Source: Rhodospirillaceae bacterium
Lineage (GTDB): Bacteria > Pseudomonadota > Alphaproteobacteria > MPNO01 > UBA2964
Reading direction: 5' to 3'
NCBI GenBank assembly: GCA_002720855.1
Contig: PBIN01000015.1
Span: 186,001-250,000 of the forward strand
DNA: 64,000 nt
Of the stretch, positions 1-64,000 are shown one piece after another. The position numbers were made by a program, and so were the translations under genes. Below the pieces are notes generated by a model that saw nothing but the letters and a program-made list of their open reading frames with translations, searched no databases and was not told where the DNA came from. The first letter of the stretch is position 1; the number at the start of each line of letters is the position of its first letter.

Positions 1-21
1 AAAGTACGCCGAAATCTTATT

Positions 22-633
22 ATGATTCGTGACCCCGAAAAAAACGCCGCCTGGCAGTTCACCCGGCCGGGTCATTTTGCCCATCCTTCTGCTTTGAGAT
101 CAGCAGCGTCATTTCGTTCAAAGGCAGAAGCCAATTCCGGATTTGTTTTCCTCTGCGAAGCCAAAAAAAGAGCTTGCGACCGATTCCGAGAACTTGCCAA
201 GAACCGCTTATCAGCGAGGATCAAAGCGCTTTTGAAAACCAAGCCGGTTAGGCTCACCTGGAGTCCAAAGATTGCCGATCAAAAGAAAGCACGCACCGTT
301 ATTCATAGCTACCTCACAGCAATCAGAATGCGAAAATTTCGCGAGGCATATGCGCTTGCAGATCCAGCGTTCAAACAGAAATTTCCACCGCAGAAATTTG
401 TGGCCCTTCAACGCGTTAACTATGAGCGAGGTGGTGGTGATCCGACATATGTGAGCACGAAACTCGAGTGGTTTAGAAATCCCACTGGTTTACCTCCTGG
501 AGTTTACGCATGGTTCAGATTGAGCTGCAAAGTGCCTAAAAAAAACTTCTGCGAAGAGACCGTCGTTTTGCGACGCCAGCGTTCTGGTGAAATGCGCGTT
601 TTCGTTCAAATGCGCAAATTTAAACCCAACTAA
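22..633 (+). CDS. hypothetical protein, C-terminal half DUF4019-like in appearance
   Basis: The frame is open for 203 codons. I do not recognise the family with confidence. Residues from about 85 on look like a compact alpha+beta domain: a helix (VIHSYLTAIRMRKFREAYAL) followed by a strand-rich part with VYAWFRLSCKV and ETVVLRR, resembling small secreted DUF4019-type domains. The first 80 residues are basic and low in hydrophobics, have no signal peptide and look unlike the rest. The true start may therefore lie further in, for example near position 310, or upstream sequence may be missing at the window edge. The gene converges on selD with an 18-nt gap. No function is proposed. Confidence 0.4.
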   Translation: MIRDPEKNAAWQFTRPGHFAHPSALRSAASFRSKAEANSGFVFLCEAKKRACDRFRELAKNRLSARIKALLKTKPVRLTWSPKIADQKKARTVIHSYLTAIRMRKFREAYALADPAFKQKFPPQKFVALQRVNYERGGGDPTYVSTKLEWFRNPTGLPPGVYAWFRLSCKVPKKNFCEETVVLRRQRSGEMRVFVQMRKFKPN

Positions 634-650
634 TGCACTGGTCATGCATG

Positions 651-2918
651 TCAAACTCTAATCATAATTGGTTCCAACCGATCCGACTGTTCTAACACTT
701 CACCGACAATTTTAGTCTCTGCATAGTCCAGCTCCTTTAGCGCTGCAACACAATGTTCAGCTTGATCTGCTGGTACACTCGCAAGCAAGCCCCCTGCAGT
801 TTGCGGATCAAATATCAGCGGATAGCGCGGATCCTTTCCGGCTTCTTCCAGATTGGCCACAGCACGCCTTAGGCGGACATTTTGTGGTTGTAGCGATGAA
901 ACGATTCCCGCTTTCACTGTATCAATAGCACCATCCATAAGCGGTACGGCATCGAGTTCCAAAACCACGTCGACTTCGGATGCTCGGACCATCTCGACGA
1001 GATGCCCCAGCAGTCCAAAACCGGTGATATCTGTCGCCGCCTGTGAACCGTGTTCAACCAAACATTGCGCACTCTTGTAGTTTGACATCACCATGTGATT
1101 GAGCGCAGACGCAATCCACCTTCCCTTCGCCTTATGGCGCATATCTGCGGCAAACAATGTCCCTGTGCCAATGGGTTTGGTAACGAGGAGCTTGTCGCCA
1201 GGCCGCATTCCGCCCTTGCGCATGATCTTGTCTTTGTCGATTAGCCCATTGACCGCGAAACCGAGACTAAGCTCTGGGCCTTCACTGGTATGGCCGCCAA
1301 CCAACGAACAGTTGGTGTCGTTGAGGATTTCCATCGCGCCCGACATCATCTGTGTCAGCGTATCTTCAACTTTCGCCTCTATTCCAAACGGTATCGTTGC
1401 AACCGCGAGCGCCGTCTGCGGCTCTCCGCCCATTGCATAGATATCGCCTAGGCTGTGATTGGCAGCAATCTTGCCAAATACATAGGGGTCATCGACCATC
1501 GAACGAAAATAATCCACCGTGTGAACGATGACCTTGCCGGTCGGCACCTCTACAACAGCAGCATCATCCGGTTCATGCAGGCCAATTAGGACATCGTCAC
1601 GATCCGCCGGTTCAAGATTGTTGAGAGCCCGGGATAAAACCGTCGCGCCAACTTTCGCGCCACAACCGCCACAACGCATCGCAATTGCGGAAATTTCCTT
1701 CACCACATCGGCACTCGCCAATCCATCAGGCAAATCCGTTTCTTCGTCTTCGTCCATCTCGGGCAGGTCATTAAACTTGTCCATAAAGCGCCGGTCGATC
1801 CAGTCCTTCCACCGCCAAACATCGGGCCCCTTGATCGAGAACCCACCACGAGAAGCAACGGCATACTTATCGCCAGTTGACACCAAACTGAGAAACTTCT
1901 TTTGCGGACGAAACGGACGTGGCGATTTTCCCAGAAGCAAACGGCGCAAATTGCGCTCCAGCGGCTTTCCCTGGCGAACAGCAAACACACCAGACTTGGG
2001 TCGTGGATGATTAACTACCGCCGCAATATCACCGGCCGCAAACACTTCTGGGTGAGAGATCGATTGCAGCGTATCGCCTACTTTTATGAAACCATTGTCG
2101 TCGACGTCGAGGCCCGCCTTGGCCGGCCAGTCCGGCGCACCGGCTGCTGTCACCCATAAAATCTCATCAGCTTCGACTTGGGATCCAGCGGCTGTTCGGA
2201 GTTTTCCGGGTAACACCTCCACGACTGCGTCACTTGCGTGGATACTCACACCCCTATCTAGCAGTGCTGTTTCAAAACATTTGCGCACGCGGGCGTTATG
2301 CGTGGGCATAATCTCGGCAGAATCGTTAAACAGGTGATAGGTGATCTGATCAAAGGGTTTGCCGGCTTCTTTGAGCACCTGTCGCAACCGGTATTGGATG
2401 GCGAGTAGAATTTCAACACCCCCTGCCCCAGCGCCAACAACGGCAATTGTCATCGCTCCATCATGATTTAGCGCGCGATCACGCAGCGCCTCCCAGCGAT
2501 CCAGAAACAAATTGATCGGTTTTACCGGCACCACGGTTTCGGTAGCACCTGGCACAAACGCGGTATTTGGCTTTGAGCCCGTATTGATGGAAACGAGGTC
2601 GTATATCACTGGTGGACGGTCATCACAGAGAACCTGCTTCTGGGTTAGATCGAGCCCGGTGACGGTGCTGTGATAAAATCGCGCATTGGCGAAACGCGCC
2701 AGTGCCCCCAAATCGATATGCGCCTCATCATAGGTGTAATGACCGGCCACATACCCCGGCAGCATACCGGAATAAGGTGTATGAGCGTCGCGACAAATTA
2801 ATGTCAGGCGAACACCTGGCACGGGCTTCATGCCAAATCTTTTGAGCACCGCGACATGGCTGTGACCCCCGCCAATCAAAACGAGGTCCTTTACAACAGG
2901 GGTATCTGACTTCTTCAT
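651..2918 (-). CDS. selD: selenide, water dikinase fused to an N-terminal NADH dehydrogenase-like flavoprotein
   Basis: SelD makes selenophosphate from selenide and ATP for selenouridine tRNA modification or selenocysteine. Residues about 10-375 form a pyridine nucleotide-disulfide oxidoreductase domain: FAD site LVLIGGGHSHVAVL, NAD site AVVGAGAGG, FAD motif VFAAGDIA. Residues about 410-755 are SelD. The catalytic Cys motif is MRCGGCGAK near residue 420, so the residue is Cys and not Sec, and nucleotide-binding motifs such as GGHTSEGPELSLG follow. This fusion is a known architecture; the flavin domain is assumed to supply or handle selenide. The start at 2918 is preferred over 2990 because it directly follows the permease stop, while 2990 would overlap that gene by 68 nt. 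It is the last gene of a four-gene transporter operon. Confidence 0.93.
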   Translation of the reverse strand: MKKSDTPVVKDLVLIGGGHSHVAVLKRFGMKPVPGVRLTLICRDAHTPYSGMLPGYVAGHYTYDEAHIDLGALARFANARFYHSTVTGLDLTQKQVLCDDRPPVIYDLVSINTGSKPNTAFVPGATETVVPVKPINLFLDRWEALRDRALNHDGAMTIAVVGAGAGGVEILLAIQYRLRQVLKEAGKPFDQITYHLFNDSAEIMPTHNARVRKCFETALLDRGVSIHASDAVVEVLPGKLRTAAGSQVEADEILWVTAAGAPDWPAKAGLDVDDNGFIKVGDTLQSISHPEVFAAGDIAAVVNHPRPKSGVFAVRQGKPLERNLRRLLLGKSPRPFRPQKKFLSLVSTGDKYAVASRGGFSIKGPDVWRWKDWIDRRFMDKFNDLPEMDEDEETDLPDGLASADVVKEISAIAMRCGGCGAKVGATVLSRALNNLEPADRDDVLIGLHEPDDAAVVEVPTGKVIVHTVDYFRSMVDDPYVFGKIAANHSLGDIYAMGGEPQTALAVATIPFGIEAKVEDTLTQMMSGAMEILNDTNCSLVGGHTSEGPELSLGFAVNGLIDKDKIMRKGGMRPGDKLLVTKPIGTGTLFAADMRHKAKGRWIASALNHMVMSNYKSAQCLVEHGSQAATDITGFGLLGHLVEMVRASEVDVVLELDAVPLMDGAIDTVKAGIVSSLQPQNVRLRRAVANLEEAGKDPRYPLIFDPQTAGGLLASVPADQAEHCVAALKELDYAETKIVGEVLEQSDRLEPIMIRV

Positions 2919-2922
2919 AATT

Positions 2923-4404
2923 TCATTGCTGCTTAAGACTTGTTTGCAACCGCAAGCGACTCCGTACGCTTCGCGAAATGGCATCAACACAAATATTTAG
3001 CATGGCTGTAATCGCGATCAAAAGCATTGCCCTGTCAAACCGTAAATCCGCGAACGCGCTATCGACGTAAAATCCGAGGGTCGCAATTCCCAAAATGCCG
3101 AGGATAGCCGTTTCCCGCATGATAATTTCCCAACGATAAAACAGGAGGGCAAGCATTGGCCGATAGACTCGCGGCAGCACCTCATAAGCGTAACGGTTGA
3201 TACCTTTCGAAGCATCCTGTCGCAGCTTCATGGTTTCTGTATACCTGCCAACCAAATGCCCGATGATCGCACCGTTATGGATTGTTAACGCGATTATCGC
3301 CGGCAACATTGAGGGACCCCAAAGCTGCAACAAAATAAAAGCGAGTATGTATTCCGGTGTGGAACGGGCGACGACGAGGAATATGTGTCCAGACAAACGG
3401 GAGGCCTTGCCAAACAACAATGGCGATATCAACGGAAACAGGACCATCGTCAGGAACCCGGTCGCGACGAGTGCTATCATCGTGAGTTGTACTGTCGCGA
3501 TAGTTCCCGGCAGCGCCTGCTCGAAAACCATCAAATGCAGCCAGTCGCCAAAGGCATCCATACCGGCACCGGTGCGCAACGGATGCGGGACAATATCCTC
3601 TGTGAGGAATCGGACAATATTCTCAAAGGAAAAGGAAATACCCCAGGGCAAAATTGCTGCCGCCCCTATCAGGTACACCGGGATCAGCTGCCGCCTCATC
3701 CATGTCCGCATTGTGGCGATGACGACATAGAACAAAATCAAGAGAGCAGAGACTTCTGAATACTGGCCTTCCTTAAATGCCGTCTCCAAATGGAATCCGA
3801 GGGTTGGCAGCCCAATAAATCCCAGTACAGCACTGGATCGAATACCGCATTCCAGCCGATACATCGAATAGGACCGGAAATGTGACCACGCATCCGGCAG
3901 GCGTACGAAAATAAAGGTTGAGAGAAGACTGGTGCCGCCCGGGACTGTTTTCAATGGAGCCGGGTCGGCTTCTTCCAAAATCTCAGCGTAAACTTTTGCA
4001 ATAATTCCGGCATAAGGAATGGCAATAGCGAGCACACCCGTAAGCGGCGACAAACCAAACAGCTGCAAGAAGATCAGTGCCCAGAAGAGCTCATGCACCG
4101 CGCGAATGACAGCGCAAAAGGTCCTTACGATCCTGCTAAAAAACAAGAGGGCCAGGACGAGCCCCAGAACATTCGATAAAGCCACACCCAAAAATGCAAA
4201 GGCAAGCGTATAGCCGATCGACTGTGCAACACTGTCGGTGGCGTAAAAATCCGGCGTAACGATGCCTACAAGTAAGAGTTTGAATTCCTGCCACGGATCA
4301 ACGGTCGTAATCGCGACATCGGCAAAGACAAAACAGATAAAGGCAATACCGACAAAGGTTGTCGTCGTTCGCCCTAATGGCGAAGGCTCGGGACGAACAA
4401 TCAT
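2923..4404 (-). CDS. PhnE-like ABC transporter permease, two tandem permease domains; putative selenium oxyanion uptake
   Basis: This inner-membrane permease of the phosphonate (PhnE) family has 493 residues, about twice the usual length. The two halves each carry a permease core (loop about residues 150-200 in the first, 390-440 in the second, the latter with ETAILGILGIATLGF), and hydrophobic segments run throughout. A single polypeptide could therefore supply both membrane subunits. It overlaps the ATPase gene by 4 nt (ATGA), and its stop adjoins the selD start, which implies tight translational coupling. The link to SelD suggests selenate or selenite rather than phosphonate as substrate; this is inferred from neighbourhood, since no residue seen here decides it. 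Confidence 0.85.
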   Translation of the reverse strand: MIVRPEPSPLGRTTTTFVGIAFICFVFADVAITTVDPWQEFKLLLVGIVTPDFYATDSVAQSIGYTLAFAFLGVALSNVLGLVLALLFFSRIVRTFCAVIRAVHELFWALIFLQLFGLSPLTGVLAIAIPYAGIIAKVYAEILEEADPAPLKTVPGGTSLLSTFIFVRLPDAWSHFRSYSMYRLECGIRSSAVLGFIGLPTLGFHLETAFKEGQYSEVSALLILFYVVIATMRTWMRRQLIPVYLIGAAAILPWGISFSFENIVRFLTEDIVPHPLRTGAGMDAFGDWLHLMVFEQALPGTIATVQLTMIALVATGFLTMVLFPLISPLLFGKASRLSGHIFLVVARSTPEYILAFILLQLWGPSMLPAIIALTIHNGAIIGHLVGRYTETMKLRQDASKGINRYAYEVLPRVYRPMLALLFYRWEIIMRETAILGILGIATLGFYVDSAFADLRFDRAMLLIAITAMLNICVDAISRSVRSRLRLQTSLKQQ

Positions 4405-5066
4405 ATATCGACGTTCCGATAGAGATCATCCAAATCGCCTGGCTTCATCCCGGATGATCGTGCATCCAGAACCACGGCACCATCGCGTAGCCCAATTAAT
4501 CGGTCCGCAAACTCAATGGCGAGTGCGCGATCATGCATTGCGAGAATTACTGTCGGCTTGTCTGCTGTAATCGCCGCCAGAATTTCACGGGCCTGATGTT
4601 CATCGACAGCGGAAACAGGTTCGTCAGCGATGAGAACCTCACCTGGATGAAAGAGCGCCCGCCCCACCGCCGTGCGTTGTTGCTGCCCGCCTGACAATTC
4701 GCCGACGCTTGTGAACAGTTTTTCTTCGAGCCTTAACTTTTCGAGTACCGGTCGAACCAGATCGACGTCGGATTTTGCTGGAAGAAACAGGTTCCGCAAA
4801 TTACGCCAGACAGAGCGCTGATGCAGCCGGCCCATATAGACATTGTGAAAGACGCTTAACGCCTGGACCAAGCCGAGTTCCTGCGGCACGAGCGCCGCCG
4901 CCTTGCCCAGTCGGTCCTGAATTAGATTAAGAAGGGTTGTCTTTCCGGATCCGCTCTCACCGACGAGAGCAATGCGTTCCCCATTCTCAATGGTGAGCTC
5001 GAGTTCGCGAAGAACCGTCGTACCACTATAGCCGACGGTCTCCTCGCGAATCTCCAGTAAAGACAT
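4401..5066 (-). CDS. PhnC-like ABC transporter ATP-binding protein
   Basis: This is the cytoplasmic ATPase subunit of the transporter, 221 residues. The motifs are complete: Walker A GESGSGKTTL near residue 40, the Q-loop region ALVPQELG, signature LSGGQQQR near 125, Walker B EVLIADEP near 150 and the switch His in ILAMHDRA. All catalytic residues are present. The gene lies 18 nt after the substrate-binding protein gene and overlaps the permease by 4 nt. The best family match is PhnC; the substrate is inferred from the selD neighbour. Confidence 0.9.
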   Translation of the reverse strand: MSLLEIREETVGYSGTTVLRELELTIENGERIALVGESGSGKTTLLNLIQDRLGKAAALVPQELGLVQALSVFHNVYMGRLHQRSVWRNLRNLFLPAKSDVDLVRPVLEKLRLEEKLFTSVGELSGGQQQRTAVGRALFHPGEVLIADEPVSAVDEHQAREILAAITADKPTVILAMHDRALAIEFADRLIGLRDGAVVLDARSSGMKPGDLDDLYRNVDI

Positions 5067-5084
5067 TGAAAAAGATGGCGATGA

Positions 5085-5960
5085 TTAATCGATCAGGCCA
5101 AGCTTCTTTGCCGTATTTTTGATTGGAGCGTAATCCGAATTCTGAGCCGCAATAAAACCTTTCCGAGGGAAAGACTTCAACAGATCCGGATCATTCATCG
5201 TGAGTAAAGCATTCGTTACCTTCTTATCGAAGCCTTTGCCGAACTTTTTGTTCACGTCACCGCGAATGGTCCACTGATAATCGGGATAGGGTGGTGTTTT
5301 CCAAATCAAGGTAACCTTACTTGTATCGACCTTTCCGCTTTTTACTTCGCGATTCCAAACCTTGTAATTTACTGCGCCAGCCTGATAAGCACCCGATTGC
5401 ACAAGCGCGATTGTCCGCGAATGATTACCGCTGAAACCGACCTTTTTGAATACTTTGCGCGGAACTTTGCCGAATGCCGCACGGATATGATATTCCGGCA
5501 TCAATCGACCCGACGTCGATCCTTTCGAACCAAAGGTAAAGGTCATCCCCGCGATTTTCTTGGGGAAGGATTTCGAAAATTTCAGACCGGTACTTTTATG
5601 GGCGATGAAAAAGGTTTCAAAAAACGGATCTTTCTTACCCTGCGCGATCGCTCTTGAGCCCTTAACGAGCTCGCGTGCGCGAACACCGGACAACCCGCCG
5701 AACCAGGCAAGCTGGACCTGATTGTTCCGAAACGCGGTGACCGCCGCGGCATAGGACTTCACTGGCACGTATTTGACCTTCAGGCCAAGCGTACTGGACA
5801 GATACTTGGCGACCTTGCCGAAGCGCTTACGCAGCTGGGTCTCATCCTGATCCGGAATAGCGGTGAAAACGAATGTATCAGCCGCCGATACCGGCTTTGC
5901 AACCGGGGCCTGCAGCAATGCAATTGCGCCCGCCGCAGCGAGAACTGAACGAACCATCAT
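5085..5960 (-). CDS. PhnD-like periplasmic substrate-binding protein, putative selenate/selenite binder
   Basis: This is the first gene of the operon and encodes 291 residues. An N-terminal signal peptide (MMVRSVLAAAGAIALLQAP) probably ends near residue 26 at VSAA. The mature protein begins with FTAIPDQDETQL and contains a PhnD-type core (YVPVKSYAAAVTAFR, QLAWFGGLSGV, FGSKGSTSGRL). Members of the PhnD superfamily found beside selD are described in family databases as putative selenate transporter binding proteins, and the opening motif here resembles that group. Binding was not tested and phosphonate or phosphite remain possible. The Shine-Dalgarno sequence GGGAG precedes the first ATG; a second ATG follows at once. 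Confidence 0.85.
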   Translation of the reverse strand: MMVRSVLAAAGAIALLQAPVAKPVSAADTFVFTAIPDQDETQLRKRFGKVAKYLSSTLGLKVKYVPVKSYAAAVTAFRNNQVQLAWFGGLSGVRARELVKGSRAIAQGKKDPFFETFFIAHKSTGLKFSKSFPKKIAGMTFTFGSKGSTSGRLMPEYHIRAAFGKVPRKVFKKVGFSGNHSRTIALVQSGAYQAGAVNYKVWNREVKSGKVDTSKVTLIWKTPPYPDYQWTIRGDVNKKFGKGFDKKVTNALLTMNDPDLLKSFPRKGFIAAQNSDYAPIKNTAKKLGLID

Positions 5961-6081
5961 AATGGCGTCTCCCTAATTTGATTTACCGCCGCTACCTTGC
6001 CGCGAAATTGCCCAGCGGTCCAGTGATCAGGTGTTCATAAAGTGCGGCAACTGCTTTTTTGTGTTGAAAAGATTGTGAGGA

Positions 6082-6561
6082 GTGCAATGGGCTATATTTG
6101 TAGGCGGGGTCGCTCCCAAAAACTTCTTATTCGCCTATGGAGCACCAGTGCTGTTCGCAGTCATGTTCTATCGGCAATCAATGCTAAAACAAGACAGCGA
6201 TATTATGAAGGTATCGGGTATCGCTGCTCTCGTATTCGCTTTCATTACGATTTCCCTGGAAATTCGCCAGGCATTCCACGGTGAGTTCTTGAATCAGGGG
6301 CCGACCAGCAATGCGGAATGGTACGCCTATTCTGTCGCCTGGTTGGCCTACGCAGGAAGCCTGTTGGCACTTGGCATATATCAAAAGAGCCAAGATCTGC
6401 GCCGCGCTTCATTGGTGCTCGTCCTGCTTGTTGTCAGCAAGGTGTTTCTATGGGACATGGCCGAACTGGAAGGACTGTTCCGCGTGGGCTCATTCTTTGC
6501 CCTCGGCGGTTGCCTTATCGGAATCGGATACGTCTATCAGAGGTTTTTGTTGAAAGAATAG
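6082..6561 (+). CDS. DUF2339 membrane protein, C-terminal fragment only
   Basis: The 159 residues match the last part of DUF2339 integral membrane proteins, which are usually many hundreds of residues long. Recognisable end motifs are LEIRQAFHG, AEWYAYSVAWL, KVFLWDMAELEGLFRV and IGIGYVYQRFL. About four transmembrane segments remain. The start is a GTG directly behind an in-frame TGA (6076-6078), without a well-placed ribosome site, so the gene looks beheaded, not a designed short protein. The rest of the family domain is absent upstream, where the selenium operon begins on the other strand. It is probably a pseudogene remnant, although the surviving frame is intact. Confidence 0.6.
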   Translation: MQWAIFVGGVAPKNFLFAYGAPVLFAVMFYRQSMLKQDSDIMKVSGIAALVFAFITISLEIRQAFHGEFLNQGPTSNAEWYAYSVAWLAYAGSLLALGIYQKSQDLRRASLVLVLLVVSKVFLWDMAELEGLFRVGSFFALGGCLIGIGYVYQRFLLKE

Positions 6562-6598
6562 TGAGTGTCAGGAATTTCGCCGAAGCGCGAGGGTCGCT

Positions 6599-7009
6599 TT
6601 AGTAATAGTCCTTCATGATCGAAAGTTCATATTCTCGATCGAGCGATGTTTCCGCTTGGCGCACAGTACGCCATACCTCCTGCCAGGCCTCGAATTCTTT
6701 CTGATGTGCTGCACGCGCGGCAGCCATTTGCGGCGTCATCCCCTGTCGCGGGCGCTTTGGCGGAACATAAGGCTGCCCCTCGATGATACCGAGTTTCGTT
6801 AGTGTATCGCGAATCTCGCTATATTGTTGTTTCTGGTCACGAATTTCATCACCAACGCCGCCGAGAAACACCGTTTCGCGGGCCCCGTTATAGACAATAT
6901 TGATCTCAATCTGATCGTCCCGCTCAGCATCAACGTCAACGCCATTTATAGCGCTCATTTGTTTCGCCAGCTTGTCGAACCATCGAATTTGAGCAGCGCT
7001 GATAGGCAT
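6599..7009 (-). CDS. hypothetical protein beside tRNA-Ser
   Basis: A soluble protein of 136 residues of no family I recognise. It starts MPISAAQIRWF, is rich in Asp, Glu, Arg and Gln, contains a proline-rich hinge (YVPPKRPRQGMTP) and a probable C-terminal helix, and ends MKDYY. The frame remains open upstream to 7114, but that extension is the translation of the tRNA gene. ATG 7009 has an AGGA ribosome site seven bases upstream and lies 21 nt after the tRNA CCA end, so tRNA and gene may share a transcript. The gene converges on the DUF2339 remnant. Confidence 0.6.
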   Translation of the reverse strand: MPISAAQIRWFDKLAKQMSAINGVDVDAERDDQIEINIVYNGARETVFLGGVGDEIRDQKQQYSEIRDTLTKLGIIEGQPYVPPKRPRQGMTPQMAAARAAHQKEFEAWQEVWRTVRQAETSLDREYELSIMKDYY

Positions 7010-7030
7010 CCGAATTCCTGCCAAAAATAC

Positions 7031-7120
7031 TGGCGGAGAGTGAGGGATTCGAACCCTCGGTACCCCTAAAGGCACAACGGTTTTCGAGACCGCCCCGTTC
7101 GACCACTCCGGCAACTCTCC
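7031..7120 (-). tRNA. tRNA-Ser(CGA)
   Basis: On the minus strand a 7-bp acceptor stem (GGAGAGT with ACTCTCC) encloses a D arm, an anticodon loop CTCGAAA giving anticodon CGA, a long class II variable arm typical of tRNA-Ser and a T arm with GGTTCGAATCC. Discriminator base G is followed by an encoded CCA (7031-7033). It decodes TCG. Confidence 0.95.
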
Positions 7121-7161
7121 GCCGGCGGTTTTAAATGAGGTGGACCAGTCGGGTCAATGTT

Positions 7162-7794
7162 TTAACCGACGGATTTCAACCGAAGACGCGCGATCAACAG
7201 GAGCGCAAAACCGAATTGGAGAAACACTGTCGGTTCAGAAACTGCAGCCCTAACTAGCCAATTGCCGGTATCAACGTCGGTAAAAGTTGTCGCGGTACTG
7301 TCGATTGTGGTTGCTAGAATCTGCGCGATTATCGTTGCCCCAGTATCAAGCTCAAAGAATCGCCAATGCGACGTACCGGTCGGCGACGCACCATCGTCAA
7401 ACCACCCGACCGCGCCGATGCCCACAAGCGGATTACCACCCACGCCGGTACCATCATGGGTCCGGCCGAGCATATCGATCAAATCGGTAAACGCTGTTGT
7501 GACAGGCTGTAAATCATAGGGTGTAGGAAACCCGGCATTTGCCGCCAATGTATTAAGTTCTGATGTCGTTGCGTGCCGCCAGCCTTCCAATTCGCCCCCA
7601 ACACCGAATTGACTAGCTACATCGGCATAGGATCGGTTCACAGTTTCCGTAAGATCAAGCCACTCGAGACCCGAAGCAGTATCGATTGTCGTCATGCCAT
7701 TATCGATGATAACTGCGTGTGCCGGAGTGATGTATACGCCAAACACAAAAGTGAAAATTGCAAGAATCGGCCGAAATTTTGCTGCTCTCGTCAC
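7162..7794 (-). CDS. secreted protein with a PEP-CTERM-like sorting tail
   Basis: 210 residues. A signal peptide (ILAIFTFVFGVYITPAHA) precedes a domain with motifs seen in secreted PEP-CTERM proteins (TASGLEWLDLTET, EGWRHATTSELN). The end has the sorting tail architecture: VSEPTVFLQFGFALLLIARLRLKS, that is a (P/S)EP motif, a hydrophobic helix and a basic end. The first residue of the PEP motif is Ser here. GTG 7794 is chosen as start because a strong AGGGGGG sits five bases upstream; ATG 7848 would add an unlikely extension before the signal peptide. It would be processed by an exosortase encoded elsewhere. Confidence 0.7.
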   Translation of the reverse strand: MTRAAKFRPILAIFTFVFGVYITPAHAVIIDNGMTTIDTASGLEWLDLTETVNRSYADVASQFGVGGELEGWRHATTSELNTLAANAGFPTPYDLQPVTTAFTDLIDMLGRTHDGTGVGGNPLVGIGAVGWFDDGASPTGTSHWRFFELDTGATIIAQILATTIDSTATTFTDVDTGNWLVRAAVSEPTVFLQFGFALLLIARLRLKSVG

Positions 7795-7974
7795 AGTAAC
7801 CCCCCTAAAAATTAACCGATGCCACCAAGATGGCGCGGAGACGTTCACGCGCGATTTATCCGCGGCGCATGCCTAAAGGGTCCCATAACCTGGAGAGGAA
7901 TAATAAATTATTAATACTCGTTAAAATATTATCGCATTTGTGTAAAAATCGACAGTTTTTGGGCAATGGGCAGA

Positions 7975-9126
7975 CTAAACGCCGCCCCAGATATCCTCGG
8001 CCACTTCCACTAAACGCGCCAGTTTGGCTTTCTGGGCATCTTCGGTAAGCGGGTTACCCATGATCGAGCTGGCGAAGCCACATTGCGGACCGATTGCCAA
8101 ATTATCCAGTGCAGTGAATTTTGCCGCCTCGTCGATGCGTTGTTTCAACATGTCGGCATCCTCGACATTTGGTGATTTTGAGGACATCACGCCGAGTACA
8201 ACGACCTTGCCGTCTGGCAATAACCGCAGCGGATCGAACGTGCCAGCACGTGGCGTGTCGTACTCCATAAAATAACCGTCAACGTTGATTTGATTGAAAA
8301 GTGCGTCGGCGACCGGGTCATATCCTCCTTCCGCCGCCCACAACCCCTCGCGATTGCCACGGCAGGTATGCATCGTAAACGTAACGTCATCAGGTGCCCC
8401 ATCGATCACCTGGTTAATGCGTTTGGCATATTCTCCAAGCATTGCCTCAGGGGAAGATCCCCAGCTTTGAAATACCTCGTTGTAATCGGTGTCGCAAAGG
8501 AACGGCAGCGTCACATCGTCAACCTGAATGTACCGGGCACCTGCATCCACCAATGCCGCGACCTCCTGTCGATAGGCGGCGATCAAATCGTCCCAAAACT
8601 GTTCCATATCATTGTAGTAACCGCCGAGAATTGCGGGATCACCACCGGCAAAGCAATGAACCACTGGCGGCGCCGGCATGGTGACTTTGGGCGTAATGGA
8701 GGTGCTCCCCTTGAGAAAATTGAAGGCCTCAACAACCGGGCTCGGTTTCCAGGCAATTTTACCGGTCACCGTCAGCACCGAGAAATCCTGCTGTTTGCCC
8801 TGCTCGTTTTTCCATGCAAACGGTGAGGAGGCACCCTGGCGGGTGGCCGAAAATCCATCCCAGTTCATTATCATTTCCAGCCACCAGCTGCGGCGGCGAA
8901 ACTCACCATCCGTTGCGGTTTTAAGCCCGGCTTCCTCCTGCATAGAAATGACCTGTTCCACACAGTCATTTTCGACCTGGCGCAAATCCTCGTTGCCATG
9001 CGGACCGAGATTACTGTCCGCCGTTTGCTCACCCAGAAATCGTTCGCGGGCTTCCAGCAGCTTCTTGGGGCGGAGCAAGCTCCCTACATGATCGGCACGA
9101 AACGGCGGTTTGCTTCTTCCAGACAT
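7975..9126 (-). CDS. MetE-like cobalamin-independent methionine synthase II family protein
   Basis: 383 residues, matching the short C-terminal-domain-only relatives of MetE (UROD/MetE-like barrel). The start RADHVGSLLRP is typical. The zinc and thiol-binding positions appear as VHCFAGGDP, HTCRGN and GPQCGF, so the catalytic metal site seems intact. These short homologues transfer methyl groups to a thiol acceptor but lack the N-terminal folate domain of full MetE, so the true methyl donor is unknown. It is transcribed alone, divergently from rplU, with GGGAG upstream of ATG 9126. No riboswitch was recognised in its leader. Confidence 0.85.
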   Translation of the reverse strand: MSGRSKPPFRADHVGSLLRPKKLLEARERFLGEQTADSNLGPHGNEDLRQVENDCVEQVISMQEEAGLKTATDGEFRRRSWWLEMIMNWDGFSATRQGASSPFAWKNEQGKQQDFSVLTVTGKIAWKPSPVVEAFNFLKGSTSITPKVTMPAPPVVHCFAGGDPAILGGYYNDMEQFWDDLIAAYRQEVAALVDAGARYIQVDDVTLPFLCDTDYNEVFQSWGSSPEAMLGEYAKRINQVIDGAPDDVTFTMHTCRGNREGLWAAEGGYDPVADALFNQINVDGYFMEYDTPRAGTFDPLRLLPDGKVVVLGVMSSKSPNVEDADMLKQRIDEAAKFTALDNLAIGPQCGFASSIMGNPLTEDAQKAKLARLVEVAEDIWGGV

Positions 9127-9295
9127 ACTATGCTCCCTGCTTTAATCTCATAGATAGATCCCAACGTGGTTTTTGAGAGTTTACTGGTTAGCGCCCCAAT
9201 GCCAAAGAGCGACAACGTTCAAATTTTGGTTGAAATGGCGCTGCAGAACGGCCTGGAATGGTATGAAATTATGCGATTTAAAGCGCTCGATAGCC

Positions 9296-9323
9296 TTGAC
9301 ACACGGGGTGTTGGGACTATATT
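9296..9323 (+). promoter_or_regulatory. sigma70-type promoter for rplU-rpmA
   Basis: TTGACA (9296-9301) and TATATT (9318-9323) are separated by 16 bp, about 80 bp before the rplU start. Both hexamers are near consensus, which suits a highly expressed ribosomal protein operon. Confidence 0.7.
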
Positions 9324-9403
9324 TCGGCCTCCCTTAAACGGGCGAGGATATTTCGCAGTGAAATATAGTTTACGCCCGTTGTTTTTTGCTGTGTTGGAGC
9401 ATC

Positions 9404-9958
9404 ATGTACGCAGTCGTAAAAACTGGCGGTAAACAGTACCGCGTCGCGAAGGATGACGTGATTGTCGTCGAGAAACTTGCCGCCGATGCGGGAAGTTCCG
9501 TCGAGCTCGACAACGTGCTCATTCTCGACAACGGCAAGGAAACAGTTGTTGGGACGCCTCTGGTAGACGGCGCACGCGTCGCCGCGACAGTGCTCGACCA
9601 AACCCGCAGCGAAAAAATTATCGTGTTCAAGAAAAAACGCCGCAAAGATTACAAGCGGAAAAAGGGACACAGACAGAATATAACCGTCCTCCGAATTACT
9701 GATATTCTGGCCAAGGGACAGAAAGCAAGCGCAGCGAAAAAAGCGGCACCAAAAACCGAAGCCGCCGCCGAACCAAAAGAAGAAGCTACAGAGGCAGCGC
9801 CTGCAAAAGCCGCTGCAAAGAAAGCGCCAGCCAAGAAAGCGGCAAAGAAAACCGCTAAGAAGGCACCCGCGAAAAAAGCAGCCAAGAAGGCAGCTAAAAA
9901 AGCACCGGCGAAAAAAGCAGCGAAAAAGGCTGCAAAAAAAGCGCCTGCGAAGAAATAG
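9404..9958 (+). CDS. rplU: 50S ribosomal protein L21 with a long Lys/Ala-rich tail
   Basis: Residues 1-103 are L21 of the large ribosomal subunit: [16 protein letters not shown] at the start and [17 protein letters not shown] near residue 80 are diagnostic. About 80 further residues form an extension: first a mixed [18 protein letters not shown] segment, then repeats of the [12 protein letters not shown] type like histone H1 tails. L21 is usually about 103 residues. ATG 9404 is chosen because the family begins MYAVVK; an upstream in-frame start at 9386 would add six residues. It leads the rplU-rpmA operon behind a strong promoter. Confidence 0.95.
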
Positions 9959-9976
9959 AATTTAGGAGACAGATAG

Positions 9977-10234
9977 ATGGCTCATAAAAAAGCTGGTGGT
10001 AGTTCCCGCAATGGTCGCGATACAGAAGGCCGCCGACTGGGTGTGAAGAAATCTGGCGGCCAGGCTGTCACTGCGGGTAATATTATTATCCGCCAGCGTG
10101 GTACGAAGTATCACCCCGGAGACAATGTTGGTATTGGCCGGGACCACACAATTTTCGCAACGGCTGAGGGCCGTGTAAATTTTGCACGCAAGGCACAAGG
10201 GCGGATATATGTTTCGGTGGAGCCGAACGCCTAA
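9977..10234 (+). CDS. rpmA: 50S ribosomal protein L27
   Basis: 85 residues, normal length. The N-terminus [15 protein letters not shown] is the classical L27 start whose tail reaches the peptidyl transferase centre; no Firmicutes-type cleavable extension is present. [12 protein letters not shown] and [15 protein letters not shown] follow. It lies 18 nt after rplU with GGAGA before the ATG, and a strong terminator follows. Confidence 0.98.
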
Positions 10235-10270
10235 ACGACCTTCCATAGGCTGCTAAGGCAGCAGGATTGG

Positions 10271-10300
10271 GGGGGAATAAATTATTCCCCCTTTTTATTT
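10271..10300 (+). terminator. rho-independent terminator after rpmA
   Basis: GGGGGAATAA (10271-10280) and TTATTCCCCC (10282-10291) form a hairpin followed by TTTTTATTT. It ends the rplU-rpmA transcript before obgE. Confidence 0.85.
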
Positions 10301-10302
10301 GA

Positions 10303-11369
<1,067 letters not shown>

Positions 11370-11370
<1 letters not shown>

Positions 11371-12497
11371 TGTCTGACAATAAAAATTCGTTGTCTTCTG
11401 CCAACCGACTGATTGTAAAGGTAGGCTCAGCACTGTTGACGACCGACGACGCCGAGGGCCTGAATCAAGACTGGCTGGATGCGCTGGCCGATGACGTTGC
11501 CACTTATGTGTCGAATGGAACGCAGGTCATTATCGTATCGTCCGGTGCGGTAGCCGTTGGACGTCAGGCGCTCAGCCTGTCAGAAACAGCGCTACGGCTC
11601 GAAGAAAAACAAGCAGCTGCAGCAGCAGGACAAATCGGCCTATTTCATGCCTGGCAAAGAGCTTTCGCACGCCACGACCTTCAAACCGCTCAAATCCTTC
11701 TGACACCCAGCGACACCGAGGAACGCCGCCGCCATTTAAACGCCCGCAATACAATGGAAACTTTGCTGGGACTTGGTGCTGTGCCGGTCATCAATGAAAA
11801 CGACACGGTTGCCACCGAAGAAATCCGGTTCGGGGACAATGATCGACTGGCTGCACGTGTCGCCCAAATGATCGGCGCGGATACGCTCGCTCTGCTATCG
11901 GATATCGACGGCCTGTATTCAGCGGATCCAAAAAAGGACTCTGATGCACAATTTATAGAAGAGGTTTCTGAGATTACTGCCGCTGTAGAAGCAATGGCTG
12001 GTGAAGCTGGACCCGGTTATTCGTCCGGCGGCATGGTTACCAAAATCGAAGCGGCCAAGATTGCAACGCGTGCCGGATGTGCCGTCGTCATTGCTGACGG
12101 CAAGGAGCTCCACAGCCTATCCAATATAGAATCCGGAAAAAAATGCACATGGTTTCTGGCCACAGCAAACCCCTCCACCGCACGCAAACGTTGGATTGCC
12201 GGTGCTTTGACGACGAGTGGCGCATTGGCCATCGATGATGGTGCGCGCACAGCGCTTGGTAGCGGAAAGAGTCTTCTGCCCGCAGGTGTGACGAAAGTGT
12301 CAGGCGACTTCGAACGTGGCGATGCTGTTATTATTGAAGACGCATCAGGAAACCGGCTGGGATGCGGCCTTATTGCCTATTCCTCAAATGATGCCAAATT
12401 AATTGCCGGACATAAAACCGGTGAAATTGAAGCATTGCTCGGCTACCGTGGCCGAGACGAAATGATCCACCGCGACGATCTGGTAATCGACGGATAG
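11370..12497 (+). CDS. proB: glutamate 5-kinase
   Basis: First step of proline synthesis: phosphorylation of glutamate. An amino acid kinase domain (residues about 15-255; [49 protein letters not shown]) is followed by a C-terminal PUA domain (about 280-370). 375 residues. It is translationally coupled to obgE and followed 10 nt later by proA, which encodes the next enzyme. Confidence 0.97.
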
Positions 12498-12507
12498 CGA
12501 ACAGAAG

Positions 12508-13806
12508 ATGACTGACACAGCCAATGGCGAAACCAAATTTAAGGATGATGCAGCGCTGCACGAAGCGATGACCGCAATCGGTACCTCCGCCCGCAATGCG
12601 GTTCGTGAACTATCGACAGTTCCAAGCGAGTCAAAGAATAAGGCACTCATCGAAGCTGCTAAATCCATCCGTGAGTCCAGGGAAACACTTAAGACCGCAA
12701 ATGGTTTGGATATGTCAGCAGCAGAGGAAAAGGGCATATCGGGTGCGATACTGGACCGACTTCTCCTCGACGATTCCCGCATCGACGGGATGGCAAAGGG
12801 CCTCGAAGACATTGCGGCATTGGACGATCCGGTTGGAGCCGTCATGGCAGAATGGGACCGGCCAAACGGGTTACAGATTCAGCGTGTCCGGGTACCTCTC
12901 GGTGTAATCGGGATCATCTATGAATCACGGCCGAACGTAACGGCTGATGCCGGTGGTCTATGCCTAAAATCAGGCAACGCCGCGATTCTGAGAGGAGGAT
13001 CCGAAAGTTTCCATTCATCCTCAGCAATTATGGATTGTCTGCAAGACGGATTGCGGATGGCAAACTTACCAACGGGAGCGATACAGCAGGTACCGACTCG
13101 TGACCGCGCCGGCGTCGGCAAAATGCTTACAATGTCCGATCACATTGACATCATCGTTCCACGCGGCGGCAAATCCTTGATCGAACGCGTTCAGAACGAA
13201 AGCCGGGTGCCGGTCATTGCTCATTTAGATGGTAATTGTCACATTTTTGTCGACAAAGCCGCCGATCCCGAGATGGCGAAAGAGGTGGTCTATAATGCCA
13301 AAATGCGCCGTCCCGGTATTTGCGGAGCCACGGAAAGTTTGGTTGTCGACCGGTCTGCCGCAGTGCAGTTATTGCCGCCCATCATCGAGGCCCTGTCTAC
13401 AGCGGGTTGCGAAATTCGCGGCGATGAAGATACGCAAGCACTGGATACTCGCGTGCGCGCTGCTACGGATGAGGATTGGGATACCGAATATCTCGACACA
13501 ATAATTTCCGTTAAGCAAGTGGATGGTGTTGGAGAAGCGATCAACCATATCAATCGCCATGGATCACATCACACAGATTCAATCGTGACAAACGACACCC
13601 AGGCAGCGACGGAGTTTCTTGATCGCATTGACTCCGCAATCGTCCTTCATAACGCTTCGACCCAATTCGCGGACGGCGGTGAATTCGGCATGGGTGCCGA
13701 AATTGGAATTTCGACCGGCAGACTACACGCCCGCGGTCCTGTTGGCGTTGAACAACTCACCACTTTCAAATATGTGGTGCGCGGTGACGGACAGGTACGG
13801 CCCTGA
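12508..13806 (+). CDS. proA: gamma-glutamyl phosphate reductase
   Basis: Second step of proline synthesis: NADPH-dependent reduction of glutamyl phosphate to glutamate semialdehyde. 432 residues of the aldehyde dehydrogenase superfamily. The catalytic Cys is in [10 protein letters not shown] near residue 270; other family blocks are [20 protein letters not shown] and [22 protein letters not shown]. The substrate is unstable, which fits its position beside proB. The stop codon TGA lies inside CTGA, where the C is the first base of the proposed nadD start. Confidence 0.97.
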
Positions 13807-14438
13807 CACAAAATTCCAAAATTTTACGCCACGAAATTCGTCCGGGTCTCAGCGGTAGCGGAAAACGGATCGGGCTCCTCGGCGGATCGTTCAATCCCGC
13901 GCATGAGGGTCATCTACACATCTCCCGGGAAGCCTTAAAACGCATAAACCTGGATGCAGTATGGTGGCTGGTCTCGCCGCAAAACCCATTAAAAGATATG
14001 AGCGATATGGCACCATTCAAAGACCGCCTGGATAGTGCAAGCGTGGTAGCTCGGGACCCAAGAATTATCGTTACTGACCTTGAAGCAAAATTAAACACAC
14101 GATTTACCATCGACAGTATGAAACTTTTAAAAACCAGCTTTCCCGAAAAACGATTCGTTTGGATCATGGGCGCCGATAATTTACTTCAGTTTCCGCAATG
14201 GAAAGACTGGGAGAAGCTGTTCTCGACGGTGCCCATTGCGATTTTTGATCGTGCGCCGTATTCTGTACAAGCGTTAGCTGGAAAGGCTGCGCAAGTGTTT
14301 GCTAGGAGTAGGCTTACAACGCAATATGCGAGAAATCTGGCTGACTTTACGCCACCTGCCTGGACGTTTTTCCGGATGCCGTTACACCCAGCGACGGCAA
14401 CTGAAATTCGGGCAAACCGAAAATCATCCCCTTCATAA
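13803..14438 (+). CDS. nadD: nicotinate-nucleotide adenylyltransferase, proposed CTG start
   Basis: NadD adenylates nicotinate mononucleotide in NAD synthesis. The nucleotidyltransferase motif [18 protein letters not shown] and the region [12 protein letters not shown] are clear, followed by [14 protein letters not shown] and near the end [11 protein letters not shown]. The frame opens after TGA 13785-13787 and contains no ATG, GTG or TTG before the conserved GGSFNP block; the first ATG is 13998, far inside the domain. CTG 13803 overlaps the proA stop as CTGA and has a partial ribosome site (ACAGG) seven bases upstream. ATT 13821 is the alternative. With CTG the protein is 211 residues, the usual size. 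Confidence 0.85.
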
Positions 14439-14456
14439 TAATCCAATGGTGATCCA

Positions 14457-14855
14457 TTGACAGACACGCTCGTTCAAGGTGCTGCCGACACGCCACCTAC
14501 CGACCCTGCATCCGTCCTAGAACTTGTTCGCGAAACTCTGGAAGACCACAAAGCCGAAGATACGGTGATAATCGATCTGCAAGGCAAATCGACGATCGGC
14601 GACTATATGATAATTGCAAGCGGCAATTCGACACGACAGGTTGTTTCGCTCGCAGAAAACCTTGTACAGACGCTTAAGAAACAGGGTCTGCCACCGATTA
14701 AACCCGAGGGACTGCCACAGGGAGATTGGGTCCTCATCGATGCAGGCAATGTAATTGTCCATATTTTCCGTCCCGAAGTTCGCGATTTTTATAAGCTGGA
14801 AAAAATGTGGGAAGCTGACTTGTCGGAAACAAATAACGTCAACACGACGCACTAA
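14457..14855 (+). CDS. rsfS: ribosome silencing factor RsfS
   Basis: RsfS binds L14 and blocks subunit joining under starvation. The domain spans residues about 20-125: VRETLEDHKAEDTVIIDL, GDYMIIASGNSTRQV and GDWVLIDAGNVIVHIFRPEVRDFYKLEKMW. 132 residues. The start is TTG 14457; the only nearby ATG (14445) reads into TGA, so no better start exists. It lies between nadD and rlmH in the normal alphaproteobacterial order. Confidence 0.95.
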   Translation: MTDTLVQGAADTPPTDPASVLELVRETLEDHKAEDTVIIDLQGKSTIGDYMIIASGNSTRQVVSLAENLVQTLKKQGLPPIKPEGLPQGDWVLIDAGNVIVHIFRPEVRDFYKLEKMWEADLSETNNVNTTH

Positions 14856-14875
14856 CGGGTCCGCAACCAATTACC

Positions 14876-15334
14876 ATTCGAATTACAATAGTCGCGGTCG
14901 GGAGATTACGGTCAGACCCCGAAAAATCTATCGTCGAACATTTTAGCAAACGTATTACCTGGCCAGTTGAATTTCGTGAAGTTGAAATAAAAAAGAATCT
15001 GGCAGCTAAGGCCCTCAAACAACAGGAGGGCGCATTGCTGTTGAAAAATTGCCCATCCGGACCCCCTATCGTTGCGCTCGACGAGCGTGGCAAGGAAATT
15101 ACCAGCCGTACCTTCGCAAAGAAAATCAGCGACTGGCAGGATGACGGCATTGGCGATCTAACTTTTGTGATCGGCGGCGCAGAGGGGCTCGATGATGTCG
15201 TGAAACAACGTGCTACTGAGACTATATCCTTTGGCCGCCTCACCTGGCCCCACATGCTTGTGCGTGGCATGCTCGTAGAACAGATTTATAGAGCACAACA
15301 AATCATTGCCGGTCATCCATATCACCGCGATTAA
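14876..15334 (+). CDS. rlmH: 23S rRNA pseudouridine-1915 N3-methyltransferase, proposed ATT start
   Basis: RlmH is a SPOUT methyltransferase of the large subunit. Diagnostic blocks are ITIVAVGRL at the N-terminus, FVIGGAEGLDD (SAM loop) and the C-terminal LTWPHMLVRGMLVEQIYRAQ and GHPYHRD. From the preceding in-frame stop (TAA 14834) to the first beta strand there is no ATG, GTG, TTG or CTG. ATT 14876 gives MRITIVAVGRL, the expected start, and 152 residues, close to the family's 155. No ribosome site is evident. The first conventional start would remove the first strand. Sequencing error cannot be excluded. Confidence 0.88.
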   Translation: MRITIVAVGRLRSDPEKSIVEHFSKRITWPVEFREVEIKKNLAAKALKQQEGALLLKNCPSGPPIVALDERGKEITSRTFAKKISDWQDDGIGDLTFVIGGAEGLDDVVKQRATETISFGRLTWPHMLVRGMLVEQIYRAQQIIAGHPYHRD

Positions 15335-15448
15335 TCGAAGCGCAGAAAATCTGTGATAAATGATGAATAAATGCGCATTTATGCCGCATATTCGCATTTT
15401 GCCGTTATAATCCTTATGTCGGATACAAATAGAAATATAGAAAAGGCC

Positions 15449-17041
15449 ATGTCACCTAACACCGCTCGACGACCTGTTGTTCTTTGCGTGCTTGATGGTT
15501 GGGGCTGGCGTACCGAAGAAGCAGAAAATGCTGTTGCTTTGGCGGATACACCGGTTTTTGACCGTCTCATGACAGAATGCCCAACAGCGCTCCTAAAAAC
15601 ATCAGGAACAGACGTTGGCTTGCCGGACGGACAAATGGGCAACTCGGAAGTCGGTCATCTGAATCTCGGTGCCGGTCGCGTCGTCAATCAGAATATTCAG
15701 CGGATTACAGCCGCTATCGAAGATGGCACTTTGGCGCAAAGCCCGGTCATGGCGGAACTCATTTCGAAACTCTCCGAACATCAGAGTACCTGTCATCTCA
15801 TGGGGTTGATTTCACCAGGCGGGGTTCATTCCGACCAATCCCAAATAGTGGCGCTTGCCCGAATTCTTGACGCCGCCGGCGTAAAAGTAGCGATCCATGC
15901 ATTTCTCGACGGCCGTGATACGCCGCCCAAAAGCGCTGCAGAATATATGAAGGCGTTTTGCGATGATCTGGAACAGCTGCCCAAAGTCTCTGTGGCAACT
16001 GTTACCGGTCGATTTTATGCAATGGACCGGGACAAACGCTGGGACCGTGTCGCCAATGCCTATCAAGCGATTGTCAGCACCAAGGGTGAGCTTGCACCGG
16101 ATCCATTGACTGCGATCGCAAACAGTTATGAAAACGACGTCAGCGATGAATTTGTATTGCCGACTGTTATAGGCGACTACGCTGGGATGCAGGACGGTGA
16201 CGCGGTCCTGATGGGCAATTTTCGCGCCGATCGCGCGCGGGAAATTTTGACGGCCCTTCTCGATCCGGATTTTGAGGGCTTCGACCGCTCAAAAACGGTG
16301 TCGCTCAGTCAGGCGACGGGACTGGTTGAATATTCTGATACTTTGAACCGCTTTATGTCTTCGATCTTTCCGCCCGAAACATTGGATTGCATTTTTGCAG
16401 AGATTGTCGCCGATGCCGGACTCAAGCAGTTTCGTATCGCCGAAACTGAAAAATATGCGCACGTAACATTCTTTTTTAATGGAGGGGTTGAGACACCCTA
16501 CCCGGGGGAAGATCGGGCCCTTATTCCATCGCCCAAAGTTGCGACTTATGACGAAAAACCGGAGATGTCAGCGGTTGAGGTAACTGACCGGCTTATCGAA
16601 GCGATAGACTCCGGTAACTATGATTTCATCTTTGTGAATTATGCCAACCCTGACATGGTTGGACACACAGGAATATTGTCAGCGGCCATTAAGGCTATCG
16701 CGACTGTTGACGAGTGCGTCGGGCGGCTGGAAACCGCCGTAAAGAATGCGGGCGGAACAGTGTTCATTACCGCTGACCATGGAAATGCCGAAACAATGAC
16801 GGACCCCGGAACGGGAAAACCATTCACTTCGCATACGACCAATGTTGTCCCGGCAATTTTATTGAACGCGCCTGCTGAATATAATTCGCTTAATGATGGC
16901 AAGCTTGCGGATGTTGCCCCAACATTGATGACCCTTATGTCGCTTGACCAACCTCCTCAGATGACTGGGCAATCATTAATTGGAACCGCTGAAGCTACAG
17001 TTGACGGCGGAGGAAAGAACCCTGTCTCGGCTTCTATTTAA
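15449..17041 (+). CDS. gpmI: 2,3-bisphosphoglycerate-independent phosphoglycerate mutase
   Basis: Interconverts 3- and 2-phosphoglycerate with two manganese ions. VLCVLDGWGWR holds the first metal Asp, and the nucleophile Ser lies in GQMGNSEVGHLN. Further landmarks are HAFLDGRDTPP, TVTGRFYAMDRDKRWDR, NFRADRARE and ITADHGNAE. From ATG 15449 it has 530 residues, near the usual 510-515; ATG 15416 would add 11 residues and is also possible, and neither has a strong ribosome site. The 3' end overlaps the proposed start of the envC-like gene by 20 nt. Confidence 0.95.
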   Translation: MSPNTARRPVVLCVLDGWGWRTEEAENAVALADTPVFDRLMTECPTALLKTSGTDVGLPDGQMGNSEVGHLNLGAGRVVNQNIQRITAAIEDGTLAQSPVMAELISKLSEHQSTCHLMGLISPGGVHSDQSQIVALARILDAAGVKVAIHAFLDGRDTPPKSAAEYMKAFCDDLEQLPKVSVATVTGRFYAMDRDKRWDRVANAYQAIVSTKGELAPDPLTAIANSYENDVSDEFVLPTVIGDYAGMQDGDAVLMGNFRADRAREILTALLDPDFEGFDRSKTVSLSQATGLVEYSDTLNRFMSSIFPPETLDCIFAEIVADAGLKQFRIAETEKYAHVTFFFNGGVETPYPGEDRALIPSPKVATYDEKPEMSAVEVTDRLIEAIDSGNYDFIFVNYANPDMVGHTGILSAAIKAIATVDECVGRLETAVKNAGGTVFITADHGNAETMTDPGTGKPFTSHTTNVVPAILLNAPAEYNSLNDGKLADVAPTLMTLMSLDQPPQMTGQSLIGTAEATVDGGGKNPVSASI

Positions 17042-18284
17042 ATTATCCCGAAGTACCACCGCGATTGTTGCTTTTTGCTTTCTTTATGCGACGCCAGCGT
17101 TTTCAAAAAACCCGGGGGAAACTTTAAAAAATATCGAGGAAAGCCTTGGTGAGGCGACCTCTAAATCCCGAGCCCTTATTCAAAAAGCGAAAGAGACTAA
17201 ATCAGAGATCAGGAATTTGCGACGACGGTCAGTTGCGGTTGCAGCCAAGGCGAGAGATCACGCCTTTACGCTTATTAAACTTGAGGAACAAATAGCAGAA
17301 CTGGATCAACGCGAATCTGAAAAAAAGCGGTCTTTGACAGTGCAGAAGAAAAAACTGGGGGGTTTAATTTCTGCGCTGCAAAGGATTGCCCTCCATCCGC
17401 CGGTCGCATTGATAGCGCTGCCGGCAACGCCATCAGACACCATTAGAAGCGCATTGCTTTTACGCGGTACCGTACCCGAAATTGAAACTCGTGCTCGAGC
17501 GCTTAGAGGTGACATCAATGCACTCACCGAAATTAGAGCAGCGATTACTGCAGCCCGCCAAAAAATTAAGATCGAGCAAACAGACCTGAAACGTGAACGG
17601 CGTGCCCTCGCCTCTCTAACGTATAAGAAGCTGGACCTCGCAAAGAAAACGAATGCCGCCCAGCGGGATATCGACGCAAAAACGCGCGCACTGGGCAAGA
17701 AGGCTAAAAATCTTAGAGATCTTGTTTCCCGACTGACAATAGAAACTCTCGATAGGGAAAAAGAGCGCCCACCTAAAACCCCAAAAGCTTCGCCAAAACC
17801 AAGAAATCGCAAAAATGTGACAACGGATGGAAAAACACCTGCGTTGGCAAATTTGTCGAATAAACCCCGTATCGCCGCGCCGAGAAAATTCCACCGGCGG
17901 GGATTGCCTGTCGCTGGTCGCGTAACAGTAATTTTTGGTGGAAAAGACCGGAATGGCCGGCGGTCTCGCGGCATTACCGTAAAGGGGCAACCCGGTGCTA
18001 CGGTAATCGCTCCTGGCAGTGGCAAAATCGTTTTTGCTGGACCATTTAAGAGTTTGGGAAACCTCGTAATTATCGAATATAGCCGTCGGTACCACCTGTT
18101 GCTGAGTGGTTTGGCAAGAATTGACGTACCGGTTGGCGAAAAAGTACTGGCGGGCGAACCCGTAGGCATAATACCCTCTACCGATCCGACGGGCACAACC
18201 CTATATCTAGAGTTGCGCCGAAAAGGTCGGCCCATCAATCCCCTGCCGTGGCTTGCGGCAAGACGAGATAGGATACGCGGATAA
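17022..18284 (+). CDS. EnvC-like murein hydrolase activator, M23 peptidase family, proposed CTG start
   Basis: A periplasmic cell-division protein: signal peptide, long coiled coil (residues about 30-240, rich in Lys, Glu, Arg) and a C-terminal LytM/M23 domain (about 295-415: GRVTVIFGGKDRNGRRSRGI, TVIAPGSGKIVFAGPF, NLVIIEYSRRYHLLLSGL). The canonical zinc ligands seem replaced, as in EnvC activators that stimulate amidases without cutting. CTG 17022 has GGAGG eight bases upstream and yields a clean signal peptide (MSRLLFKLSRSTTAIV...ATPAFS). The upstream TTG 16980 would put 14 charged residues before it. It overlaps gpmI and abuts ctpA. Confidence 0.88.
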   Translation: MSRLLFKLSRSTTAIVAFCFLYATPAFSKNPGETLKNIEESLGEATSKSRALIQKAKETKSEIRNLRRRSVAVAAKARDHAFTLIKLEEQIAELDQRESEKKRSLTVQKKKLGGLISALQRIALHPPVALIALPATPSDTIRSALLLRGTVPEIETRARALRGDINALTEIRAAITAARQKIKIEQTDLKRERRALASLTYKKLDLAKKTNAAQRDIDAKTRALGKKAKNLRDLVSRLTIETLDREKERPPKTPKASPKPRNRKNVTTDGKTPALANLSNKPRIAAPRKFHRRGLPVAGRVTVIFGGKDRNGRRSRGITVKGQPGATVIAPGSGKIVFAGPFKSLGNLVIIEYSRRYHLLLSGLARIDVPVGEKVLAGEPVGIIPSTDPTGTTLYLELRRKGRPINPLPWLAARRDRIRG

Positions 18285-19585
18285 TGAATAAACAAATTTT
18301 CGCGGCAGCAGCCGCCCTCACACTGGTCTTGTTGCCGACAAGCGGTAACGCCCAGAAAAATACATCAGAGACATATCGTCAGCTCGATTTGTTTGGCGAT
18401 GTCTTTGAACGTGTCCGCGCTGACTACGTTAAAAAGGTCGGCGATGAAAAACTCATCGAGTCAGCCATCAACGGCATGCTGACCTCTTTGGATCCCCATT
18501 CCAGCTATCTGTCTCCCAAGAGCTTTAAGGATATGCAGGTCCAAACAAAAGGTGAATTTGGTGGTCTCGGCATAGAAGTCACGATGGAAAACGGCTTTGT
18601 AAAAGTTGTCTCTCCTATCGACGACACCCCCGCCTTTCGCGCAGGCCTGAAGTCCGGCGACTACATTACACATCTCGACGACAAGCCGGTTCGGGGTCTT
18701 ACCCTAAGCGAAGCGGTTGAGAGAATGCGCGGATTGGTGAATTCAGACATTAAACTCACGATCCGCCGCGCCGGTCGTGAGCCGTTCGATGTCACGATTA
18801 CACGGGCTGTTATCAAGGTTAGATCGGCTCGTTGGCGTACCGAAGGCGATATCGGTTACTTGCGCCTGACTTCTTTCACCGAACAGTCCGACGTCGGTAT
18901 CGCGAACGGTATGAAGAAGATCAAGGAGAAACTTGGAAGCAAACTCAAGGGTATCGTCCTTGATCTTCGAAACAACCCAGGCGGTCTTCTGGATCAAGCG
19001 GTCAAAGTCTCGGACGCGTTTCTGGATCGTGGAGAAATTGTATCAACCCGTTCCCGGCGAACCGACGACGCTCAACGGTTCAACGCAAAGAAAGGCGACC
19101 TGGCTGAAAAGCTGCCAATCGTCGTTCTCATAAATGGTGGTTCTGCGTCCGCCTCTGAGATTGTTGCCGGCGCTCTACAAGACCATCGTCGCGCAGTCGT
19201 TCTTGGCACGCAATCTTTCGGAAAGGGATCTGTACAGACGATTATTCCGCTATCCGGCCACGGTGCTATTCGACTGACTACCGCACAATATTACACTCCT
19301 TCGGGTCGCTCTATTCAGGCCAAGGGCATAAAACCCGATATCGAGGTCAAACAAGCCCGCCTTGAGACTTTGGATCAAGGCAAGCGTCGGCGTGAGGCAG
19401 ATTTAAAAGGCGCGCTGAAAAACCCCAACTCTCCACAGAATAAAGGCGGAGATGGTGGCGAGGGTAGCGACGGACAAAAAGGCGAGAACGCAAAAGGCAA
19501 TGAAAAACCGTTCGATTACCAACTCGAACGGGCGCTCGATCTTATACGGGGTATATCGCTGTATAACGTCCGCGTCAGCAACTAA
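18284..19585 (+). CDS. ctpA: S41 family carboxy-terminal processing protease
   Basis: A periplasmic serine protease that cleaves C-terminal tails. Signal peptide (IFAAAAALTLVLLPTSGNA), S41 N-terminal region, PDZ domain about residues 85-165 (GGLGIEVTMENGFVKVVSP), then the catalytic domain. The Ser is in NGGSASASEIVAGA and the Lys in GTQSFGKGSVQT. The tail after residue 370 is a Gly/Lys/Asn-rich linker. 433 residues. Its ATG overlaps the stop of the envC-like gene by one base; the EnvC-CtpA pairing is usual and points to septal peptidoglycan work. Confidence 0.96.
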   Translation: MNKQIFAAAAALTLVLLPTSGNAQKNTSETYRQLDLFGDVFERVRADYVKKVGDEKLIESAINGMLTSLDPHSSYLSPKSFKDMQVQTKGEFGGLGIEVTMENGFVKVVSPIDDTPAFRAGLKSGDYITHLDDKPVRGLTLSEAVERMRGLVNSDIKLTIRRAGREPFDVTITRAVIKVRSARWRTEGDIGYLRLTSFTEQSDVGIANGMKKIKEKLGSKLKGIVLDLRNNPGGLLDQAVKVSDAFLDRGEIVSTRSRRTDDAQRFNAKKGDLAEKLPIVVLINGGSASASEIVAGALQDHRRAVVLGTQSFGKGSVQTIIPLSGHGAIRLTTAQYYTPSGRSIQAKGIKPDIEVKQARLETLDQGKRRREADLKGALKNPNSPQNKGGDGGEGSDGQKGENAKGNEKPFDYQLERALDLIRGISLYNVRVSN

Positions 19586-19636
19586 CGCCTGCGTCGAAGC
19601 GGATTAAAGAATAACGTTGGAGATACAGGAGGAACC

Positions 19637-20959
19637 GTGACAGACGACGGGCCGCGTGAATCCACGCGTAGCGGCGTACGCCTGCCGGCCATAATCCTAT
19701 TGCTCCTAATCGCGATTTCAGCGGGTGGTACCGCGTGGCTTATGTTCACACCACCACCGACTTCTGAAGAGAAAGCTGAAATTAAAGCATCGGCTCCAGG
19801 TCTCAAGCGGTCCGAATCGAAGACGCCCGAAAAAACGTCCCCGATAAAAGAAGAAGCGAAAAAGAAACCGCCTGTAGAGCCTGACCCGGCACCGCCAACT
19901 TCACCGCCGGTGCAATCTGCAATTGAACCCAAAACCCAACCCGCTGCGATCGCAACCAGACCAAAACAACCCGCCGGAAAAAAGTTGGCGGCAAAACCCG
20001 AAAAACAACCGGTAAGCCAATCGACACCGCAGACGAGCTCCCCGGAACAGCCAAAAGAAGAAAAGAAAATAGAGGTGCCAACGGAACCATCACCGCCGAA
20101 AACCGTTGCCGTTGCCCCTATCATTCCTGCTGTCCCAAAGCTTACGCTAGAGCGCCGCGAAAGACCGCTCCGTGCTGTACCTGATCCGGCTTTAATCGAA
20201 AAATCTGTTTCCGGTCCATTGCCAATCGTTGGCCGTGACGGGCGAGAAGCCTGGCGGGTTTATGCCCGTCCCTTTAGAGGGGATAAATCCAAACCGCGAA
20301 TTGCAATTGTGCTGCATGGTCTTGGAACCAGCGTTACGGCCTCGCGGGCGGCAATCCAGGGGTTGCCTGGCGTCATAACACTTGCCTTTACACCATATGC
20401 CGACCGCCTGACTGGCTGGATCCGTGAGGCTCGCACAGCTGGTCATGAAGTATTACTTATGACGCCTATGGAGCCCACCAATTACCCGCAGTTCGACCCT
20501 GGGCCGCAAGCGCTTCTGACAACCTTAACCGACCAGGAAAATATCGGCAGATTGCATTGGATTTTGGGCCGCAGTGTTGGTTACGTCGGTGTTGTGGATT
20601 TTATGGGTTCCAGATTCACCCGCTCACACGCCCAAATGCGGTTAGTTCTCGCCGCCCTGCGCAAACGCGGCCTGCTATATCTTGAAAGCCGTGCAGCGGC
20701 ACGCAATATAGTTGGAGATATTGCCAAAGGGCTCAAGTTGCCTTTCGCTGCAGCAACCCTTCACCTCGACAAAACTGCGTCACGCCTGGCAATCGATTCC
20801 CAATTACGCGAGACCGAAAGGCTTGCAAAAAAATTGGGACAAGCTGTCGCATTGGGCTTTCCATATCCGGTAACGCTGGAACGCGTCGGAGAATGGGCCA
20901 AATCGGTTGAGAAACGTGGAATCGTATTAGTCCCGATTTCAGCCATCGCAAAAAGATAA
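19637..20959 (+). CDS. divergent polysaccharide deacetylase family protein (YibQ type)
   Basis: 440 residues, GTG start with GGAGG seven bases upstream. One membrane anchor (residues about 15-38), a Pro/Lys/Glu-rich linker to about 190 suited to crossing the periplasm, then a C-terminal domain (about 215-440) with IAIVLHGLGTS, LAFTPYADRL, EVLLMTPMEPTNYP and FLLY-type strands. This is the divergent deacetylase family usually encoded after ctpA. The opening motif is HGLG where family members normally have D(D/H)xG, so one metal Asp seems lost; activity is uncertain. Confidence 0.88.
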   Translation: MTDDGPRESTRSGVRLPAIILLLLIAISAGGTAWLMFTPPPTSEEKAEIKASAPGLKRSESKTPEKTSPIKEEAKKKPPVEPDPAPPTSPPVQSAIEPKTQPAAIATRPKQPAGKKLAAKPEKQPVSQSTPQTSSPEQPKEEKKIEVPTEPSPPKTVAVAPIIPAVPKLTLERRERPLRAVPDPALIEKSVSGPLPIVGRDGREAWRVYARPFRGDKSKPRIAIVLHGLGTSVTASRAAIQGLPGVITLAFTPYADRLTGWIREARTAGHEVLLMTPMEPTNYPQFDPGPQALLTTLTDQENIGRLHWILGRSVGYVGVVDFMGSRFTRSHAQMRLVLAALRKRGLLYLESRAAARNIVGDIAKGLKLPFAAATLHLDKTASRLAIDSQLRETERLAKKLGQAVALGFPYPVTLERVGEWAKSVEKRGIVLVPISAIAKR

Positions 20960-21462
20960 TGAAATTGGACAAACGGGAACGTTCAGAAAAGCCGTATCGG
21001 CCCTGCGCGGCAATGATTCTTTTTAACCATGCGGGCAAGGTGCTCGTCGCCGAACGGAACGACAGAGAGGATTCGGCCTGGCAGTTGCCGCAAGGAGGTA
21101 TCGACGAGGGCGAATCAATTGAAATAGCTGCCCTCCGGGAACTCGAAGAAGAAATTGGAACGGCGGCGGCGGAAATTATCACCATCGCAGAGAAAACTGT
21201 TTGCTACGATTGGCCCTCGACGAACGGCAGTGATCGCCGAATGAAATGGCAAGGCCAGCGCATGAGTTTGGTCGCCTTGAGATTCACCGGGCAGGATAGC
21301 GATATAAACCTGAATACCGCACACCCCGAGTTTCGCAGCTGGCGCTGGGTTGCACTCGAAGTAATCCCCGAATTAATCGTTCCGTTTAAAAAACCCGTAT
21401 ACGATTACGCCGTACAGGAGTTCACAAAAATCCGGGACGAACTGCGATCAGAAAACACCTGA
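20959..21462 (+). CDS. rppH: RNA pyrophosphohydrolase, Nudix family
   Basis: RppH removes pyrophosphate from 5' triphosphate RNA and so starts decay. 167 residues. The Nudix box GGIDEGESIEIAALRELEEEIG is intact, preceded by RPCAAMILFNHAGKVLVAER and DSAWQLPQGG, and followed by the WPSTNGSDRRMKWQGQ segment typical of RppH. The start overlaps the previous stop as TAATG. Last gene of the plus-strand run; it converges on atpC across 88 nt without a clear terminator. Confidence 0.93.
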   Translation: MKLDKRERSEKPYRPCAAMILFNHAGKVLVAERNDREDSAWQLPQGGIDEGESIEIAALRELEEEIGTAAAEIITIAEKTVCYDWPSTNGSDRRMKWQGQRMSLVALRFTGQDSDINLNTAHPEFRSWRWVALEVIPELIVPFKKPVYDYAVQEFTKIRDELRSENT

Positions 21463-21550
21463 AAGTTAACGAGCACACTGACCAGAGAGCCGCACCACAC
21501 GTCTCACCGGTTCGAGCACGTACACTTAACAAAATCGGTTGGTCAGGAAA

Positions 21551-21964
21551 CTAGGCCTGTCCAGCGGTATCCAGCGCCGCTAGGAGCGCCTCCGATACAG
21601 CCAGCGCGGAAACAGCATTGTCTTTGTCGGCTTCATCGGCTGCATCGACCGCTTCACGATCAGCTTTAACGCGTTCTTCAATAGAAGCTCGATCAGCGGT
21701 TTCGAGTGCAACGGCCTCGTCTGCAAGGACGGTACACCGTTCCGGCGTCACTTCCGCGAACCCGCCCGAAACAAATATCCTCCGGTTAACCGCATCATTT
21801 TCGTAAACAGCGATTACACCGGTCCTCAGGGTCGAAATTAATGGCGAATGACCAGGCAAAACACCAAAGTCACCCTCCGCACCCGGCACCACGACAAGTT
21901 CGACCGGCTCGGAGAACAGAAGTTCCTCAGGCGCAACAAGTTCAAACTCGACAGTATCTGCCAT
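21551..21964 (-). CDS. atpC: F1 ATP synthase epsilon subunit
   Basis: 137 residues. The N-terminal beta sandwich (FELVAPEELLFSEPVELVVVPGAEGDFGVLPGHSPLI) is typical; the C-terminal helical part is Ala/Asp/Glu-rich. Last gene of atpHAGDC, 31 nt after atpD. The Fo genes are not in the window, as usual for alphaproteobacteria, where they form a separate cluster. Confidence 0.97.
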   Translation of the reverse strand: MADTVEFELVAPEELLFSEPVELVVVPGAEGDFGVLPGHSPLISTLRTGVIAVYENDAVNRRIFVSGGFAEVTPERCTVLADEAVALETADRASIEERVKADREAVDAADEADKDNAVSALAVSEALLAALDTAGQA

Positions 21965-21995
21965 AATCGGTTTTCCTATCTATGCAGCAACCTGA

Positions 21996-23450
<1,455 letters not shown>

Positions 23451-23453
23451 CTA

Positions 23454-24368
23454 TTACAACGCTTCAGCGCCGGAGATAATCTCAATAAGTTCCTTGGTAA
23501 TAAATGCCTGACGCGTCCGGTTATAGGTTATCGTCAGGTTGTCGATCATTTCGCCCGCATTTCGGGTCGCATTGTCCATTGCCGTCATCCGTGCGCCTTG
23601 TTCAGATGCCGCGTTTTCCAGAAGAGCATGAAAAAGCTGAACTGACAGGTTACGTGGCAACAGGTCTTCAAGAATTTCCTGCTCGTCGGGTTCAAATTCG
23701 TATACAGCCTTTGGCCCCTCGCTTTGTTCCGCCTCTACGGTGTTATCTTCACCCTCACTCGAATGACTATCGGTAGCCCGGAACGGTATAAGCTGTTGCG
23801 GCGTAACAATCTGCGTCATCGCCGACTGGAAGCGGTTATAGATAATCGTGCAAACATCGAACTCGTCGGCTTCGAACATGCTGAGAATCCGATTACCAAC
23901 CGTTGTTGCATCAGCAAACGAAAGAGATTTTCGTCCTATCTCTTCAAAAGTATCGAGAATTAACGATCGGAAATCGCGGCGCAAAATATCACGGCCTTTT
24001 CGACCAACGCACAACACTTTGACCTCTTTTCCGTCGTCCAACAGCCGACGAATAATTCCAATAGACCCGCGAACGATGGACGAATTAAATCCACCGCAAA
24101 GCCCACGATCCGAAGTCATGACAACAAGCAAATGAACGTTATCGTTGCCATTACCCGCCAGCAAAGCCGGGCCACCTGCCCCTGTCGGCAAGCCTTCTGC
24201 AAGTGAACCAAGCATGCGGTTCATACGTTCGGAGTATGGACGTGCCGCTTCGGCCTGTTCCTGCGCACGGCGCAACTTGGCGGCCGCGACCATCTTCATA
24301 GCCGACGTGATTTTTTGCGTCGATTTGACGCTATCGATACGGATCCGAAGATCCTTGAGGCTAGGCAT
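23454..24368 (-). CDS. atpG: F1 ATP synthase gamma subunit
   Basis: The central rotor stalk, 304 residues. N-terminal coiled-coil helix [30 protein letters not shown] and C-terminal helix [16 protein letters not shown] with [12 protein letters not shown]. An acidic insert ([20 protein letters not shown], about residues 202-222) is longer than in E. coli. Confidence 0.98.
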
Positions 24369-24411
24369 TGCCCAATTCGATCCTTATTCCATTCGGTCCG
24401 GCCAGCTAAAA

Positions 24412-25947
24412 TCAGGCCGCTACGAAGCTGTCAGCATAGCTTTGAATAGCTGCTTTCAACTTCTCTTCATTATCATCGGTTATGGCTTGAGCTTCGCGGA
24501 TGTCCGCGAGGATATCCTGGTGGTTGGCGCGTACCGCCGACATCAGCCCTTCTTCAAACCGCGTTATATCGCTCACTGCAACGTCATCAAGAAATCCGTT
24601 CACGCCTGCGTAAATGGCTACCACCTGTTCCTCGACCGGTAACGGCTGGTATTGCGGTTGTTTAAGAAGCTCCGTCAGACGTTCACCGCGTGCCAGAAGC
24701 CGCTGCGTCGCCGCGTCAAGATCGGAGGCGAACTGCGCAAACGCTGCCATTTCGCGATATTGTGCAAGCTCGAGTTTGATGGAGCCTGCGACCTGTTTCA
24801 TCGCTTTAATCTGTGCAGCGGAGCCAACTCGGCTAACCGAAAGGCCGACATTCACCGCAGGCCGAATACCAGAATAGAACAGATCGGTTTCGAGAAAGAT
24901 TTGCCCGTCGGTAATCGAGATAACGTTTGTCGGGATGTAGGCAGAAACGTCGCCAGCTTGTGTTTCAATTACTGGCAACGCTGTCAGTGAGCCACCGCCA
25001 TGATCTTCATTCATCTTGGCGGCACGCTCGAGCAGACGGGAATGCAGATAGAAAACATCACCGGGGTAGGCTTCACGGCCCGGTGGACGGCGAAGCAACA
25101 ATGACATCTGACGATAGGCAACCGCCTGTTTGGAAAGATCATCATAAATGATGAGAGAATGCTTTCCATTGTCGCGGAACCATTCCCCCATCGCACAACC
25201 CGTATAGGGCGCCAGATACTGCATAGGCGCCGGATCGGAAGCGGTCGCAGCGACAACGATCGAATATTCCATGGCGCCATTGTCTTCCAGCGCCTTAACG
25301 ATCTGGGCGACGGTCGACCTTTTCTGCCCAACCGCCACGTAAATGCAATATAGCTTCTTGCTCTCATCCTCCCCGGCATTCGCAGCCTTCTGGTTGATGA
25401 TCGCATCGATAGCAACAGCGGTTTTGCCGGTCTGCCGGTCACCAATAATCAGTTCGCGCTGTCCCCGCCCAATCGGGATCAAGCTATCGATAGCCTTTAG
25501 TCCCGTTTGCATCGGCTCGGTAACGGATTTACGCGGGATAATCCCAGGTGCTTTGACATCTACCCTTGCGCGGTCAGCGCCTTCGATTGGCCCTTTGCCA
25601 TCGAGAGGGTTGCCAAGACCGTCGACAACGCGACCAAGCAGAGCTGGCCCAACCGGAACATCAACAATCGAGCCGGTCCGTTTTACCGTGTCACCTTCAT
25701 GGATTGTCCGATCATCACCGAAGATAACGACACCAACATTGTCGGTTTCGAGGTTCAATGCCATTCCGACAATGCCGCCGGTAAATTCAACGAGCTCACC
25801 GGCCTGAACGTTGTCCAGCCCGTATACGCGGGCAATACCATCACCAACGGAGAGAACCCGTCCAACTTCGGCGACTTCGGTCTCATTGCCAAAGTTCGTT
25901 ATCTGGTCTTTCAGAATCGATGAGATTTCGGCGGCGTGGATATCCAT
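24412..25947 (-). CDS. atpA: F1 ATP synthase alpha subunit
   Basis: The non-catalytic nucleotide-binding subunit, 511 residues. P-loop [13 protein letters not shown], arginine-finger region [13 protein letters not shown] and [24 protein letters not shown] are intact. ATG 25947 shares one base with the atpH stop (TGATG); a GTG one codon earlier is less likely. Confidence 0.99.
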
Positions 25948-26507
25948 CACGCAGTCCCTTTCATAGCAAGTTGTAATCTTTGTAATTTGGTACGCAGTGA
26001 CGAATCGATCATTCGAGAACCAACCCGAACCACCATCCCGCCAAGCAATTCCGGATCCACGTTGGTCGTTACAGCGACCGTCGATCCAATGGCGTCCTTC
26101 AAGGAAGTTTCTAAACTTTTGCGCTGACTGTCAGTAAGAGGTGCCGCAGAGGTGACTTCAGCCTCAACTTCACCACGATGCTCGGAAACCAGGGTCCTGT
26201 AGGCCCGAATTATGTCCTCCAGCGCAAACAAACGCCGGTTTTGAGCAATAACACCAACCGTGTTGCAAACAATCTCGGACAGGCCCGCTTTTTCGGTAAT
26301 CGCCGCCATCGCTTTACTTTGGGCATCACGTGAGAAAAGCGGGCTTTCTATAAGTCGACGCAAGTCATCTGACTCGTCGATCATTGCCTGTAATTGTGAG
26401 AGATCGTCCGCAACGGCATCGATGGCTTTTTGATCCAGCGCCAGCTCAAAAAGTGCCGTCGCATATCGACCTGAGAGACCCGAAGCTTCTGTTTGTCCCG
26501 ATGCCAC
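25947..26507 (-). CDS. atpH: F1 ATP synthase delta subunit
   Basis: Peripheral stalk subunit that links F1 to Fo, 186 residues. [15 protein letters not shown] at the N-terminus and [28 protein letters not shown] at the C-terminus are diagnostic. The start is GTG. First gene of the operon, with 190 nt upstream to priA in which I found no convincing promoter hexamers. Confidence 0.97.
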
Positions 26508-26697
26508 TTATTCTGCCTTCGATAGCCCTATCGGAATAGGAACTAAGTAACTGATATTTATTACGAAAATTAGCTTCTCGAATTTCAGCGAAAAGCCTAT
26601 TTCCTGCCTGCCCTCAAAGGGCGCTGTTTGCTAACATACTACCCTGCACCATGCAACCCATGGCGCCGGTCAAAAACACCTAGATTTGCCGATATTT

Positions 26698-28938
26698 CTA
26701 GAGAAAATTGTGAGGATCGACGTCGATCTGTACACGGACATTGCCTCGAAATCGAATCTGTTTGAGCCAATGCCGCAATATACCCCTGACATTAGAATCA
26801 CGCCGCGCTTTGAGCAACAGACGAAAACGGTGCCTGCCCCGAAGAATGGAGAGCGGTGCTGGTGCCGGGCCCAAGACGAAAACGCCCTCTTCCGATGGAG
26901 CTTTTCGCCCTAATGCACGCGCCACATTCTCGACTTCTACAGCGTCGCTGCCCGATACAATCAGTGCGGCAAGTCGGCCAAACGGTGGCATACCATGGCG
27001 TTTGCGTTCTTCCGCCTCGGTGGCTAGAAATTGGTCACGCGTTCCGGCAACCAATGCCTCCATAACCGGATCCTCGGGTCGATAGGTTTGGAGCAAAACC
27101 TTGCCGGGCCTTTCGGCGCGCCCCGCCCGTCCTGACACCTGGTGCAAGAGCTGGAAAGTTCTCTCCGCTGCGCGCAGATCACCACCAGCCAGACCTAAAT
27201 CCGCATCAATGACACCAACCAAAGTCAAATAAGGGAAATGATGTCCCTTCGCCATAATCTGAGTGCCTATCAGAATATCGATCTCACGATTCTGCATTCT
27301 GCGCACCAGGGCAGCGGCGGCGGCCGGGCTTTGCATTGTGTCGCTCGCCATGATTTCGCATCGCGCCTGCGGAAATCGATCCGTTGTTTCTTCAGCGAGC
27401 CTTTCCACACCGGGTCCGCACGCCGCTAGCGATTCCGGTTCACTACATTCCGGACATTCCCCGGGCGGCTCCATTGAGAAGCCGCAGTGATGACATGAAA
27501 GATTTCTTTGCAATCGGTGTTCAACCAGCCAGGAGGTACAGTTCGGGCATTGCAAGCGATGACCGCAATGTCGGCAAAGCGTTAGCGGGGCATACCCTCT
27601 GCGATTAAGGAAAAGCATGACCTGTTCGCCCGCCGCCAACGATGCCGCAACGGCGTCCTGCAATCCGGGAGCAAGCCAGCTTTGACTTTCCATTTCCTCG
27701 GTTCGCATATCAATTGCGACAATGTCGGGCATCTCAGCGCCGCCGTGCCGGTCAACCAAGATCTGTCTTTCGTACCGACCCGACTGAACATTGGTAAAGG
27801 TTTCCAAGGACGGTGTCGCAGTTGACAAGATAATGGGGAAATTCCCCATCTGGGCGCGGACAACTGCCATGTCGCGTGCGTTATAGCAGACGCCGTCATC
27901 TTGTTTAAACGAGCCATCGTGCTCTTCATCAACAATCGTTAGGCCAAGGTTTGGAAAGGGCAGAAATAAAGCCGAACGAGCGCCCACGACGACGTTGGCT
28001 TCACCCGCGGCAATAGCCCGCCACGTTAGTCGCCGTTCAACACCTGTTAAATCGGAATGCCATTCAAGAGGTTTGGCACCAAATCTCTCAGTGAATCGCT
28101 TGAGCCACTGTGCCGTTAGGGCTATTTCAGGCAACAGGACCAACACCTGACGCCCCGCCGAGATTGTTGCTGCAATCGCTTCAAAATAGACTTCGGTTTT
28201 CCCTGACCCAGTGACACCGTCCAGCAGAGTCACTGAAAACCCCTCATCCGTATCTTGGTCGTTTGCGACCTCGACCGCATCGGTGAGCGCCTTCGCTGCC
28301 TCAGCCTGGGACGGCGATAAAATCGGCCTTGGTCGCTCCCAATCCGGCTTTTCAAGATCAAGGTGCTGTTCAAGCGTAATTGGCTTGAGCAAACCGGCAT
28401 CTGCCATGCTGCGGACGACTGACGGGCTGACGCCGGCGCTTCTGGCAAGTTCAGCTGCAACTCGCGGCGGCCCTTCCGCGAGGACGGCAAGAACGCGTCG
28501 CCGGGCATCTGTCATCCTGATTCGCGAATCGCTTTCATCTTTGACGTCGACACCGGCAGGCAAATAGCCGGTTCGAGTCTTTGGTGGATCAAGTGCTGCT
28601 GGCACGCTCATGCTCATCCGCAATACCGCGCCAAGCGGACTCAAAGTGTAGGAAGAAGTCCAGTCTACCAGCTTACGCAAATCGCGAGACATAGGCGGAA
28701 CATCTAGTAAACCATTAATATTCTTCAGTTTCTCGGCTGCCACTTCATTAGTGCCAGGTCCCCAGACAACCCCTTTTACGTCTCTTTTCCCCAATGGAAC
28801 GGAGACAAAATCACCGACCGATACAGATAAGTCAGTGGGCACAAAATAGTCGTACGCACCTGTAAGAGGGAGTGGCAGAAGGACACTGACTCTTTCCTCT
28901 CTATAGGTCCGTCGCGGTGTAGCATGGGATGTAGGCAT
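26698..28938 (-). CDS. priA: primosomal protein N', replication restart helicase
   Basis: A 3'-5' helicase that reloads the replisome at stalled forks. 746 residues: 3'BD domain (1-105), winged helix (about 140-190), Walker A GVTGSGKTEVY near 240, DEEH box VDEEHDGS, and a zinc-binding insert with eight Cys in CRHCGHRLQCPNC...LSCHHCGFSM...CPEC. HHLVAGRAGRAERPGK-type motif VI (LLHQVSGRAGRAERPG) is present. priA next to atpH is common in alphaproteobacteria. Confidence 0.97.
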   Translation of the reverse strand: MPTSHATPRRTYREERVSVLLPLPLTGAYDYFVPTDLSVSVGDFVSVPLGKRDVKGVVWGPGTNEVAAEKLKNINGLLDVPPMSRDLRKLVDWTSSYTLSPLGAVLRMSMSVPAALDPPKTRTGYLPAGVDVKDESDSRIRMTDARRRVLAVLAEGPPRVAAELARSAGVSPSVVRSMADAGLLKPITLEQHLDLEKPDWERPRPILSPSQAEAAKALTDAVEVANDQDTDEGFSVTLLDGVTGSGKTEVYFEAIAATISAGRQVLVLLPEIALTAQWLKRFTERFGAKPLEWHSDLTGVERRLTWRAIAAGEANVVVGARSALFLPFPNLGLTIVDEEHDGSFKQDDGVCYNARDMAVVRAQMGNFPIILSTATPSLETFTNVQSGRYERQILVDRHGGAEMPDIVAIDMRTEEMESQSWLAPGLQDAVAASLAAGEQVMLFLNRRGYAPLTLCRHCGHRLQCPNCTSWLVEHRLQRNLSCHHCGFSMEPPGECPECSEPESLAACGPGVERLAEETTDRFPQARCEIMASDTMQSPAAAAALVRRMQNREIDILIGTQIMAKGHHFPYLTLVGVIDADLGLAGGDLRAAERTFQLLHQVSGRAGRAERPGKVLLQTYRPEDPVMEALVAGTRDQFLATEAEERKRHGMPPFGRLAALIVSGSDAVEVENVARALGRKAPSEEGVFVLGPAPAPLSILRGRHRFRLLLKARRDSNVRGILRHWLKQIRFRGNVRVQIDVDPHNFL

Positions 28939-29040
28939 GGATTAGACTTTAGCGTGGCTCGATGGTTGGGCCAATCATGACAAACCATCGTAAGAATACG
29001 GTGGGAAGACCAAGTCGAATCTTAGGGATGACATCGTACT

Positions 29041-29703
29041 ATGAAATTTTTCGTCGATACCGCCGATACTGAAGAAATTCGTGATTTAGCTGCGACAGGA
29101 TTGGTCGATGGGGTGACAACCAATCCATCGCTCGTTGCAAAATCAGGACGAAAGTTTCTCGATGTTGTTCAGGAGATTTGCGGCATTGTCGATGGCCCTG
29201 TAAGCGCCGAAGTCACCGCGACTGATCACGAGACGATGCTCAAAGAAGGCAAAAAACTTGCTGGTCTTGCGCCCAATATTGCAGTCAAAGTTCCGCTAAC
29301 ACCTGACGGGCTAAAAACCTGCAAGGCGCTTTCTGACGCGGGGACGATGGTCAACGTCACACTGTGCTTTTCGCCGGGCCAGGCGATCCTTGCGGCCAAA
29401 GCCGGTGCAACTTTTATCTCGCCCTTTGTCGGGCGACTTGACGATATCAGCACTGACGGAATGCAACTGATTGCCGATATTTGCCAGATATACAATCAGT
29501 ATGAGCAATTTGAGACAGAAGTTCTTGTTGCCTCGATACGCCATCCAATTCATTTAACTGAGGCAGCCAAAATGGGAGCCGATGTTGCAACCCTCCCGCC
29601 AGGTGTTTTACGGCAACTCTACAAACATCCGCTGACAGATGCCGGTCTCGCGGCCTTCCTTGCCGACTGGGAAAAAACGGGCCAGTCGATTTTGGATGAT
29701 TAA
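29041..29703 (+). CDS. fsa: fructose-6-phosphate aldolase / TalC-type transaldolase
   Basis: 220 residues, matching the short transaldolase (TalC/FSA) class. [16 protein letters not shown] and [13 protein letters not shown] open the barrel; the Schiff-base Lys is in NIAVKVPLT near residue 87. SPFVGRLDD and [18 protein letters not shown] follow. Sequence alone does not tell aldolase from transaldolase activity. It begins 102 nt from divergent priA and precedes the DUF484 gene by 3 nt. Confidence 0.93.
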
Positions 29704-29706
29704 AAC

Positions 29707-30453
29707 ATGACCAGTTCAACGCCCCCTGCCGACAACTCTACAAAAAAGTCTGGTACTAAAGCTGTAAGCAGCCCGATTATTTCACCTGATTCTGTTGCAG
29801 CTTTTCTTGAGCAGAACCCGACATTTGTCAATGATAGGCCGGAGCTTTTAGCATCCTTGATTCCCCCGGAACAAGATCATGGCGGTGGGATTGTCGACAT
29901 GCAAAAGTTCATGCTCGAGCGCCTGCAGGCGGAGTTATCCCGCTATCAAACGCGGGAACAGAACCTGCTGGATGCAGCAGAGGCTAACGGTGATGTACAA
30001 GCCCGGGTGATCAAGGCTGTAAAAGCGCTTCTCGATGCGAATTCTTTCGAAGCTCTGATCAAGGTCGTCCTCAAAAAACTCCCCAAAATGTTCGAAATTT
30101 CGGCAGCCGCGCTTTGTTTAGAAGCAGGTAATCACATCCCTGAAGAGGGGGCTGATTTCGGAATCATTGTGGTTGAGCCCGGGACCCTGGAATCTCTCAT
30201 GGATCAAGGCCGCGCGGTTGCTTTGCGATCTGACATCGAAGGTGACAAAGCAATTTTTGGATCCAGGGCCTCCAAGGTCCGGTCAGCTGCATTATTGCGG
30301 TTGAATTTTGGTCCCAATATTCCCAATGGATTGCTCGCGCTGGGGGCTAAAGCGCCTACGGGATTTGATCCGCGACAGGGCACGGAACTTCTCTCTTTCT
30401 TTTCCTACGTGCTGCAAAGGACCATCCAGCGATGGTTGACCCACGGCAAGTAA
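29707..30453 (+). CDS. DUF484 family protein
   Basis: 248 residues. After a short disordered start the DUF484 pattern appears: SVAAFLEQNPTFVNDRPELLASLIPPEQDHGGGIVDMQKFMLERLQ, here cited by its ends, then a coiled coil and a GAF-like domain ending LLSFFSYVLQRTIQRWL. No catalytic role is known. DUF484 genes usually precede xerC, as here, with a 22-nt overlap, so a link to the recombinase is likely. Confidence 0.92.
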   Translation: MTSSTPPADNSTKKSGTKAVSSPIISPDSVAAFLEQNPTFVNDRPELLASLIPPEQDHGGGIVDMQKFMLERLQAELSRYQTREQNLLDAAEANGDVQARVIKAVKALLDANSFEALIKVVLKKLPKMFEISAAALCLEAGNHIPEEGADFGIIVVEPGTLESLMDQGRAVALRSDIEGDKAIFGSRASKVRSAALLRLNFGPNIPNGLLALGAKAPTGFDPRQGTELLSFFSYVLQRTIQRWLTHGK

Positions 30454-31382
30454 CCAAGTTTCTCGCTGAACGGGACACGGTTGATGCCATCGAAGACTGG
30501 CAGCGTTGGATTTTGGATGAACGGCAATCCTCGACCCATACGTTGGCAGCATACTCACAGGACCTTGCTGCTTTCCTCGAATTCCTTACCAGCCATATTG
30601 GAAAGCCACCGGCACTCGACGATCTCGCCAGCCTCAAAATGGCAGACTACCGAAGCTTTCTTGCACATCGAATAAATCAGGGAATCGCGCACAGCTCTGT
30701 CGCGAGGGCGATGTCTACCCTTCGGAATTTCTTTAAATTTCTCGACAAAACCGGACGGGTTAGCAACGCAACAATAAAAGCCGTTCGATCTCCTAAACCC
30801 AAACCGCCGATCCCAAAACCAATTTCGGTAGAAGATGCATTCGACGTTATTCGAGCCGCTGCCAAGCTGTCAGATACGCCGTGGATTTCAAAACGTGATG
30901 TCGCGGTGTTTACGCTACTTTACGGGTGCGGTCTTCGAATTGATGAAGCGTTAAGCCTCAATCGAGCCGATATTCCCGATGGTGATGCTATGACGGTTAC
31001 GGGAAAGGGCAACAAGCAACGCGTCGTTCCTGTCCTGCCAATCGTCCGTGACGCCATTGATAAATATGTCGATGCCTGCCCATTCTCAGGAGAAGCGGAG
31101 ACGCCTCTTTTCGTCGGTGCCCGCGGTGGCCGACTTAATGCAGGCGTTGTTCAGCGCCAGATGCGCAAAGTACGCGCCCAGCTGGGGTTGCCAAATACAG
31201 CAACGCCACACGCCTTACGCCACAGCTTCGCGACCCATCTATTGGGTGCCGGTGGGGACCTTCGAACCATTCAGGAACTGCTTGGCCATTCCTCCCTTTC
31301 TACGACGCAACGCTACACGAGTGTCGATGCAGAACGGCTGATGAAAGTGTATGAGGTCTCACATCCGAGGGCCAAACGCTAA
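30432..31382 (+). CDS. xerC: tyrosine recombinase XerC
   Basis: Resolves chromosome dimers at dif with XerD. 316 residues: SAM-like core-binding domain (about 15-110) and catalytic domain. The catalytic residues are visible: Arg in YGCGLRIDEAL, Lys in GKGNKQR, His-x-x-Arg in HALRHSFATHL, His in LLGHSSL and Tyr in TTQRYTSV. XerC is preferred over XerD because of the DUF484 neighbour. The start lies inside the DUF484 gene. Confidence 0.93.
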   Translation: MVDPRQVTKFLAERDTVDAIEDWQRWILDERQSSTHTLAAYSQDLAAFLEFLTSHIGKPPALDDLASLKMADYRSFLAHRINQGIAHSSVARAMSTLRNFFKFLDKTGRVSNATIKAVRSPKPKPPIPKPISVEDAFDVIRAAAKLSDTPWISKRDVAVFTLLYGCGLRIDEALSLNRADIPDGDAMTVTGKGNKQRVVPVLPIVRDAIDKYVDACPFSGEAETPLFVGARGGRLNAGVVQRQMRKVRAQLGLPNTATPHALRHSFATHLLGAGGDLRTIQELLGHSSLSTTQRYTSVDAERLMKVYEVSHPRAKR

Positions 31383-31444
31383 CCAGCGAAGCAAGAAAAC
31401 GTGGATGACTGGAAATCCACAATAAATATGGCTAAAATTTATGC

Positions 31445-32302
31445 ATGACTGAAATAGCAATTAGCCCTCTGTCTAACGCCTGTGGTGCAGAAATATCCGG
31501 TGTTGATTTAACAAAACCAATCAGCGCCGGAATAGCTGCCGAGATCAATCAAGCGTGGCTTGATCACTGCGTCATCGTTTTCCGCGGGCAAAAACTCGCA
31601 GACATAGATCAGGTGAATTTCGCGGAAGCCTTTGGACCAGTTGGCGACTATTTGCGGCCCAACACACTGCGCAGCGGAGCAATGAAAGAGCGGCATCGCG
31701 CCGTAATGTTCGTCAGCAACATCGTTGAAAATGGCGAACCCATCGGAACTTTGCCCGATGGTGAAATGATGTTCCATACTGATACCGGTTACGATCAGAA
31801 TCCGCACAAGGCAACGACCCTTTATGCCGTTGAAATTCCGACACATGGCGGCAACACCATCTTTTCAAACCAGTATAAAGTTTATGATGAATTGCCAGAA
31901 CGGCTTAAGACACTTCTAAAGGGGCGGAACGCTCATCATGCTTATGAGTTCGGTGTGATGATCAAAAAGAAAGAAAAATATGACGGTCCAGAAATGCGAA
32001 CCGCTGTTCATCCAATTTTCCGAAACCATTCTGAAACCGGTAAGCCAGCAGTTTATGTTAACGAGTTGATGACCGAGTCCATTGAGGGGCTGGCTAACGA
32101 CGAAAGCCGGGCGATTCTGGATGAAATCTTTGCAATGCAGAAAGAAGACCGCTTTTGCTATGAGCATGTTTGGCAAAAGGGTGATCTCGTAATGTGGGAT
32201 AACCGGTGCACTCTTCATGCCCGCACTGATTTTCCTCGGGATCAGCGACGGCTGTTGCGGCGTGTCACGATTGAGGATGCGCCGCCGGCCTGGGCGGCAT
32301 AA
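31445..32302 (+). CDS. TauD/TfdA family dioxygenase, first of a tandem pair
   Basis: An Fe(II)/2-oxoglutarate dioxygenase of 285 residues. The metal site is HTD in MMFHTDTGY plus the distal His in DNRCTLHARTDF; the 2-oxoglutarate Arg lies in RRLLRRVTI. PHKATTLYAVEIP and GGNTIFSNQ are family motifs. Substrate unknown; relatives act on taurine, 2,4-D and other small acids. No convincing ribosome site precedes ATG 31445. It is followed 97 nt later by a clear paralogue. Confidence 0.9.
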   Translation: MTEIAISPLSNACGAEISGVDLTKPISAGIAAEINQAWLDHCVIVFRGQKLADIDQVNFAEAFGPVGDYLRPNTLRSGAMKERHRAVMFVSNIVENGEPIGTLPDGEMMFHTDTGYDQNPHKATTLYAVEIPTHGGNTIFSNQYKVYDELPERLKTLLKGRNAHHAYEFGVMIKKKEKYDGPEMRTAVHPIFRNHSETGKPAVYVNELMTESIEGLANDESRAILDEIFAMQKEDRFCYEHVWQKGDLVMWDNRCTLHARTDFPRDQRRLLRRVTIEDAPPAWAA

Positions 32303-32398
32303 ACGCGCCAAAAACTTGTCCAAATGGACATTTTCTGCTTAATTGTCAGCAATATATAGCTGTGACAGATGATTTGGCGCAGCAAAGGAGATTTCGCG

Positions 32399-33250
32399 AT
32401 GGCCGTAAAAGTAACACCATTATCCGATGCCTGTGGCGCCGAGATTTCAGGCGTCGACATGAAAGACAGCCTTTCGCCGGAAGATGCGTCAACGATTTAC
32501 CAGGCCTGGCTGGATTATTTGGTTATCGTTATTCGTGACCAGATGGAGCTGACACCCGCGGATCAAAAGAACTTCTGCGGTTATTTCGGCAAGATCGGCG
32601 AATATAATCGACCCAAAGAACGGCAGCATCCCAAGCATGCCAGTGATGAGATTATGTTGGTGTCCAACGTCCGCGAGGATGGCCGGGTAATTGGTGCCCA
32701 TCCGGACGGTGAAATGATGTGGCATACCGATACACCGTATCTGCGTAATCCGCATAAGGCGACGACGTTATATGGTGTTGAAGTCCCAAATATCGGTGGC
32801 GACACGCAATTCTCAAATCAATATTTGGTTTATGACGCACTGCCGCAGGAAATGAAGGACAAGCTGGCAGGCATGCTGGCGATGAATTGTTACGAGTTTG
32901 GCACAACCGTAAAAACCTTTGAGAAGTACGATCGCAACGCCGTTCCCCATCATCCACATCCGGTATTCCGCAAACACCCTGAAACGGGCCGTACTGCGGT
33001 CTATGTTTGTCCTCTGATGACGGAAGAAATCATCGGTATCGACGAAGGCGAAGGCAAAGAAATCCTCGACGAGATTTACGCCCTCCAGCGCGAGCCGCGG
33101 TTTGTTTATGCCCACAAATGGCAGGTTGGAGACTTCGTAATGTGGGACAATCGCTGCCTGTTGCACGCCCGTACAGATTTCCCGCGCGAGCAGCGCCGTT
33201 TGCTGCGCCGTGTAACGATCAGCGATGAAGCTGAGGTAATGGTCGCCTAG
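32399..33250 (+). CDS. TauD/TfdA family dioxygenase, second of a tandem pair
   Basis: 283 residues, paralogous to the preceding gene along its length: both have VTPLSDACGAEISGVD or a near copy at the start and DNRC(L/T)LHARTDFPR near the end. HTD is in MMWHTDTPY and the distal His in LLHARTDF, so the iron site is intact. ATG 32399 has AAGGAG eight bases upstream, better than the in-frame ATG at 32369. The last four bases overlap the end of the convergent membrane protein gene. Divergence from the first copy suggests different substrates. Confidence 0.9.
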   Translation: MAVKVTPLSDACGAEISGVDMKDSLSPEDASTIYQAWLDYLVIVIRDQMELTPADQKNFCGYFGKIGEYNRPKERQHPKHASDEIMLVSNVREDGRVIGAHPDGEMMWHTDTPYLRNPHKATTLYGVEVPNIGGDTQFSNQYLVYDALPQEMKDKLAGMLAMNCYEFGTTVKTFEKYDRNAVPHHPHPVFRKHPETGRTAVYVCPLMTEEIIGIDEGEGKEILDEIYALQREPRFVYAHKWQVGDFVMWDNRCLLHARTDFPREQRRLLRRVTISDEAEVMVA

Positions 33251-33522
33251 TCGGTATCGGCTTTCTTTTTACGCGACATCTTTTCTATAAGCCGTTTTAC
33301 GCGGATTGAAGCGTCATCCTGAACTTCACGATATTTGGGATAGCGTTGACCAATCTTCTTATTCAATAACCTGACGCGCGCAGACTTGCGGCTCAGGATT
33401 ATAAGCCCTATCGCGAGGAATAATATTCCCTGCAGGATCGGTAGAAAGAGGCCGATAATTCCAAGAAATATAAAAATCCAGCCAAGCGACAGGATTAGGT
33501 AGTGTTTTACGTCCCTTTTCAT
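33247..33522 (-). CDS. small membrane protein, PGPGW-like
   Basis: 91 residues from ATG 33522 (an upstream TTG adds three). Two adjacent hydrophobic segments (LILSLGWIFIFLGIIGLFLP and ILFLAIGLIIL) are followed by a basic tail, KRLIEKMSRKKK. The pattern resembles the putative PGPGW membrane family found beside dehydrogenase operons. Function unknown. It lies just downstream of lpdA but is read in the same direction, and overlaps the dioxygenase gene tail to tail. Confidence 0.65.
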   Translation of the reverse strand: MKRDVKHYLILSLGWIFIFLGIIGLFLPILQGILFLAIGLIILSRKSARVRLLNKKIGQRYPKYREVQDDASIRVKRLIEKMSRKKKADTD

Positions 33523-33568
33523 TAGCGCCAATCCAAACCTGAAAACTCAGCTTGGTGAAAGAATATCT

Positions 33569-34975
33569 CTAAATATGGACAGGCTTGTTCCAGGCCGCAA
33601 GCGCCGCTTCCTTAACCGCCTCGTTGAGCGTCGGATGGGCATGGCATGTCCGTGCTATGTCTTCAGCTGAAGCGGAAAATTCCATCGCAAGTGCAAGCTC
33701 GGCAATCATGGTTCCTGCGTCAGGACCTATAATGTGGGCGCCAAGAACCTGATCAGTCTTGGCATCGGCAAGAATTTTTACAAAGCCGTCATGTTCGATT
33801 TCTGATGCGCGGGCACGGGAGTTCGCCATGAACGGGAATTTCCCGGCGCTGTACTCGACCCCGTCTTCCTTGAGCTGCTCTTCTGTGCGGCCTACGGAGG
33901 CGACCTCCGGAGACGTAAATACAACCGCAGGAATCGCGTTGTAATCGATATGGCCGGCCTGCCCATCCATCATCTCAACGGCGACAACACCTTCATCTTC
34001 GGCCTTATGAGCCAGCATTGGGCCAGGAATAACGTCGCCGATGGCGAAAATACCGGAGACGTTTGTTTGGAATGCCTTATCAACCTGTATGAACCCGCGA
34101 TTGTCCATATCGACGCCGACATCCTCCAACCCAAGGCCGGCAGTATAGGGACGGCGCCCAATTGCCGAGAGGACGACACTACAATCAATGGTTTCAGCAT
34201 CACCCCCTGCTGCGGGTTCCACAGTGAGTGCGACGCCGCTCTTGGAATTCTTGGCCCCTGTCACTTTAGTTCCCAGGCGGAATGTCATCCCTTGTTTCTC
34301 AAGGGCCTTGTGCATCTCAACAGCGACTTCGCTGTCCATAGTCGGCACGATGCGGTCCAAAAATTCCACTACGGTAACGTCGGCACCGAGGCGTCCCCAA
34401 ACGGAGCCCATTTCCAAACCGATATATCCCCCGCCAATAACAACCATATGGTCTGGAACTTTGGTGAGAGAAAGCGCGCCTGTCGACGTAACAATCTTTT
34501 TTTCGTCGATCTCGACGCCTGGCAGGGGCATCGATTCAGAGCCTGTCGCCACCAAAATTCGCTTGGTTTTGAGCGTGGTCGATGCCGGGTCACCGACCTC
34601 CACAGTATCCGGCGCCTTTATGGTCGCGGTACCGGTAATCTGATCAACTTTGTTTTTCTTGAATAAAAAAGCGATCCCTTTGGTCAACCCGTCAACGACA
34701 TCGTCTTTGCGGGCCAGCATTGTTCCGAGATCGAGACCGACCTTTCCGATTTTCACGCCATGGTCAGCAAGCGAATGTTGTGCTTCGGCAAATTTTTCGG
34801 AGGACTGCAACAATGCTTTTGACGGAATACAACCAACATTCAGGCAAGTACCCCCCAGCGCATCGCGCTTATCCACGCAAGCAACTTTCATCCCAAGCTG
34901 CGCAGCCCGAATGGCTGCGACATAACCACCCGGTCCGGCGCCAATCACGACTAAATCATATTCTGTTTCAGCCAT
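33569..34975 (-). CDS. lpdA: dihydrolipoyl dehydrogenase (E3)
   Basis: Reoxidises dihydrolipoamide in the 2-oxoglutarate dehydrogenase complex, passing electrons to NAD. 468 residues: FAD site VVIGAGPGGYVAAIRAAQLG, redox disulfide GGTCLNVGCIPSK, NAD site VIGGGYIGLEMGSVW, C-terminal catalytic HAHPTLNE. It is the last enzyme gene of the suc run, 27 nt after sucB. Confidence 0.98.
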   Translation of the reverse strand: MAETEYDLVVIGAGPGGYVAAIRAAQLGMKVACVDKRDALGGTCLNVGCIPSKALLQSSEKFAEAQHSLADHGVKIGKVGLDLGTMLARKDDVVDGLTKGIAFLFKKNKVDQITGTATIKAPDTVEVGDPASTTLKTKRILVATGSESMPLPGVEIDEKKIVTSTGALSLTKVPDHMVVIGGGYIGLEMGSVWGRLGADVTVVEFLDRIVPTMDSEVAVEMHKALEKQGMTFRLGTKVTGAKNSKSGVALTVEPAAGGDAETIDCSVVLSAIGRRPYTAGLGLEDVGVDMDNRGFIQVDKAFQTNVSGIFAIGDVIPGPMLAHKAEDEGVVAVEMMDGQAGHIDYNAIPAVVFTSPEVASVGRTEEQLKEDGVEYSAGKFPFMANSRARASEIEHDGFVKILADAKTDQVLGAHIIGPDAGTMIAELALAMEFSASAEDIARTCHAHPTLNEAVKEAALAAWNKPVHI

Positions 34976-35002
34976 AAGTCTTTCCTATGGAAAATTCGGT
35001 AT

Positions 35003-36217
35003 TTAAATTCCGAGCAGAATGCGATCCGGCTCTTCAATACATTCCTTAACTCTGACGAGGAATGTCACGGCCTCGGCACCGTCGATAATCCTGTGATCAT
35101 AAGAAAGTGCGAGATACATCATCGGTCGAACCTCAACCGCATCGCCCACTGCAATGGGGCGCGGCTGTATCTTATGCATACCGAGAATTCCGGATTGCGG
35201 CGGGTTCAAAATCGGTGTCGACATCAATGACCCGTAGACGCCGCCATTGGTAATCGTAAACGTGCCACCAGTGAGCTCTGCCATCGAAAGATTGCCATCC
35301 CGCGCCTTTCGCCCAAGCTCACCAATTTCTTTTTCTATATCGGCAAAAGATTTGCGATCAGCATCGCGCAGCACAGGTACAACGAGTCCTTGCTCCGTCC
35401 CAACGGCAACACCGAGATCAACAAAATTCCGATAAACGACGTCATCACCGTCTATCGTCGCATTGACCGCGGGCAATTCCTTGAGCGCTGCAATGCAGGC
35501 TTTGGCAAAAAAAGACATAAAGCCAAGCTTCACGTCGTGCTTCTTTTGAAAATCTTCCTGGTATTTTTTCCGCGCGGCCATGACGTTTGTCATATCCACC
35601 TCATTAAAGGTGGTCAGCATCGCTGCAGTATTCTGGGCTTCCTTTAGTCTTTCCGCGATACGTTTGCGCAGACGCGTCATCGGCACGCGTTCTTCACCCC
35701 GTTCATCAGCTGGTGCTGGCTGGGGTTTGGCGGCAACTGGTTCAGCGGAAGCCGCTTGCTCACCATCCAGATAGGCCTGTACATCAGCTTTTGTCAGGCG
35801 ACCATCTTTCCCCGTTCCGGTAATCTTGGTCGGATCAATCTTGCCTTCATCAACCATTTTCCGAACTGCTGGCGACAGAGATTTGTCAGTACCGGCAGGT
35901 TTTTGCTCCGGGGCAGCCTCAACAGGAGCGGGTTTGGGTGCAGGCGCCTCTTCAGCCGCCGGTGCGGCGGCGACCCCATTGCCTTCGCCAATGGTTCCAA
36001 GCACGGCACCGACTTCAACTTCACTGCCAGCTTCGACAATTATGGCTTCCAATGTCCCGGAGGCGGCGGCGGGCACTTCCAGCGTTACCTTATCAGTTTC
36101 CAGTTCAACGATGGGTTCATCACGTTCGACGACCTCGCCGACGGACTTAAACCATTTTGCTACCGTCGCCTCTGCGACCGACTCACCAAGTTGTGGAACC
36201 TTGATTTCCATTGTCAT
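35003..36217 (-). CDS. sucB: dihydrolipoamide succinyltransferase (E2 of 2-oxoglutarate dehydrogenase)
   Basis: 404 residues: one lipoyl domain (lipoylated Lys in [11 protein letters not shown] near residue 43), an Ala/Pro/Glu linker, a subunit-binding domain ([22 protein letters not shown], about 115-150, shown by its ends), another linker and the catalytic domain with the active HxxxD motif in [11 protein letters not shown]. Start is ATG 36217; an ATG two codons later is equivalent. It lies 39 nt after sucA. Confidence 0.98.
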
Positions 36218-36256
36218 TGCCTTTCCGGCTTTGGGATAACCAAACTGCCCTTATAA

Positions 36257-39124
36257 TCAACCGACCTGCAACGCTTGATCGACAAGTGCTGCTTGTTCTT
36301 TTGCATGTCGTTTTGCCAACCCGGTAGCTGGTGAAGCGGCTTCAGCCCGACCAGCATAAATTGGGCGTTCGGCCTTACTGTCAATCTTATCCAACAAATT
36401 TTCGATGCGACGGTCAATAAAGGTCCACGCACCCATATTCGCTGGTTCTTCCTGGCACCAGACAACTTCAGCGTTCTTATATCGCTGTAGCTGCTCTGTA
36501 AGTGACATGGCGGGGAACGGATAAAGCTGCTCAATTCTTACAATTGCAACATCGTCCAGACCGCGCTCGTTTCTCTCCGCGTAGAGATCGTAATAAACTT
36601 TCCCAGAGCACAGCACGACGCGTTTTATTTTGCTGTCCGCAACGAGTTTATCAGCCTCGGGCAATACACGGTGGAAGCAGGATCCCGGCCCCATATCGTC
36701 GAGAGTAGAAACGCATAGTTTGTGCCGCAATAACGATTTGGGCGTCATAACAATAAGCGGCTTGCGGAAGCTGCGGTGGATCTGGCGTCGCAAAACATGG
36801 AAATAATTCGACGGCGTCGAAGGCATAACGACCTGCATATTGTCCTCGCCGCACAGCTGCAAATAACGTTCCAGTCGGGCTGACGAATGTTCGGGACCCT
36901 GTCCCTCATATCCATGTGGCAACAGCATGACGATTCCCGACATGCGCAGCCATTTACTTTCTGCAGAAGCAATAAACTGATCGATGATGACCTGCGCACC
37001 GTTGGCAAAATCGCCAAATTGCGCTTCCCACATCACCAGCGCGTCAGGTGCGACCAGGCTAATACCATATTCAAACCCGAGAACTCCCGCTTCCGAAAGC
37101 GGACTATTATGCGCAACAAAACGCGCTTGATCATGAGCTACATTCTGGAGCGGAACATAATGTTCTTCTGTTTCCTGATCGATGAGATAGGCGTGACGTT
37201 GGGAAAATGTTCCCCGCTGGACATCCTGTCCGGCAAGCCTGACCAAATGACCTTCCTTTACCAATGTGCCAAATGCCAATGCTTCGGCAGTTGACCAATC
37301 GATACCGTTACCGGTGTCGATCATTTTCTTTCGGGCGTCGACGAATCTATTGAGTTTGGGATGGAGGTTAAATGTCTCGGGGATTTGCACCAGCGCGTTG
37401 CCAATTTCTTTCAGCGACTCAACTGGCAGATCAGTTTTCCCACGCCGGTCCTCAACAGTCGGCGCCACTTCGAGATGAGACCACTTTCCATCCAACCAAT
37501 CCGCCTTGTTTGGCTTGAAGTTGGACGCAGCTTCAAAATCCTCATTGAGTTCATCCCGAATGCGATCCGTCAGCGCTTTAGTAAAGTCCTCCGAAACCGA
37601 TCCCTCTTGAACCAACTTATCGGCGTAGATCGTTCTAGTACTCGGTTGATCGGCGATTTTTCTATACATAATCGGTTGCGTAAAAGCCGGTTCGTCGCCC
37701 TCATTGTGACCAAAACGCCGATAACACCACATGTCGATCACAACATCCTTGCGGAACTCCTGGCGAAACTCTGTTGCGATTCGCGCAACATGGACAACGG
37801 CCTCCGGATCATCACCATTTACATGGAATATCGGCGATTGAACGGTTTTGGAAACGTCAGACGGATAGGGAGATGACCGGGAGTCGCGTGGGTTTGTTGT
37901 AAAACCGATCTGATTGTTGACGATGAAATGAATTGTGCCTCCAGCGCGATAGCCCGGAACGGCAGAAAGCGCAAAAGTCTCGGCTACCAGCCCCTGCCCC
38001 GCAAAAGCGGCATCGCCATGCATCAAGATTCCCATAACACGCCGGCGTTCCTGATCTTTGAGCTGGAGTTGCTTGGCGCGGACACGACCAACAATTACGG
38101 GGTCAACCGCTTCCAGATGAGATGGGTTTGGCGATAGCGAGAGATGAACATTCTTGTCGTCAAAGACAACGTCTGCGGAGGTTCCGAGATGGTACTTCAC
38201 ATCGCCCGACCCCTGAACTTCCTCGGGATTCGAAGATTGACCCTGGAATTCAGATAAAATCGCGACGTAAGGTTTTTTCAGAACATTGGCAAGGACCGAC
38301 AGCCGGCCACGATGCGGCATCCCTATGACAACTTCTTCGATTCCAAGTTGACTGCCGCGCTTCAATATTTGTTCAAGAGCGGGAATAAGGCTCTCGCCGC
38401 CATCAAGGCCAAATCGTTTTGCGCCCGGATATTTAACGTTGAGGAAATTCTCGAACCCTTCGGCCTCGCTCAACCTTTCCAGGATCGCTTCCTTGCCGCG
38501 TTGCGTGAAATCAGTGCGGTTATGACTTCCTTCAATCCGTTCCTGAATCCATTGTTTCTGGTCAGGTTCCTGAATATGCATAAATTCGACACCGATTGTG
38601 CCGCAATATGTCTGCTGTAACCGGTCATTAATTTCGCGCAATGTTGGATATTCCAGACCCAGGACATTATCGATAAAAATCGGTTTATCGAGATCGGCTT
38701 CCGTAAAACCATATGACCGGTAATCGAGCTCAGAATTCTTTTCGTGACGGTATAACCCTAAAGGATCCATGTTTGACGCGAGATGGCCGCGCACACGATA
38801 CGAGCGGATCAGCATTAGTGCGTGTAGAGAATCTACCGTCGCCTGGCGGCTTTCTTCCGAAGAAACGGAAGCAGCATGGCCGTTTGAATTTAACTTCTCA
38901 GATGCGTCCGAAACGCCAACAACACGATTGCCACGGGGTGCCCAGCTCGCTCCCTCCAGGGACTTAGTAATATTAGGTGCTTCTTCGCGGAGCTCGCTAA
39001 AAAATTCCTGCCACTCGGCTGGAACCGACGTCGCGTTCTCGACATAGCGTGCATAAAGGTCTTCGACGAAGGCTGCGTTGCCTCCCGCCAGAAATGAATT
39101 TCGCTCGAAATTCTCTATCGACAT
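36257..39124 (-). CDS. sucA: 2-oxoglutarate dehydrogenase E1 component
   Basis: Thiamine-diphosphate enzyme of 955 residues that decarboxylates 2-oxoglutarate. The N-terminal E1o segment (FLAGGNAAFVEDLYARYV) and GMPHRGRLSVLANVL, HGDAAFAGQG and EAQFGDFANGAQV are characteristic. Normal length. The start follows a 105-nt gap with a motif shared with the mdh upstream region. Confidence 0.98.
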   Translation of the reverse strand: MSIENFERNSFLAGGNAAFVEDLYARYVENATSVPAEWQEFFSELREEAPNITKSLEGASWAPRGNRVVGVSDASEKLNSNGHAASVSSEESRQATVDSLHALMLIRSYRVRGHLASNMDPLGLYRHEKNSELDYRSYGFTEADLDKPIFIDNVLGLEYPTLREINDRLQQTYCGTIGVEFMHIQEPDQKQWIQERIEGSHNRTDFTQRGKEAILERLSEAEGFENFLNVKYPGAKRFGLDGGESLIPALEQILKRGSQLGIEEVVIGMPHRGRLSVLANVLKKPYVAILSEFQGQSSNPEEVQGSGDVKYHLGTSADVVFDDKNVHLSLSPNPSHLEAVDPVIVGRVRAKQLQLKDQERRRVMGILMHGDAAFAGQGLVAETFALSAVPGYRAGGTIHFIVNNQIGFTTNPRDSRSSPYPSDVSKTVQSPIFHVNGDDPEAVVHVARIATEFRQEFRKDVVIDMWCYRRFGHNEGDEPAFTQPIMYRKIADQPSTRTIYADKLVQEGSVSEDFTKALTDRIRDELNEDFEAASNFKPNKADWLDGKWSHLEVAPTVEDRRGKTDLPVESLKEIGNALVQIPETFNLHPKLNRFVDARKKMIDTGNGIDWSTAEALAFGTLVKEGHLVRLAGQDVQRGTFSQRHAYLIDQETEEHYVPLQNVAHDQARFVAHNSPLSEAGVLGFEYGISLVAPDALVMWEAQFGDFANGAQVIIDQFIASAESKWLRMSGIVMLLPHGYEGQGPEHSSARLERYLQLCGEDNMQVVMPSTPSNYFHVLRRQIHRSFRKPLIVMTPKSLLRHKLCVSTLDDMGPGSCFHRVLPEADKLVADSKIKRVVLCSGKVYYDLYAERNERGLDDVAIVRIEQLYPFPAMSLTEQLQRYKNAEVVWCQEEPANMGAWTFIDRRIENLLDKIDSKAERPIYAGRAEAASPATGLAKRHAKEQAALVDQALQVG

Positions 39125-39192
39125 AATCTGCCTTTACGCAAAGTCTAAATCACTAGACTTTCAATGTTGCCAATAACCACGCCGTGATACGC

Positions 39193-39208
39193 CATTGTGG
39201 TTAACGTA
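39193..39208 (-). promoter_or_regulatory. shared 16-bp element upstream of sucA
   Basis: On the minus strand TACGTTAACCACAATG, ending 69 bp before the sucA ATG. It matches at 15 of 16 positions the element upstream of mdh. It is a candidate promoter part or operator. TTAACCAC is one base from the CtrA half-site TTAACCAT. Confidence 0.45.
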
Positions 39209-39229
39209 ATATGATAAAAAAACGTCCGA

Positions 39230-40105
39230 CTATTTGCTCATAATTTTTAACATTGTATCGCCAAGGGCCGCCGGCGAATCCGCAACCGTTATGCCGGCGC
39301 TTTTCATCGCTTCCATTTTATCGTCTGCACCTCCTTTACCGCCGGAAATTATCGCACCTGCGTGGCCCATACGACGGCCCGGTGGAGCCGTTACGCCAGC
39401 GATAAATCCAACGACTGGTTTTTTTACTTTTGATTTTTTTAGAAATTCAGCGGCGTCTTCCTCTGCGCTACCGCCGATTTCGCCAATCATGACAATTCCT
39501 TCGGTTTCGTCATCACCGAGAAACATATCCAGACAATCGATAAAATTGGTGCCGTTGACTGGATCACCACCAATTCCAATACACGTTGTCTGACCGAGAC
39601 CCGCAGCAGTCGTTTGAGCAACCGCTTCGTAGGTCAATGTCCCTGAACGGGAAACAATTCCAATTTTGCCACGTTGGTGAATATGTCCGGGCATAATGCC
39701 AATCTTGCATTCATCCGGGGTGATGACGCCTGGACAGTTGGGACCGATCAGCCGGGTATTTGAACCGGACAAAGCCCGTTTGACTCGCACCATATCGACG
39801 ACCGGGATTCCTTCTGTAATACAGATCGCCAGCGGCATCTCCGCTTCAATCGATTCCAGGATTGCATCAGCCGCAAAGGGCGGCGGCACATAGATGACAC
39901 TGGCATTGGCACCTGTCTCGGTTATCGCATCAGCAACAGTATCAAAGACCGGCAAATCGAGATGTTGTTCACCGCCCTTGCCAGGGGTCACACCACCAAC
40001 CATTTGCGTCCCGTAGGCGATAGCCTGCTCGGAATGAAAGGTGCCTTGCGCGCCTGTGAAGCCCTGACAAATGACCTTCGTATTCTTATCGACAAGAACA
40101 GCCAT
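39230..40105 (-). CDS. sucD: succinyl-CoA synthetase alpha subunit
   Basis: 291 residues. CoA-binding Rossmann domain with [17 protein letters not shown] near the N-terminus; the phosphorylated His lies in [10 protein letters not shown] near residue 245. The start overlaps the sucC stop by one base. A 105-nt gap separates it from sucA. Confidence 0.98.
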
Positions 40106-41274
40106 TACGCGGCCTCCTTTACGGCTTTAACAGCCTTCTCTGCCGCATCCCCAAGATCGTCTGCCGCGATAATTGGCAACCCGGATTCTTCGAGAATTGT
40201 TTTACCGAGTTCAACATTGGTACCCGCAAGGCGAACCACCAGCGGAACTGTCAGACTAACCTCACGGGCGGCCGCTACAACGCCCTCGGCGATTACATCG
40301 CAACGCATAATGCCGCCGAAGATATTGACCAGAAGGCCTTCGACATTCGAATCTGAAAGGATCAGTTTAAAAGCTGCCGTCACGCGTTCCCGCGAGGCGC
40401 CACCACCGACATCCAGGAAGTTTGCCGGTTCGCCACCATAGAGCTTGATAATGTCCATCGTCGCCATGGCCAAGCCAGCACCGTTCACCATGCAGCCAAT
40501 ATTGCCATCCAGCTTTACATAATTGAGATCAAACTTGGCCGCTTCCAGCTCTGTTGGATCTTCCTCGCTTTCATCCCGCAGTTCGGCAATATCCTTGTGA
40601 CGGAACAGTGCATTGTCATCAAAATTCATTTTTGCATCGAGAGCGATAACATCACCTGACCCTGTAACCACCAGCGGGTTGATCTCGACAATTGAGGCAT
40701 CAAGTTTCTCGAACGCATTGTACATTGCCATAAGAAACTTCACGGCGGACTTAATCTGATCGCCTTCGAGTCCTAACCCAAAGGCAATTTTACGTGCATG
40801 AAATGCCTGCATCCCTGCAGCAGGATCAATTGCGACCTTTAGAATTTTCTCTGGCGTTTTGGCAGCAACTTCCTCGATTTCCATTCCGCCTTCGGTCGAC
40901 GCCATGATGGTAATCTGGCTTGTTGCCCTATCTATGAGGATGCCGAGATAAAGCTCACGGGCGATGTCGCAGCCGTCCTCGACATAAACCCGGCCAACTT
41001 CCTTTCCGTCTGGCCCCGTTTGATGCGTGACAAGCGTCATACCGATCATTTCATCGGCAAACTGCTTTACCTCATCAATGGATTTCGCAAGTTTAACGCC
41101 ACCGCCCTTACCGCGCCCACCGGCGTGAATTTGGGCTTTGACGACCCAAACCGGCCCGCCCAGCTCCTCAGCAACTTTTACTGCTTCTTCGGGTGTATAG
41201 GCGACCCCGCCTTTTGGCACAGCGACCCCGAAGCCCCGCAGGACTTCCTTGGCCTGATATTCATGAATATTCAT
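40105..41274 (-). CDS. sucC: succinyl-CoA synthetase beta subunit
   Basis: 389 residues: ATP-grasp domain ([37 protein letters not shown]) and a C-terminal ligase domain ([15 protein letters not shown]). Normal length. 32 nt after mdh. Confidence 0.98.
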
Positions 41275-41306
41275 GCGCGATTAGCCTTTGTGAATTGGAT
41301 ATAAGG

Positions 41307-42332
<1,026 letters not shown>

Positions 42333-42383
42333 TCAATCGATCGATTGGTTATCAGAAATGGCGTTATCAACCAGCAATAGTGT

Positions 42384-42399
42384 CATTATGGTTAACGTA
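42384..42399 (-). promoter_or_regulatory. shared 16-bp element upstream of mdh
   Basis: On the minus strand TACGTTAACCATAATG, ending 61 bp before the mdh ATG. It contains TTAACCAT, the known CtrA half-site octamer, and differs by one base from the sucA element at a similar distance. Confidence 0.45.
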
Positions 42400-42527
42400 G
42401 CCTCAACTGCGCGGGTAACTACCTGTTTTGCCCAAAAAGAGCAAGAAAAACGGTCGAATTTTCATCCAAATTCAATCAAATAATTGTTTTTTGAGAAACA
42501 CTATAAATTTTGAATTAGAAAGCCAGA

Positions 42528-43307
42528 TCAACGGTGCTCCACGATCAACTTTTTGACCTCAGCAATTGCTCTCGCCGGGTTCAAATGTTTTGGGCAGGTT
42601 TTCGTGCAATTCATGATGGTGTGACATCGATAGAGACGAAACGGGTCTTCGAGATTATCCAGGCGGTTTCCAGTATCCTCATCACGCGAATCTGCGATCC
42701 ATCGATAAGCCTGAAGCAAAGCGGCCGGCCCTAGATACCGGTCGCCATTCCACCAATAGCTGGGGCAGCTGGTGGAACAGCAGAAACACAAAACACATTC
42801 CCAAAGGCCATCGAGCTTCGCCCGCTCTTCCGGACTTTGCAGACGCTCTTTATCCGCGGGCGGTTCGTTGACGGATTTGAGCCAGGGCTCAATTGATGCA
42901 TATTGCGAATAAGCCTGCTTAAGATCGGGGACCAGGTCCTTTACGACTGCCATATGCGGCAAAGGATAGATCTTTGCATCGCCGTCAATGTCATCAATCG
43001 CCTTAATGCAGGACAGCGTGTTCGTGCCATCAACGTTCATTGCGCAGGATCCACACACCCCTTCACGACAAGAGCGCCGAAAAGTAAGCGAAGAATCCAT
43101 CTCATTTTTAATTTTAATAAGCGCATCAAGGACCATTGGCCCGCATGTGTCCATGTCGACTTCGAATGTGTCAACGCTAGGATTTTCGCCGTCGTCGGGA
43201 TCGTAACGGTAAACCTGAAACCGCTTAATATTCGTGGCCCCTTCCGGTGCCTTGTGGGTTTTGCCGGAACTTATTTTCGAATTGGCCGGGAGCGCGAATT
43301 CAACCAT
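42528..43307 (-). CDS. sdhB: succinate dehydrogenase iron-sulfur subunit
   Basis: 259 residues. 2Fe-2S motif [21 protein letters not shown] is complete, followed by the 4Fe-4S and 3Fe-4S Cys motifs [16 protein letters not shown] and [17 protein letters not shown]. Last gene of sdhCDAB, 67 nt after sdhA. Confidence 0.98.
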
Positions 43308-43374
43308 ATTTCGTCCTCATCGAACCGGCTCCGTAGCGTAGAAAATTAAAACAAGTCATAAGCAATATCTGGCC

Positions 43375-45177
43375 TCAATACACGCGTGCCTTTGGTGGCA
43401 CCGCATCAACTGCATCGGTAAGAGTTTCACCGTGAACAGGGCGATAATCAAATCGACTTGTACCATCGTCATTCAGCCAGGCAACAGTGTGTTTCATCCA
43501 ATTTTCATCATCACGGTCGGGGAAATCCTCGCGAGCATGGCCACCGCGACTTTCTTTGCGGTTAATTGCGCCATGAATGCTCACCAGCGCTTGTTGTAAC
43601 AGATTATCAAATTCAAGTGCCTCGACGAGGTCAGAGTTCCAGATCATACCACGATCATTGACCTTTAGATCATCTTTTTGGGCCCAAACCTGCGCCATTT
43701 TCTCAACACCCTCAGCCATTACCTCTTCTGTCCTGAACACTGCGCAATGGGCCTGCATCGTGCGTTGCATTTCAAGACGTAAATCCGCCGTCAGAACCGG
43801 ACCGTCGGCATAACGGCGGGAATCCAGCCAATCAAGGGCTTTATCAGCCGCATCATTGGGCAAAGCCGGATGGGGTGTATCAGGTTTAACGATTTCAGCG
43901 CAGCGATCCGCCGCTGCGCGGCCGAATACTACAAGATCAAGCAACGAATTCGACCCTAGACGATTTGCGCCATGCACGGAAACACAGGCAGCTTCGCCGA
44001 CGGCCATTAGCCCAGGTATAACAACATCAGGGTCATCGCCAACGGGCTGCACAGCTTCGCCGAGATAATTGGTGGGAACACCACCCATGTTGTAATGAAC
44101 AGTTGGCAAGACAGGAATTGGCTCACGGGTGACATCGACATTAGCGAATATTCGCGCCGTCTCAGAAATTCCGGGCAACCGTTCGCTGATTACTTCCGGT
44201 TCCAGATGTTCGATATGCAGATGAATATGGTCTTGTTCGGGACCAACACCCCGTCCTTCATTCATTTCGATTGTCATGGAACGGCTAACGACGTCGCGTG
44301 ACGCAAGGTCCTTGGCGTGCGGCGCATAACGCTCCATAAAGCGCTCTCCTTCCGAATTTGTAAGGTAACCGCCCTCGCCTCGAACGCCCTCAGTGATCAG
44401 TGCGCCCGCACCGTAGATACCTGTTGGGTGGAACTGGATAAATTCCATGTCTTCCAGCGGCAATCCCGCGCGTAGAACCATCGCACTGCCATCGCCAGTT
44501 TGGGTATGAGCGCCAGTGCACGAGAAATAACAACGCCCATAACCACCTGTCGCGATTATCACCATATGAGACTGGAACCGATGGATCGTGCCGTCATCCA
44601 AATTCCACGCCATGACGCCAGCAATCTTGCCGTCCACGTCATGAATCAAATCCAGCGCAAAATATTCAACAAAAAACTCAGCCTGATTACGAAGCGACTG
44701 CTGATAAAGCGTATGGAGAATTGCATGTCCCGTCCGATCCGCCGCCGCACAGGTACGGTGCGCAGGTGGACCCTCTCCATATTCGGTTGTCATCCCGCCG
44801 AAAGGGCGCTGATAAATTTCACCGGATTCGGTACGGGAGAAGGGAACGCCGTAATGTTCGAGTTCTATAACCGAGGGCATCGCCTCACGGCACATATATT
44901 CGATAGCGTCCTGATCGCCCAGCCAATCCGCACCCTTTACCGTGTCGTAAAAATGCCAACGCCAGTCATCTTTACCCATATTACCCAACGCGGCTGATAT
45001 TCCCCCTTGAGCAGCCACCGTGTGGCTGCGTGTTGGAAATACCTTTGTAATACAGGCTGTTTTCAATCCCTTGAGAGCAAGGCCAAAAGTCGCTCTGAGC
45101 CCAGCGCCACCGGCGCCTATCACTACAACGTCGTAGGTATGATCAATAATATCGTAAGACTTGCCGGAATTAGCCAT
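43375..45177 (-). CDS. sdhA: succinate dehydrogenase flavoprotein subunit
   Basis: 600 residues. FAD site [18 protein letters not shown]; covalent-FAD His in [11 protein letters not shown]; substrate region [21 protein letters not shown]; Arg-rich [15 protein letters not shown] near the C-terminus. Normal length. It is 7 nt after sdhD. Confidence 0.99.
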
Positions 45178-45184
45178 TCGAGGT

Positions 45185-45565
45185 TCAACCAGACAACGCT
45201 ATTTTAAGGACAGCAATTAAGGATGATAAGCCCAAAATAGTGGCCATAATTTTAACGGCTGTAATAGAAGCGGTCTTTACCCATTCGGTGTGCACATAGT
45301 CCTCGATAACGACCTGCAATCCAAGTTGGGCATGGTGAAAGACCATAACGATCAGCAAGATGAGTAAGACGGTTGTTACCGGATTCGACATCCATTCGCG
45401 AACAAGTTCGATATTGGCACCGGCAAGTTGCGCAATACTCGCAACAAACCACAGCACCATCGGTACCAGGGCCACAGCTGTCAGCCTTTGTACCCACCAA
45501 TGGGCCACGCTGCTCTTGGAGAAAGCCAGGCCAAAAACTCTTCCGATTTCGGCGCGAAAACTCAT
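45185..45565 (-). CDS. sdhD: succinate dehydrogenase membrane anchor SdhD
   Basis: 126 residues from ATG 45565, which overlaps the sdhC stop as TGATG; a longer frame to 45643 runs inside sdhC. Three membrane helices; [16 protein letters not shown] carries the family's Arg, and [15 protein letters not shown] the haem-ligand His and the conserved ED(Y)VH. Confidence 0.93.
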
Positions 45566-45960
45566 CACAAAACTCCCATGGACGAATAACCCCATGCCCA
45601 AGAGCACAAGGTTAGAACAATGGAAGACGATATGACGATCCACCCTGAGCGGTACGCCGCCGGAAGATCCAGGCCTTTACCAATATCCCAAAATAGATGA
45701 CGAATGCCGTTACAAAGATGATAAAATAAAGCAAAGGACCAGCCGAATAACATTAGCTGGCCTATCCAGGAACCAACCACCATTTGCACCGTCGTATAGG
45801 CACCTCCTCCCATGGCGGCGGCAATTAACCACCATACCAACAGCAACGTACCTGCCGAAAGTGCAACGCCGGTAATGCGATGCAAAATTGATAGAGTGGA
45901 CGTAAGCTGCGGCTTGTATACTTGTAGGTGCGGAGAAAGCGGACGCTCTCTGGTGTCCAT
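45565..45960 (-). CDS. sdhC: succinate dehydrogenase cytochrome b556 subunit SdhC
   Basis: 131 residues, three helices. RPLSPHLQVYKPQLTSTLSILHRITGVAL is diagnostic, shown by its family block, and the haem His lies in FYHLCNGIRHLFWD. AGGAAG ribosome site before the ATG. First gene of the operon. Confidence 0.96.
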   Translation of the reverse strand: MDTRERPLSPHLQVYKPQLTSTLSILHRITGVALSAGTLLLVWWLIAAAMGGGAYTTVQMVVGSWIGQLMLFGWSFALFYHLCNGIRHLFWDIGKGLDLPAAYRSGWIVISSSIVLTLCSWAWGYSSMGVL

Positions 45961-46299
45961 TTCATTCTTCCTGTTAAGTCAATCGATGCGCTACTGGGAT
46001 CATACCCGCGCTTCTTGAATTTGTTTAGACCTTCGCCCACGGCTAGTCAATTCTGTCAGCCCCATTTCACGCTCAAAATTCGTTCTGAACATCATTTTTT
46101 TAACCTTCGCAAAGAGTTGCTCCACTTATCGTCAAAAACGGTTGAACCATACTGCGAGGTATTGTGTGTAAAATTGTGGACGAAATGTTTAGGAGTTGGG
46201 GAAAGACGGGATGTTTATACACAAGAAATTTGATGATTAGGTTAAAAAACCGTTGCCCAAAATCGAAATCCTTAAGAACATTTCCATACGTGAGAGCGT

Positions 46300-46988
46300 A
46301 CGAATCAGGATGCGCAGCGTAGGCGACAGGGGGGCGATCGCAAGGTCGATTTCCTAGTTTACGACGCAGTGGTTGAATGGTTCACCGGCCGAATGGTCAC
46401 CTGAGCCGGATAAGCCTTAGGGCGGACTTCGACGAGGGACTTGGCTGGAACGCAGACCGCCAAGATGGGCTGGGAACGCGTGGGATGGTCTTTTGATCAA
46501 ACGATGCGCCGCCTGTCACTGGAGGACAGTCTGTGACGCTATTAATCGACAGCCGTCTTCGGACGGTCAAAGGCTAGTAGCGATATAGATTGTTTAGCGC
46601 GGCTGTAGACCATCCAGGGGGCTTTGCCTGCTATTTGGTTGTTGTGACAGGTTATTGTCCTGGGCCTCCCTATTGGGCATTGCCTGTCGCCGAAGGGTTT
46701 TGTCTCGCCGCTTAGGGACGCTGCCCGCAGGTAGCCGGAATTCCGGTATGGCTGTCTCGCCACAGCCATGTGCCCGGAGCCGGTAACTAGCGGGATACGT
46801 CACGGACCTTTCGTATCGAGGGCGGTAACGTAGTCACAGTCCGCTGTGACCGATGCCACCGCCGGTCAGGGCCAGGCGTCTTTGCCGAGGCCGCCGCCTG
46901 ATCCGGAAACTCGGACGCTCTTACGACCAGAAGTCCTTTGAGGCTTCAGAGACGCCGGACCTTCGATGGTCCGGCGTCTCGCCGTTTT
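46300..46988 (+). ncRNA. candidate structured non-coding RNA
   Basis: Several perfect hairpins crowd this stretch: CCGTC-TTCG-GACGG (46553-46566), ATGGCTGT/ACAGCCAT with a 6-nt loop (46748-46769), GTCACAG/CTGTGAC with loop TCCG (46833-46850), the palindrome CCGGAATTCCGG (about 46735-46746), and a final 13-bp stem GAGACGCCGGACC/GGTCCGGCGTCTC (46949-46980) followed by GCCGTTTT. The T run lies on the plus-strand side, so plus is preferred. I checked by eye for RNase P, tmRNA and 4.5S consensus blocks and saw none. The 5' limit is unknown and no promoter was fixed. A decayed gene or mobile element is the alternative. Confidence 0.35.
46949..46988 (+). terminator. strong hairpin, plus-strand terminator candidate
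   Basis: A perfect 13-bp stem with a 6-nt loop (TTCGAT), then GCCGTTTT. On the minus strand it lies 18 nt after the stop of the CitE-like gene, but no T run follows on that side. Confidence 0.55.
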
Positions 46989-46997
46989 AGATAAATG

Positions 46998-47894
46998 TTA
47001 TTCGGCGTTATTCTCCATCTCTTCAATGGTTTCGGCCAACCGTACCAATCGCTGAGCCTCCTCAACGTGCAAGCCTTCCACCAGCTGGCCGTCAACCAGC
47101 GTAACGCCTTTTCCTTCTGCGAGCGCCGCTTCGTGCGCCGCCGTTATCTTGTGCGCCCAATCAATTTCCTCGGTTGACGGCCCATAAACAGAATTAGCGC
47201 CCGCCACGGTTTTGGGATGCAGCAATGTCTTCCCGTCAAAGCCCATTGCTCTACCTTGTCGGCAAGATTCGAGAAATCCCTCATCATCCGAAAGGTCGAA
47301 AAATGGACTATCCAAAATTGTCAAATTGTTTGCCCGGGCCGCGAGAATGCAGAGTTGGATGCTCGTCTGTAATGGTTGACGATCAGATGTGTGCTGCGCA
47401 CGAAGGTCTTTGGTAAGATCCGCCGAGCCAATTAAAAGTGCGCCAACGCGCGAATGCGCTGCCGCTATTTCGTTCGCGTTAAGAACACCCTGTGCTGTTT
47501 CGACCATGCACCAGATCTGCATATCCTCTGGAGCGCCCGCTGACGCCATGAGCTCGGCTACTCCGGCAACAGTCTTTGGCGAGTCAACTTTGGGTACAAC
47601 GATCATATCGGCGCCAGATGTTGCGATCGCCTTTATATCCTGTTCATGCTCTTCAGTACCTACGCCGTTAATCCTGACACCAACTTCACGGAGCCCATAG
47701 CCTCCCGCCTCCAAGGCCTGAAGGATGTTCGACCTGGCCCTGTCCTTGGCGTCGGGTGCCACACCGTCTTCAAGATCCAATATAAGAATATCAGCGGGCA
47801 CCTCCTTACCCTTCTCAAGCGCACGCACATTGGCACCAGGCGTATACATCGCGCTTCTTCGCGGACGGTCAGCTTTCATATTATCAGCAGTCAT
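46998..47894 (-). CDS. HpcH/HpaI aldolase/CitE family protein, malyl-CoA lyase-like
   Basis: 298 residues. The CitE barrel is clear: RRSAMYTPGANVRALEK, DILILDLEDGVAPDAK, VRINGVGTEE, MVVPKVDSP-type strand (MIVVPKVDS), MVETAQGVLNA with the metal Glu, and GFDGKTLLHPKTVAGAN. These enzymes cleave or hydrolyse malyl-CoA, methylmalyl-CoA or citramalyl-CoA; which one cannot be told. ATG 47894 is preferred because AAAGGA lies 6-7 bases upstream; frames open to 47921. Confidence 0.9.
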   Translation of the reverse strand: MTADNMKADRPRRSAMYTPGANVRALEKGKEVPADILILDLEDGVAPDAKDRARSNILQALEAGGYGLREVGVRINGVGTEEHEQDIKAIATSGADMIVVPKVDSPKTVAGVAELMASAGAPEDMQIWCMVETAQGVLNANEIAAAHSRVGALLIGSADLTKDLRAQHTSDRQPLQTSIQLCILAARANNLTILDSPFFDLSDDEGFLESCRQGRAMGFDGKTLLHPKTVAGANSVYGPSTEEIDWAHKITAAHEAALAEGKGVTLVDGQLVEGLHVEEAQRLVRLAETIEEMENNAE

Positions 47895-47975
47895 CTGCAT
47901 TCCTTTCACATTTGCCTGCATTATAGGGCTGCTTGGAAAGGCAACAAGCGAGCGATGGTGGTTCTTTCACGTCAT

Positions 47976-48012
47976 AAAAAAACGGCGACCCCCAGTACAC
48001 TGGGGCCGCCGT
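47976..48012 (-). terminator. rho-independent terminator after the PEP-CTERM gene
   Basis: Read on the minus strand, a GC-rich stem (CGGCGGCCCCAG with CTGGGGGTCGCCG, one small mismatch) is followed by a run of seven T (47976-47982), 28 nt after the stop at 48040. Confidence 0.85.
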
Positions 48013-48039
48013 CTTTAGACAGACAATCCGGGGTTGGCG

Positions 48040-48819
48040 TCAGATCGCCCGCCTGCGTCTCCTCATATATCCAAGCGCGAACAGGCCGGCACACATTACA
48101 GCAAGGCTGCCTGGCTCTGGAACGTCAGCGCTTGTCTGCGCCAAGTTCGCGTTGATATCGCCATATCCATCGGACAATGTCGGGCCGGTATAACCTGCCG
48201 TCGTTGTCACATTCCATCCGAGCCAACCTGAGAAACCAAGATTGATATTCTTGCCGTTGGCGCCAATTCCCAGCTGATAAGGAAGGCTAAGGTCGGTCGG
48301 GCGCTGATATAGATCAAGCGTCGCCCCGGCCAAAGCGCCGGTACCGATGAGCTTGCTCTGTCCTTCGACCATATCGAAATAGGTCCAGGTATCGGTATCC
48401 ACAGGCCCGCCGCTTTCGGAATAAGCAGCAGAAATCAATTCGCGCTTTCCGTTAAAGCTCGCGGGCATCGTCCGGAGATTAAAATCAATCTCTACGTCGA
48501 AAGTCAGGGTGGGATCGGCCACGGCGTAAATTGATCCTCTCAAAGTCGCCGTTCCTGCCGTTGTGTTGTACTCCAATGTTCCGAGGCCACCTGAAGCGGG
48601 CGTGAACCGGAAATCGGTGTCCGCATTACCCGAAACCAGAGAAGGGAGCCAAAACGCATGGCCGCCACCGCCGCCGTACCACGCTGGATCAACTGGGGTT
48701 TCTGACACACCATACGTCACGATGCTGCTGTTTGCAGCGGCTGGCAGCAGACACAAGCCTACCAGGACCGCAGCAATCCAACGGCTGATATTCTGTACGA
48801 TGTACCCAAAATTATGCAT
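48040..48819 (-). CDS. PEP-CTERM sorting domain protein
   Basis: 259 residues: signal peptide (WIAAVLVGLCLLPAAANS), a beta-rich, Gly-rich secreted domain with no catalytic motif, and a typical PEP-CTERM tail: VPEPGSLAVMCAGLFAL followed by GYMRRRRRAI. Such proteins are cut by an exosortase and exported, often with exopolysaccharide. Single-gene transcript with its own terminator, beside a GT41 glycosyltransferase gene. No Cys cluster or enzyme signature is seen. Confidence 0.92.
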   Translation of the reverse strand: MHNFGYIVQNISRWIAAVLVGLCLLPAAANSSIVTYGVSETPVDPAWYGGGGGHAFWLPSLVSGNADTDFRFTPASGGLGTLEYNTTAGTATLRGSIYAVADPTLTFDVEIDFNLRTMPASFNGKRELISAAYSESGGPVDTDTWTYFDMVEGQSKLIGTGALAGATLDLYQRPTDLSLPYQLGIGANGKNINLGFSGWLGWNVTTTAGYTGPTLSDGYGDINANLAQTSADVPEPGSLAVMCAGLFALGYMRRRRRAI

Positions 48820-48958
48820 AACACCTTAAGTTATGCAATTTTTGTGCCGTTTAACGATACGTATGGTGTTTCAATAACTTAGAACATTTTTAGGCAGAGG
48901 AACTACAGGAACTGTAAAGAATACCGACAGTAATCCGGAAATCACGCAAAACTCACAT

Positions 48959-51031
48959 TTATGAGGAGTTTTCGTTCGTCCTCGACCACATTTCCCGATA
49001 GGCGACTTCAAGAGCTTTCGCGAGCCCCTCTGAATCGCACAATGATGAACCTTTTAATCTATCTCTCATTTCAGACCGGTAACTGCTCAATCTGTCGATA
49101 TCCCCAACCAACGACGTCGCAATTCCCAGAAATGACTCTGTGCTATTGGCAACAAATTCGCTATAGCCAGCGGCGTGCAGTTGACCTGCTGCCTGACGGC
49201 TCAATGTCCTATCACCAGCAAGTGTAATCACCGGGACGCCCATCCATAGGGCTTCCATTGTCGTCATTGTTCCAGAATATGGGTAAGTATCCAGCGCGAT
49301 ATCGACCCGGTTATAGGTTTCCAAAACAGAGTGAAAATCCGCACTTCCTTCCAGCGTGACGCGTTCGGGTTCTATTCCTGCTTCTGAAAATCGTTTTTTG
49401 AAACTCGCCCGAACTTCAGAATCCTCGTAGCCCTGGTATCGCAATATCAGTCGTGAGCCATCGACCGACTTCAACAAATCGGCCCAAACGCTGAGGCAAA
49501 AATCAGTGATTTTCCCGGGGTTTCCAAAACATCCGAAGGTGATCGCACCCGAAGTTGCCGCGGGTAACGGACCTACCGTCGGCGCATCGGCTGGTGGATC
49601 GAAACACGTCAGGCTACGATCAAGTCTAAATACGCTTTCCGAGAAATGTTCCTCAAATTCCGCTGGGGTGTGAACGTCGTCACCAATGTAATAGTCGATC
49701 GCGTCCAATCCTGTAGTCGACAAATATCCCATCCAGCTCGCCTGAACCGGTGCCGGTTTTCGGGCGAACACTGCGAGCCGATTGCCCGCGCTATGACCTG
49801 AGAGATCGACTAATATATCAATCCCATCTTCGGCAATGAGCGACGCGACGGCTTCATCCATCATATTATTTATGGGCCGCCAGCGATCGCAGGCGGATTG
49901 TATTTTACCCGTCAACGCGTCTGTCTTGGTGGCTCCGGAGTAACAAAAAATCTCAACGGAATTTGAGTCATGTGCGGCGATAACAGGATGAGCAATTTTG
50001 CCAACGGGGTGATTTCTGAAATCCGCGGATACATATCCAATTTTAAGCCGTTTATCCGAACCGGACGTAATGGCGGCCCTCGGGGTGATCGGTTCTAGTT
50101 TAGCGGCATGGTTATCTTGCCAAGCCCTATGTTCCGCCAACAAAGTTTGGCCGGTTTGATCCTCACTGCCCAACAAACAGAACAAAAGATTTGAGTGATA
50201 TCGCCGATTTGACGGGCTGAGAGCTACTGCTGTCCGATATGACGCAATTGCGTCAGTTGGGCGCCCCATCATGCGCTGAGTTCGCGCCAATCCGGCGTGG
50301 GCTGCCGCGTCTTCAGGCCATTTGACCGTCGCCTTCGAATATACTTCTGCCGCCAGATCCAGGCGCTTTGCTTCCTGATATGAGAACGCCAAATTACGGG
50401 CGGCGTCAGCATAATTGGGACCAACCTCTACCGCGGCTTGAAATGCTTTTATCGCATCATCGCGGCGGCGAAGCGCAAGGTAAGCTGATCCCAAAGCATT
50501 TTGTGCTTCAGGTGATCCAGGTGCCAATGTCGTGGCTTTTTGAGCCGCCGCCAGAGCTGTATCGGGATTATCTGCGCTGAGGAGTGCAACTGCATAGTTT
50601 GTCTGCAACTCGGCATCATCTGGCCGCAAGGTAACGGCGCGTTCGGCGATTCCGATCGCATCGTCAAATCGACCGAGATCACGATGGGCCGCTGCCAAAT
50701 TATTGAGAACGTCTACACTTTCGGGATCGAGTTCCATTGCACGTTCAAGAACGCCTAACGCGTCTTCCGCACGTTCTGAAACCAGCCATACAGCGCCGAG
50801 ATTTCCCAAATATTTGACATTGTCCGGTTCAGCGGCAACAGCGCGCTCGAAACAAGTGGCGGCCTCGGAAAGGTTTTCCATTTGAAACGCGAGAAGTCCG
50901 GTAAGGTGGTTCGCCTCCGCGCTACCTGGCTCCTGGTTAAGAGCCTGCCGGTAACTTTGGTCTGCTTCCTGTAACCTGCCGGCTTTGTGATGCGCCAGAC
51001 CCACATCGAGAAGATCGCTAATATCAGACAT
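48959..51031 (-). CDS. TPR protein with GT41 (SPINDLY/O-GlcNAc transferase-like) domain
   Basis: 690 residues. Residues about 5-320 are tetratricopeptide repeats (for example ADQSYRQALNQEPGSAEAN, NNLAAAHRDLGRFDDAI). From about 345 the glycosyltransferase 41 fold appears: KIGYVSADFRNHPVGK, DILVDLSGHSAGNRL, APVQASWMGYLSTTGLDAIDY, ITFGCFGNPGKI, DIALDTYPYSGTMTTMEALWMGVPVITLAG. Eukaryotic OGT transfers GlcNAc to Ser/Thr; bacterial substrates are mostly unknown. The adjacent PEP-CTERM gene encourages the idea of a surface-protein target, but that is inference. Confidence 0.93.
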   Translation of the reverse strand: MSDISDLLDVGLAHHKAGRLQEADQSYRQALNQEPGSAEANHLTGLLAFQMENLSEAATCFERAVAAEPDNVKYLGNLGAVWLVSERAEDALGVLERAMELDPESVDVLNNLAAAHRDLGRFDDAIGIAERAVTLRPDDAELQTNYAVALLSADNPDTALAAAQKATTLAPGSPEAQNALGSAYLALRRRDDAIKAFQAAVEVGPNYADAARNLAFSYQEAKRLDLAAEVYSKATVKWPEDAAAHAGLARTQRMMGRPTDAIASYRTAVALSPSNRRYHSNLLFCLLGSEDQTGQTLLAEHRAWQDNHAAKLEPITPRAAITSGSDKRLKIGYVSADFRNHPVGKIAHPVIAAHDSNSVEIFCYSGATKTDALTGKIQSACDRWRPINNMMDEAVASLIAEDGIDILVDLSGHSAGNRLAVFARKPAPVQASWMGYLSTTGLDAIDYYIGDDVHTPAEFEEHFSESVFRLDRSLTCFDPPADAPTVGPLPAATSGAITFGCFGNPGKITDFCLSVWADLLKSVDGSRLILRYQGYEDSEVRASFKKRFSEAGIEPERVTLEGSADFHSVLETYNRVDIALDTYPYSGTMTTMEALWMGVPVITLAGDRTLSRQAAGQLHAAGYSEFVANSTESFLGIATSLVGDIDRLSSYRSEMRDRLKGSSLCDSEGLAKALEVAYREMWSRTNENSS

Positions 51032-51200
51032 TTGATGGTTATATGAATCCCTGTGAATCGGTGCAACAAATCGATCACTTTTTAAACTAAGTGATTACGC
51101 GTTAATCGCCATCCCGAGAACGCGATTTTTCATATCACTGGAGAAATTTTTGAATATAGTAATAGCGAATTAGGGTTCGATTTTTGATTTTCTAATAGGC

Positions 51201-52025
51201 GTGGCGGGCGTGACTCTTAGAGTTGGTGCAAGGTGGGATGACCCCGTTCAGGACGACCGGATTAAGGCTGCCTACCGGCGCGGCCTGATCGATTATATCG
51301 AGGTTAATTATCCCATCCCGTTCGGCTCTCAGCCGCATGCGCTCGATATTCCGGTTCTCGCCCATACAAGCAGCAACCCAACCTGCAGTGCTGAAGGCAT
51401 AAACCTCAATATCGCCCGGCGCATTAAGGAGGCTGCGGATGAGACGGATTCTCCCTGGATTGGCGAACACCTTTCATGGCTTGGTACGGCACCCACGGGG
51501 TCCCTTGGCTACCAGATTAACCCGTTATTCACTGAAGAGTTTGCCGCCGTGACAGCGATGAATATTCGGCGTTTGAGAGACTATTATGCGCGCCCCGTAG
51601 CCCTCGAGCTGGGCCCGATTTATATTCATTCGACAGAATATGAGAGTGAGATGCATTTTCTCGCGGCGATCGCCAACGACGTTGACGCCAAGGTTATCCT
51701 TGATGTCACGCATTGGCAGATTGGAAATCGTAATCTTGAGCGACCGACCGATTATGGCTTAAGCGCCATTGATCCAGAGAGAATCGTTGAGCTGCATATC
51801 GCTGGCATGCGCTTGGGTTCAGACAAGCGATTTTGGCACGACGCACACGACTTGCTTCCGAATGAAGAAGTCGTTTCCATGGTGGTCAAGCTAGTGGAAG
51901 AACTCCCTGCACTTGAGGCGCTAACGTTCGAGCACAATCCGACGGCCCCCGAAGACGACTTTTTTAAATTTCTGGAGGAAATGGATAAACATGTAGGGAG
52001 CTATCGGGCTCCCGTTGCCGCATAG
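51201..52025 (+). CDS. DUF692 (MNIO-like) family protein, divergent
   Basis: 274 residues with a TIM-barrel DUF692 pattern. DUF692 enzymes are multinuclear non-haem iron oxidases that modify Cys-containing peptides. Candidate metal positions: LAHTSSN, GEHLSWLG, LELGPIYIHS, ILDVTHWQIGNRN, ELHIAGM, WHDAHDL and TFEHNPTAPEDD. Several differ from common members (DVNN, HIAGH and ENV blocks are changed), so this is a divergent branch. The start is GTG 51201; GTG 51210 is also possible, and neither has a clear ribosome site. It leads a three-gene unit. Confidence 0.8.
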   Translation: MAGVTLRVGARWDDPVQDDRIKAAYRRGLIDYIEVNYPIPFGSQPHALDIPVLAHTSSNPTCSAEGINLNIARRIKEAADETDSPWIGEHLSWLGTAPTGSLGYQINPLFTEEFAAVTAMNIRRLRDYYARPVALELGPIYIHSTEYESEMHFLAAIANDVDAKVILDVTHWQIGNRNLERPTDYGLSAIDPERIVELHIAGMRLGSDKRFWHDAHDLLPNEEVVSMVVKLVEELPALEALTFEHNPTAPEDDFFKFLEEMDKHVGSYRAPVAA

Positions 52026-52029
52026 AAAT

Positions 52030-52740
52030 ATGCCTGATCAGGCCACGGAAAATGAGATTCGGGAAAGGGCCCGTAAACTTCAGGCACTCCATGTAAAATT
52101 GTTATTCTGCCGCGCGACGCAGGAAAACTGGTTACAAAACCCCAATACCATTTTAGCCGAATTTAATTTACCGGCATCCGCCCGCGATAAAATTGCTGAC
52201 ATCACCACCGATCAATTTCGCGCCGAATCACACGGGCGGCGGGGACTCGTTGAGAGAAGTCTTGCCAAGACCTTTCCGGAAACACAAAAACATCTCGAAA
52301 TATCCTCCGCGCAAGCCTCCTTCGAAGCGTTTCTGTGCTCAGAAGACTTTCTAAATCCCAAAACGGGATTGCCGCATATTTCCGGTGTCGGTCAAGGCTA
52401 TGAAAACAACAGCAAGTATTTTTTCTGGTTAAAACGAACGATGCGGCTCGCTTCCGCCGATTGCGATGTAGAACTCCGAAACAAGGCACACACTGAATTC
52501 GCCACCTGGCTTATCAACGAATATAAGCGCCCTCATGACCCTTACTTTGATCAATTCGAAGGCGGGCTTTACTGGATGCAGACTCCGGGAGCGGCAAAGC
52601 CGGTTATTTTGTTGAGCGACCAATTCGTCGTCTACACGCTCAACGACCCCAATACGATCTCACAGTTGCCGAAGATCGGTCTGACAGATCTGGATGATGT
52701 ATCGCCGCCTGACTGGCCAGAAGAGGAAACCCTCCTTTAA
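52030..52740 (+). CDS. hypothetical protein, putative partner of the DUF692 enzyme
   Basis: 236 residues, not a family I can name. ATG 52030 lies 4 nt after the DUF692 stop. The central part (RGLVERSLAKTFPETQKHLE) resembles in style the helical N-terminal region of MNIO partner proteins, and the rest has mixed helices with an aromatic segment (DPYFDQFEGGLYWMQTPG). MNIO enzymes normally work with a partner that binds the substrate leader, so position suggests that role; no residue proves it. Confidence 0.6.
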   Translation: MPDQATENEIRERARKLQALHVKLLFCRATQENWLQNPNTILAEFNLPASARDKIADITTDQFRAESHGRRGLVERSLAKTFPETQKHLEISSAQASFEAFLCSEDFLNPKTGLPHISGVGQGYENNSKYFFWLKRTMRLASADCDVELRNKAHTEFATWLINEYKRPHDPYFDQFEGGLYWMQTPGAAKPVILLSDQFVVYTLNDPNTISQLPKIGLTDLDDVSPPDWPEEETLL

Positions 52741-52751
52741 GATCAGCGCTC

Positions 52752-53414
52752 ATGGAAGCTCTGTTGTTCTTTTTTAAAGGCATCGCCGCAGGTTTCATTG
52801 TCGCGATCCCGGTTGGCCCCGTAGCGATGTTGTGTATTCGCCGTACATTGGCGAGAAACGTAATGGCTGGCTATGCAACAGGATTAGGCGCAGCCATTGC
52901 CGACACCCTTTACGCTATAGTCGCTGCTTACGGCATCAGTTTTATCGCCGACATCTTGTTCAACAATGATTTCTGGTTCCGCATCGTTGGCGGCATCATT
53001 CTTTGCCTTATGGCGGTCCGGATGATATTTGGCACGCCCAGGGAATCCAAAACCCAGGACACGGATAAACCGTTTGGTGATTTTGCTTCCGCATTGGTTA
53101 TCACGGGGACCAATCCAATTACCGTCATCGCGTTCGGTGTAATTTTTACCTCCATTGGTGTTGCCACTGCCGGGCAGCGCTATGAATGGGCTGAAGCCTT
53201 GATCGCTGGTGTTTTTGTTGGCTCATCCGCCTGGTGGGCGTTCCTCGCGGGAATCGCAGCAATTTGCCGCCGATCCGTGGGAACAATATCGCTTACATGG
53301 ATTAATCGTGTGTCGGCCGCGGTAATTCTCGGCTGCGGCGTGCTCATCCTGCTCGCCGCGATAGCACCGGAGAGTCAATTCGGCACACTAATTGCTTTTC
53401 CCGAACCGTCTTAA
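52752..53414 (+). CDS. LysE/RhtB family exporter
   Basis: 220 residues with about six membrane helices. The family start is plain: FFFKGIAAGFIVAIPVGPVAMLCIRRTL, followed by GLGAAIADTLYA and GTNPITVIAFGVIF. LysE proteins export amino acids or small products. It is 11 nt after the partner gene, so it may carry the product of the DUF692 pair or be an unrelated operon passenger. Confidence 0.88.
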   Translation: MEALLFFFKGIAAGFIVAIPVGPVAMLCIRRTLARNVMAGYATGLGAAIADTLYAIVAAYGISFIADILFNNDFWFRIVGGIILCLMAVRMIFGTPRESKTQDTDKPFGDFASALVITGTNPITVIAFGVIFTSIGVATAGQRYEWAEALIAGVFVGSSAWWAFLAGIAAICRRSVGTISLTWINRVSAAVILGCGVLILLAAIAPESQFGTLIAFPEPS

Positions 53415-53429
53415 CAACGGAAACCGTTT

Positions 53430-54503
53430 TTATTTGGCCGGCGCTTCTACCGCCATCGTGAGATATTGCTCATCGTCTTCGTCTGCCTCAATCGGCTGCA
53501 CACCAAAGAGATGTTCAGCAATCTGTACAGCATTGAGGGCGGCCCCTTTTCGCAGATTGTCGGACACACACCAAAACGACAGACCATGCTTTATGGTTGG
53601 ATCCTTTCGGATGCGGCTTACATACACCATGTCGTCACCAGCGCATTCGACCGGGGTTACATAGCCTTCGTCGGCACGATGATCGATCACAGTAACACCT
53701 GGCATTGCGCGCAAAAGCCCCCGCGCCTGTTCGACACTGAGTTCATTCGCAAATTCAACATTCACCGATTCAGCATGACCAACAAAGACCGGCACACGAA
53801 CACATGTCGCATTGACCTTGATGTCGCGGTCGAGAATCTTGTTTGTCTCAACCCGCATTTTCCATTCTTCCTTGGTGTGACCATCATCCATAAAGACGTC
53901 GATATGTGGGATGACATTGAAGGCCATCTGTTTAGTGAATTGGTCGGGAACGATTTGATCATTCACAAATATTCCACGTGTCTGGTTAAACAATTCATCC
54001 ATACCAGCCTTTCCGGCGCCTGAAACAGATTGATAAGTCGACACGACAACGCGACGAATTTTTGCTGCATCATGCAATGGCTTGAGGGCCACCACCATCT
54101 GGATGGTCGAACAATTAGGATTGGCTATAATATTTCGCTTTGTATGACGCTCGATTGCTTCGGGATTAACTTCGGGCACGACCAACGGCACGTCGGGTTC
54201 CATACGAAACTGCGATGTGTTGTCGATCACGACGCAGCCAGCCTCAGCGGCGCGCGGTGCGTGAACAGCGGAAACCTTTGAACCAGGCGAAAACAGGCCC
54301 ACGTCAAATCCCGTGAAATCAAAATCGTCGAGCGCTTTGACCTTGAGGATATCCTTTTCCCCAAAAGAAACCTCGCGCCCGGAAGAGCGCTCAGATGCCA
54401 ATGCAACGATATCGTCGATTGGAAATGCGCGCTCCGAGAGCGTCTGTAATATTTCACGGCCAACATTGCCCGTCGCTCCGACAACGGCGACTTTATACCC
54501 CAT
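53430..54503 (-). CDS. asd: aspartate-semialdehyde dehydrogenase
   Basis: Common step to lysine, methionine and threonine. 357 residues. NADP site VAVVGATGNVGREIL, catalytic Cys in NPNCSTIQMVVAL, and catalytic His-Arg region HPIDVFMDDGHTKEEWKM-type segment (IPHIDVFMDDGHT) and VGHAESVNVEF. ATG 54503 is chosen because MGYKVAVVG matches the family start and AGGAATA lies upstream; the frame extends to 54548. It converges on lysE. Confidence 0.96.
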   Translation of the reverse strand: MGYKVAVVGATGNVGREILQTLSERAFPIDDIVALASERSSGREVSFGEKDILKVKALDDFDFTGFDVGLFSPGSKVSAVHAPRAAEAGCVVIDNTSQFRMEPDVPLVVPEVNPEAIERHTKRNIIANPNCSTIQMVVALKPLHDAAKIRRVVVSTYQSVSGAGKAGMDELFNQTRGIFVNDQIVPDQFTKQMAFNVIPHIDVFMDDGHTKEEWKMRVETNKILDRDIKVNATCVRVPVFVGHAESVNVEFANELSVEQARGLLRAMPGVTVIDHRADEGYVTPVECAGDDMVYVSRIRKDPTIKHGLSFWCVSDNLRKGAALNAVQIAEHLFGVQPIEADEDDEQYLTMAVEAPAK

Positions 54504-54603
54504 AGTCCTATTCCTGTTTCCAACGCATATGCAGGAAACGTCCTGCAAATCGAGGCGTTGACTTACGATCCTATACCCGGATTTTCAAGCGATGATTTTG
54601 CCA

Positions 54604-54647
54604 AAAAAGAAAAACCGGGAGCTCACCGATATAGCAAGATCCCGGTT
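54604..54647 (-). terminator. rho-independent terminator after the small secreted protein
   Basis: On the minus strand AACCGGGA (54640-54647) and TCCCGGTT (54613-54620) pair across a 19-nt loop, then TTTCTTTTTT follows. Confidence 0.8.
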
Positions 54648-54670
54648 AAAATCTGCTTATCGGTTTATTT

Positions 54671-54835
54671 TCAGCCGCCAGGTTTAGGCACCGGCGTCAT
54701 AATCGGCATTTCAGCCGTTGTAACCGGCTTTGAAATACTGACTGACTTGCCATGGCCTCCGCTACAGGCGTGTGCTGCTGTAACCGTTGCGAGCGCGAAA
54801 AATCCCGCCGCCGTGACGCTCAGAAGAAACTTCAT
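54671..54835 (-). CDS. small secreted protein, 54 residues
   Basis: Signal peptide MKFLLSVTAAGFFALATVTAAHA, then a 31-residue mature part starting CSGGHGKSVS and ending MTPVPKPGG. The Cys directly after the cleavage site is lipobox-like (AHAC), but His at -2 is unusual, so lipidation is uncertain. A clear GGAG sits seven bases before ATG 54835, and a terminator follows. Short Cys-Gly proteins of this kind with a pro-rich tail occur in alphaproteobacteria; no function is known. Confidence 0.75.
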   Translation of the reverse strand: MKFLLSVTAAGFFALATVTAAHACSGGHGKSVSISKPVTTAEMPIMTPVPKPGG

Positions 54836-54908
54836 GGGTAACTCCTTTCCAGAGAAATCACTTAATAACCTTAAAACTGTTCTGCAATTCCGCCAAGAAG
54901 AATCGCAT

Positions 54909-56021
54909 TCACGAAGCAGAGATTTTTTCGAGCTCCGCAATTACAGCGTTGCCCATATCCTCCGTAGATACCAGCTGCTTGCCCTCCGACATGATATCAC
55001 CGGTTCGCAATCCGGCATCGAGAACGGTCTCCACCGCAGCCTCAACATTGTCTGCGTCCTCAGCCATATCAAACGAGTAGCGCAGCATCATCGCAAAGCT
55101 CAGCATCATCGCCAACGGATTCGCTTTGCCCTGCCCCGCAATATCGGGCGCTGTGCCATGCACCGGTTCATAGAGAGCATAGCGTTTACCGTTTTCATCA
55201 GGCGCTCCAAGTGACGCCGAAGGCAGCATCCCGAGCGATCCTGTCGCCATTGAAGCGCAATCTGACAAAATGTCGCCGAACATGTTCGTTGTGACGATGA
55301 CGTCGAACTGCTTGGGGTCGCGAACAAGTTGCATCGCAGCATTATCGACCAACATGTGCGAAAGCTCGATATCAGGATAGTCCGGCGCTATGCGAACAAC
55401 TTCCTCACGCCACATCTTGGTACTCTCCAGGACATTGGCTTTATCTATAGAGCACAGCTTTTTGCCGCGCTTCTGAGCTAATTCGAAACCAACGCGAGCG
55501 ATACGTTCTACTTCAGGTGTCGTGTAAACCAACGAGTTGTAGCCCTTTTTTGTACCGTCTGGCAGGTCCTCAACACCACGCGGCTCGCCAAAATATATTC
55601 CGCCGGTAAGTTCGCGAACGATCAGGATATCGAGCCCAGCAACGATTTCGTGTTTCAGGCTCGATGCATCAGCAAGCGCGTCAAACACAATCGCCGGCCG
55701 CAAATTGGCAAACAAACCGAGGTCCTTGCGGATGCGAAGCAAGCCCGCTTCGGGACGGATATCAAAATCGACATCGTCCCATTTTGGACCCCCGACGGCA
55801 CCCAACAATACGGCGTCAGCCGCCTTTGCCGCATCGATGGTTTCGTCTTTCATCGGAACGCCATGAGCATCGATACACGCGCCACCGATAATGTCCTCTT
55901 CAGTGTCAAAGGTGACTTGGCGATTACTTTCCATCCAGTCCATTACGCGCCGGACTTCGCCCAAAACCTCGGGCCCGATCCCGTCGCCGGGCAACATCAA
56001 TACCTTTTTATTGGCAGCCAT
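54909..56021 (-). CDS. leuB: 3-isopropylmalate dehydrogenase
   Basis: 370 residues, normal length. N-terminal [11 protein letters not shown]; substrate loop [14 protein letters not shown]; metal residues in [12 protein letters not shown] and [20 protein letters not shown] region [20 protein letters not shown] terminator separates it from leuD, so it likely has its own promoter. Confidence 0.98.
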
Positions 56022-56110
56022 ACTGATCTTCCTTGTTTGCGCCGAAAATTTCCGCGCGAAGCTCTACCATACGGAACCCGATGATGGGAGTCCCTGAAAC
56101 ACAAACCCAT

Positions 56111-56138
56111 AAAAAAGGGCGGGCCCGAAGGCCCGCCC
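56111..56138 (-). terminator. rho-independent terminator after leuD
   Basis: On the minus strand GGGCGGGCC-TTCG-GGCCCGCCC followed by six T. It lies 26 nt after the leuD stop. Confidence 0.92.
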
Positions 56139-56163
56139 CGATTTGCATCGGAATTATCGAGCG

Positions 56164-56778
56164 CTATGCATAGAGCCAGGGCTCTGACGCTTTCTGTTTT
56201 TCTTCGTAGGACTCAATCGAGGATTCTTTCTGCAAGGTCAAACCGATGTCATCCAAACCATTAAGCAGGCAGTGCTTCTTAAAAGGATCGACATCGAATG
56301 TAATTTTCTCGCCATCGGAATTTGTAATTTCCTGATTCTCAAGGTCTACAGTCATTGTGGAGTTGGCGCCACGATCGGCACTTTCCATGAGCATCTCAAG
56401 CTCCTCTGGCGAAACCTTGATCAACAAAATTCCATTCTTGGAGCTGTTATTGAAAAAGATATCAGCGAAATCCGTTGAAATAACGCAACGAATTCCAAAA
56501 TCCGCGAGGGCCCAGGGTGCATGTTCCCGTGACGATCCACAGCCAAAATTATGGCCCGCCACAAGAATTTCTGCATTTCGATAGGCTGGCTTGTTCAAAA
56601 CAAAGTCGGGATTCTCTTCACCAGTCTCTGGATCATACCGAAGTGGATCAAACAGGTTCTTACCAAGCCCTGTCCGCGTCAGCGTTTTAAGAAAACGCGC
56701 TGGAATAATTTTATCGGTGTCGCAATTGACGATCGGCAACGGCGCCGCCACGGCAGTGAGTTTTGTGAATTTTTCCAT
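56164..56778 (-). CDS. leuD: 3-isopropylmalate dehydratase small subunit
   Basis: 204 residues. [17 protein letters not shown], then [26 protein letters not shown] carrying the substrate-binding loop. Eleven nt after leuC. Confidence 0.97.
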
Positions 56779-56789
56779 TTTGGCGTCTC

Positions 56790-58211
56790 CTATTTCATCA
56801 AATCACGAACATCGGTCAAATGACCGGCAATCGCTGCTGCTGCAGCCATCATTGGGCTAACAAGATGGGTTCGCCCACCCGGACCCTGACGGCCTTCAAA
56901 ATTTCGATTGGAGGTCGACGCAGACCGCTCCCCCGGCTGTAGCATGTCGCCATTCATCGCCAGACACATTGAGCAACCAGGCTCGCGCCAGTGGAATCCG
57001 GCTTCGGTAAATATCTTGTCGAGGCCCTCTTCCTCCGCTTGCAGTTTCACCAGACCTGAACCCGGCACAACCATCGCATAGACGGAATCCGCTACCCTAC
57101 GGCCCTTGGCAACTTCTGCGGCAGCGCGCATATCTTCAATACGCGAGTTCGTGCAGGACCCTATAAATACCTTATCGACGGCAATTTCGGTCATCTTTGT
57201 TCCGGGTTTGAGATCCATATATTCCAGTGAACGTTCCATCGCCGAGCGCCGATTCTCATCTTCGACATCAGCCGGATTCGGAACCTCTCCGGTAATTCCT
57301 ATCTCGTCCTCTGGGCTCGTTCCCCAGGTCACTTGTGGCACAATTTCAGAGACGTCGAGCTCGACTTCGGTATCATATTGCGCGCCAGGATCGGATGGCA
57401 GCTGACTCCATTTTTCAACAGCCATTTCCCATTGAGCGCCTTTCGGGCATTGCGGGCGACCCTTAAGATATTCAAATGTCTTCTCGTCTGGGGCAACAAG
57501 TCCCGCCCGGGCGCCACCCTCAATCGTCATATTACAAACTGTCATGCGGCCTTCCATCGACAGTTCTTCAATGGCTGACCCCGCATATTCGATGACATGA
57601 CCGGTACCGCCAGCAGTTCCGATTTTGCCGATGATCGCCAAAACCAGATCTTTGCCGGAACAGCCCGTGGGCAGAGAACCATTGACGGTAATGCGCATAT
57701 TTTTCGCAGGGCGCTGAATTAGTGTTTGCGTTGCAAGAACGTGCTCGACCTCAGATGTTCCAACGCCAAAAGCGAGTGCCCCAAACGCACCATGAGTCGC
57801 AGTATGGGAATCACCACATACCAGCGTCACTCCAGGTTGAGTGAAACCTTGTTCAGGCCCGATTACATGGACAATACCCTGACGTTCGTCATTGATGGAA
57901 AAAAATGGAAGACCGAATTCCTTGGCATTCTTTTCCAGAACTTCCAGCTGAATTCGGGATTCATCGTCTTCAATTTCATCGACACCACCGCGGCCCGGAG
58001 TCGTGGGTACGTTGTGATCGGGAACGCAAAGATTCGCTGCCGGGCGCCGCGCCTTTCGTCCCGTTTGCCGCAAGCCATCAAAAGCCTGCGCACTGGTAAT
58101 TTCATGAATAAGCTGCCGATCAATATAGATCAGGCATGTTCCGTCATCCTGTTCATCAACCAGATGACTTTCCCAAATTTTATCGAATAATGTCTTTGGT
58201 TTCGACACCAT
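56790..58211 (-). CDS. leuC: 3-isopropylmalate dehydratase large subunit
   Basis: 473 residues. Isomerises isopropylmalate with LeuD. 4Fe-4S cluster Cys are in [13 protein letters not shown] and [29 protein letters not shown] is the family signature. Normal length. Ribosome site GAGGGAG before the ATG; only 50 nt separate it from rplS, without a strong terminator. Confidence 0.98.
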
Positions 58212-58261
58212 CGTCTCCCTCTGTCAATCTATTAACTGTCTGTTATAAAACAGCATTTTAG

Positions 58262-58822
58262 TTACTTCTCTTCGTCTTTCTTTTCTTCAGAAGCTACTTC
58301 TTCGCTGGCGGTCTCTTCCGCAGTAGCGTCTTCAGCTGCGGTTTCCGCTGCTGTTTCCTCCACTACCGCTTCAGTGACTGTCGTCTCCTCCACTTCTGGC
58401 AACGCCTCATCGGAAGCAACCGCGACCTCCTCGGCATTTGCGATTTGATCCGCTCCCACGCGACGTTCGACTTTTTCGGCGATACGCGCCTTTTTGCCAC
58501 GCAGTTCACGCAGATAGTAAAGTTTTGCACGCCGAACGGCACCGCGGCGAACAACTTCTATCTGTTCAACCCGCGGCGAATAGAGCGGAAAAACACGTTC
58601 CACGCCTTCGCCATAAGAAATCTTGCGCACTGTAAACGCCGAGTTAAGCCCGGCGTTCTTGCGGGCAAGGCAGACGCCTTCAAACACCTGAATACGTTCC
58701 CGCGTTCCCTCAACGACCTTCACATGGACACGCAACGTATCGCCGGCGCCGAATTCCGGAACCTCCCGCTCAGCGGTAAGTTTGCTGATCTCTTCTTGTT
58801 CCAGCTCTTCGATAATATTCAT
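58262..58822 (-). CDS. rplS: 50S ribosomal protein L19 with an acidic tail
   Basis: L19 core spans residues 1-120 ([71 protein letters not shown]; given here as landmarks). About 65 residues of Glu/Ala/Thr/Val repeats follow (for example [18 protein letters not shown]) and the end is EKKDEEK. L19 is usually about 115-125. It lies 4 nt after trmD, last of ffh-rpsP-rimM-trmD-rplS. Confidence 0.95.
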
Positions 58823-58826
58823 GGTC

Positions 58827-59540
58827 TTATTCCTTTATCGCCATATGGCGTTCCTGATACCTGTTCCACAGGTCAGGACGCCGTTCTTGAGTAATTTTTT
58901 CAGCAGCCTCACGCCGCCAGTTCTTGATCTTCTCGTGATGCCCGCTCAACAAGAGCTCAGGCACTTTGTTGCCCTGCCAGTCGACCGGACGTGTGTAATG
59001 AGGATATTCCAGTAAGTCCTCTTCAAAACTTTCTTCGCTTAGCGATTTATCCTGACCGATTACCCCTGGGATCAATCGTACACAGGCATCAATCAGTGAG
59101 ACGGCTGCGGGTTCACCGCCCGAAAGGACAAAATCGCCGATGCTTATTTGCTCCAGATCGAGAACATCTAACACACGTTCATCGATACCTTCGAAACGAC
59201 CGCACAGAACCGTAATCTCTGCTTCCGCCGCCAGTCCGCGCACACGTTCCTGATCGAGACGTCGCCCGCGAGGCGTCAGGTAAATTGGTCTGGTCTTGGA
59301 TTGAACAGCTTCCAAAGCTCTCGCGACGACGTCCGCCCGCATCACCATGCCAGCGCCTCCACCAAATGGAGCGTCATCAACGGTCGCGTGTTTGTCATCT
59401 GCAAAGTCACGAATATCCGTCGCCTCAAGCGCCCAAAGACCCTGATCCAACGCTTTTCCGGCCAACGAATAACCCAGCGGGCCCGGGAACATTTCCGGAA
59501 ACAATGTGAGTACTTTCGCAGTCCAAAGAGGTGAACTCAT
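58827..59540 (-). CDS. trmD: tRNA (guanine-37-N1)-methyltransferase
   Basis: 237 residues. TrmD knot region: [24 protein letters not shown] and [12 protein letters not shown] are diagnostic; [31 protein letters not shown] is the conserved C-terminal stretch, given here for recognition in short form. Start overlaps the rimM stop as ATGA. Confidence 0.97.
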
Positions 59541-60124
59541 TGCAAATCCCCCCTTCCTTCTGAACCTCGGTCGGGGTCCTCACTTGTTACAGGTTCCAAA
59601 AGTCCTGCGGGCGGATCAATAATCAAGTTCCCTGCGTCAATATCAACTGATGGAACCACCTCTTGCGTAAATGGTACCAAAGTTGACCCACCTCGGCGCT
59701 TCCCTATTTCGAGCATTGCGCCGGCGCCAAACTCCTGCACTGAAAGAACCTTGCCAAGCGATTTTCCATCGACTGTCTTGGCGGAGAGACCTACCAAGTC
59801 CTCCCAGTAGAATTCGTCGTCCGAGGCCGGCGGCAATACGTCACGCGACACATAAAGACGTAAACCCCGCAGCGCCTCAGCAGCGTTGCGATCGGTAACA
59901 CCTTTAATACGGGCTAATACTTGCGTCTTAGCCATACGTTTTGCCTCTAACTCAAACATGCGTTCGCCGTCCTCGTCGGTAACCGGCCCGTAGGCCGCGA
60001 CATCCATCGGCTCTTCCGTGTAGCTGTTGATACGGATTAATCCCTGCACACCATGCGCACCGGCGATACGGCCGACACAGATACGGTTCAGGGCGTCATC
60101 ACGTGCCATTTTCGGAAGACCCAT
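59537..60124 (-). CDS. rimM: 16S rRNA maturation protein RimM
   Basis: 195 residues. RimM barrel ([31 protein letters not shown]) and PRC barrel ([31 protein letters not shown], shown in short form). ATG 60124 is used, ATG 60109 is an alternative. The stretch GGAGGAA at the end of rpsP may serve as ribosome site at a longish spacing of 14 nt. Confidence 0.95.
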
Positions 60125-60133
60125 CGTTCAGGA

Positions 60134-60568
60134 CTATTCCTCCTTCTTCTCTTCATCTTCCGCCGGCTCATCGGCGCTCGCCTCTTCTGCGGGAGCCTCA
60201 GCTTCCGCAGCAGCAGCCTCCTCGGCAGCCTTCTTGGCTTCTTCCTGTTCTTTCAGCCGTTCCAGTGTTTTGGCACGGGGTTTATCTTTCTTTGTTTGTT
60301 CCCTGCGTTCAGGCACCGGAATGATATCGGCCGCGCCAAGGAAGCGTGCGACACGGTCACTCGGCTTCGCACCATTCGACAACCAGTGCCGTACCCTTTC
60401 TTCATCGAACTGAATACGGTTGGGATCGTCGCGTTTGAGCATTGGATTATAAACTCCAATTCGCTCGATGAAGCGGCCATCACGCGGACTGCGCGAGTCG
60501 GCTACAACGATACGATAGAAAGGGCGTTTTTTCGCTCCCCCCCGGGATAGTCTGATTTTTAATGACAT
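60134..60568 (-). CDS. rpsP: 30S ribosomal protein S16 with an acidic tail
   Basis: S16 core at residues 1-85: [53 protein letters not shown]. About 60 further residues are charged: first [19 protein letters not shown], then Ala/Glu/Asp repeats ending EDEEKKEE. S16 is usually 80-90 in other bacteria; alphaproteobacterial ones are often longer. Sits between ffh and rimM. Confidence 0.96.
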
Positions 60569-60641
60569 TGGCTATTCGATTCCTTTTATGTCCTTACTCA
60601 TTGATATTTAAGTTGCTGTAATTACGATAAATTTCCAATTT

Positions 60642-61991
60642 CTACTGGCCCATCATGCCGGGCATCCCGTGACGCATCATGCCCTTCTGACCCAGCTTGT
60701 TCATGCGTTTCATCATTTTGCTCATTTGCTGGAACTGTTTCAGCAGACGGTTTACTTCCTGTACCGTCGTTCCAGCACCGGCAGCGACGCGACGGCGGCG
60801 CGATCCATTGAACAGCTTGGGATTTCGCCTTTCCTTGGGTGTCATCGACAAGATGATGGCCTCCTGCCGCGCAAGCGCCTTGTCATCGACGTTGGCCGCA
60901 CCCATCTGCGCCTTAACTTTTTGAGAACCTGGCAACATTCCCATAATGCCGCCCATTCCACCCATCTTTCGAACCTGCTGAAGCTGTTTTGCAAAATCTT
61001 CGAAATCAAACTGACCTTTTTGTATTTTTGCGGCGAGCTTCTCGGCTTCTTCTTCCTCTACAACTTCAGAAGCTTTTTCGACCAGCGTTACGACATCGCC
61101 CATCCCGAGTATGCGCGACGCAATTCTTTCCGGATGAAAGACCTCCAGCGCATCGAGTTTTTCGCCGGTACCCAACAGCTTGATTGGACATCCGGTAACC
61201 GCCCGAACGGACAGCGCTGCACCACCGCGCGCATCGCCGTCTATACGCGTCAATACAATGCCCGTGACATCGAGTTTCTGATGAAAGGCCTGCGCCGCAT
61301 TGACAGCGTCTTGGCCGGTCATCGCATCGGCAACAAACAGTGTTTCGACCGGCTTCGCAATTTCGTGTACCGATGCCGCTTCATCCATCAATTCATCATC
61401 AATATGGAGACGCCCGGCTGTATCGAGAAGCACCACGTCGTAGCCTTCTTTGCGTGCGGTATCCATCGCCCGCGTTGTAATCATTTCCGGAGTCTCGAAT
61501 GGAACGATTGGAAGGGTCGCGATGTCTGCATCCGTACCCAACACCTGAAGCTGTTGCTGTGCCGCGGGTCGACGAACGTCAAGCGACGCCATCAGTGTCT
61601 TTTTACGAAGCTGGTCTCGCAAATGGATAGCAACCTTGGCTGTCGAGGTCGTTTTACCGGAGCCCTGAAGGCCTACCATCATAATTGCAGCTGGCGGTGC
61701 AGCAGCCAGATTGATCTCGGCCTGATCGCCTCCCAGCATTTCTGTGAGGTGATCATTGACAATCTTAACGACCATCTGGCCCGGAGTGACGCTACGAACA
61801 ACTTCTTCGCCGACCGCCCGTTCACGAACCGCCTCTATGAAGTCTTTGACAACCGGCAATGCAACATCGGCTTCAAGCAACGCGACGCGAATTTCGCGCA
61901 GCGCGGAAGTCACGTCCGCTTCAGAAAGCGCGCCGCGCTTCTTCAGCGTGTCAAAGACGTCGGATAGCCGTGTGCTCAGCGTGTCAAACAT
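60642..61991 (-). CDS. ffh: signal recognition particle protein Ffh
   Basis: Binds 4.5S RNA and signal sequences in co-translational targeting. 449 residues: N domain, G domain with GLQGSGKTTSTAKVA, DTAGRLHIDDEL and TRIDGDARGGAALS, and M domain (methionine-rich end KMMKRMNKLGQKGMMRHGM, shown in part; MTPKERRNPKLFNGSRRRRVA RNA-binding block in short form). First gene of the minus operon. Confidence 0.98.
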   Translation of the reverse strand: MFDTLSTRLSDVFDTLKKRGALSEADVTSALREIRVALLEADVALPVVKDFIEAVRERAVGEEVVRSVTPGQMVVKIVNDHLTEMLGGDQAEINLAAAPPAAIMMVGLQGSGKTTSTAKVAIHLRDQLRKKTLMASLDVRRPAAQQQLQVLGTDADIATLPIVPFETPEMITTRAMDTARKEGYDVVLLDTAGRLHIDDELMDEAASVHEIAKPVETLFVADAMTGQDAVNAAQAFHQKLDVTGIVLTRIDGDARGGAALSVRAVTGCPIKLLGTGEKLDALEVFHPERIASRILGMGDVVTLVEKASEVVEEEEAEKLAAKIQKGQFDFEDFAKQLQQVRKMGGMGGIMGMLPGSQKVKAQMGAANVDDKALARQEAIILSMTPKERRNPKLFNGSRRRRVAAGAGTTVQEVNRLLKQFQQMSKMMKRMNKLGQKGMMRHGMPGMMGQ

Positions 61992-62103
61992 CGTTTCCGA
62001 TCAATAAATTTCGTTCAACGCAAAAAACACCGGTGTGCGAACACTCGCAGACCGATGGTCACCCCTGGGCGATAAAACCTTTACTGGCCTTGGGTTGAGC
62101 GGG

Positions 62104-62131
62104 AATTTAAGCCTGAATCAGAGAAAGTCAA
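62104..62131 (-). promoter_or_regulatory. sigma70-type promoter for ffh
   Basis: On the minus strand TTGACT (62126-62131) and TAAATT (62104-62109) are separated by 16 bp, 113 bp before the ffh ATG. Confidence 0.5.
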
Positions 62132-62189
62132 GCAAAAGCAGGGGGTCGATCCTTGACGAAAGCTAGGCGAAATGTGCCTAATTTGGATC

Positions 62190-62987
62190 ATGTCGGAACC
62201 ATCTGTATTTGCAGTTCTTCGCCACGCCGAGCGGATTTGGGCGATTCCTTCCATTCATGGCGATGCCGACAAGTTTCACGCCCTTCAAAAAACGATCTCC
62301 CAGAAATTTGGCCCCGGCGACCGACTGGTTTTTCTGGGCAATATTTTAGGGCGCGGCGAGCGGGTCAAAGAAACCGTTGATGCAGTACTAGCCTTCCGAC
62401 GTCTAATCCTTAGCCGCCGCAACATGCTTGGTCGTGACGTCGTTATGTTGCGGGGTGCGCAGGAGGAAATGTGGCAGAGGCTAATGCAGCTCCAATTCGC
62501 GGTAAACCCATCCGAAATTCTCGACTGGATGCTTGACCAGGGTATTGGAACGACACTGGAGGCGTACGATAGCGGGCCAGAAGATGCCAGAGCAGCAATT
62601 CGTCAGGGCGCAATGGCGGTAACCCATTGGACAACGAAGATACGCGCCGCATTTCAGGCTGCTGGCCATCAGGAATGGCTCAGTAGCTTGAAGCATGCGG
62701 CCTACACTCGTGACGGCACTCTTCTGTTTGTAAATCGGGGCATTGATCCGGAAAGACCCTTGGACGCGCAGGCAGATGAGTTCTGGTGGGGGGCGCATGC
62801 TTTCGACACCATAGAAACGTCATATAGTGGATTCGACAGGGTTGTTCGCGGCTTCGACCCCGCTGCACGAGGTTTAACCGAAACGCCGTACACGATTAGC
62901 TGCGATGGGGGTTGCGGCCGGGACGGAACCTTAATGGCTGCCTGTATGGACAATGAAGGAAATGTGCTCGAAATCGTGGAGGCATAA
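62190..62987 (+). CDS. calcineurin-like phosphatase family protein without metal ligands (pseudophosphatase)
   Basis: 265 residues with PPP-family layout in the right order: PSIHGDADKF, FLGNILGRGERV, LRGAQEEMW, FVNRGIDPERPLDAQ and a C-terminal SCDGGCGRDGTLMAACMDNEGNVL. Yet each metal block is changed: GDIHG is PSIHG, GDxxDRG is GNILGRG, GNHE is GAQE, the HAGID His is Asn, and the GHTP-type His is lost (RGFDP). So the fold is probably kept while dinuclear catalysis is lost. ATG 62190 is used; the frame opens at 62172. It is divergent from ffh and 3 nt before the DUF1194 gene. Confidence 0.75.
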   Translation: MSEPSVFAVLRHAERIWAIPSIHGDADKFHALQKTISQKFGPGDRLVFLGNILGRGERVKETVDAVLAFRRLILSRRNMLGRDVVMLRGAQEEMWQRLMQLQFAVNPSEILDWMLDQGIGTTLEAYDSGPEDARAAIRQGAMAVTHWTTKIRAAFQAAGHQEWLSSLKHAAYTRDGTLLFVNRGIDPERPLDAQADEFWWGAHAFDTIETSYSGFDRVVRGFDPAARGLTETPYTISCDGGCGRDGTLMAACMDNEGNVLEIVEA

Positions 62988-62990
62988 GCC

Positions 62991-63855
62991 ATGCGATGTC
63001 TGTCATTTCTGTTTTGCTTTGGCATTTTGATCGTCACCCAAACTGCGGCACAAATCGCCCCTCAAAAAGCGGTCACAGAAGTCGATCTCCAACTAGTCCT
63101 TGCCGTGGATGTGTCAGGCAGCGTCGATGAACAAGAGGCGCTTTTACAGCGAAATGGCTACATCGCGGCCATCAATGACCCGGCAGTTCTCAAGACCATT
63201 ACGTCAGGGATTTTGGGCCGTATCGCGGTCAGGGATTTTGGGCCGTATCGCGGTCACCTATTTTGAATGGGCTGGCGACGGTTGGCAGCTGCCGGTCACA
63301 GGTTGGGAGTTAATAGACAGCGCTGAGACTGCAAAGTTATTTGCGGTAAAATTACGGAACGCACCGATTGGTGCCGGTCCTTGGACATCAATTTCCGAAG
63401 CGATCGAGCGCGGTGTCACATTGATCGAAAGCAGTCCTTATCGAGGCTTGCGCCGCGTAATTGATATTTCGGGGGATGGTCCCAACAATACGGGAGGTCT
63501 TGTCGTTCCAGCGCGGGATGCCGCGATCGCAAAACGAATTACCATCAATGGGCTGCCCATTATCAATGAGAGACTTAATTTTGGACGAACGCCTATGCCG
63601 AACCTGGATTTATATTATCGTCATTGCGTCATCGGCGGCCCTGGCGCTTTCTTGATCGTGGCAAACGGCTTTAAAGATTTCGCACGGGCGATCAAACGCA
63701 AATTGATCCTGGAAATTGCTAACCTACCTGCGCCTCATAGCCCGATAAAAACAGGCCAACTCGCGCAGGCAACGGGCACCACAACAAGCACGCGTTGGGT
63801 TCCGCCCTGCACCGAAGGTGAAAAACGCTTTCGTGGCATTATTGATGATGAATAA
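62991..63855 (+). pseudogene. DUF1194 (von Willebrand A-like) secreted protein, frameshifted by a 25-bp tandem duplication
   Basis: Signal peptide (MRCLSFLFCFGILIVTQTAA), then a vWA-like DUF1194 domain with the MIDAS motif DVSGSVDEQE. Reading breaks after GILGRIAV, where a 25-bp unit is repeated head to tail (63207-63231 and 63232-63256); the shifted frame ends at 63266. The rest of the domain (TYFEWAGDGWQLP, RVIDISGDGPNNTGG, GLPIINER) runs in another frame to 63855. With one unit removed the gene is 840 bp and reads GRIAVTYFEWAG, as expected for DUF1194, giving 279 residues. Confidence 0.9.
63207..63256. repeat. 25-bp perfect direct tandem repeat
   Basis: Unit GGGATTTTGGGCCGTATCGC plus GGTCA, present twice with no spacer; the preceding TCA extends the repeat to 63204. 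Length 25 is not a multiple of three, so the DUF1194 frame shifts. Confidence 0.95.
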
Positions 63856-63919
63856 GTCGTCGTGTCACGGAACCGCAATTCAGTAGACGTATAGCGCCGT
63901 TAGACCCTATAAGGCGCCT

Positions 63920-64000
63920 ATGACTGATATCGCATTTACCAAAATGCATGGCTTGGGCAACGACTTTGTTGTCATCGATACGCGGAAAACGCCTCGTGAT
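63920..64000 (+). CDS. dapF: diaminopimelate epimerase, partial at the window end
   Basis: The 27 visible codons read MTDIAFTKMHGLGNDFVVID then TRKTPRD. KMHGLGNDF is the conserved N-terminal block of DapF, which converts LL- to meso-diaminopimelate for peptidoglycan and lysine. The gene continues beyond the window. It starts 64 nt after the broken DUF1194 gene. Confidence 0.95.
   Translation, partial: MTDIAFTKMHGLGNDFVVIDTRKTPRD

Follow-up and report, generated by a model that had tools for sequence, protein, structure and literature searches.

A gene-free stretch of several hundred nucleotides, lying between the sdh operon and a lyase gene of an uncultured alphaproteobacterium, raises the question of whether so hairpin-dense a segment specifies a functional RNA and, if so, of what kind. 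The original prediction, made from sequence alone within the window (the whole stretch of DNA analysed, 64,000 nucleotides in length), had placed a long, possibly undescribed structured RNA at positions 46300 to 46988, had named a decayed gene or element as its main rival, and had listed three results that would refute it, namely an absence of compensatory changes in homologues, a good protein match, or an Rfam match to a known family. The analyses presented here support the proposal: it is very likely that the locus is a genuine structured RNA. The reading favored overall, likely but lacking transcript data, is that of a stand-alone gene encoding a large and structured noncoding RNA that constitutes a lineage-restricted new family with a preserved fold and an inferred role as a scaffold acting in trans.

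The local features on which the prediction rested were largely confirmed. The hairpins CCGTC-TTCG-GACGG (46553-46566), ATGGCTGT-CTCGCC-ACAGCCAT (46748-46769) and GTCACAG-TCCG-CTGTGAC (46833-46850), together with the 13-bp stem GAGACGCCGGACC/GGTCCGGCGTCTC (46949-46980), are all present where they had been placed, and the palindrome reported near 46740 is CCGGAATTCCGG, at approximately 46735-46746. A claimed jump in composition at about 46300 also held, G+C rising from 0.39 (46100-46299) to 0.59 (46300-46499), as did the claim that structure is denser here than in other intergenic stretches of the window. Specifically, the minimum free energy of the plus strand is -329.5 kcal/mol, as compared with -278.1 +/- 6.3 kcal/mol for 20 dinucleotide-shuffled sequences, none of which was as stable (z -8.1). 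When the window was surveyed in 100 tiles of 640 nt, the target proved to be the extreme, its plus strand lying 39 kcal below its shuffles when the next best tile reaches 22 and the mean is 2.6. The minus strand at the same locus yields a z of -5.4. Two claims required amendment: the structured unit starts at approximately 46288, not 46300, with an outer helix (46289-46301/46913-46925) closing the whole RNA, and the proposed plus-strand terminator held only in part, its stem being present and its U run being short and set off by 5 nt.

As summarized in Table 1, P1 closes a multibranched junction comprising P2, P4, P5, P6, P7 and an optional P3, while P8 and P9 trail behind; the RNA measures approximately 640 nt from P1 to P1' and approximately 700 nt when P8, P9 and the tail are included. 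Within one genus of uncultured Alphaproteobacteria this fold is kept through compensatory changes, and a divergent form of it occurs in a sister genus, represented by genome G009, in which P1 is a perfect 13-bp helix of different sequence. The tetraloop capping P2 is GCAA, replaced by GUAA in G003. P3 is cleanly absent from G001, G003 and G004 and is reduced to approximately 50 nt in G009, a pattern of presence and absence that is the behavior of a peripheral domain in a folded RNA. At the base of P5 two pairings compete: either the P5a hairpin forms, or GACG pairs with CGUC at the foot of P5b, and the data do not settle between them. Invariant sequences reside in the loops of P4 (GGCCUCCCUA), P5a (GCCGCUUA), P5b (CUCGCC) and P7 (UUUGCCGAGGCC). 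Within this set, GAGGCC of P7 (46887-46892) is complementary to GGCCUC of the P4 loop and is invariant, also in G009, and UCCCUA of P4 is complementary to UAGGGA of P5a, again invariantly, with five of six pairs possible in G009. Given that about half of one such complementary pair is expected by chance from 66 invariant hexamers, P4-P7 is regarded as no more than a candidate pseudoknot or kissing loop and P4-P5a likewise as suggestive only; intramolecular and intermolecular contacts cannot be distinguished.

Table 1. Positions of the RNA, its helices and its flanking features within the window.
Feature	Position	Strand	Evidence or remark
sdhC, which heads the neighboring sdh operon and diverges from the RNA	45565-45960	-	PF01127, E 5e-36
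DnaA-box-like repeats TGTGTGTAA, TTATACACA (TGTGNATAA, TTATNCACA), between the sdhC promoter region and the RNA	46163-46223	.	conserved in several genera
Putative promoter TTGCCC-17-GAACAT, 6-7 nt upstream of the inferred 5' end	46253-46281	+	weak, inferred; by eye, partial conservation among homologues
Complete RNA gene, from P1 through P9 to the U tail	46288-46991	+	z -8.1; covariation; homologues in same slot
P1 5' strand CGTGAGAGCGTAC	46289-46301	+	pairs with 46913-46925; three double-changed pairs in genus
P2 arm, GNRA tetraloop cap	46302-46383	+	five double-changed pairs over three helices
P3 side domain, 255 nt, with UUCG hairpin 46553-46566	46386-46640	+	16/90 double-changed pairs
P4 hairpin, invariant loop GGCCUCCCUA at 46663-46672	46644-46690	+	double-changed pairs: six (with G009), four (genus core)
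P5 domain with P5a and P5b	46691-46813	+	covariation; one helix with seven double-changed pairs
P5a, invariant hairpin GUCUCGCCGCUUAGGGAC	46701-46720	+	within P5
P5b, covarying	46724-46794	+	within P5
P6 hairpin	46823-46858	+	four double-changed pairs
P7 arm, loop UUUGCCGAGGCC	46861-46906	+	loop invariant in genus and G009; two double-changed pairs in arm
P1 3' strand	46913-46925	+	pairs with 46289-46301
P8 hairpin	46930-46947	+	UNCG-type loop in several homologues
P9, 13-bp stem and GCCGTTTT	46949-46988	+	likely 3' end or terminator
HpcH/HpaI gene of the CitE or malyl-CoA lyase type, oriented convergently to the RNA	46998-47921	-	PF03328, E 2e-46

Compensatory changes, the absence of which would have counted against the prediction, are abundant. 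In the core without P3, 93.1% of cells across the 166 pairs are paired in the five genus sequences, and 26 pairs have changed on both sides, as compared with 13.0 after shuffling (0/500 as high) and 4-9 in slid controls. When G009 is included, the 58 pairs of P4-P5 are 94.4% paired and 15 are double-changed (6.0 shuffled, 0/500; slid 0-5), while the 90 pairs of P3, available from three sequences, are 94.1% paired and 16 are double-changed (8.1 shuffled, 0/500; slid 0-6). These values must be read with some caution: the structures were derived from the same alignments, such that the percentage paired is favored, relatedness inflates the shuffle tests, and the fold rests on few sequences, five complete ones within a single genus plus one from a sister genus. 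It is because the slid controls stay low and separate domains agree that the covariation signal is taken as real. Consistent with constraint upon the locus, the RNA core of G000 is 71-75% identical to that of other genus members, as compared with 34-35% at fourfold-degenerate sites of neighboring genes.

The same alignments bear on whether selection acts on RNA or on DNA. G-U cells far outnumber A-C cells (125 vs 14 in the core; 49 vs 4 in P3), and the plus strand is therefore inferred to be the RNA strand under selection. An alternative, in which the locus is a DNA-level element with cruciforms, whether belonging to a replication origin or to a regulatory locus bound by DnaA, draws support from the conserved DnaA-box-like repeats 65-125 bp upstream of the RNA, but is very unlikely in light of this one-strand signature. 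The origin variant was moreover rejected on the basis of GC skew: in G002, a complete chromosome, the switch falls near 2.78 Mb, approximately 340 kb from the locus at 3.12 Mb. The repeats themselves may represent a DnaA-regulated promoter or a DnaA-titrating site.

A second alternative, that of a dual-function or coding RNA with a small protein inside the structure, could appeal to short ORFs of up to 75 aa in the window copy. Against it, no ORF is intact across all homologues, indels in the three-way alignment are of 1-2 nt, and the small ORFs at the locus have no Pfam match. A coding role is thus considered highly improbable; the original claim that no convincing reading frame exists held, and the good protein match that would have refuted the structured-RNA prediction was not obtained.

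Homologues of the RNA were identified in five other genomes of the genus (G001-G004 and G007), in every case between sdhC and the lyase gene. The copy in G001 (L025:1575 onward) is truncated inside P5b and lacks the entire 3' half, possibly through decay or an assembly fault, and in G005, G006 and G008 the flanking genes are present and the RNA is absent; an intact RNA is consequently missing from four of the nine genus genomes, which are MAGs of varying quality. Beyond the genus, a covariance model built on P4-P5 (R1) returned a sole match, a weak one in G009 (E 0.019), which a search for sdhC located approximately 410 bp upstream of that gene in the sister genus and which is accepted as a homologue because synteny with sdhC confirms it. 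The G009 RNA is 452 nt in length, has a z of -8.4 and presents P1 to P9 in the same order. A second model including G009 (R2) added no homologue from 385 class and 399 phylum genomes under stricter filters, and an exact gapped pattern searched across 84,980 species matched only five uncultured Alphaproteobacteria MAGs of the same genus. No match to the exact pattern was found in viral contigs, nor any match to the RNA in the phages and plasmids searched. Weak matches in other genera (L011, L015, L022, L023) were set aside as they are not beside sdhC and looked like chance matches, and minus-strand model matches in G000 (E 0.005-0.018) were attributed to self-complementarity of the same locus.

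In G022, belonging to a different family of the order, the same slot holds a 94-nt hairpin (L115:953-1046; z -4.8) with P1 strands nearly the same as those of the large RNA (ACGCGAGAGCGC ... GCGCTCTTGCG). This hairpin is possibly a minimal relative of the large RNA, a relationship that is unproven. The sdhC-lyase slot houses other content elsewhere: a TacA/GNAT (TacT-like) toxin-antitoxin pair in G013, G016 and G018 (L110, L112, L113), assigned by Pfam for the G013 pair only and by eye for the other two, and an apparent Fic-family gene, also recognized by eye, in G020 (L114).

These distribution data bear on the main rival named at the outset, a decayed gene, intron or miniature inverted-repeat element with the P1 strands as its terminal inverted repeats. 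In its favor, P1 is an inverted repeat, P3 may be present or absent, and the G022 element is much shorter with nearly the same P1 strands. It is contradicted by covariation, with compensatory changes in every domain, by sequence conservation, and by copy number, the locus being single copy in the source genome; the RNA also occupies the same position throughout the genus, has no Rfam intron match, and is without a match in phages, plasmids or viral contigs. Decay or mobility is accordingly judged a very remote explanation.

Having set aside these alternatives in favor of a structured RNA, there remains the matter of whether it acts upon its neighbors. Pfam identifies sdhC, sdhD, sdhA and sdhB on the minus strand beside the RNA, followed by a gene of the lactate/malate dehydrogenase family (judged from its position to be mdh) and by ORFs inferred, from order and sizes only, to be sucCD, sucAB and lpd. 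On the other side, a gene for a protein with a PEP-CTERM sorting signal (48040-48819, minus strand) adjoins the lyase gene, and an MbnB/TglH/ChrH-type RiPP modification enzyme is encoded at 51201-52025 (PF05114), where a peptide-modification cluster is possible. A cis-acting role, in which the RNA would serve the divergent sdh operon as leader or attenuator, or would run into the convergent lyase gene as an antisense 3' extension that regulates it, is suggested by the invariable location of the RNA between the same two genes and by a 3' end that, in the window, lies approximately 10 nt away from the stop codon of the lyase gene. Yet both flanking genes lie on the opposite strand, no gene is found directly downstream on the plus strand, and P1 closes the whole RNA, followed by a stem and U run, as in a free RNA. 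Furthermore, sdhC and the lyase gene remain paired in the absence of the RNA in G005, G008, G011, G012, G015 and G024, and no leader matching this RNA in size and complexity is known to us. Cis action is therefore unlikely, and a stand-alone RNA is the likely reading.

The ends of this stand-alone RNA are less firmly defined. A sigma-70 consensus scan upstream of it returned no match, leaving only the weak putative promoter of Table 1. At the 3' end, P9 is an imperfect terminator, its 13-bp stem and just four U being separated by 5 nt, while a smaller alternative hairpin (46972-46984) abuts TTTT; P9 with GCCGTTTT could be a plausible but weak terminator, or the likely 3' end, a point on which there are no transcript data. 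Transcription of the plus strand, ending near 46985, is likewise inferred without such data.

With regard to function, the genomes that lack the RNA or carry a truncated copy suggest that its role is conditional and non-essential. By the favored mechanism, the RNA would act in trans as a folded scaffold within a ribonucleoprotein or RNA-only assembly, a proposal as apt to prove wrong as right and resting on inference only, because no partner protein or target has been found. Under this proposal, the invariant loops of P4, P5a, P5b and P7 would be the likely contact surfaces, to protein or to other copies of the RNA, by analogy with ornate RNAs in general, with GGCCUC/GAGGCC of P4 and P7 as a candidate kissing or pseudoknot contact. 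Sizes across relatives range from approximately 94 nt (G022) through approximately 450 nt (G009, G003, G004) to approximately 700 nt (G000, G002, G007). A bolder reading, possible though less likely than not, inferred and with oligomerization untested, would recognize a new class of large RNA in marine Alphaproteobacteria, composed of a P1 closing helix and exchangeable modules, whose invariant loops would build a structured particle either from several copies or by recruiting a protein. Bacterial RNAs so large and complex are rare, most of them being ribosomal RNA, RNase P, self-splicing introns and a few ornate RNAs of open role. The present locus adds a separate family, with covariation enough to model and a constant chromosomal location next to a TCA-cycle operon, and its natural versions with and without the 255-nt domain, as well as relatives without the RNA, render its function testable by comparative transcriptomics and assembly in vitro.

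Comparison with known RNAs drew upon Rfam 15 (4227 families, including OLE, GOLLD, ROOL, HEARO, introns, RNase P, 6S and tmRNA). At gathering thresholds, the whole window contains no family beyond one tRNA and the ffh sRNA, both away from the locus; these are known families, at 7034-7120 (minus strand) and 62021-62072 (minus strand; RF01793), respectively. Permissive E-values at the locus yielded only mir-3718 (E 4.5, far below threshold), and a search over 11 related loci at E up to 1 yielded no family. The Rfam match that would have refuted the prediction was thus not obtained at the locus or its homologues, and all three of the refuting results named beforehand failed to materialize. Literature searches returned no description of such an RNA, subscription journals being mostly outside their coverage.

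Like 6S RNA, the locus RNA has a long closing helix, and 6S, RNase P, alpha-tmRNA and SRP RNA are structured housekeeping RNAs of the Alphaproteobacteria. In contrast, each of these has a normal copy elsewhere, canonical 6S, RNase P and alpha-tmRNA genes being present in G000, G002, G007 and G009 and an ffh-type RNA elsewhere in the window, such that the locus RNA is additional; replacement of a missing housekeeping RNA was ruled out on the same grounds for 6S, RNase P and tmRNA. A tRNA-like 3' end (a helix followed by NCCA) was also considered and dropped, as there is no T-arm and the RNA runs on into P8 and P9. HEARO or IscB omega RNA, retron RNAs and group I and II introns are similarly structured over several hundred nucleotides but differ in that the locus RNA has no Rfam match and is flanked neither by a nuclease or reverse transcriptase gene nor by a host gene that has been interrupted, its neighbors being the sdh genes, the HpcH-type lyase and the PEP-CTERM protein.

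OLE is, like the locus RNA, a large, highly structured, stand-alone bacterial RNA; it forms a dimer, and OLE, ROOL and GOLLD have been reported as RNA-only oligomers (PMC12286853). OLE occurs mostly in extremophilic and anaerobic Firmicutes, whereas the locus RNA belongs to another lineage and has no match to any Rfam family. ROOL and GOLLD, large ornate bacterial and phage RNAs (ROOL env-120 being 659 nt), resemble it in length, in their many helices, invariant loops and optional domains, in having no obligate gene partner, and in their unknown function; ROOL resides in phages and prophages, in many cases close to tRNA islands (PMC12286853), unlike the locus RNA, which is encoded by a syntenic chromosomal gene and is without a phage or Rfam match. 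Covarying helices over several hundred nucleotides, the absence of coding, and the lack of a downstream gene to lead satisfy those criteria of a large stand-alone structured noncoding RNA that can be judged from sequence, which would make it an RNA of the same broad sort as OLE, GOLLD and ROOL, with no sequence relationship to them. By every test applied, this is a new RNA family, included in none of those described; the descriptive category of large stand-alone structured RNAs in bacteria is itself already established.
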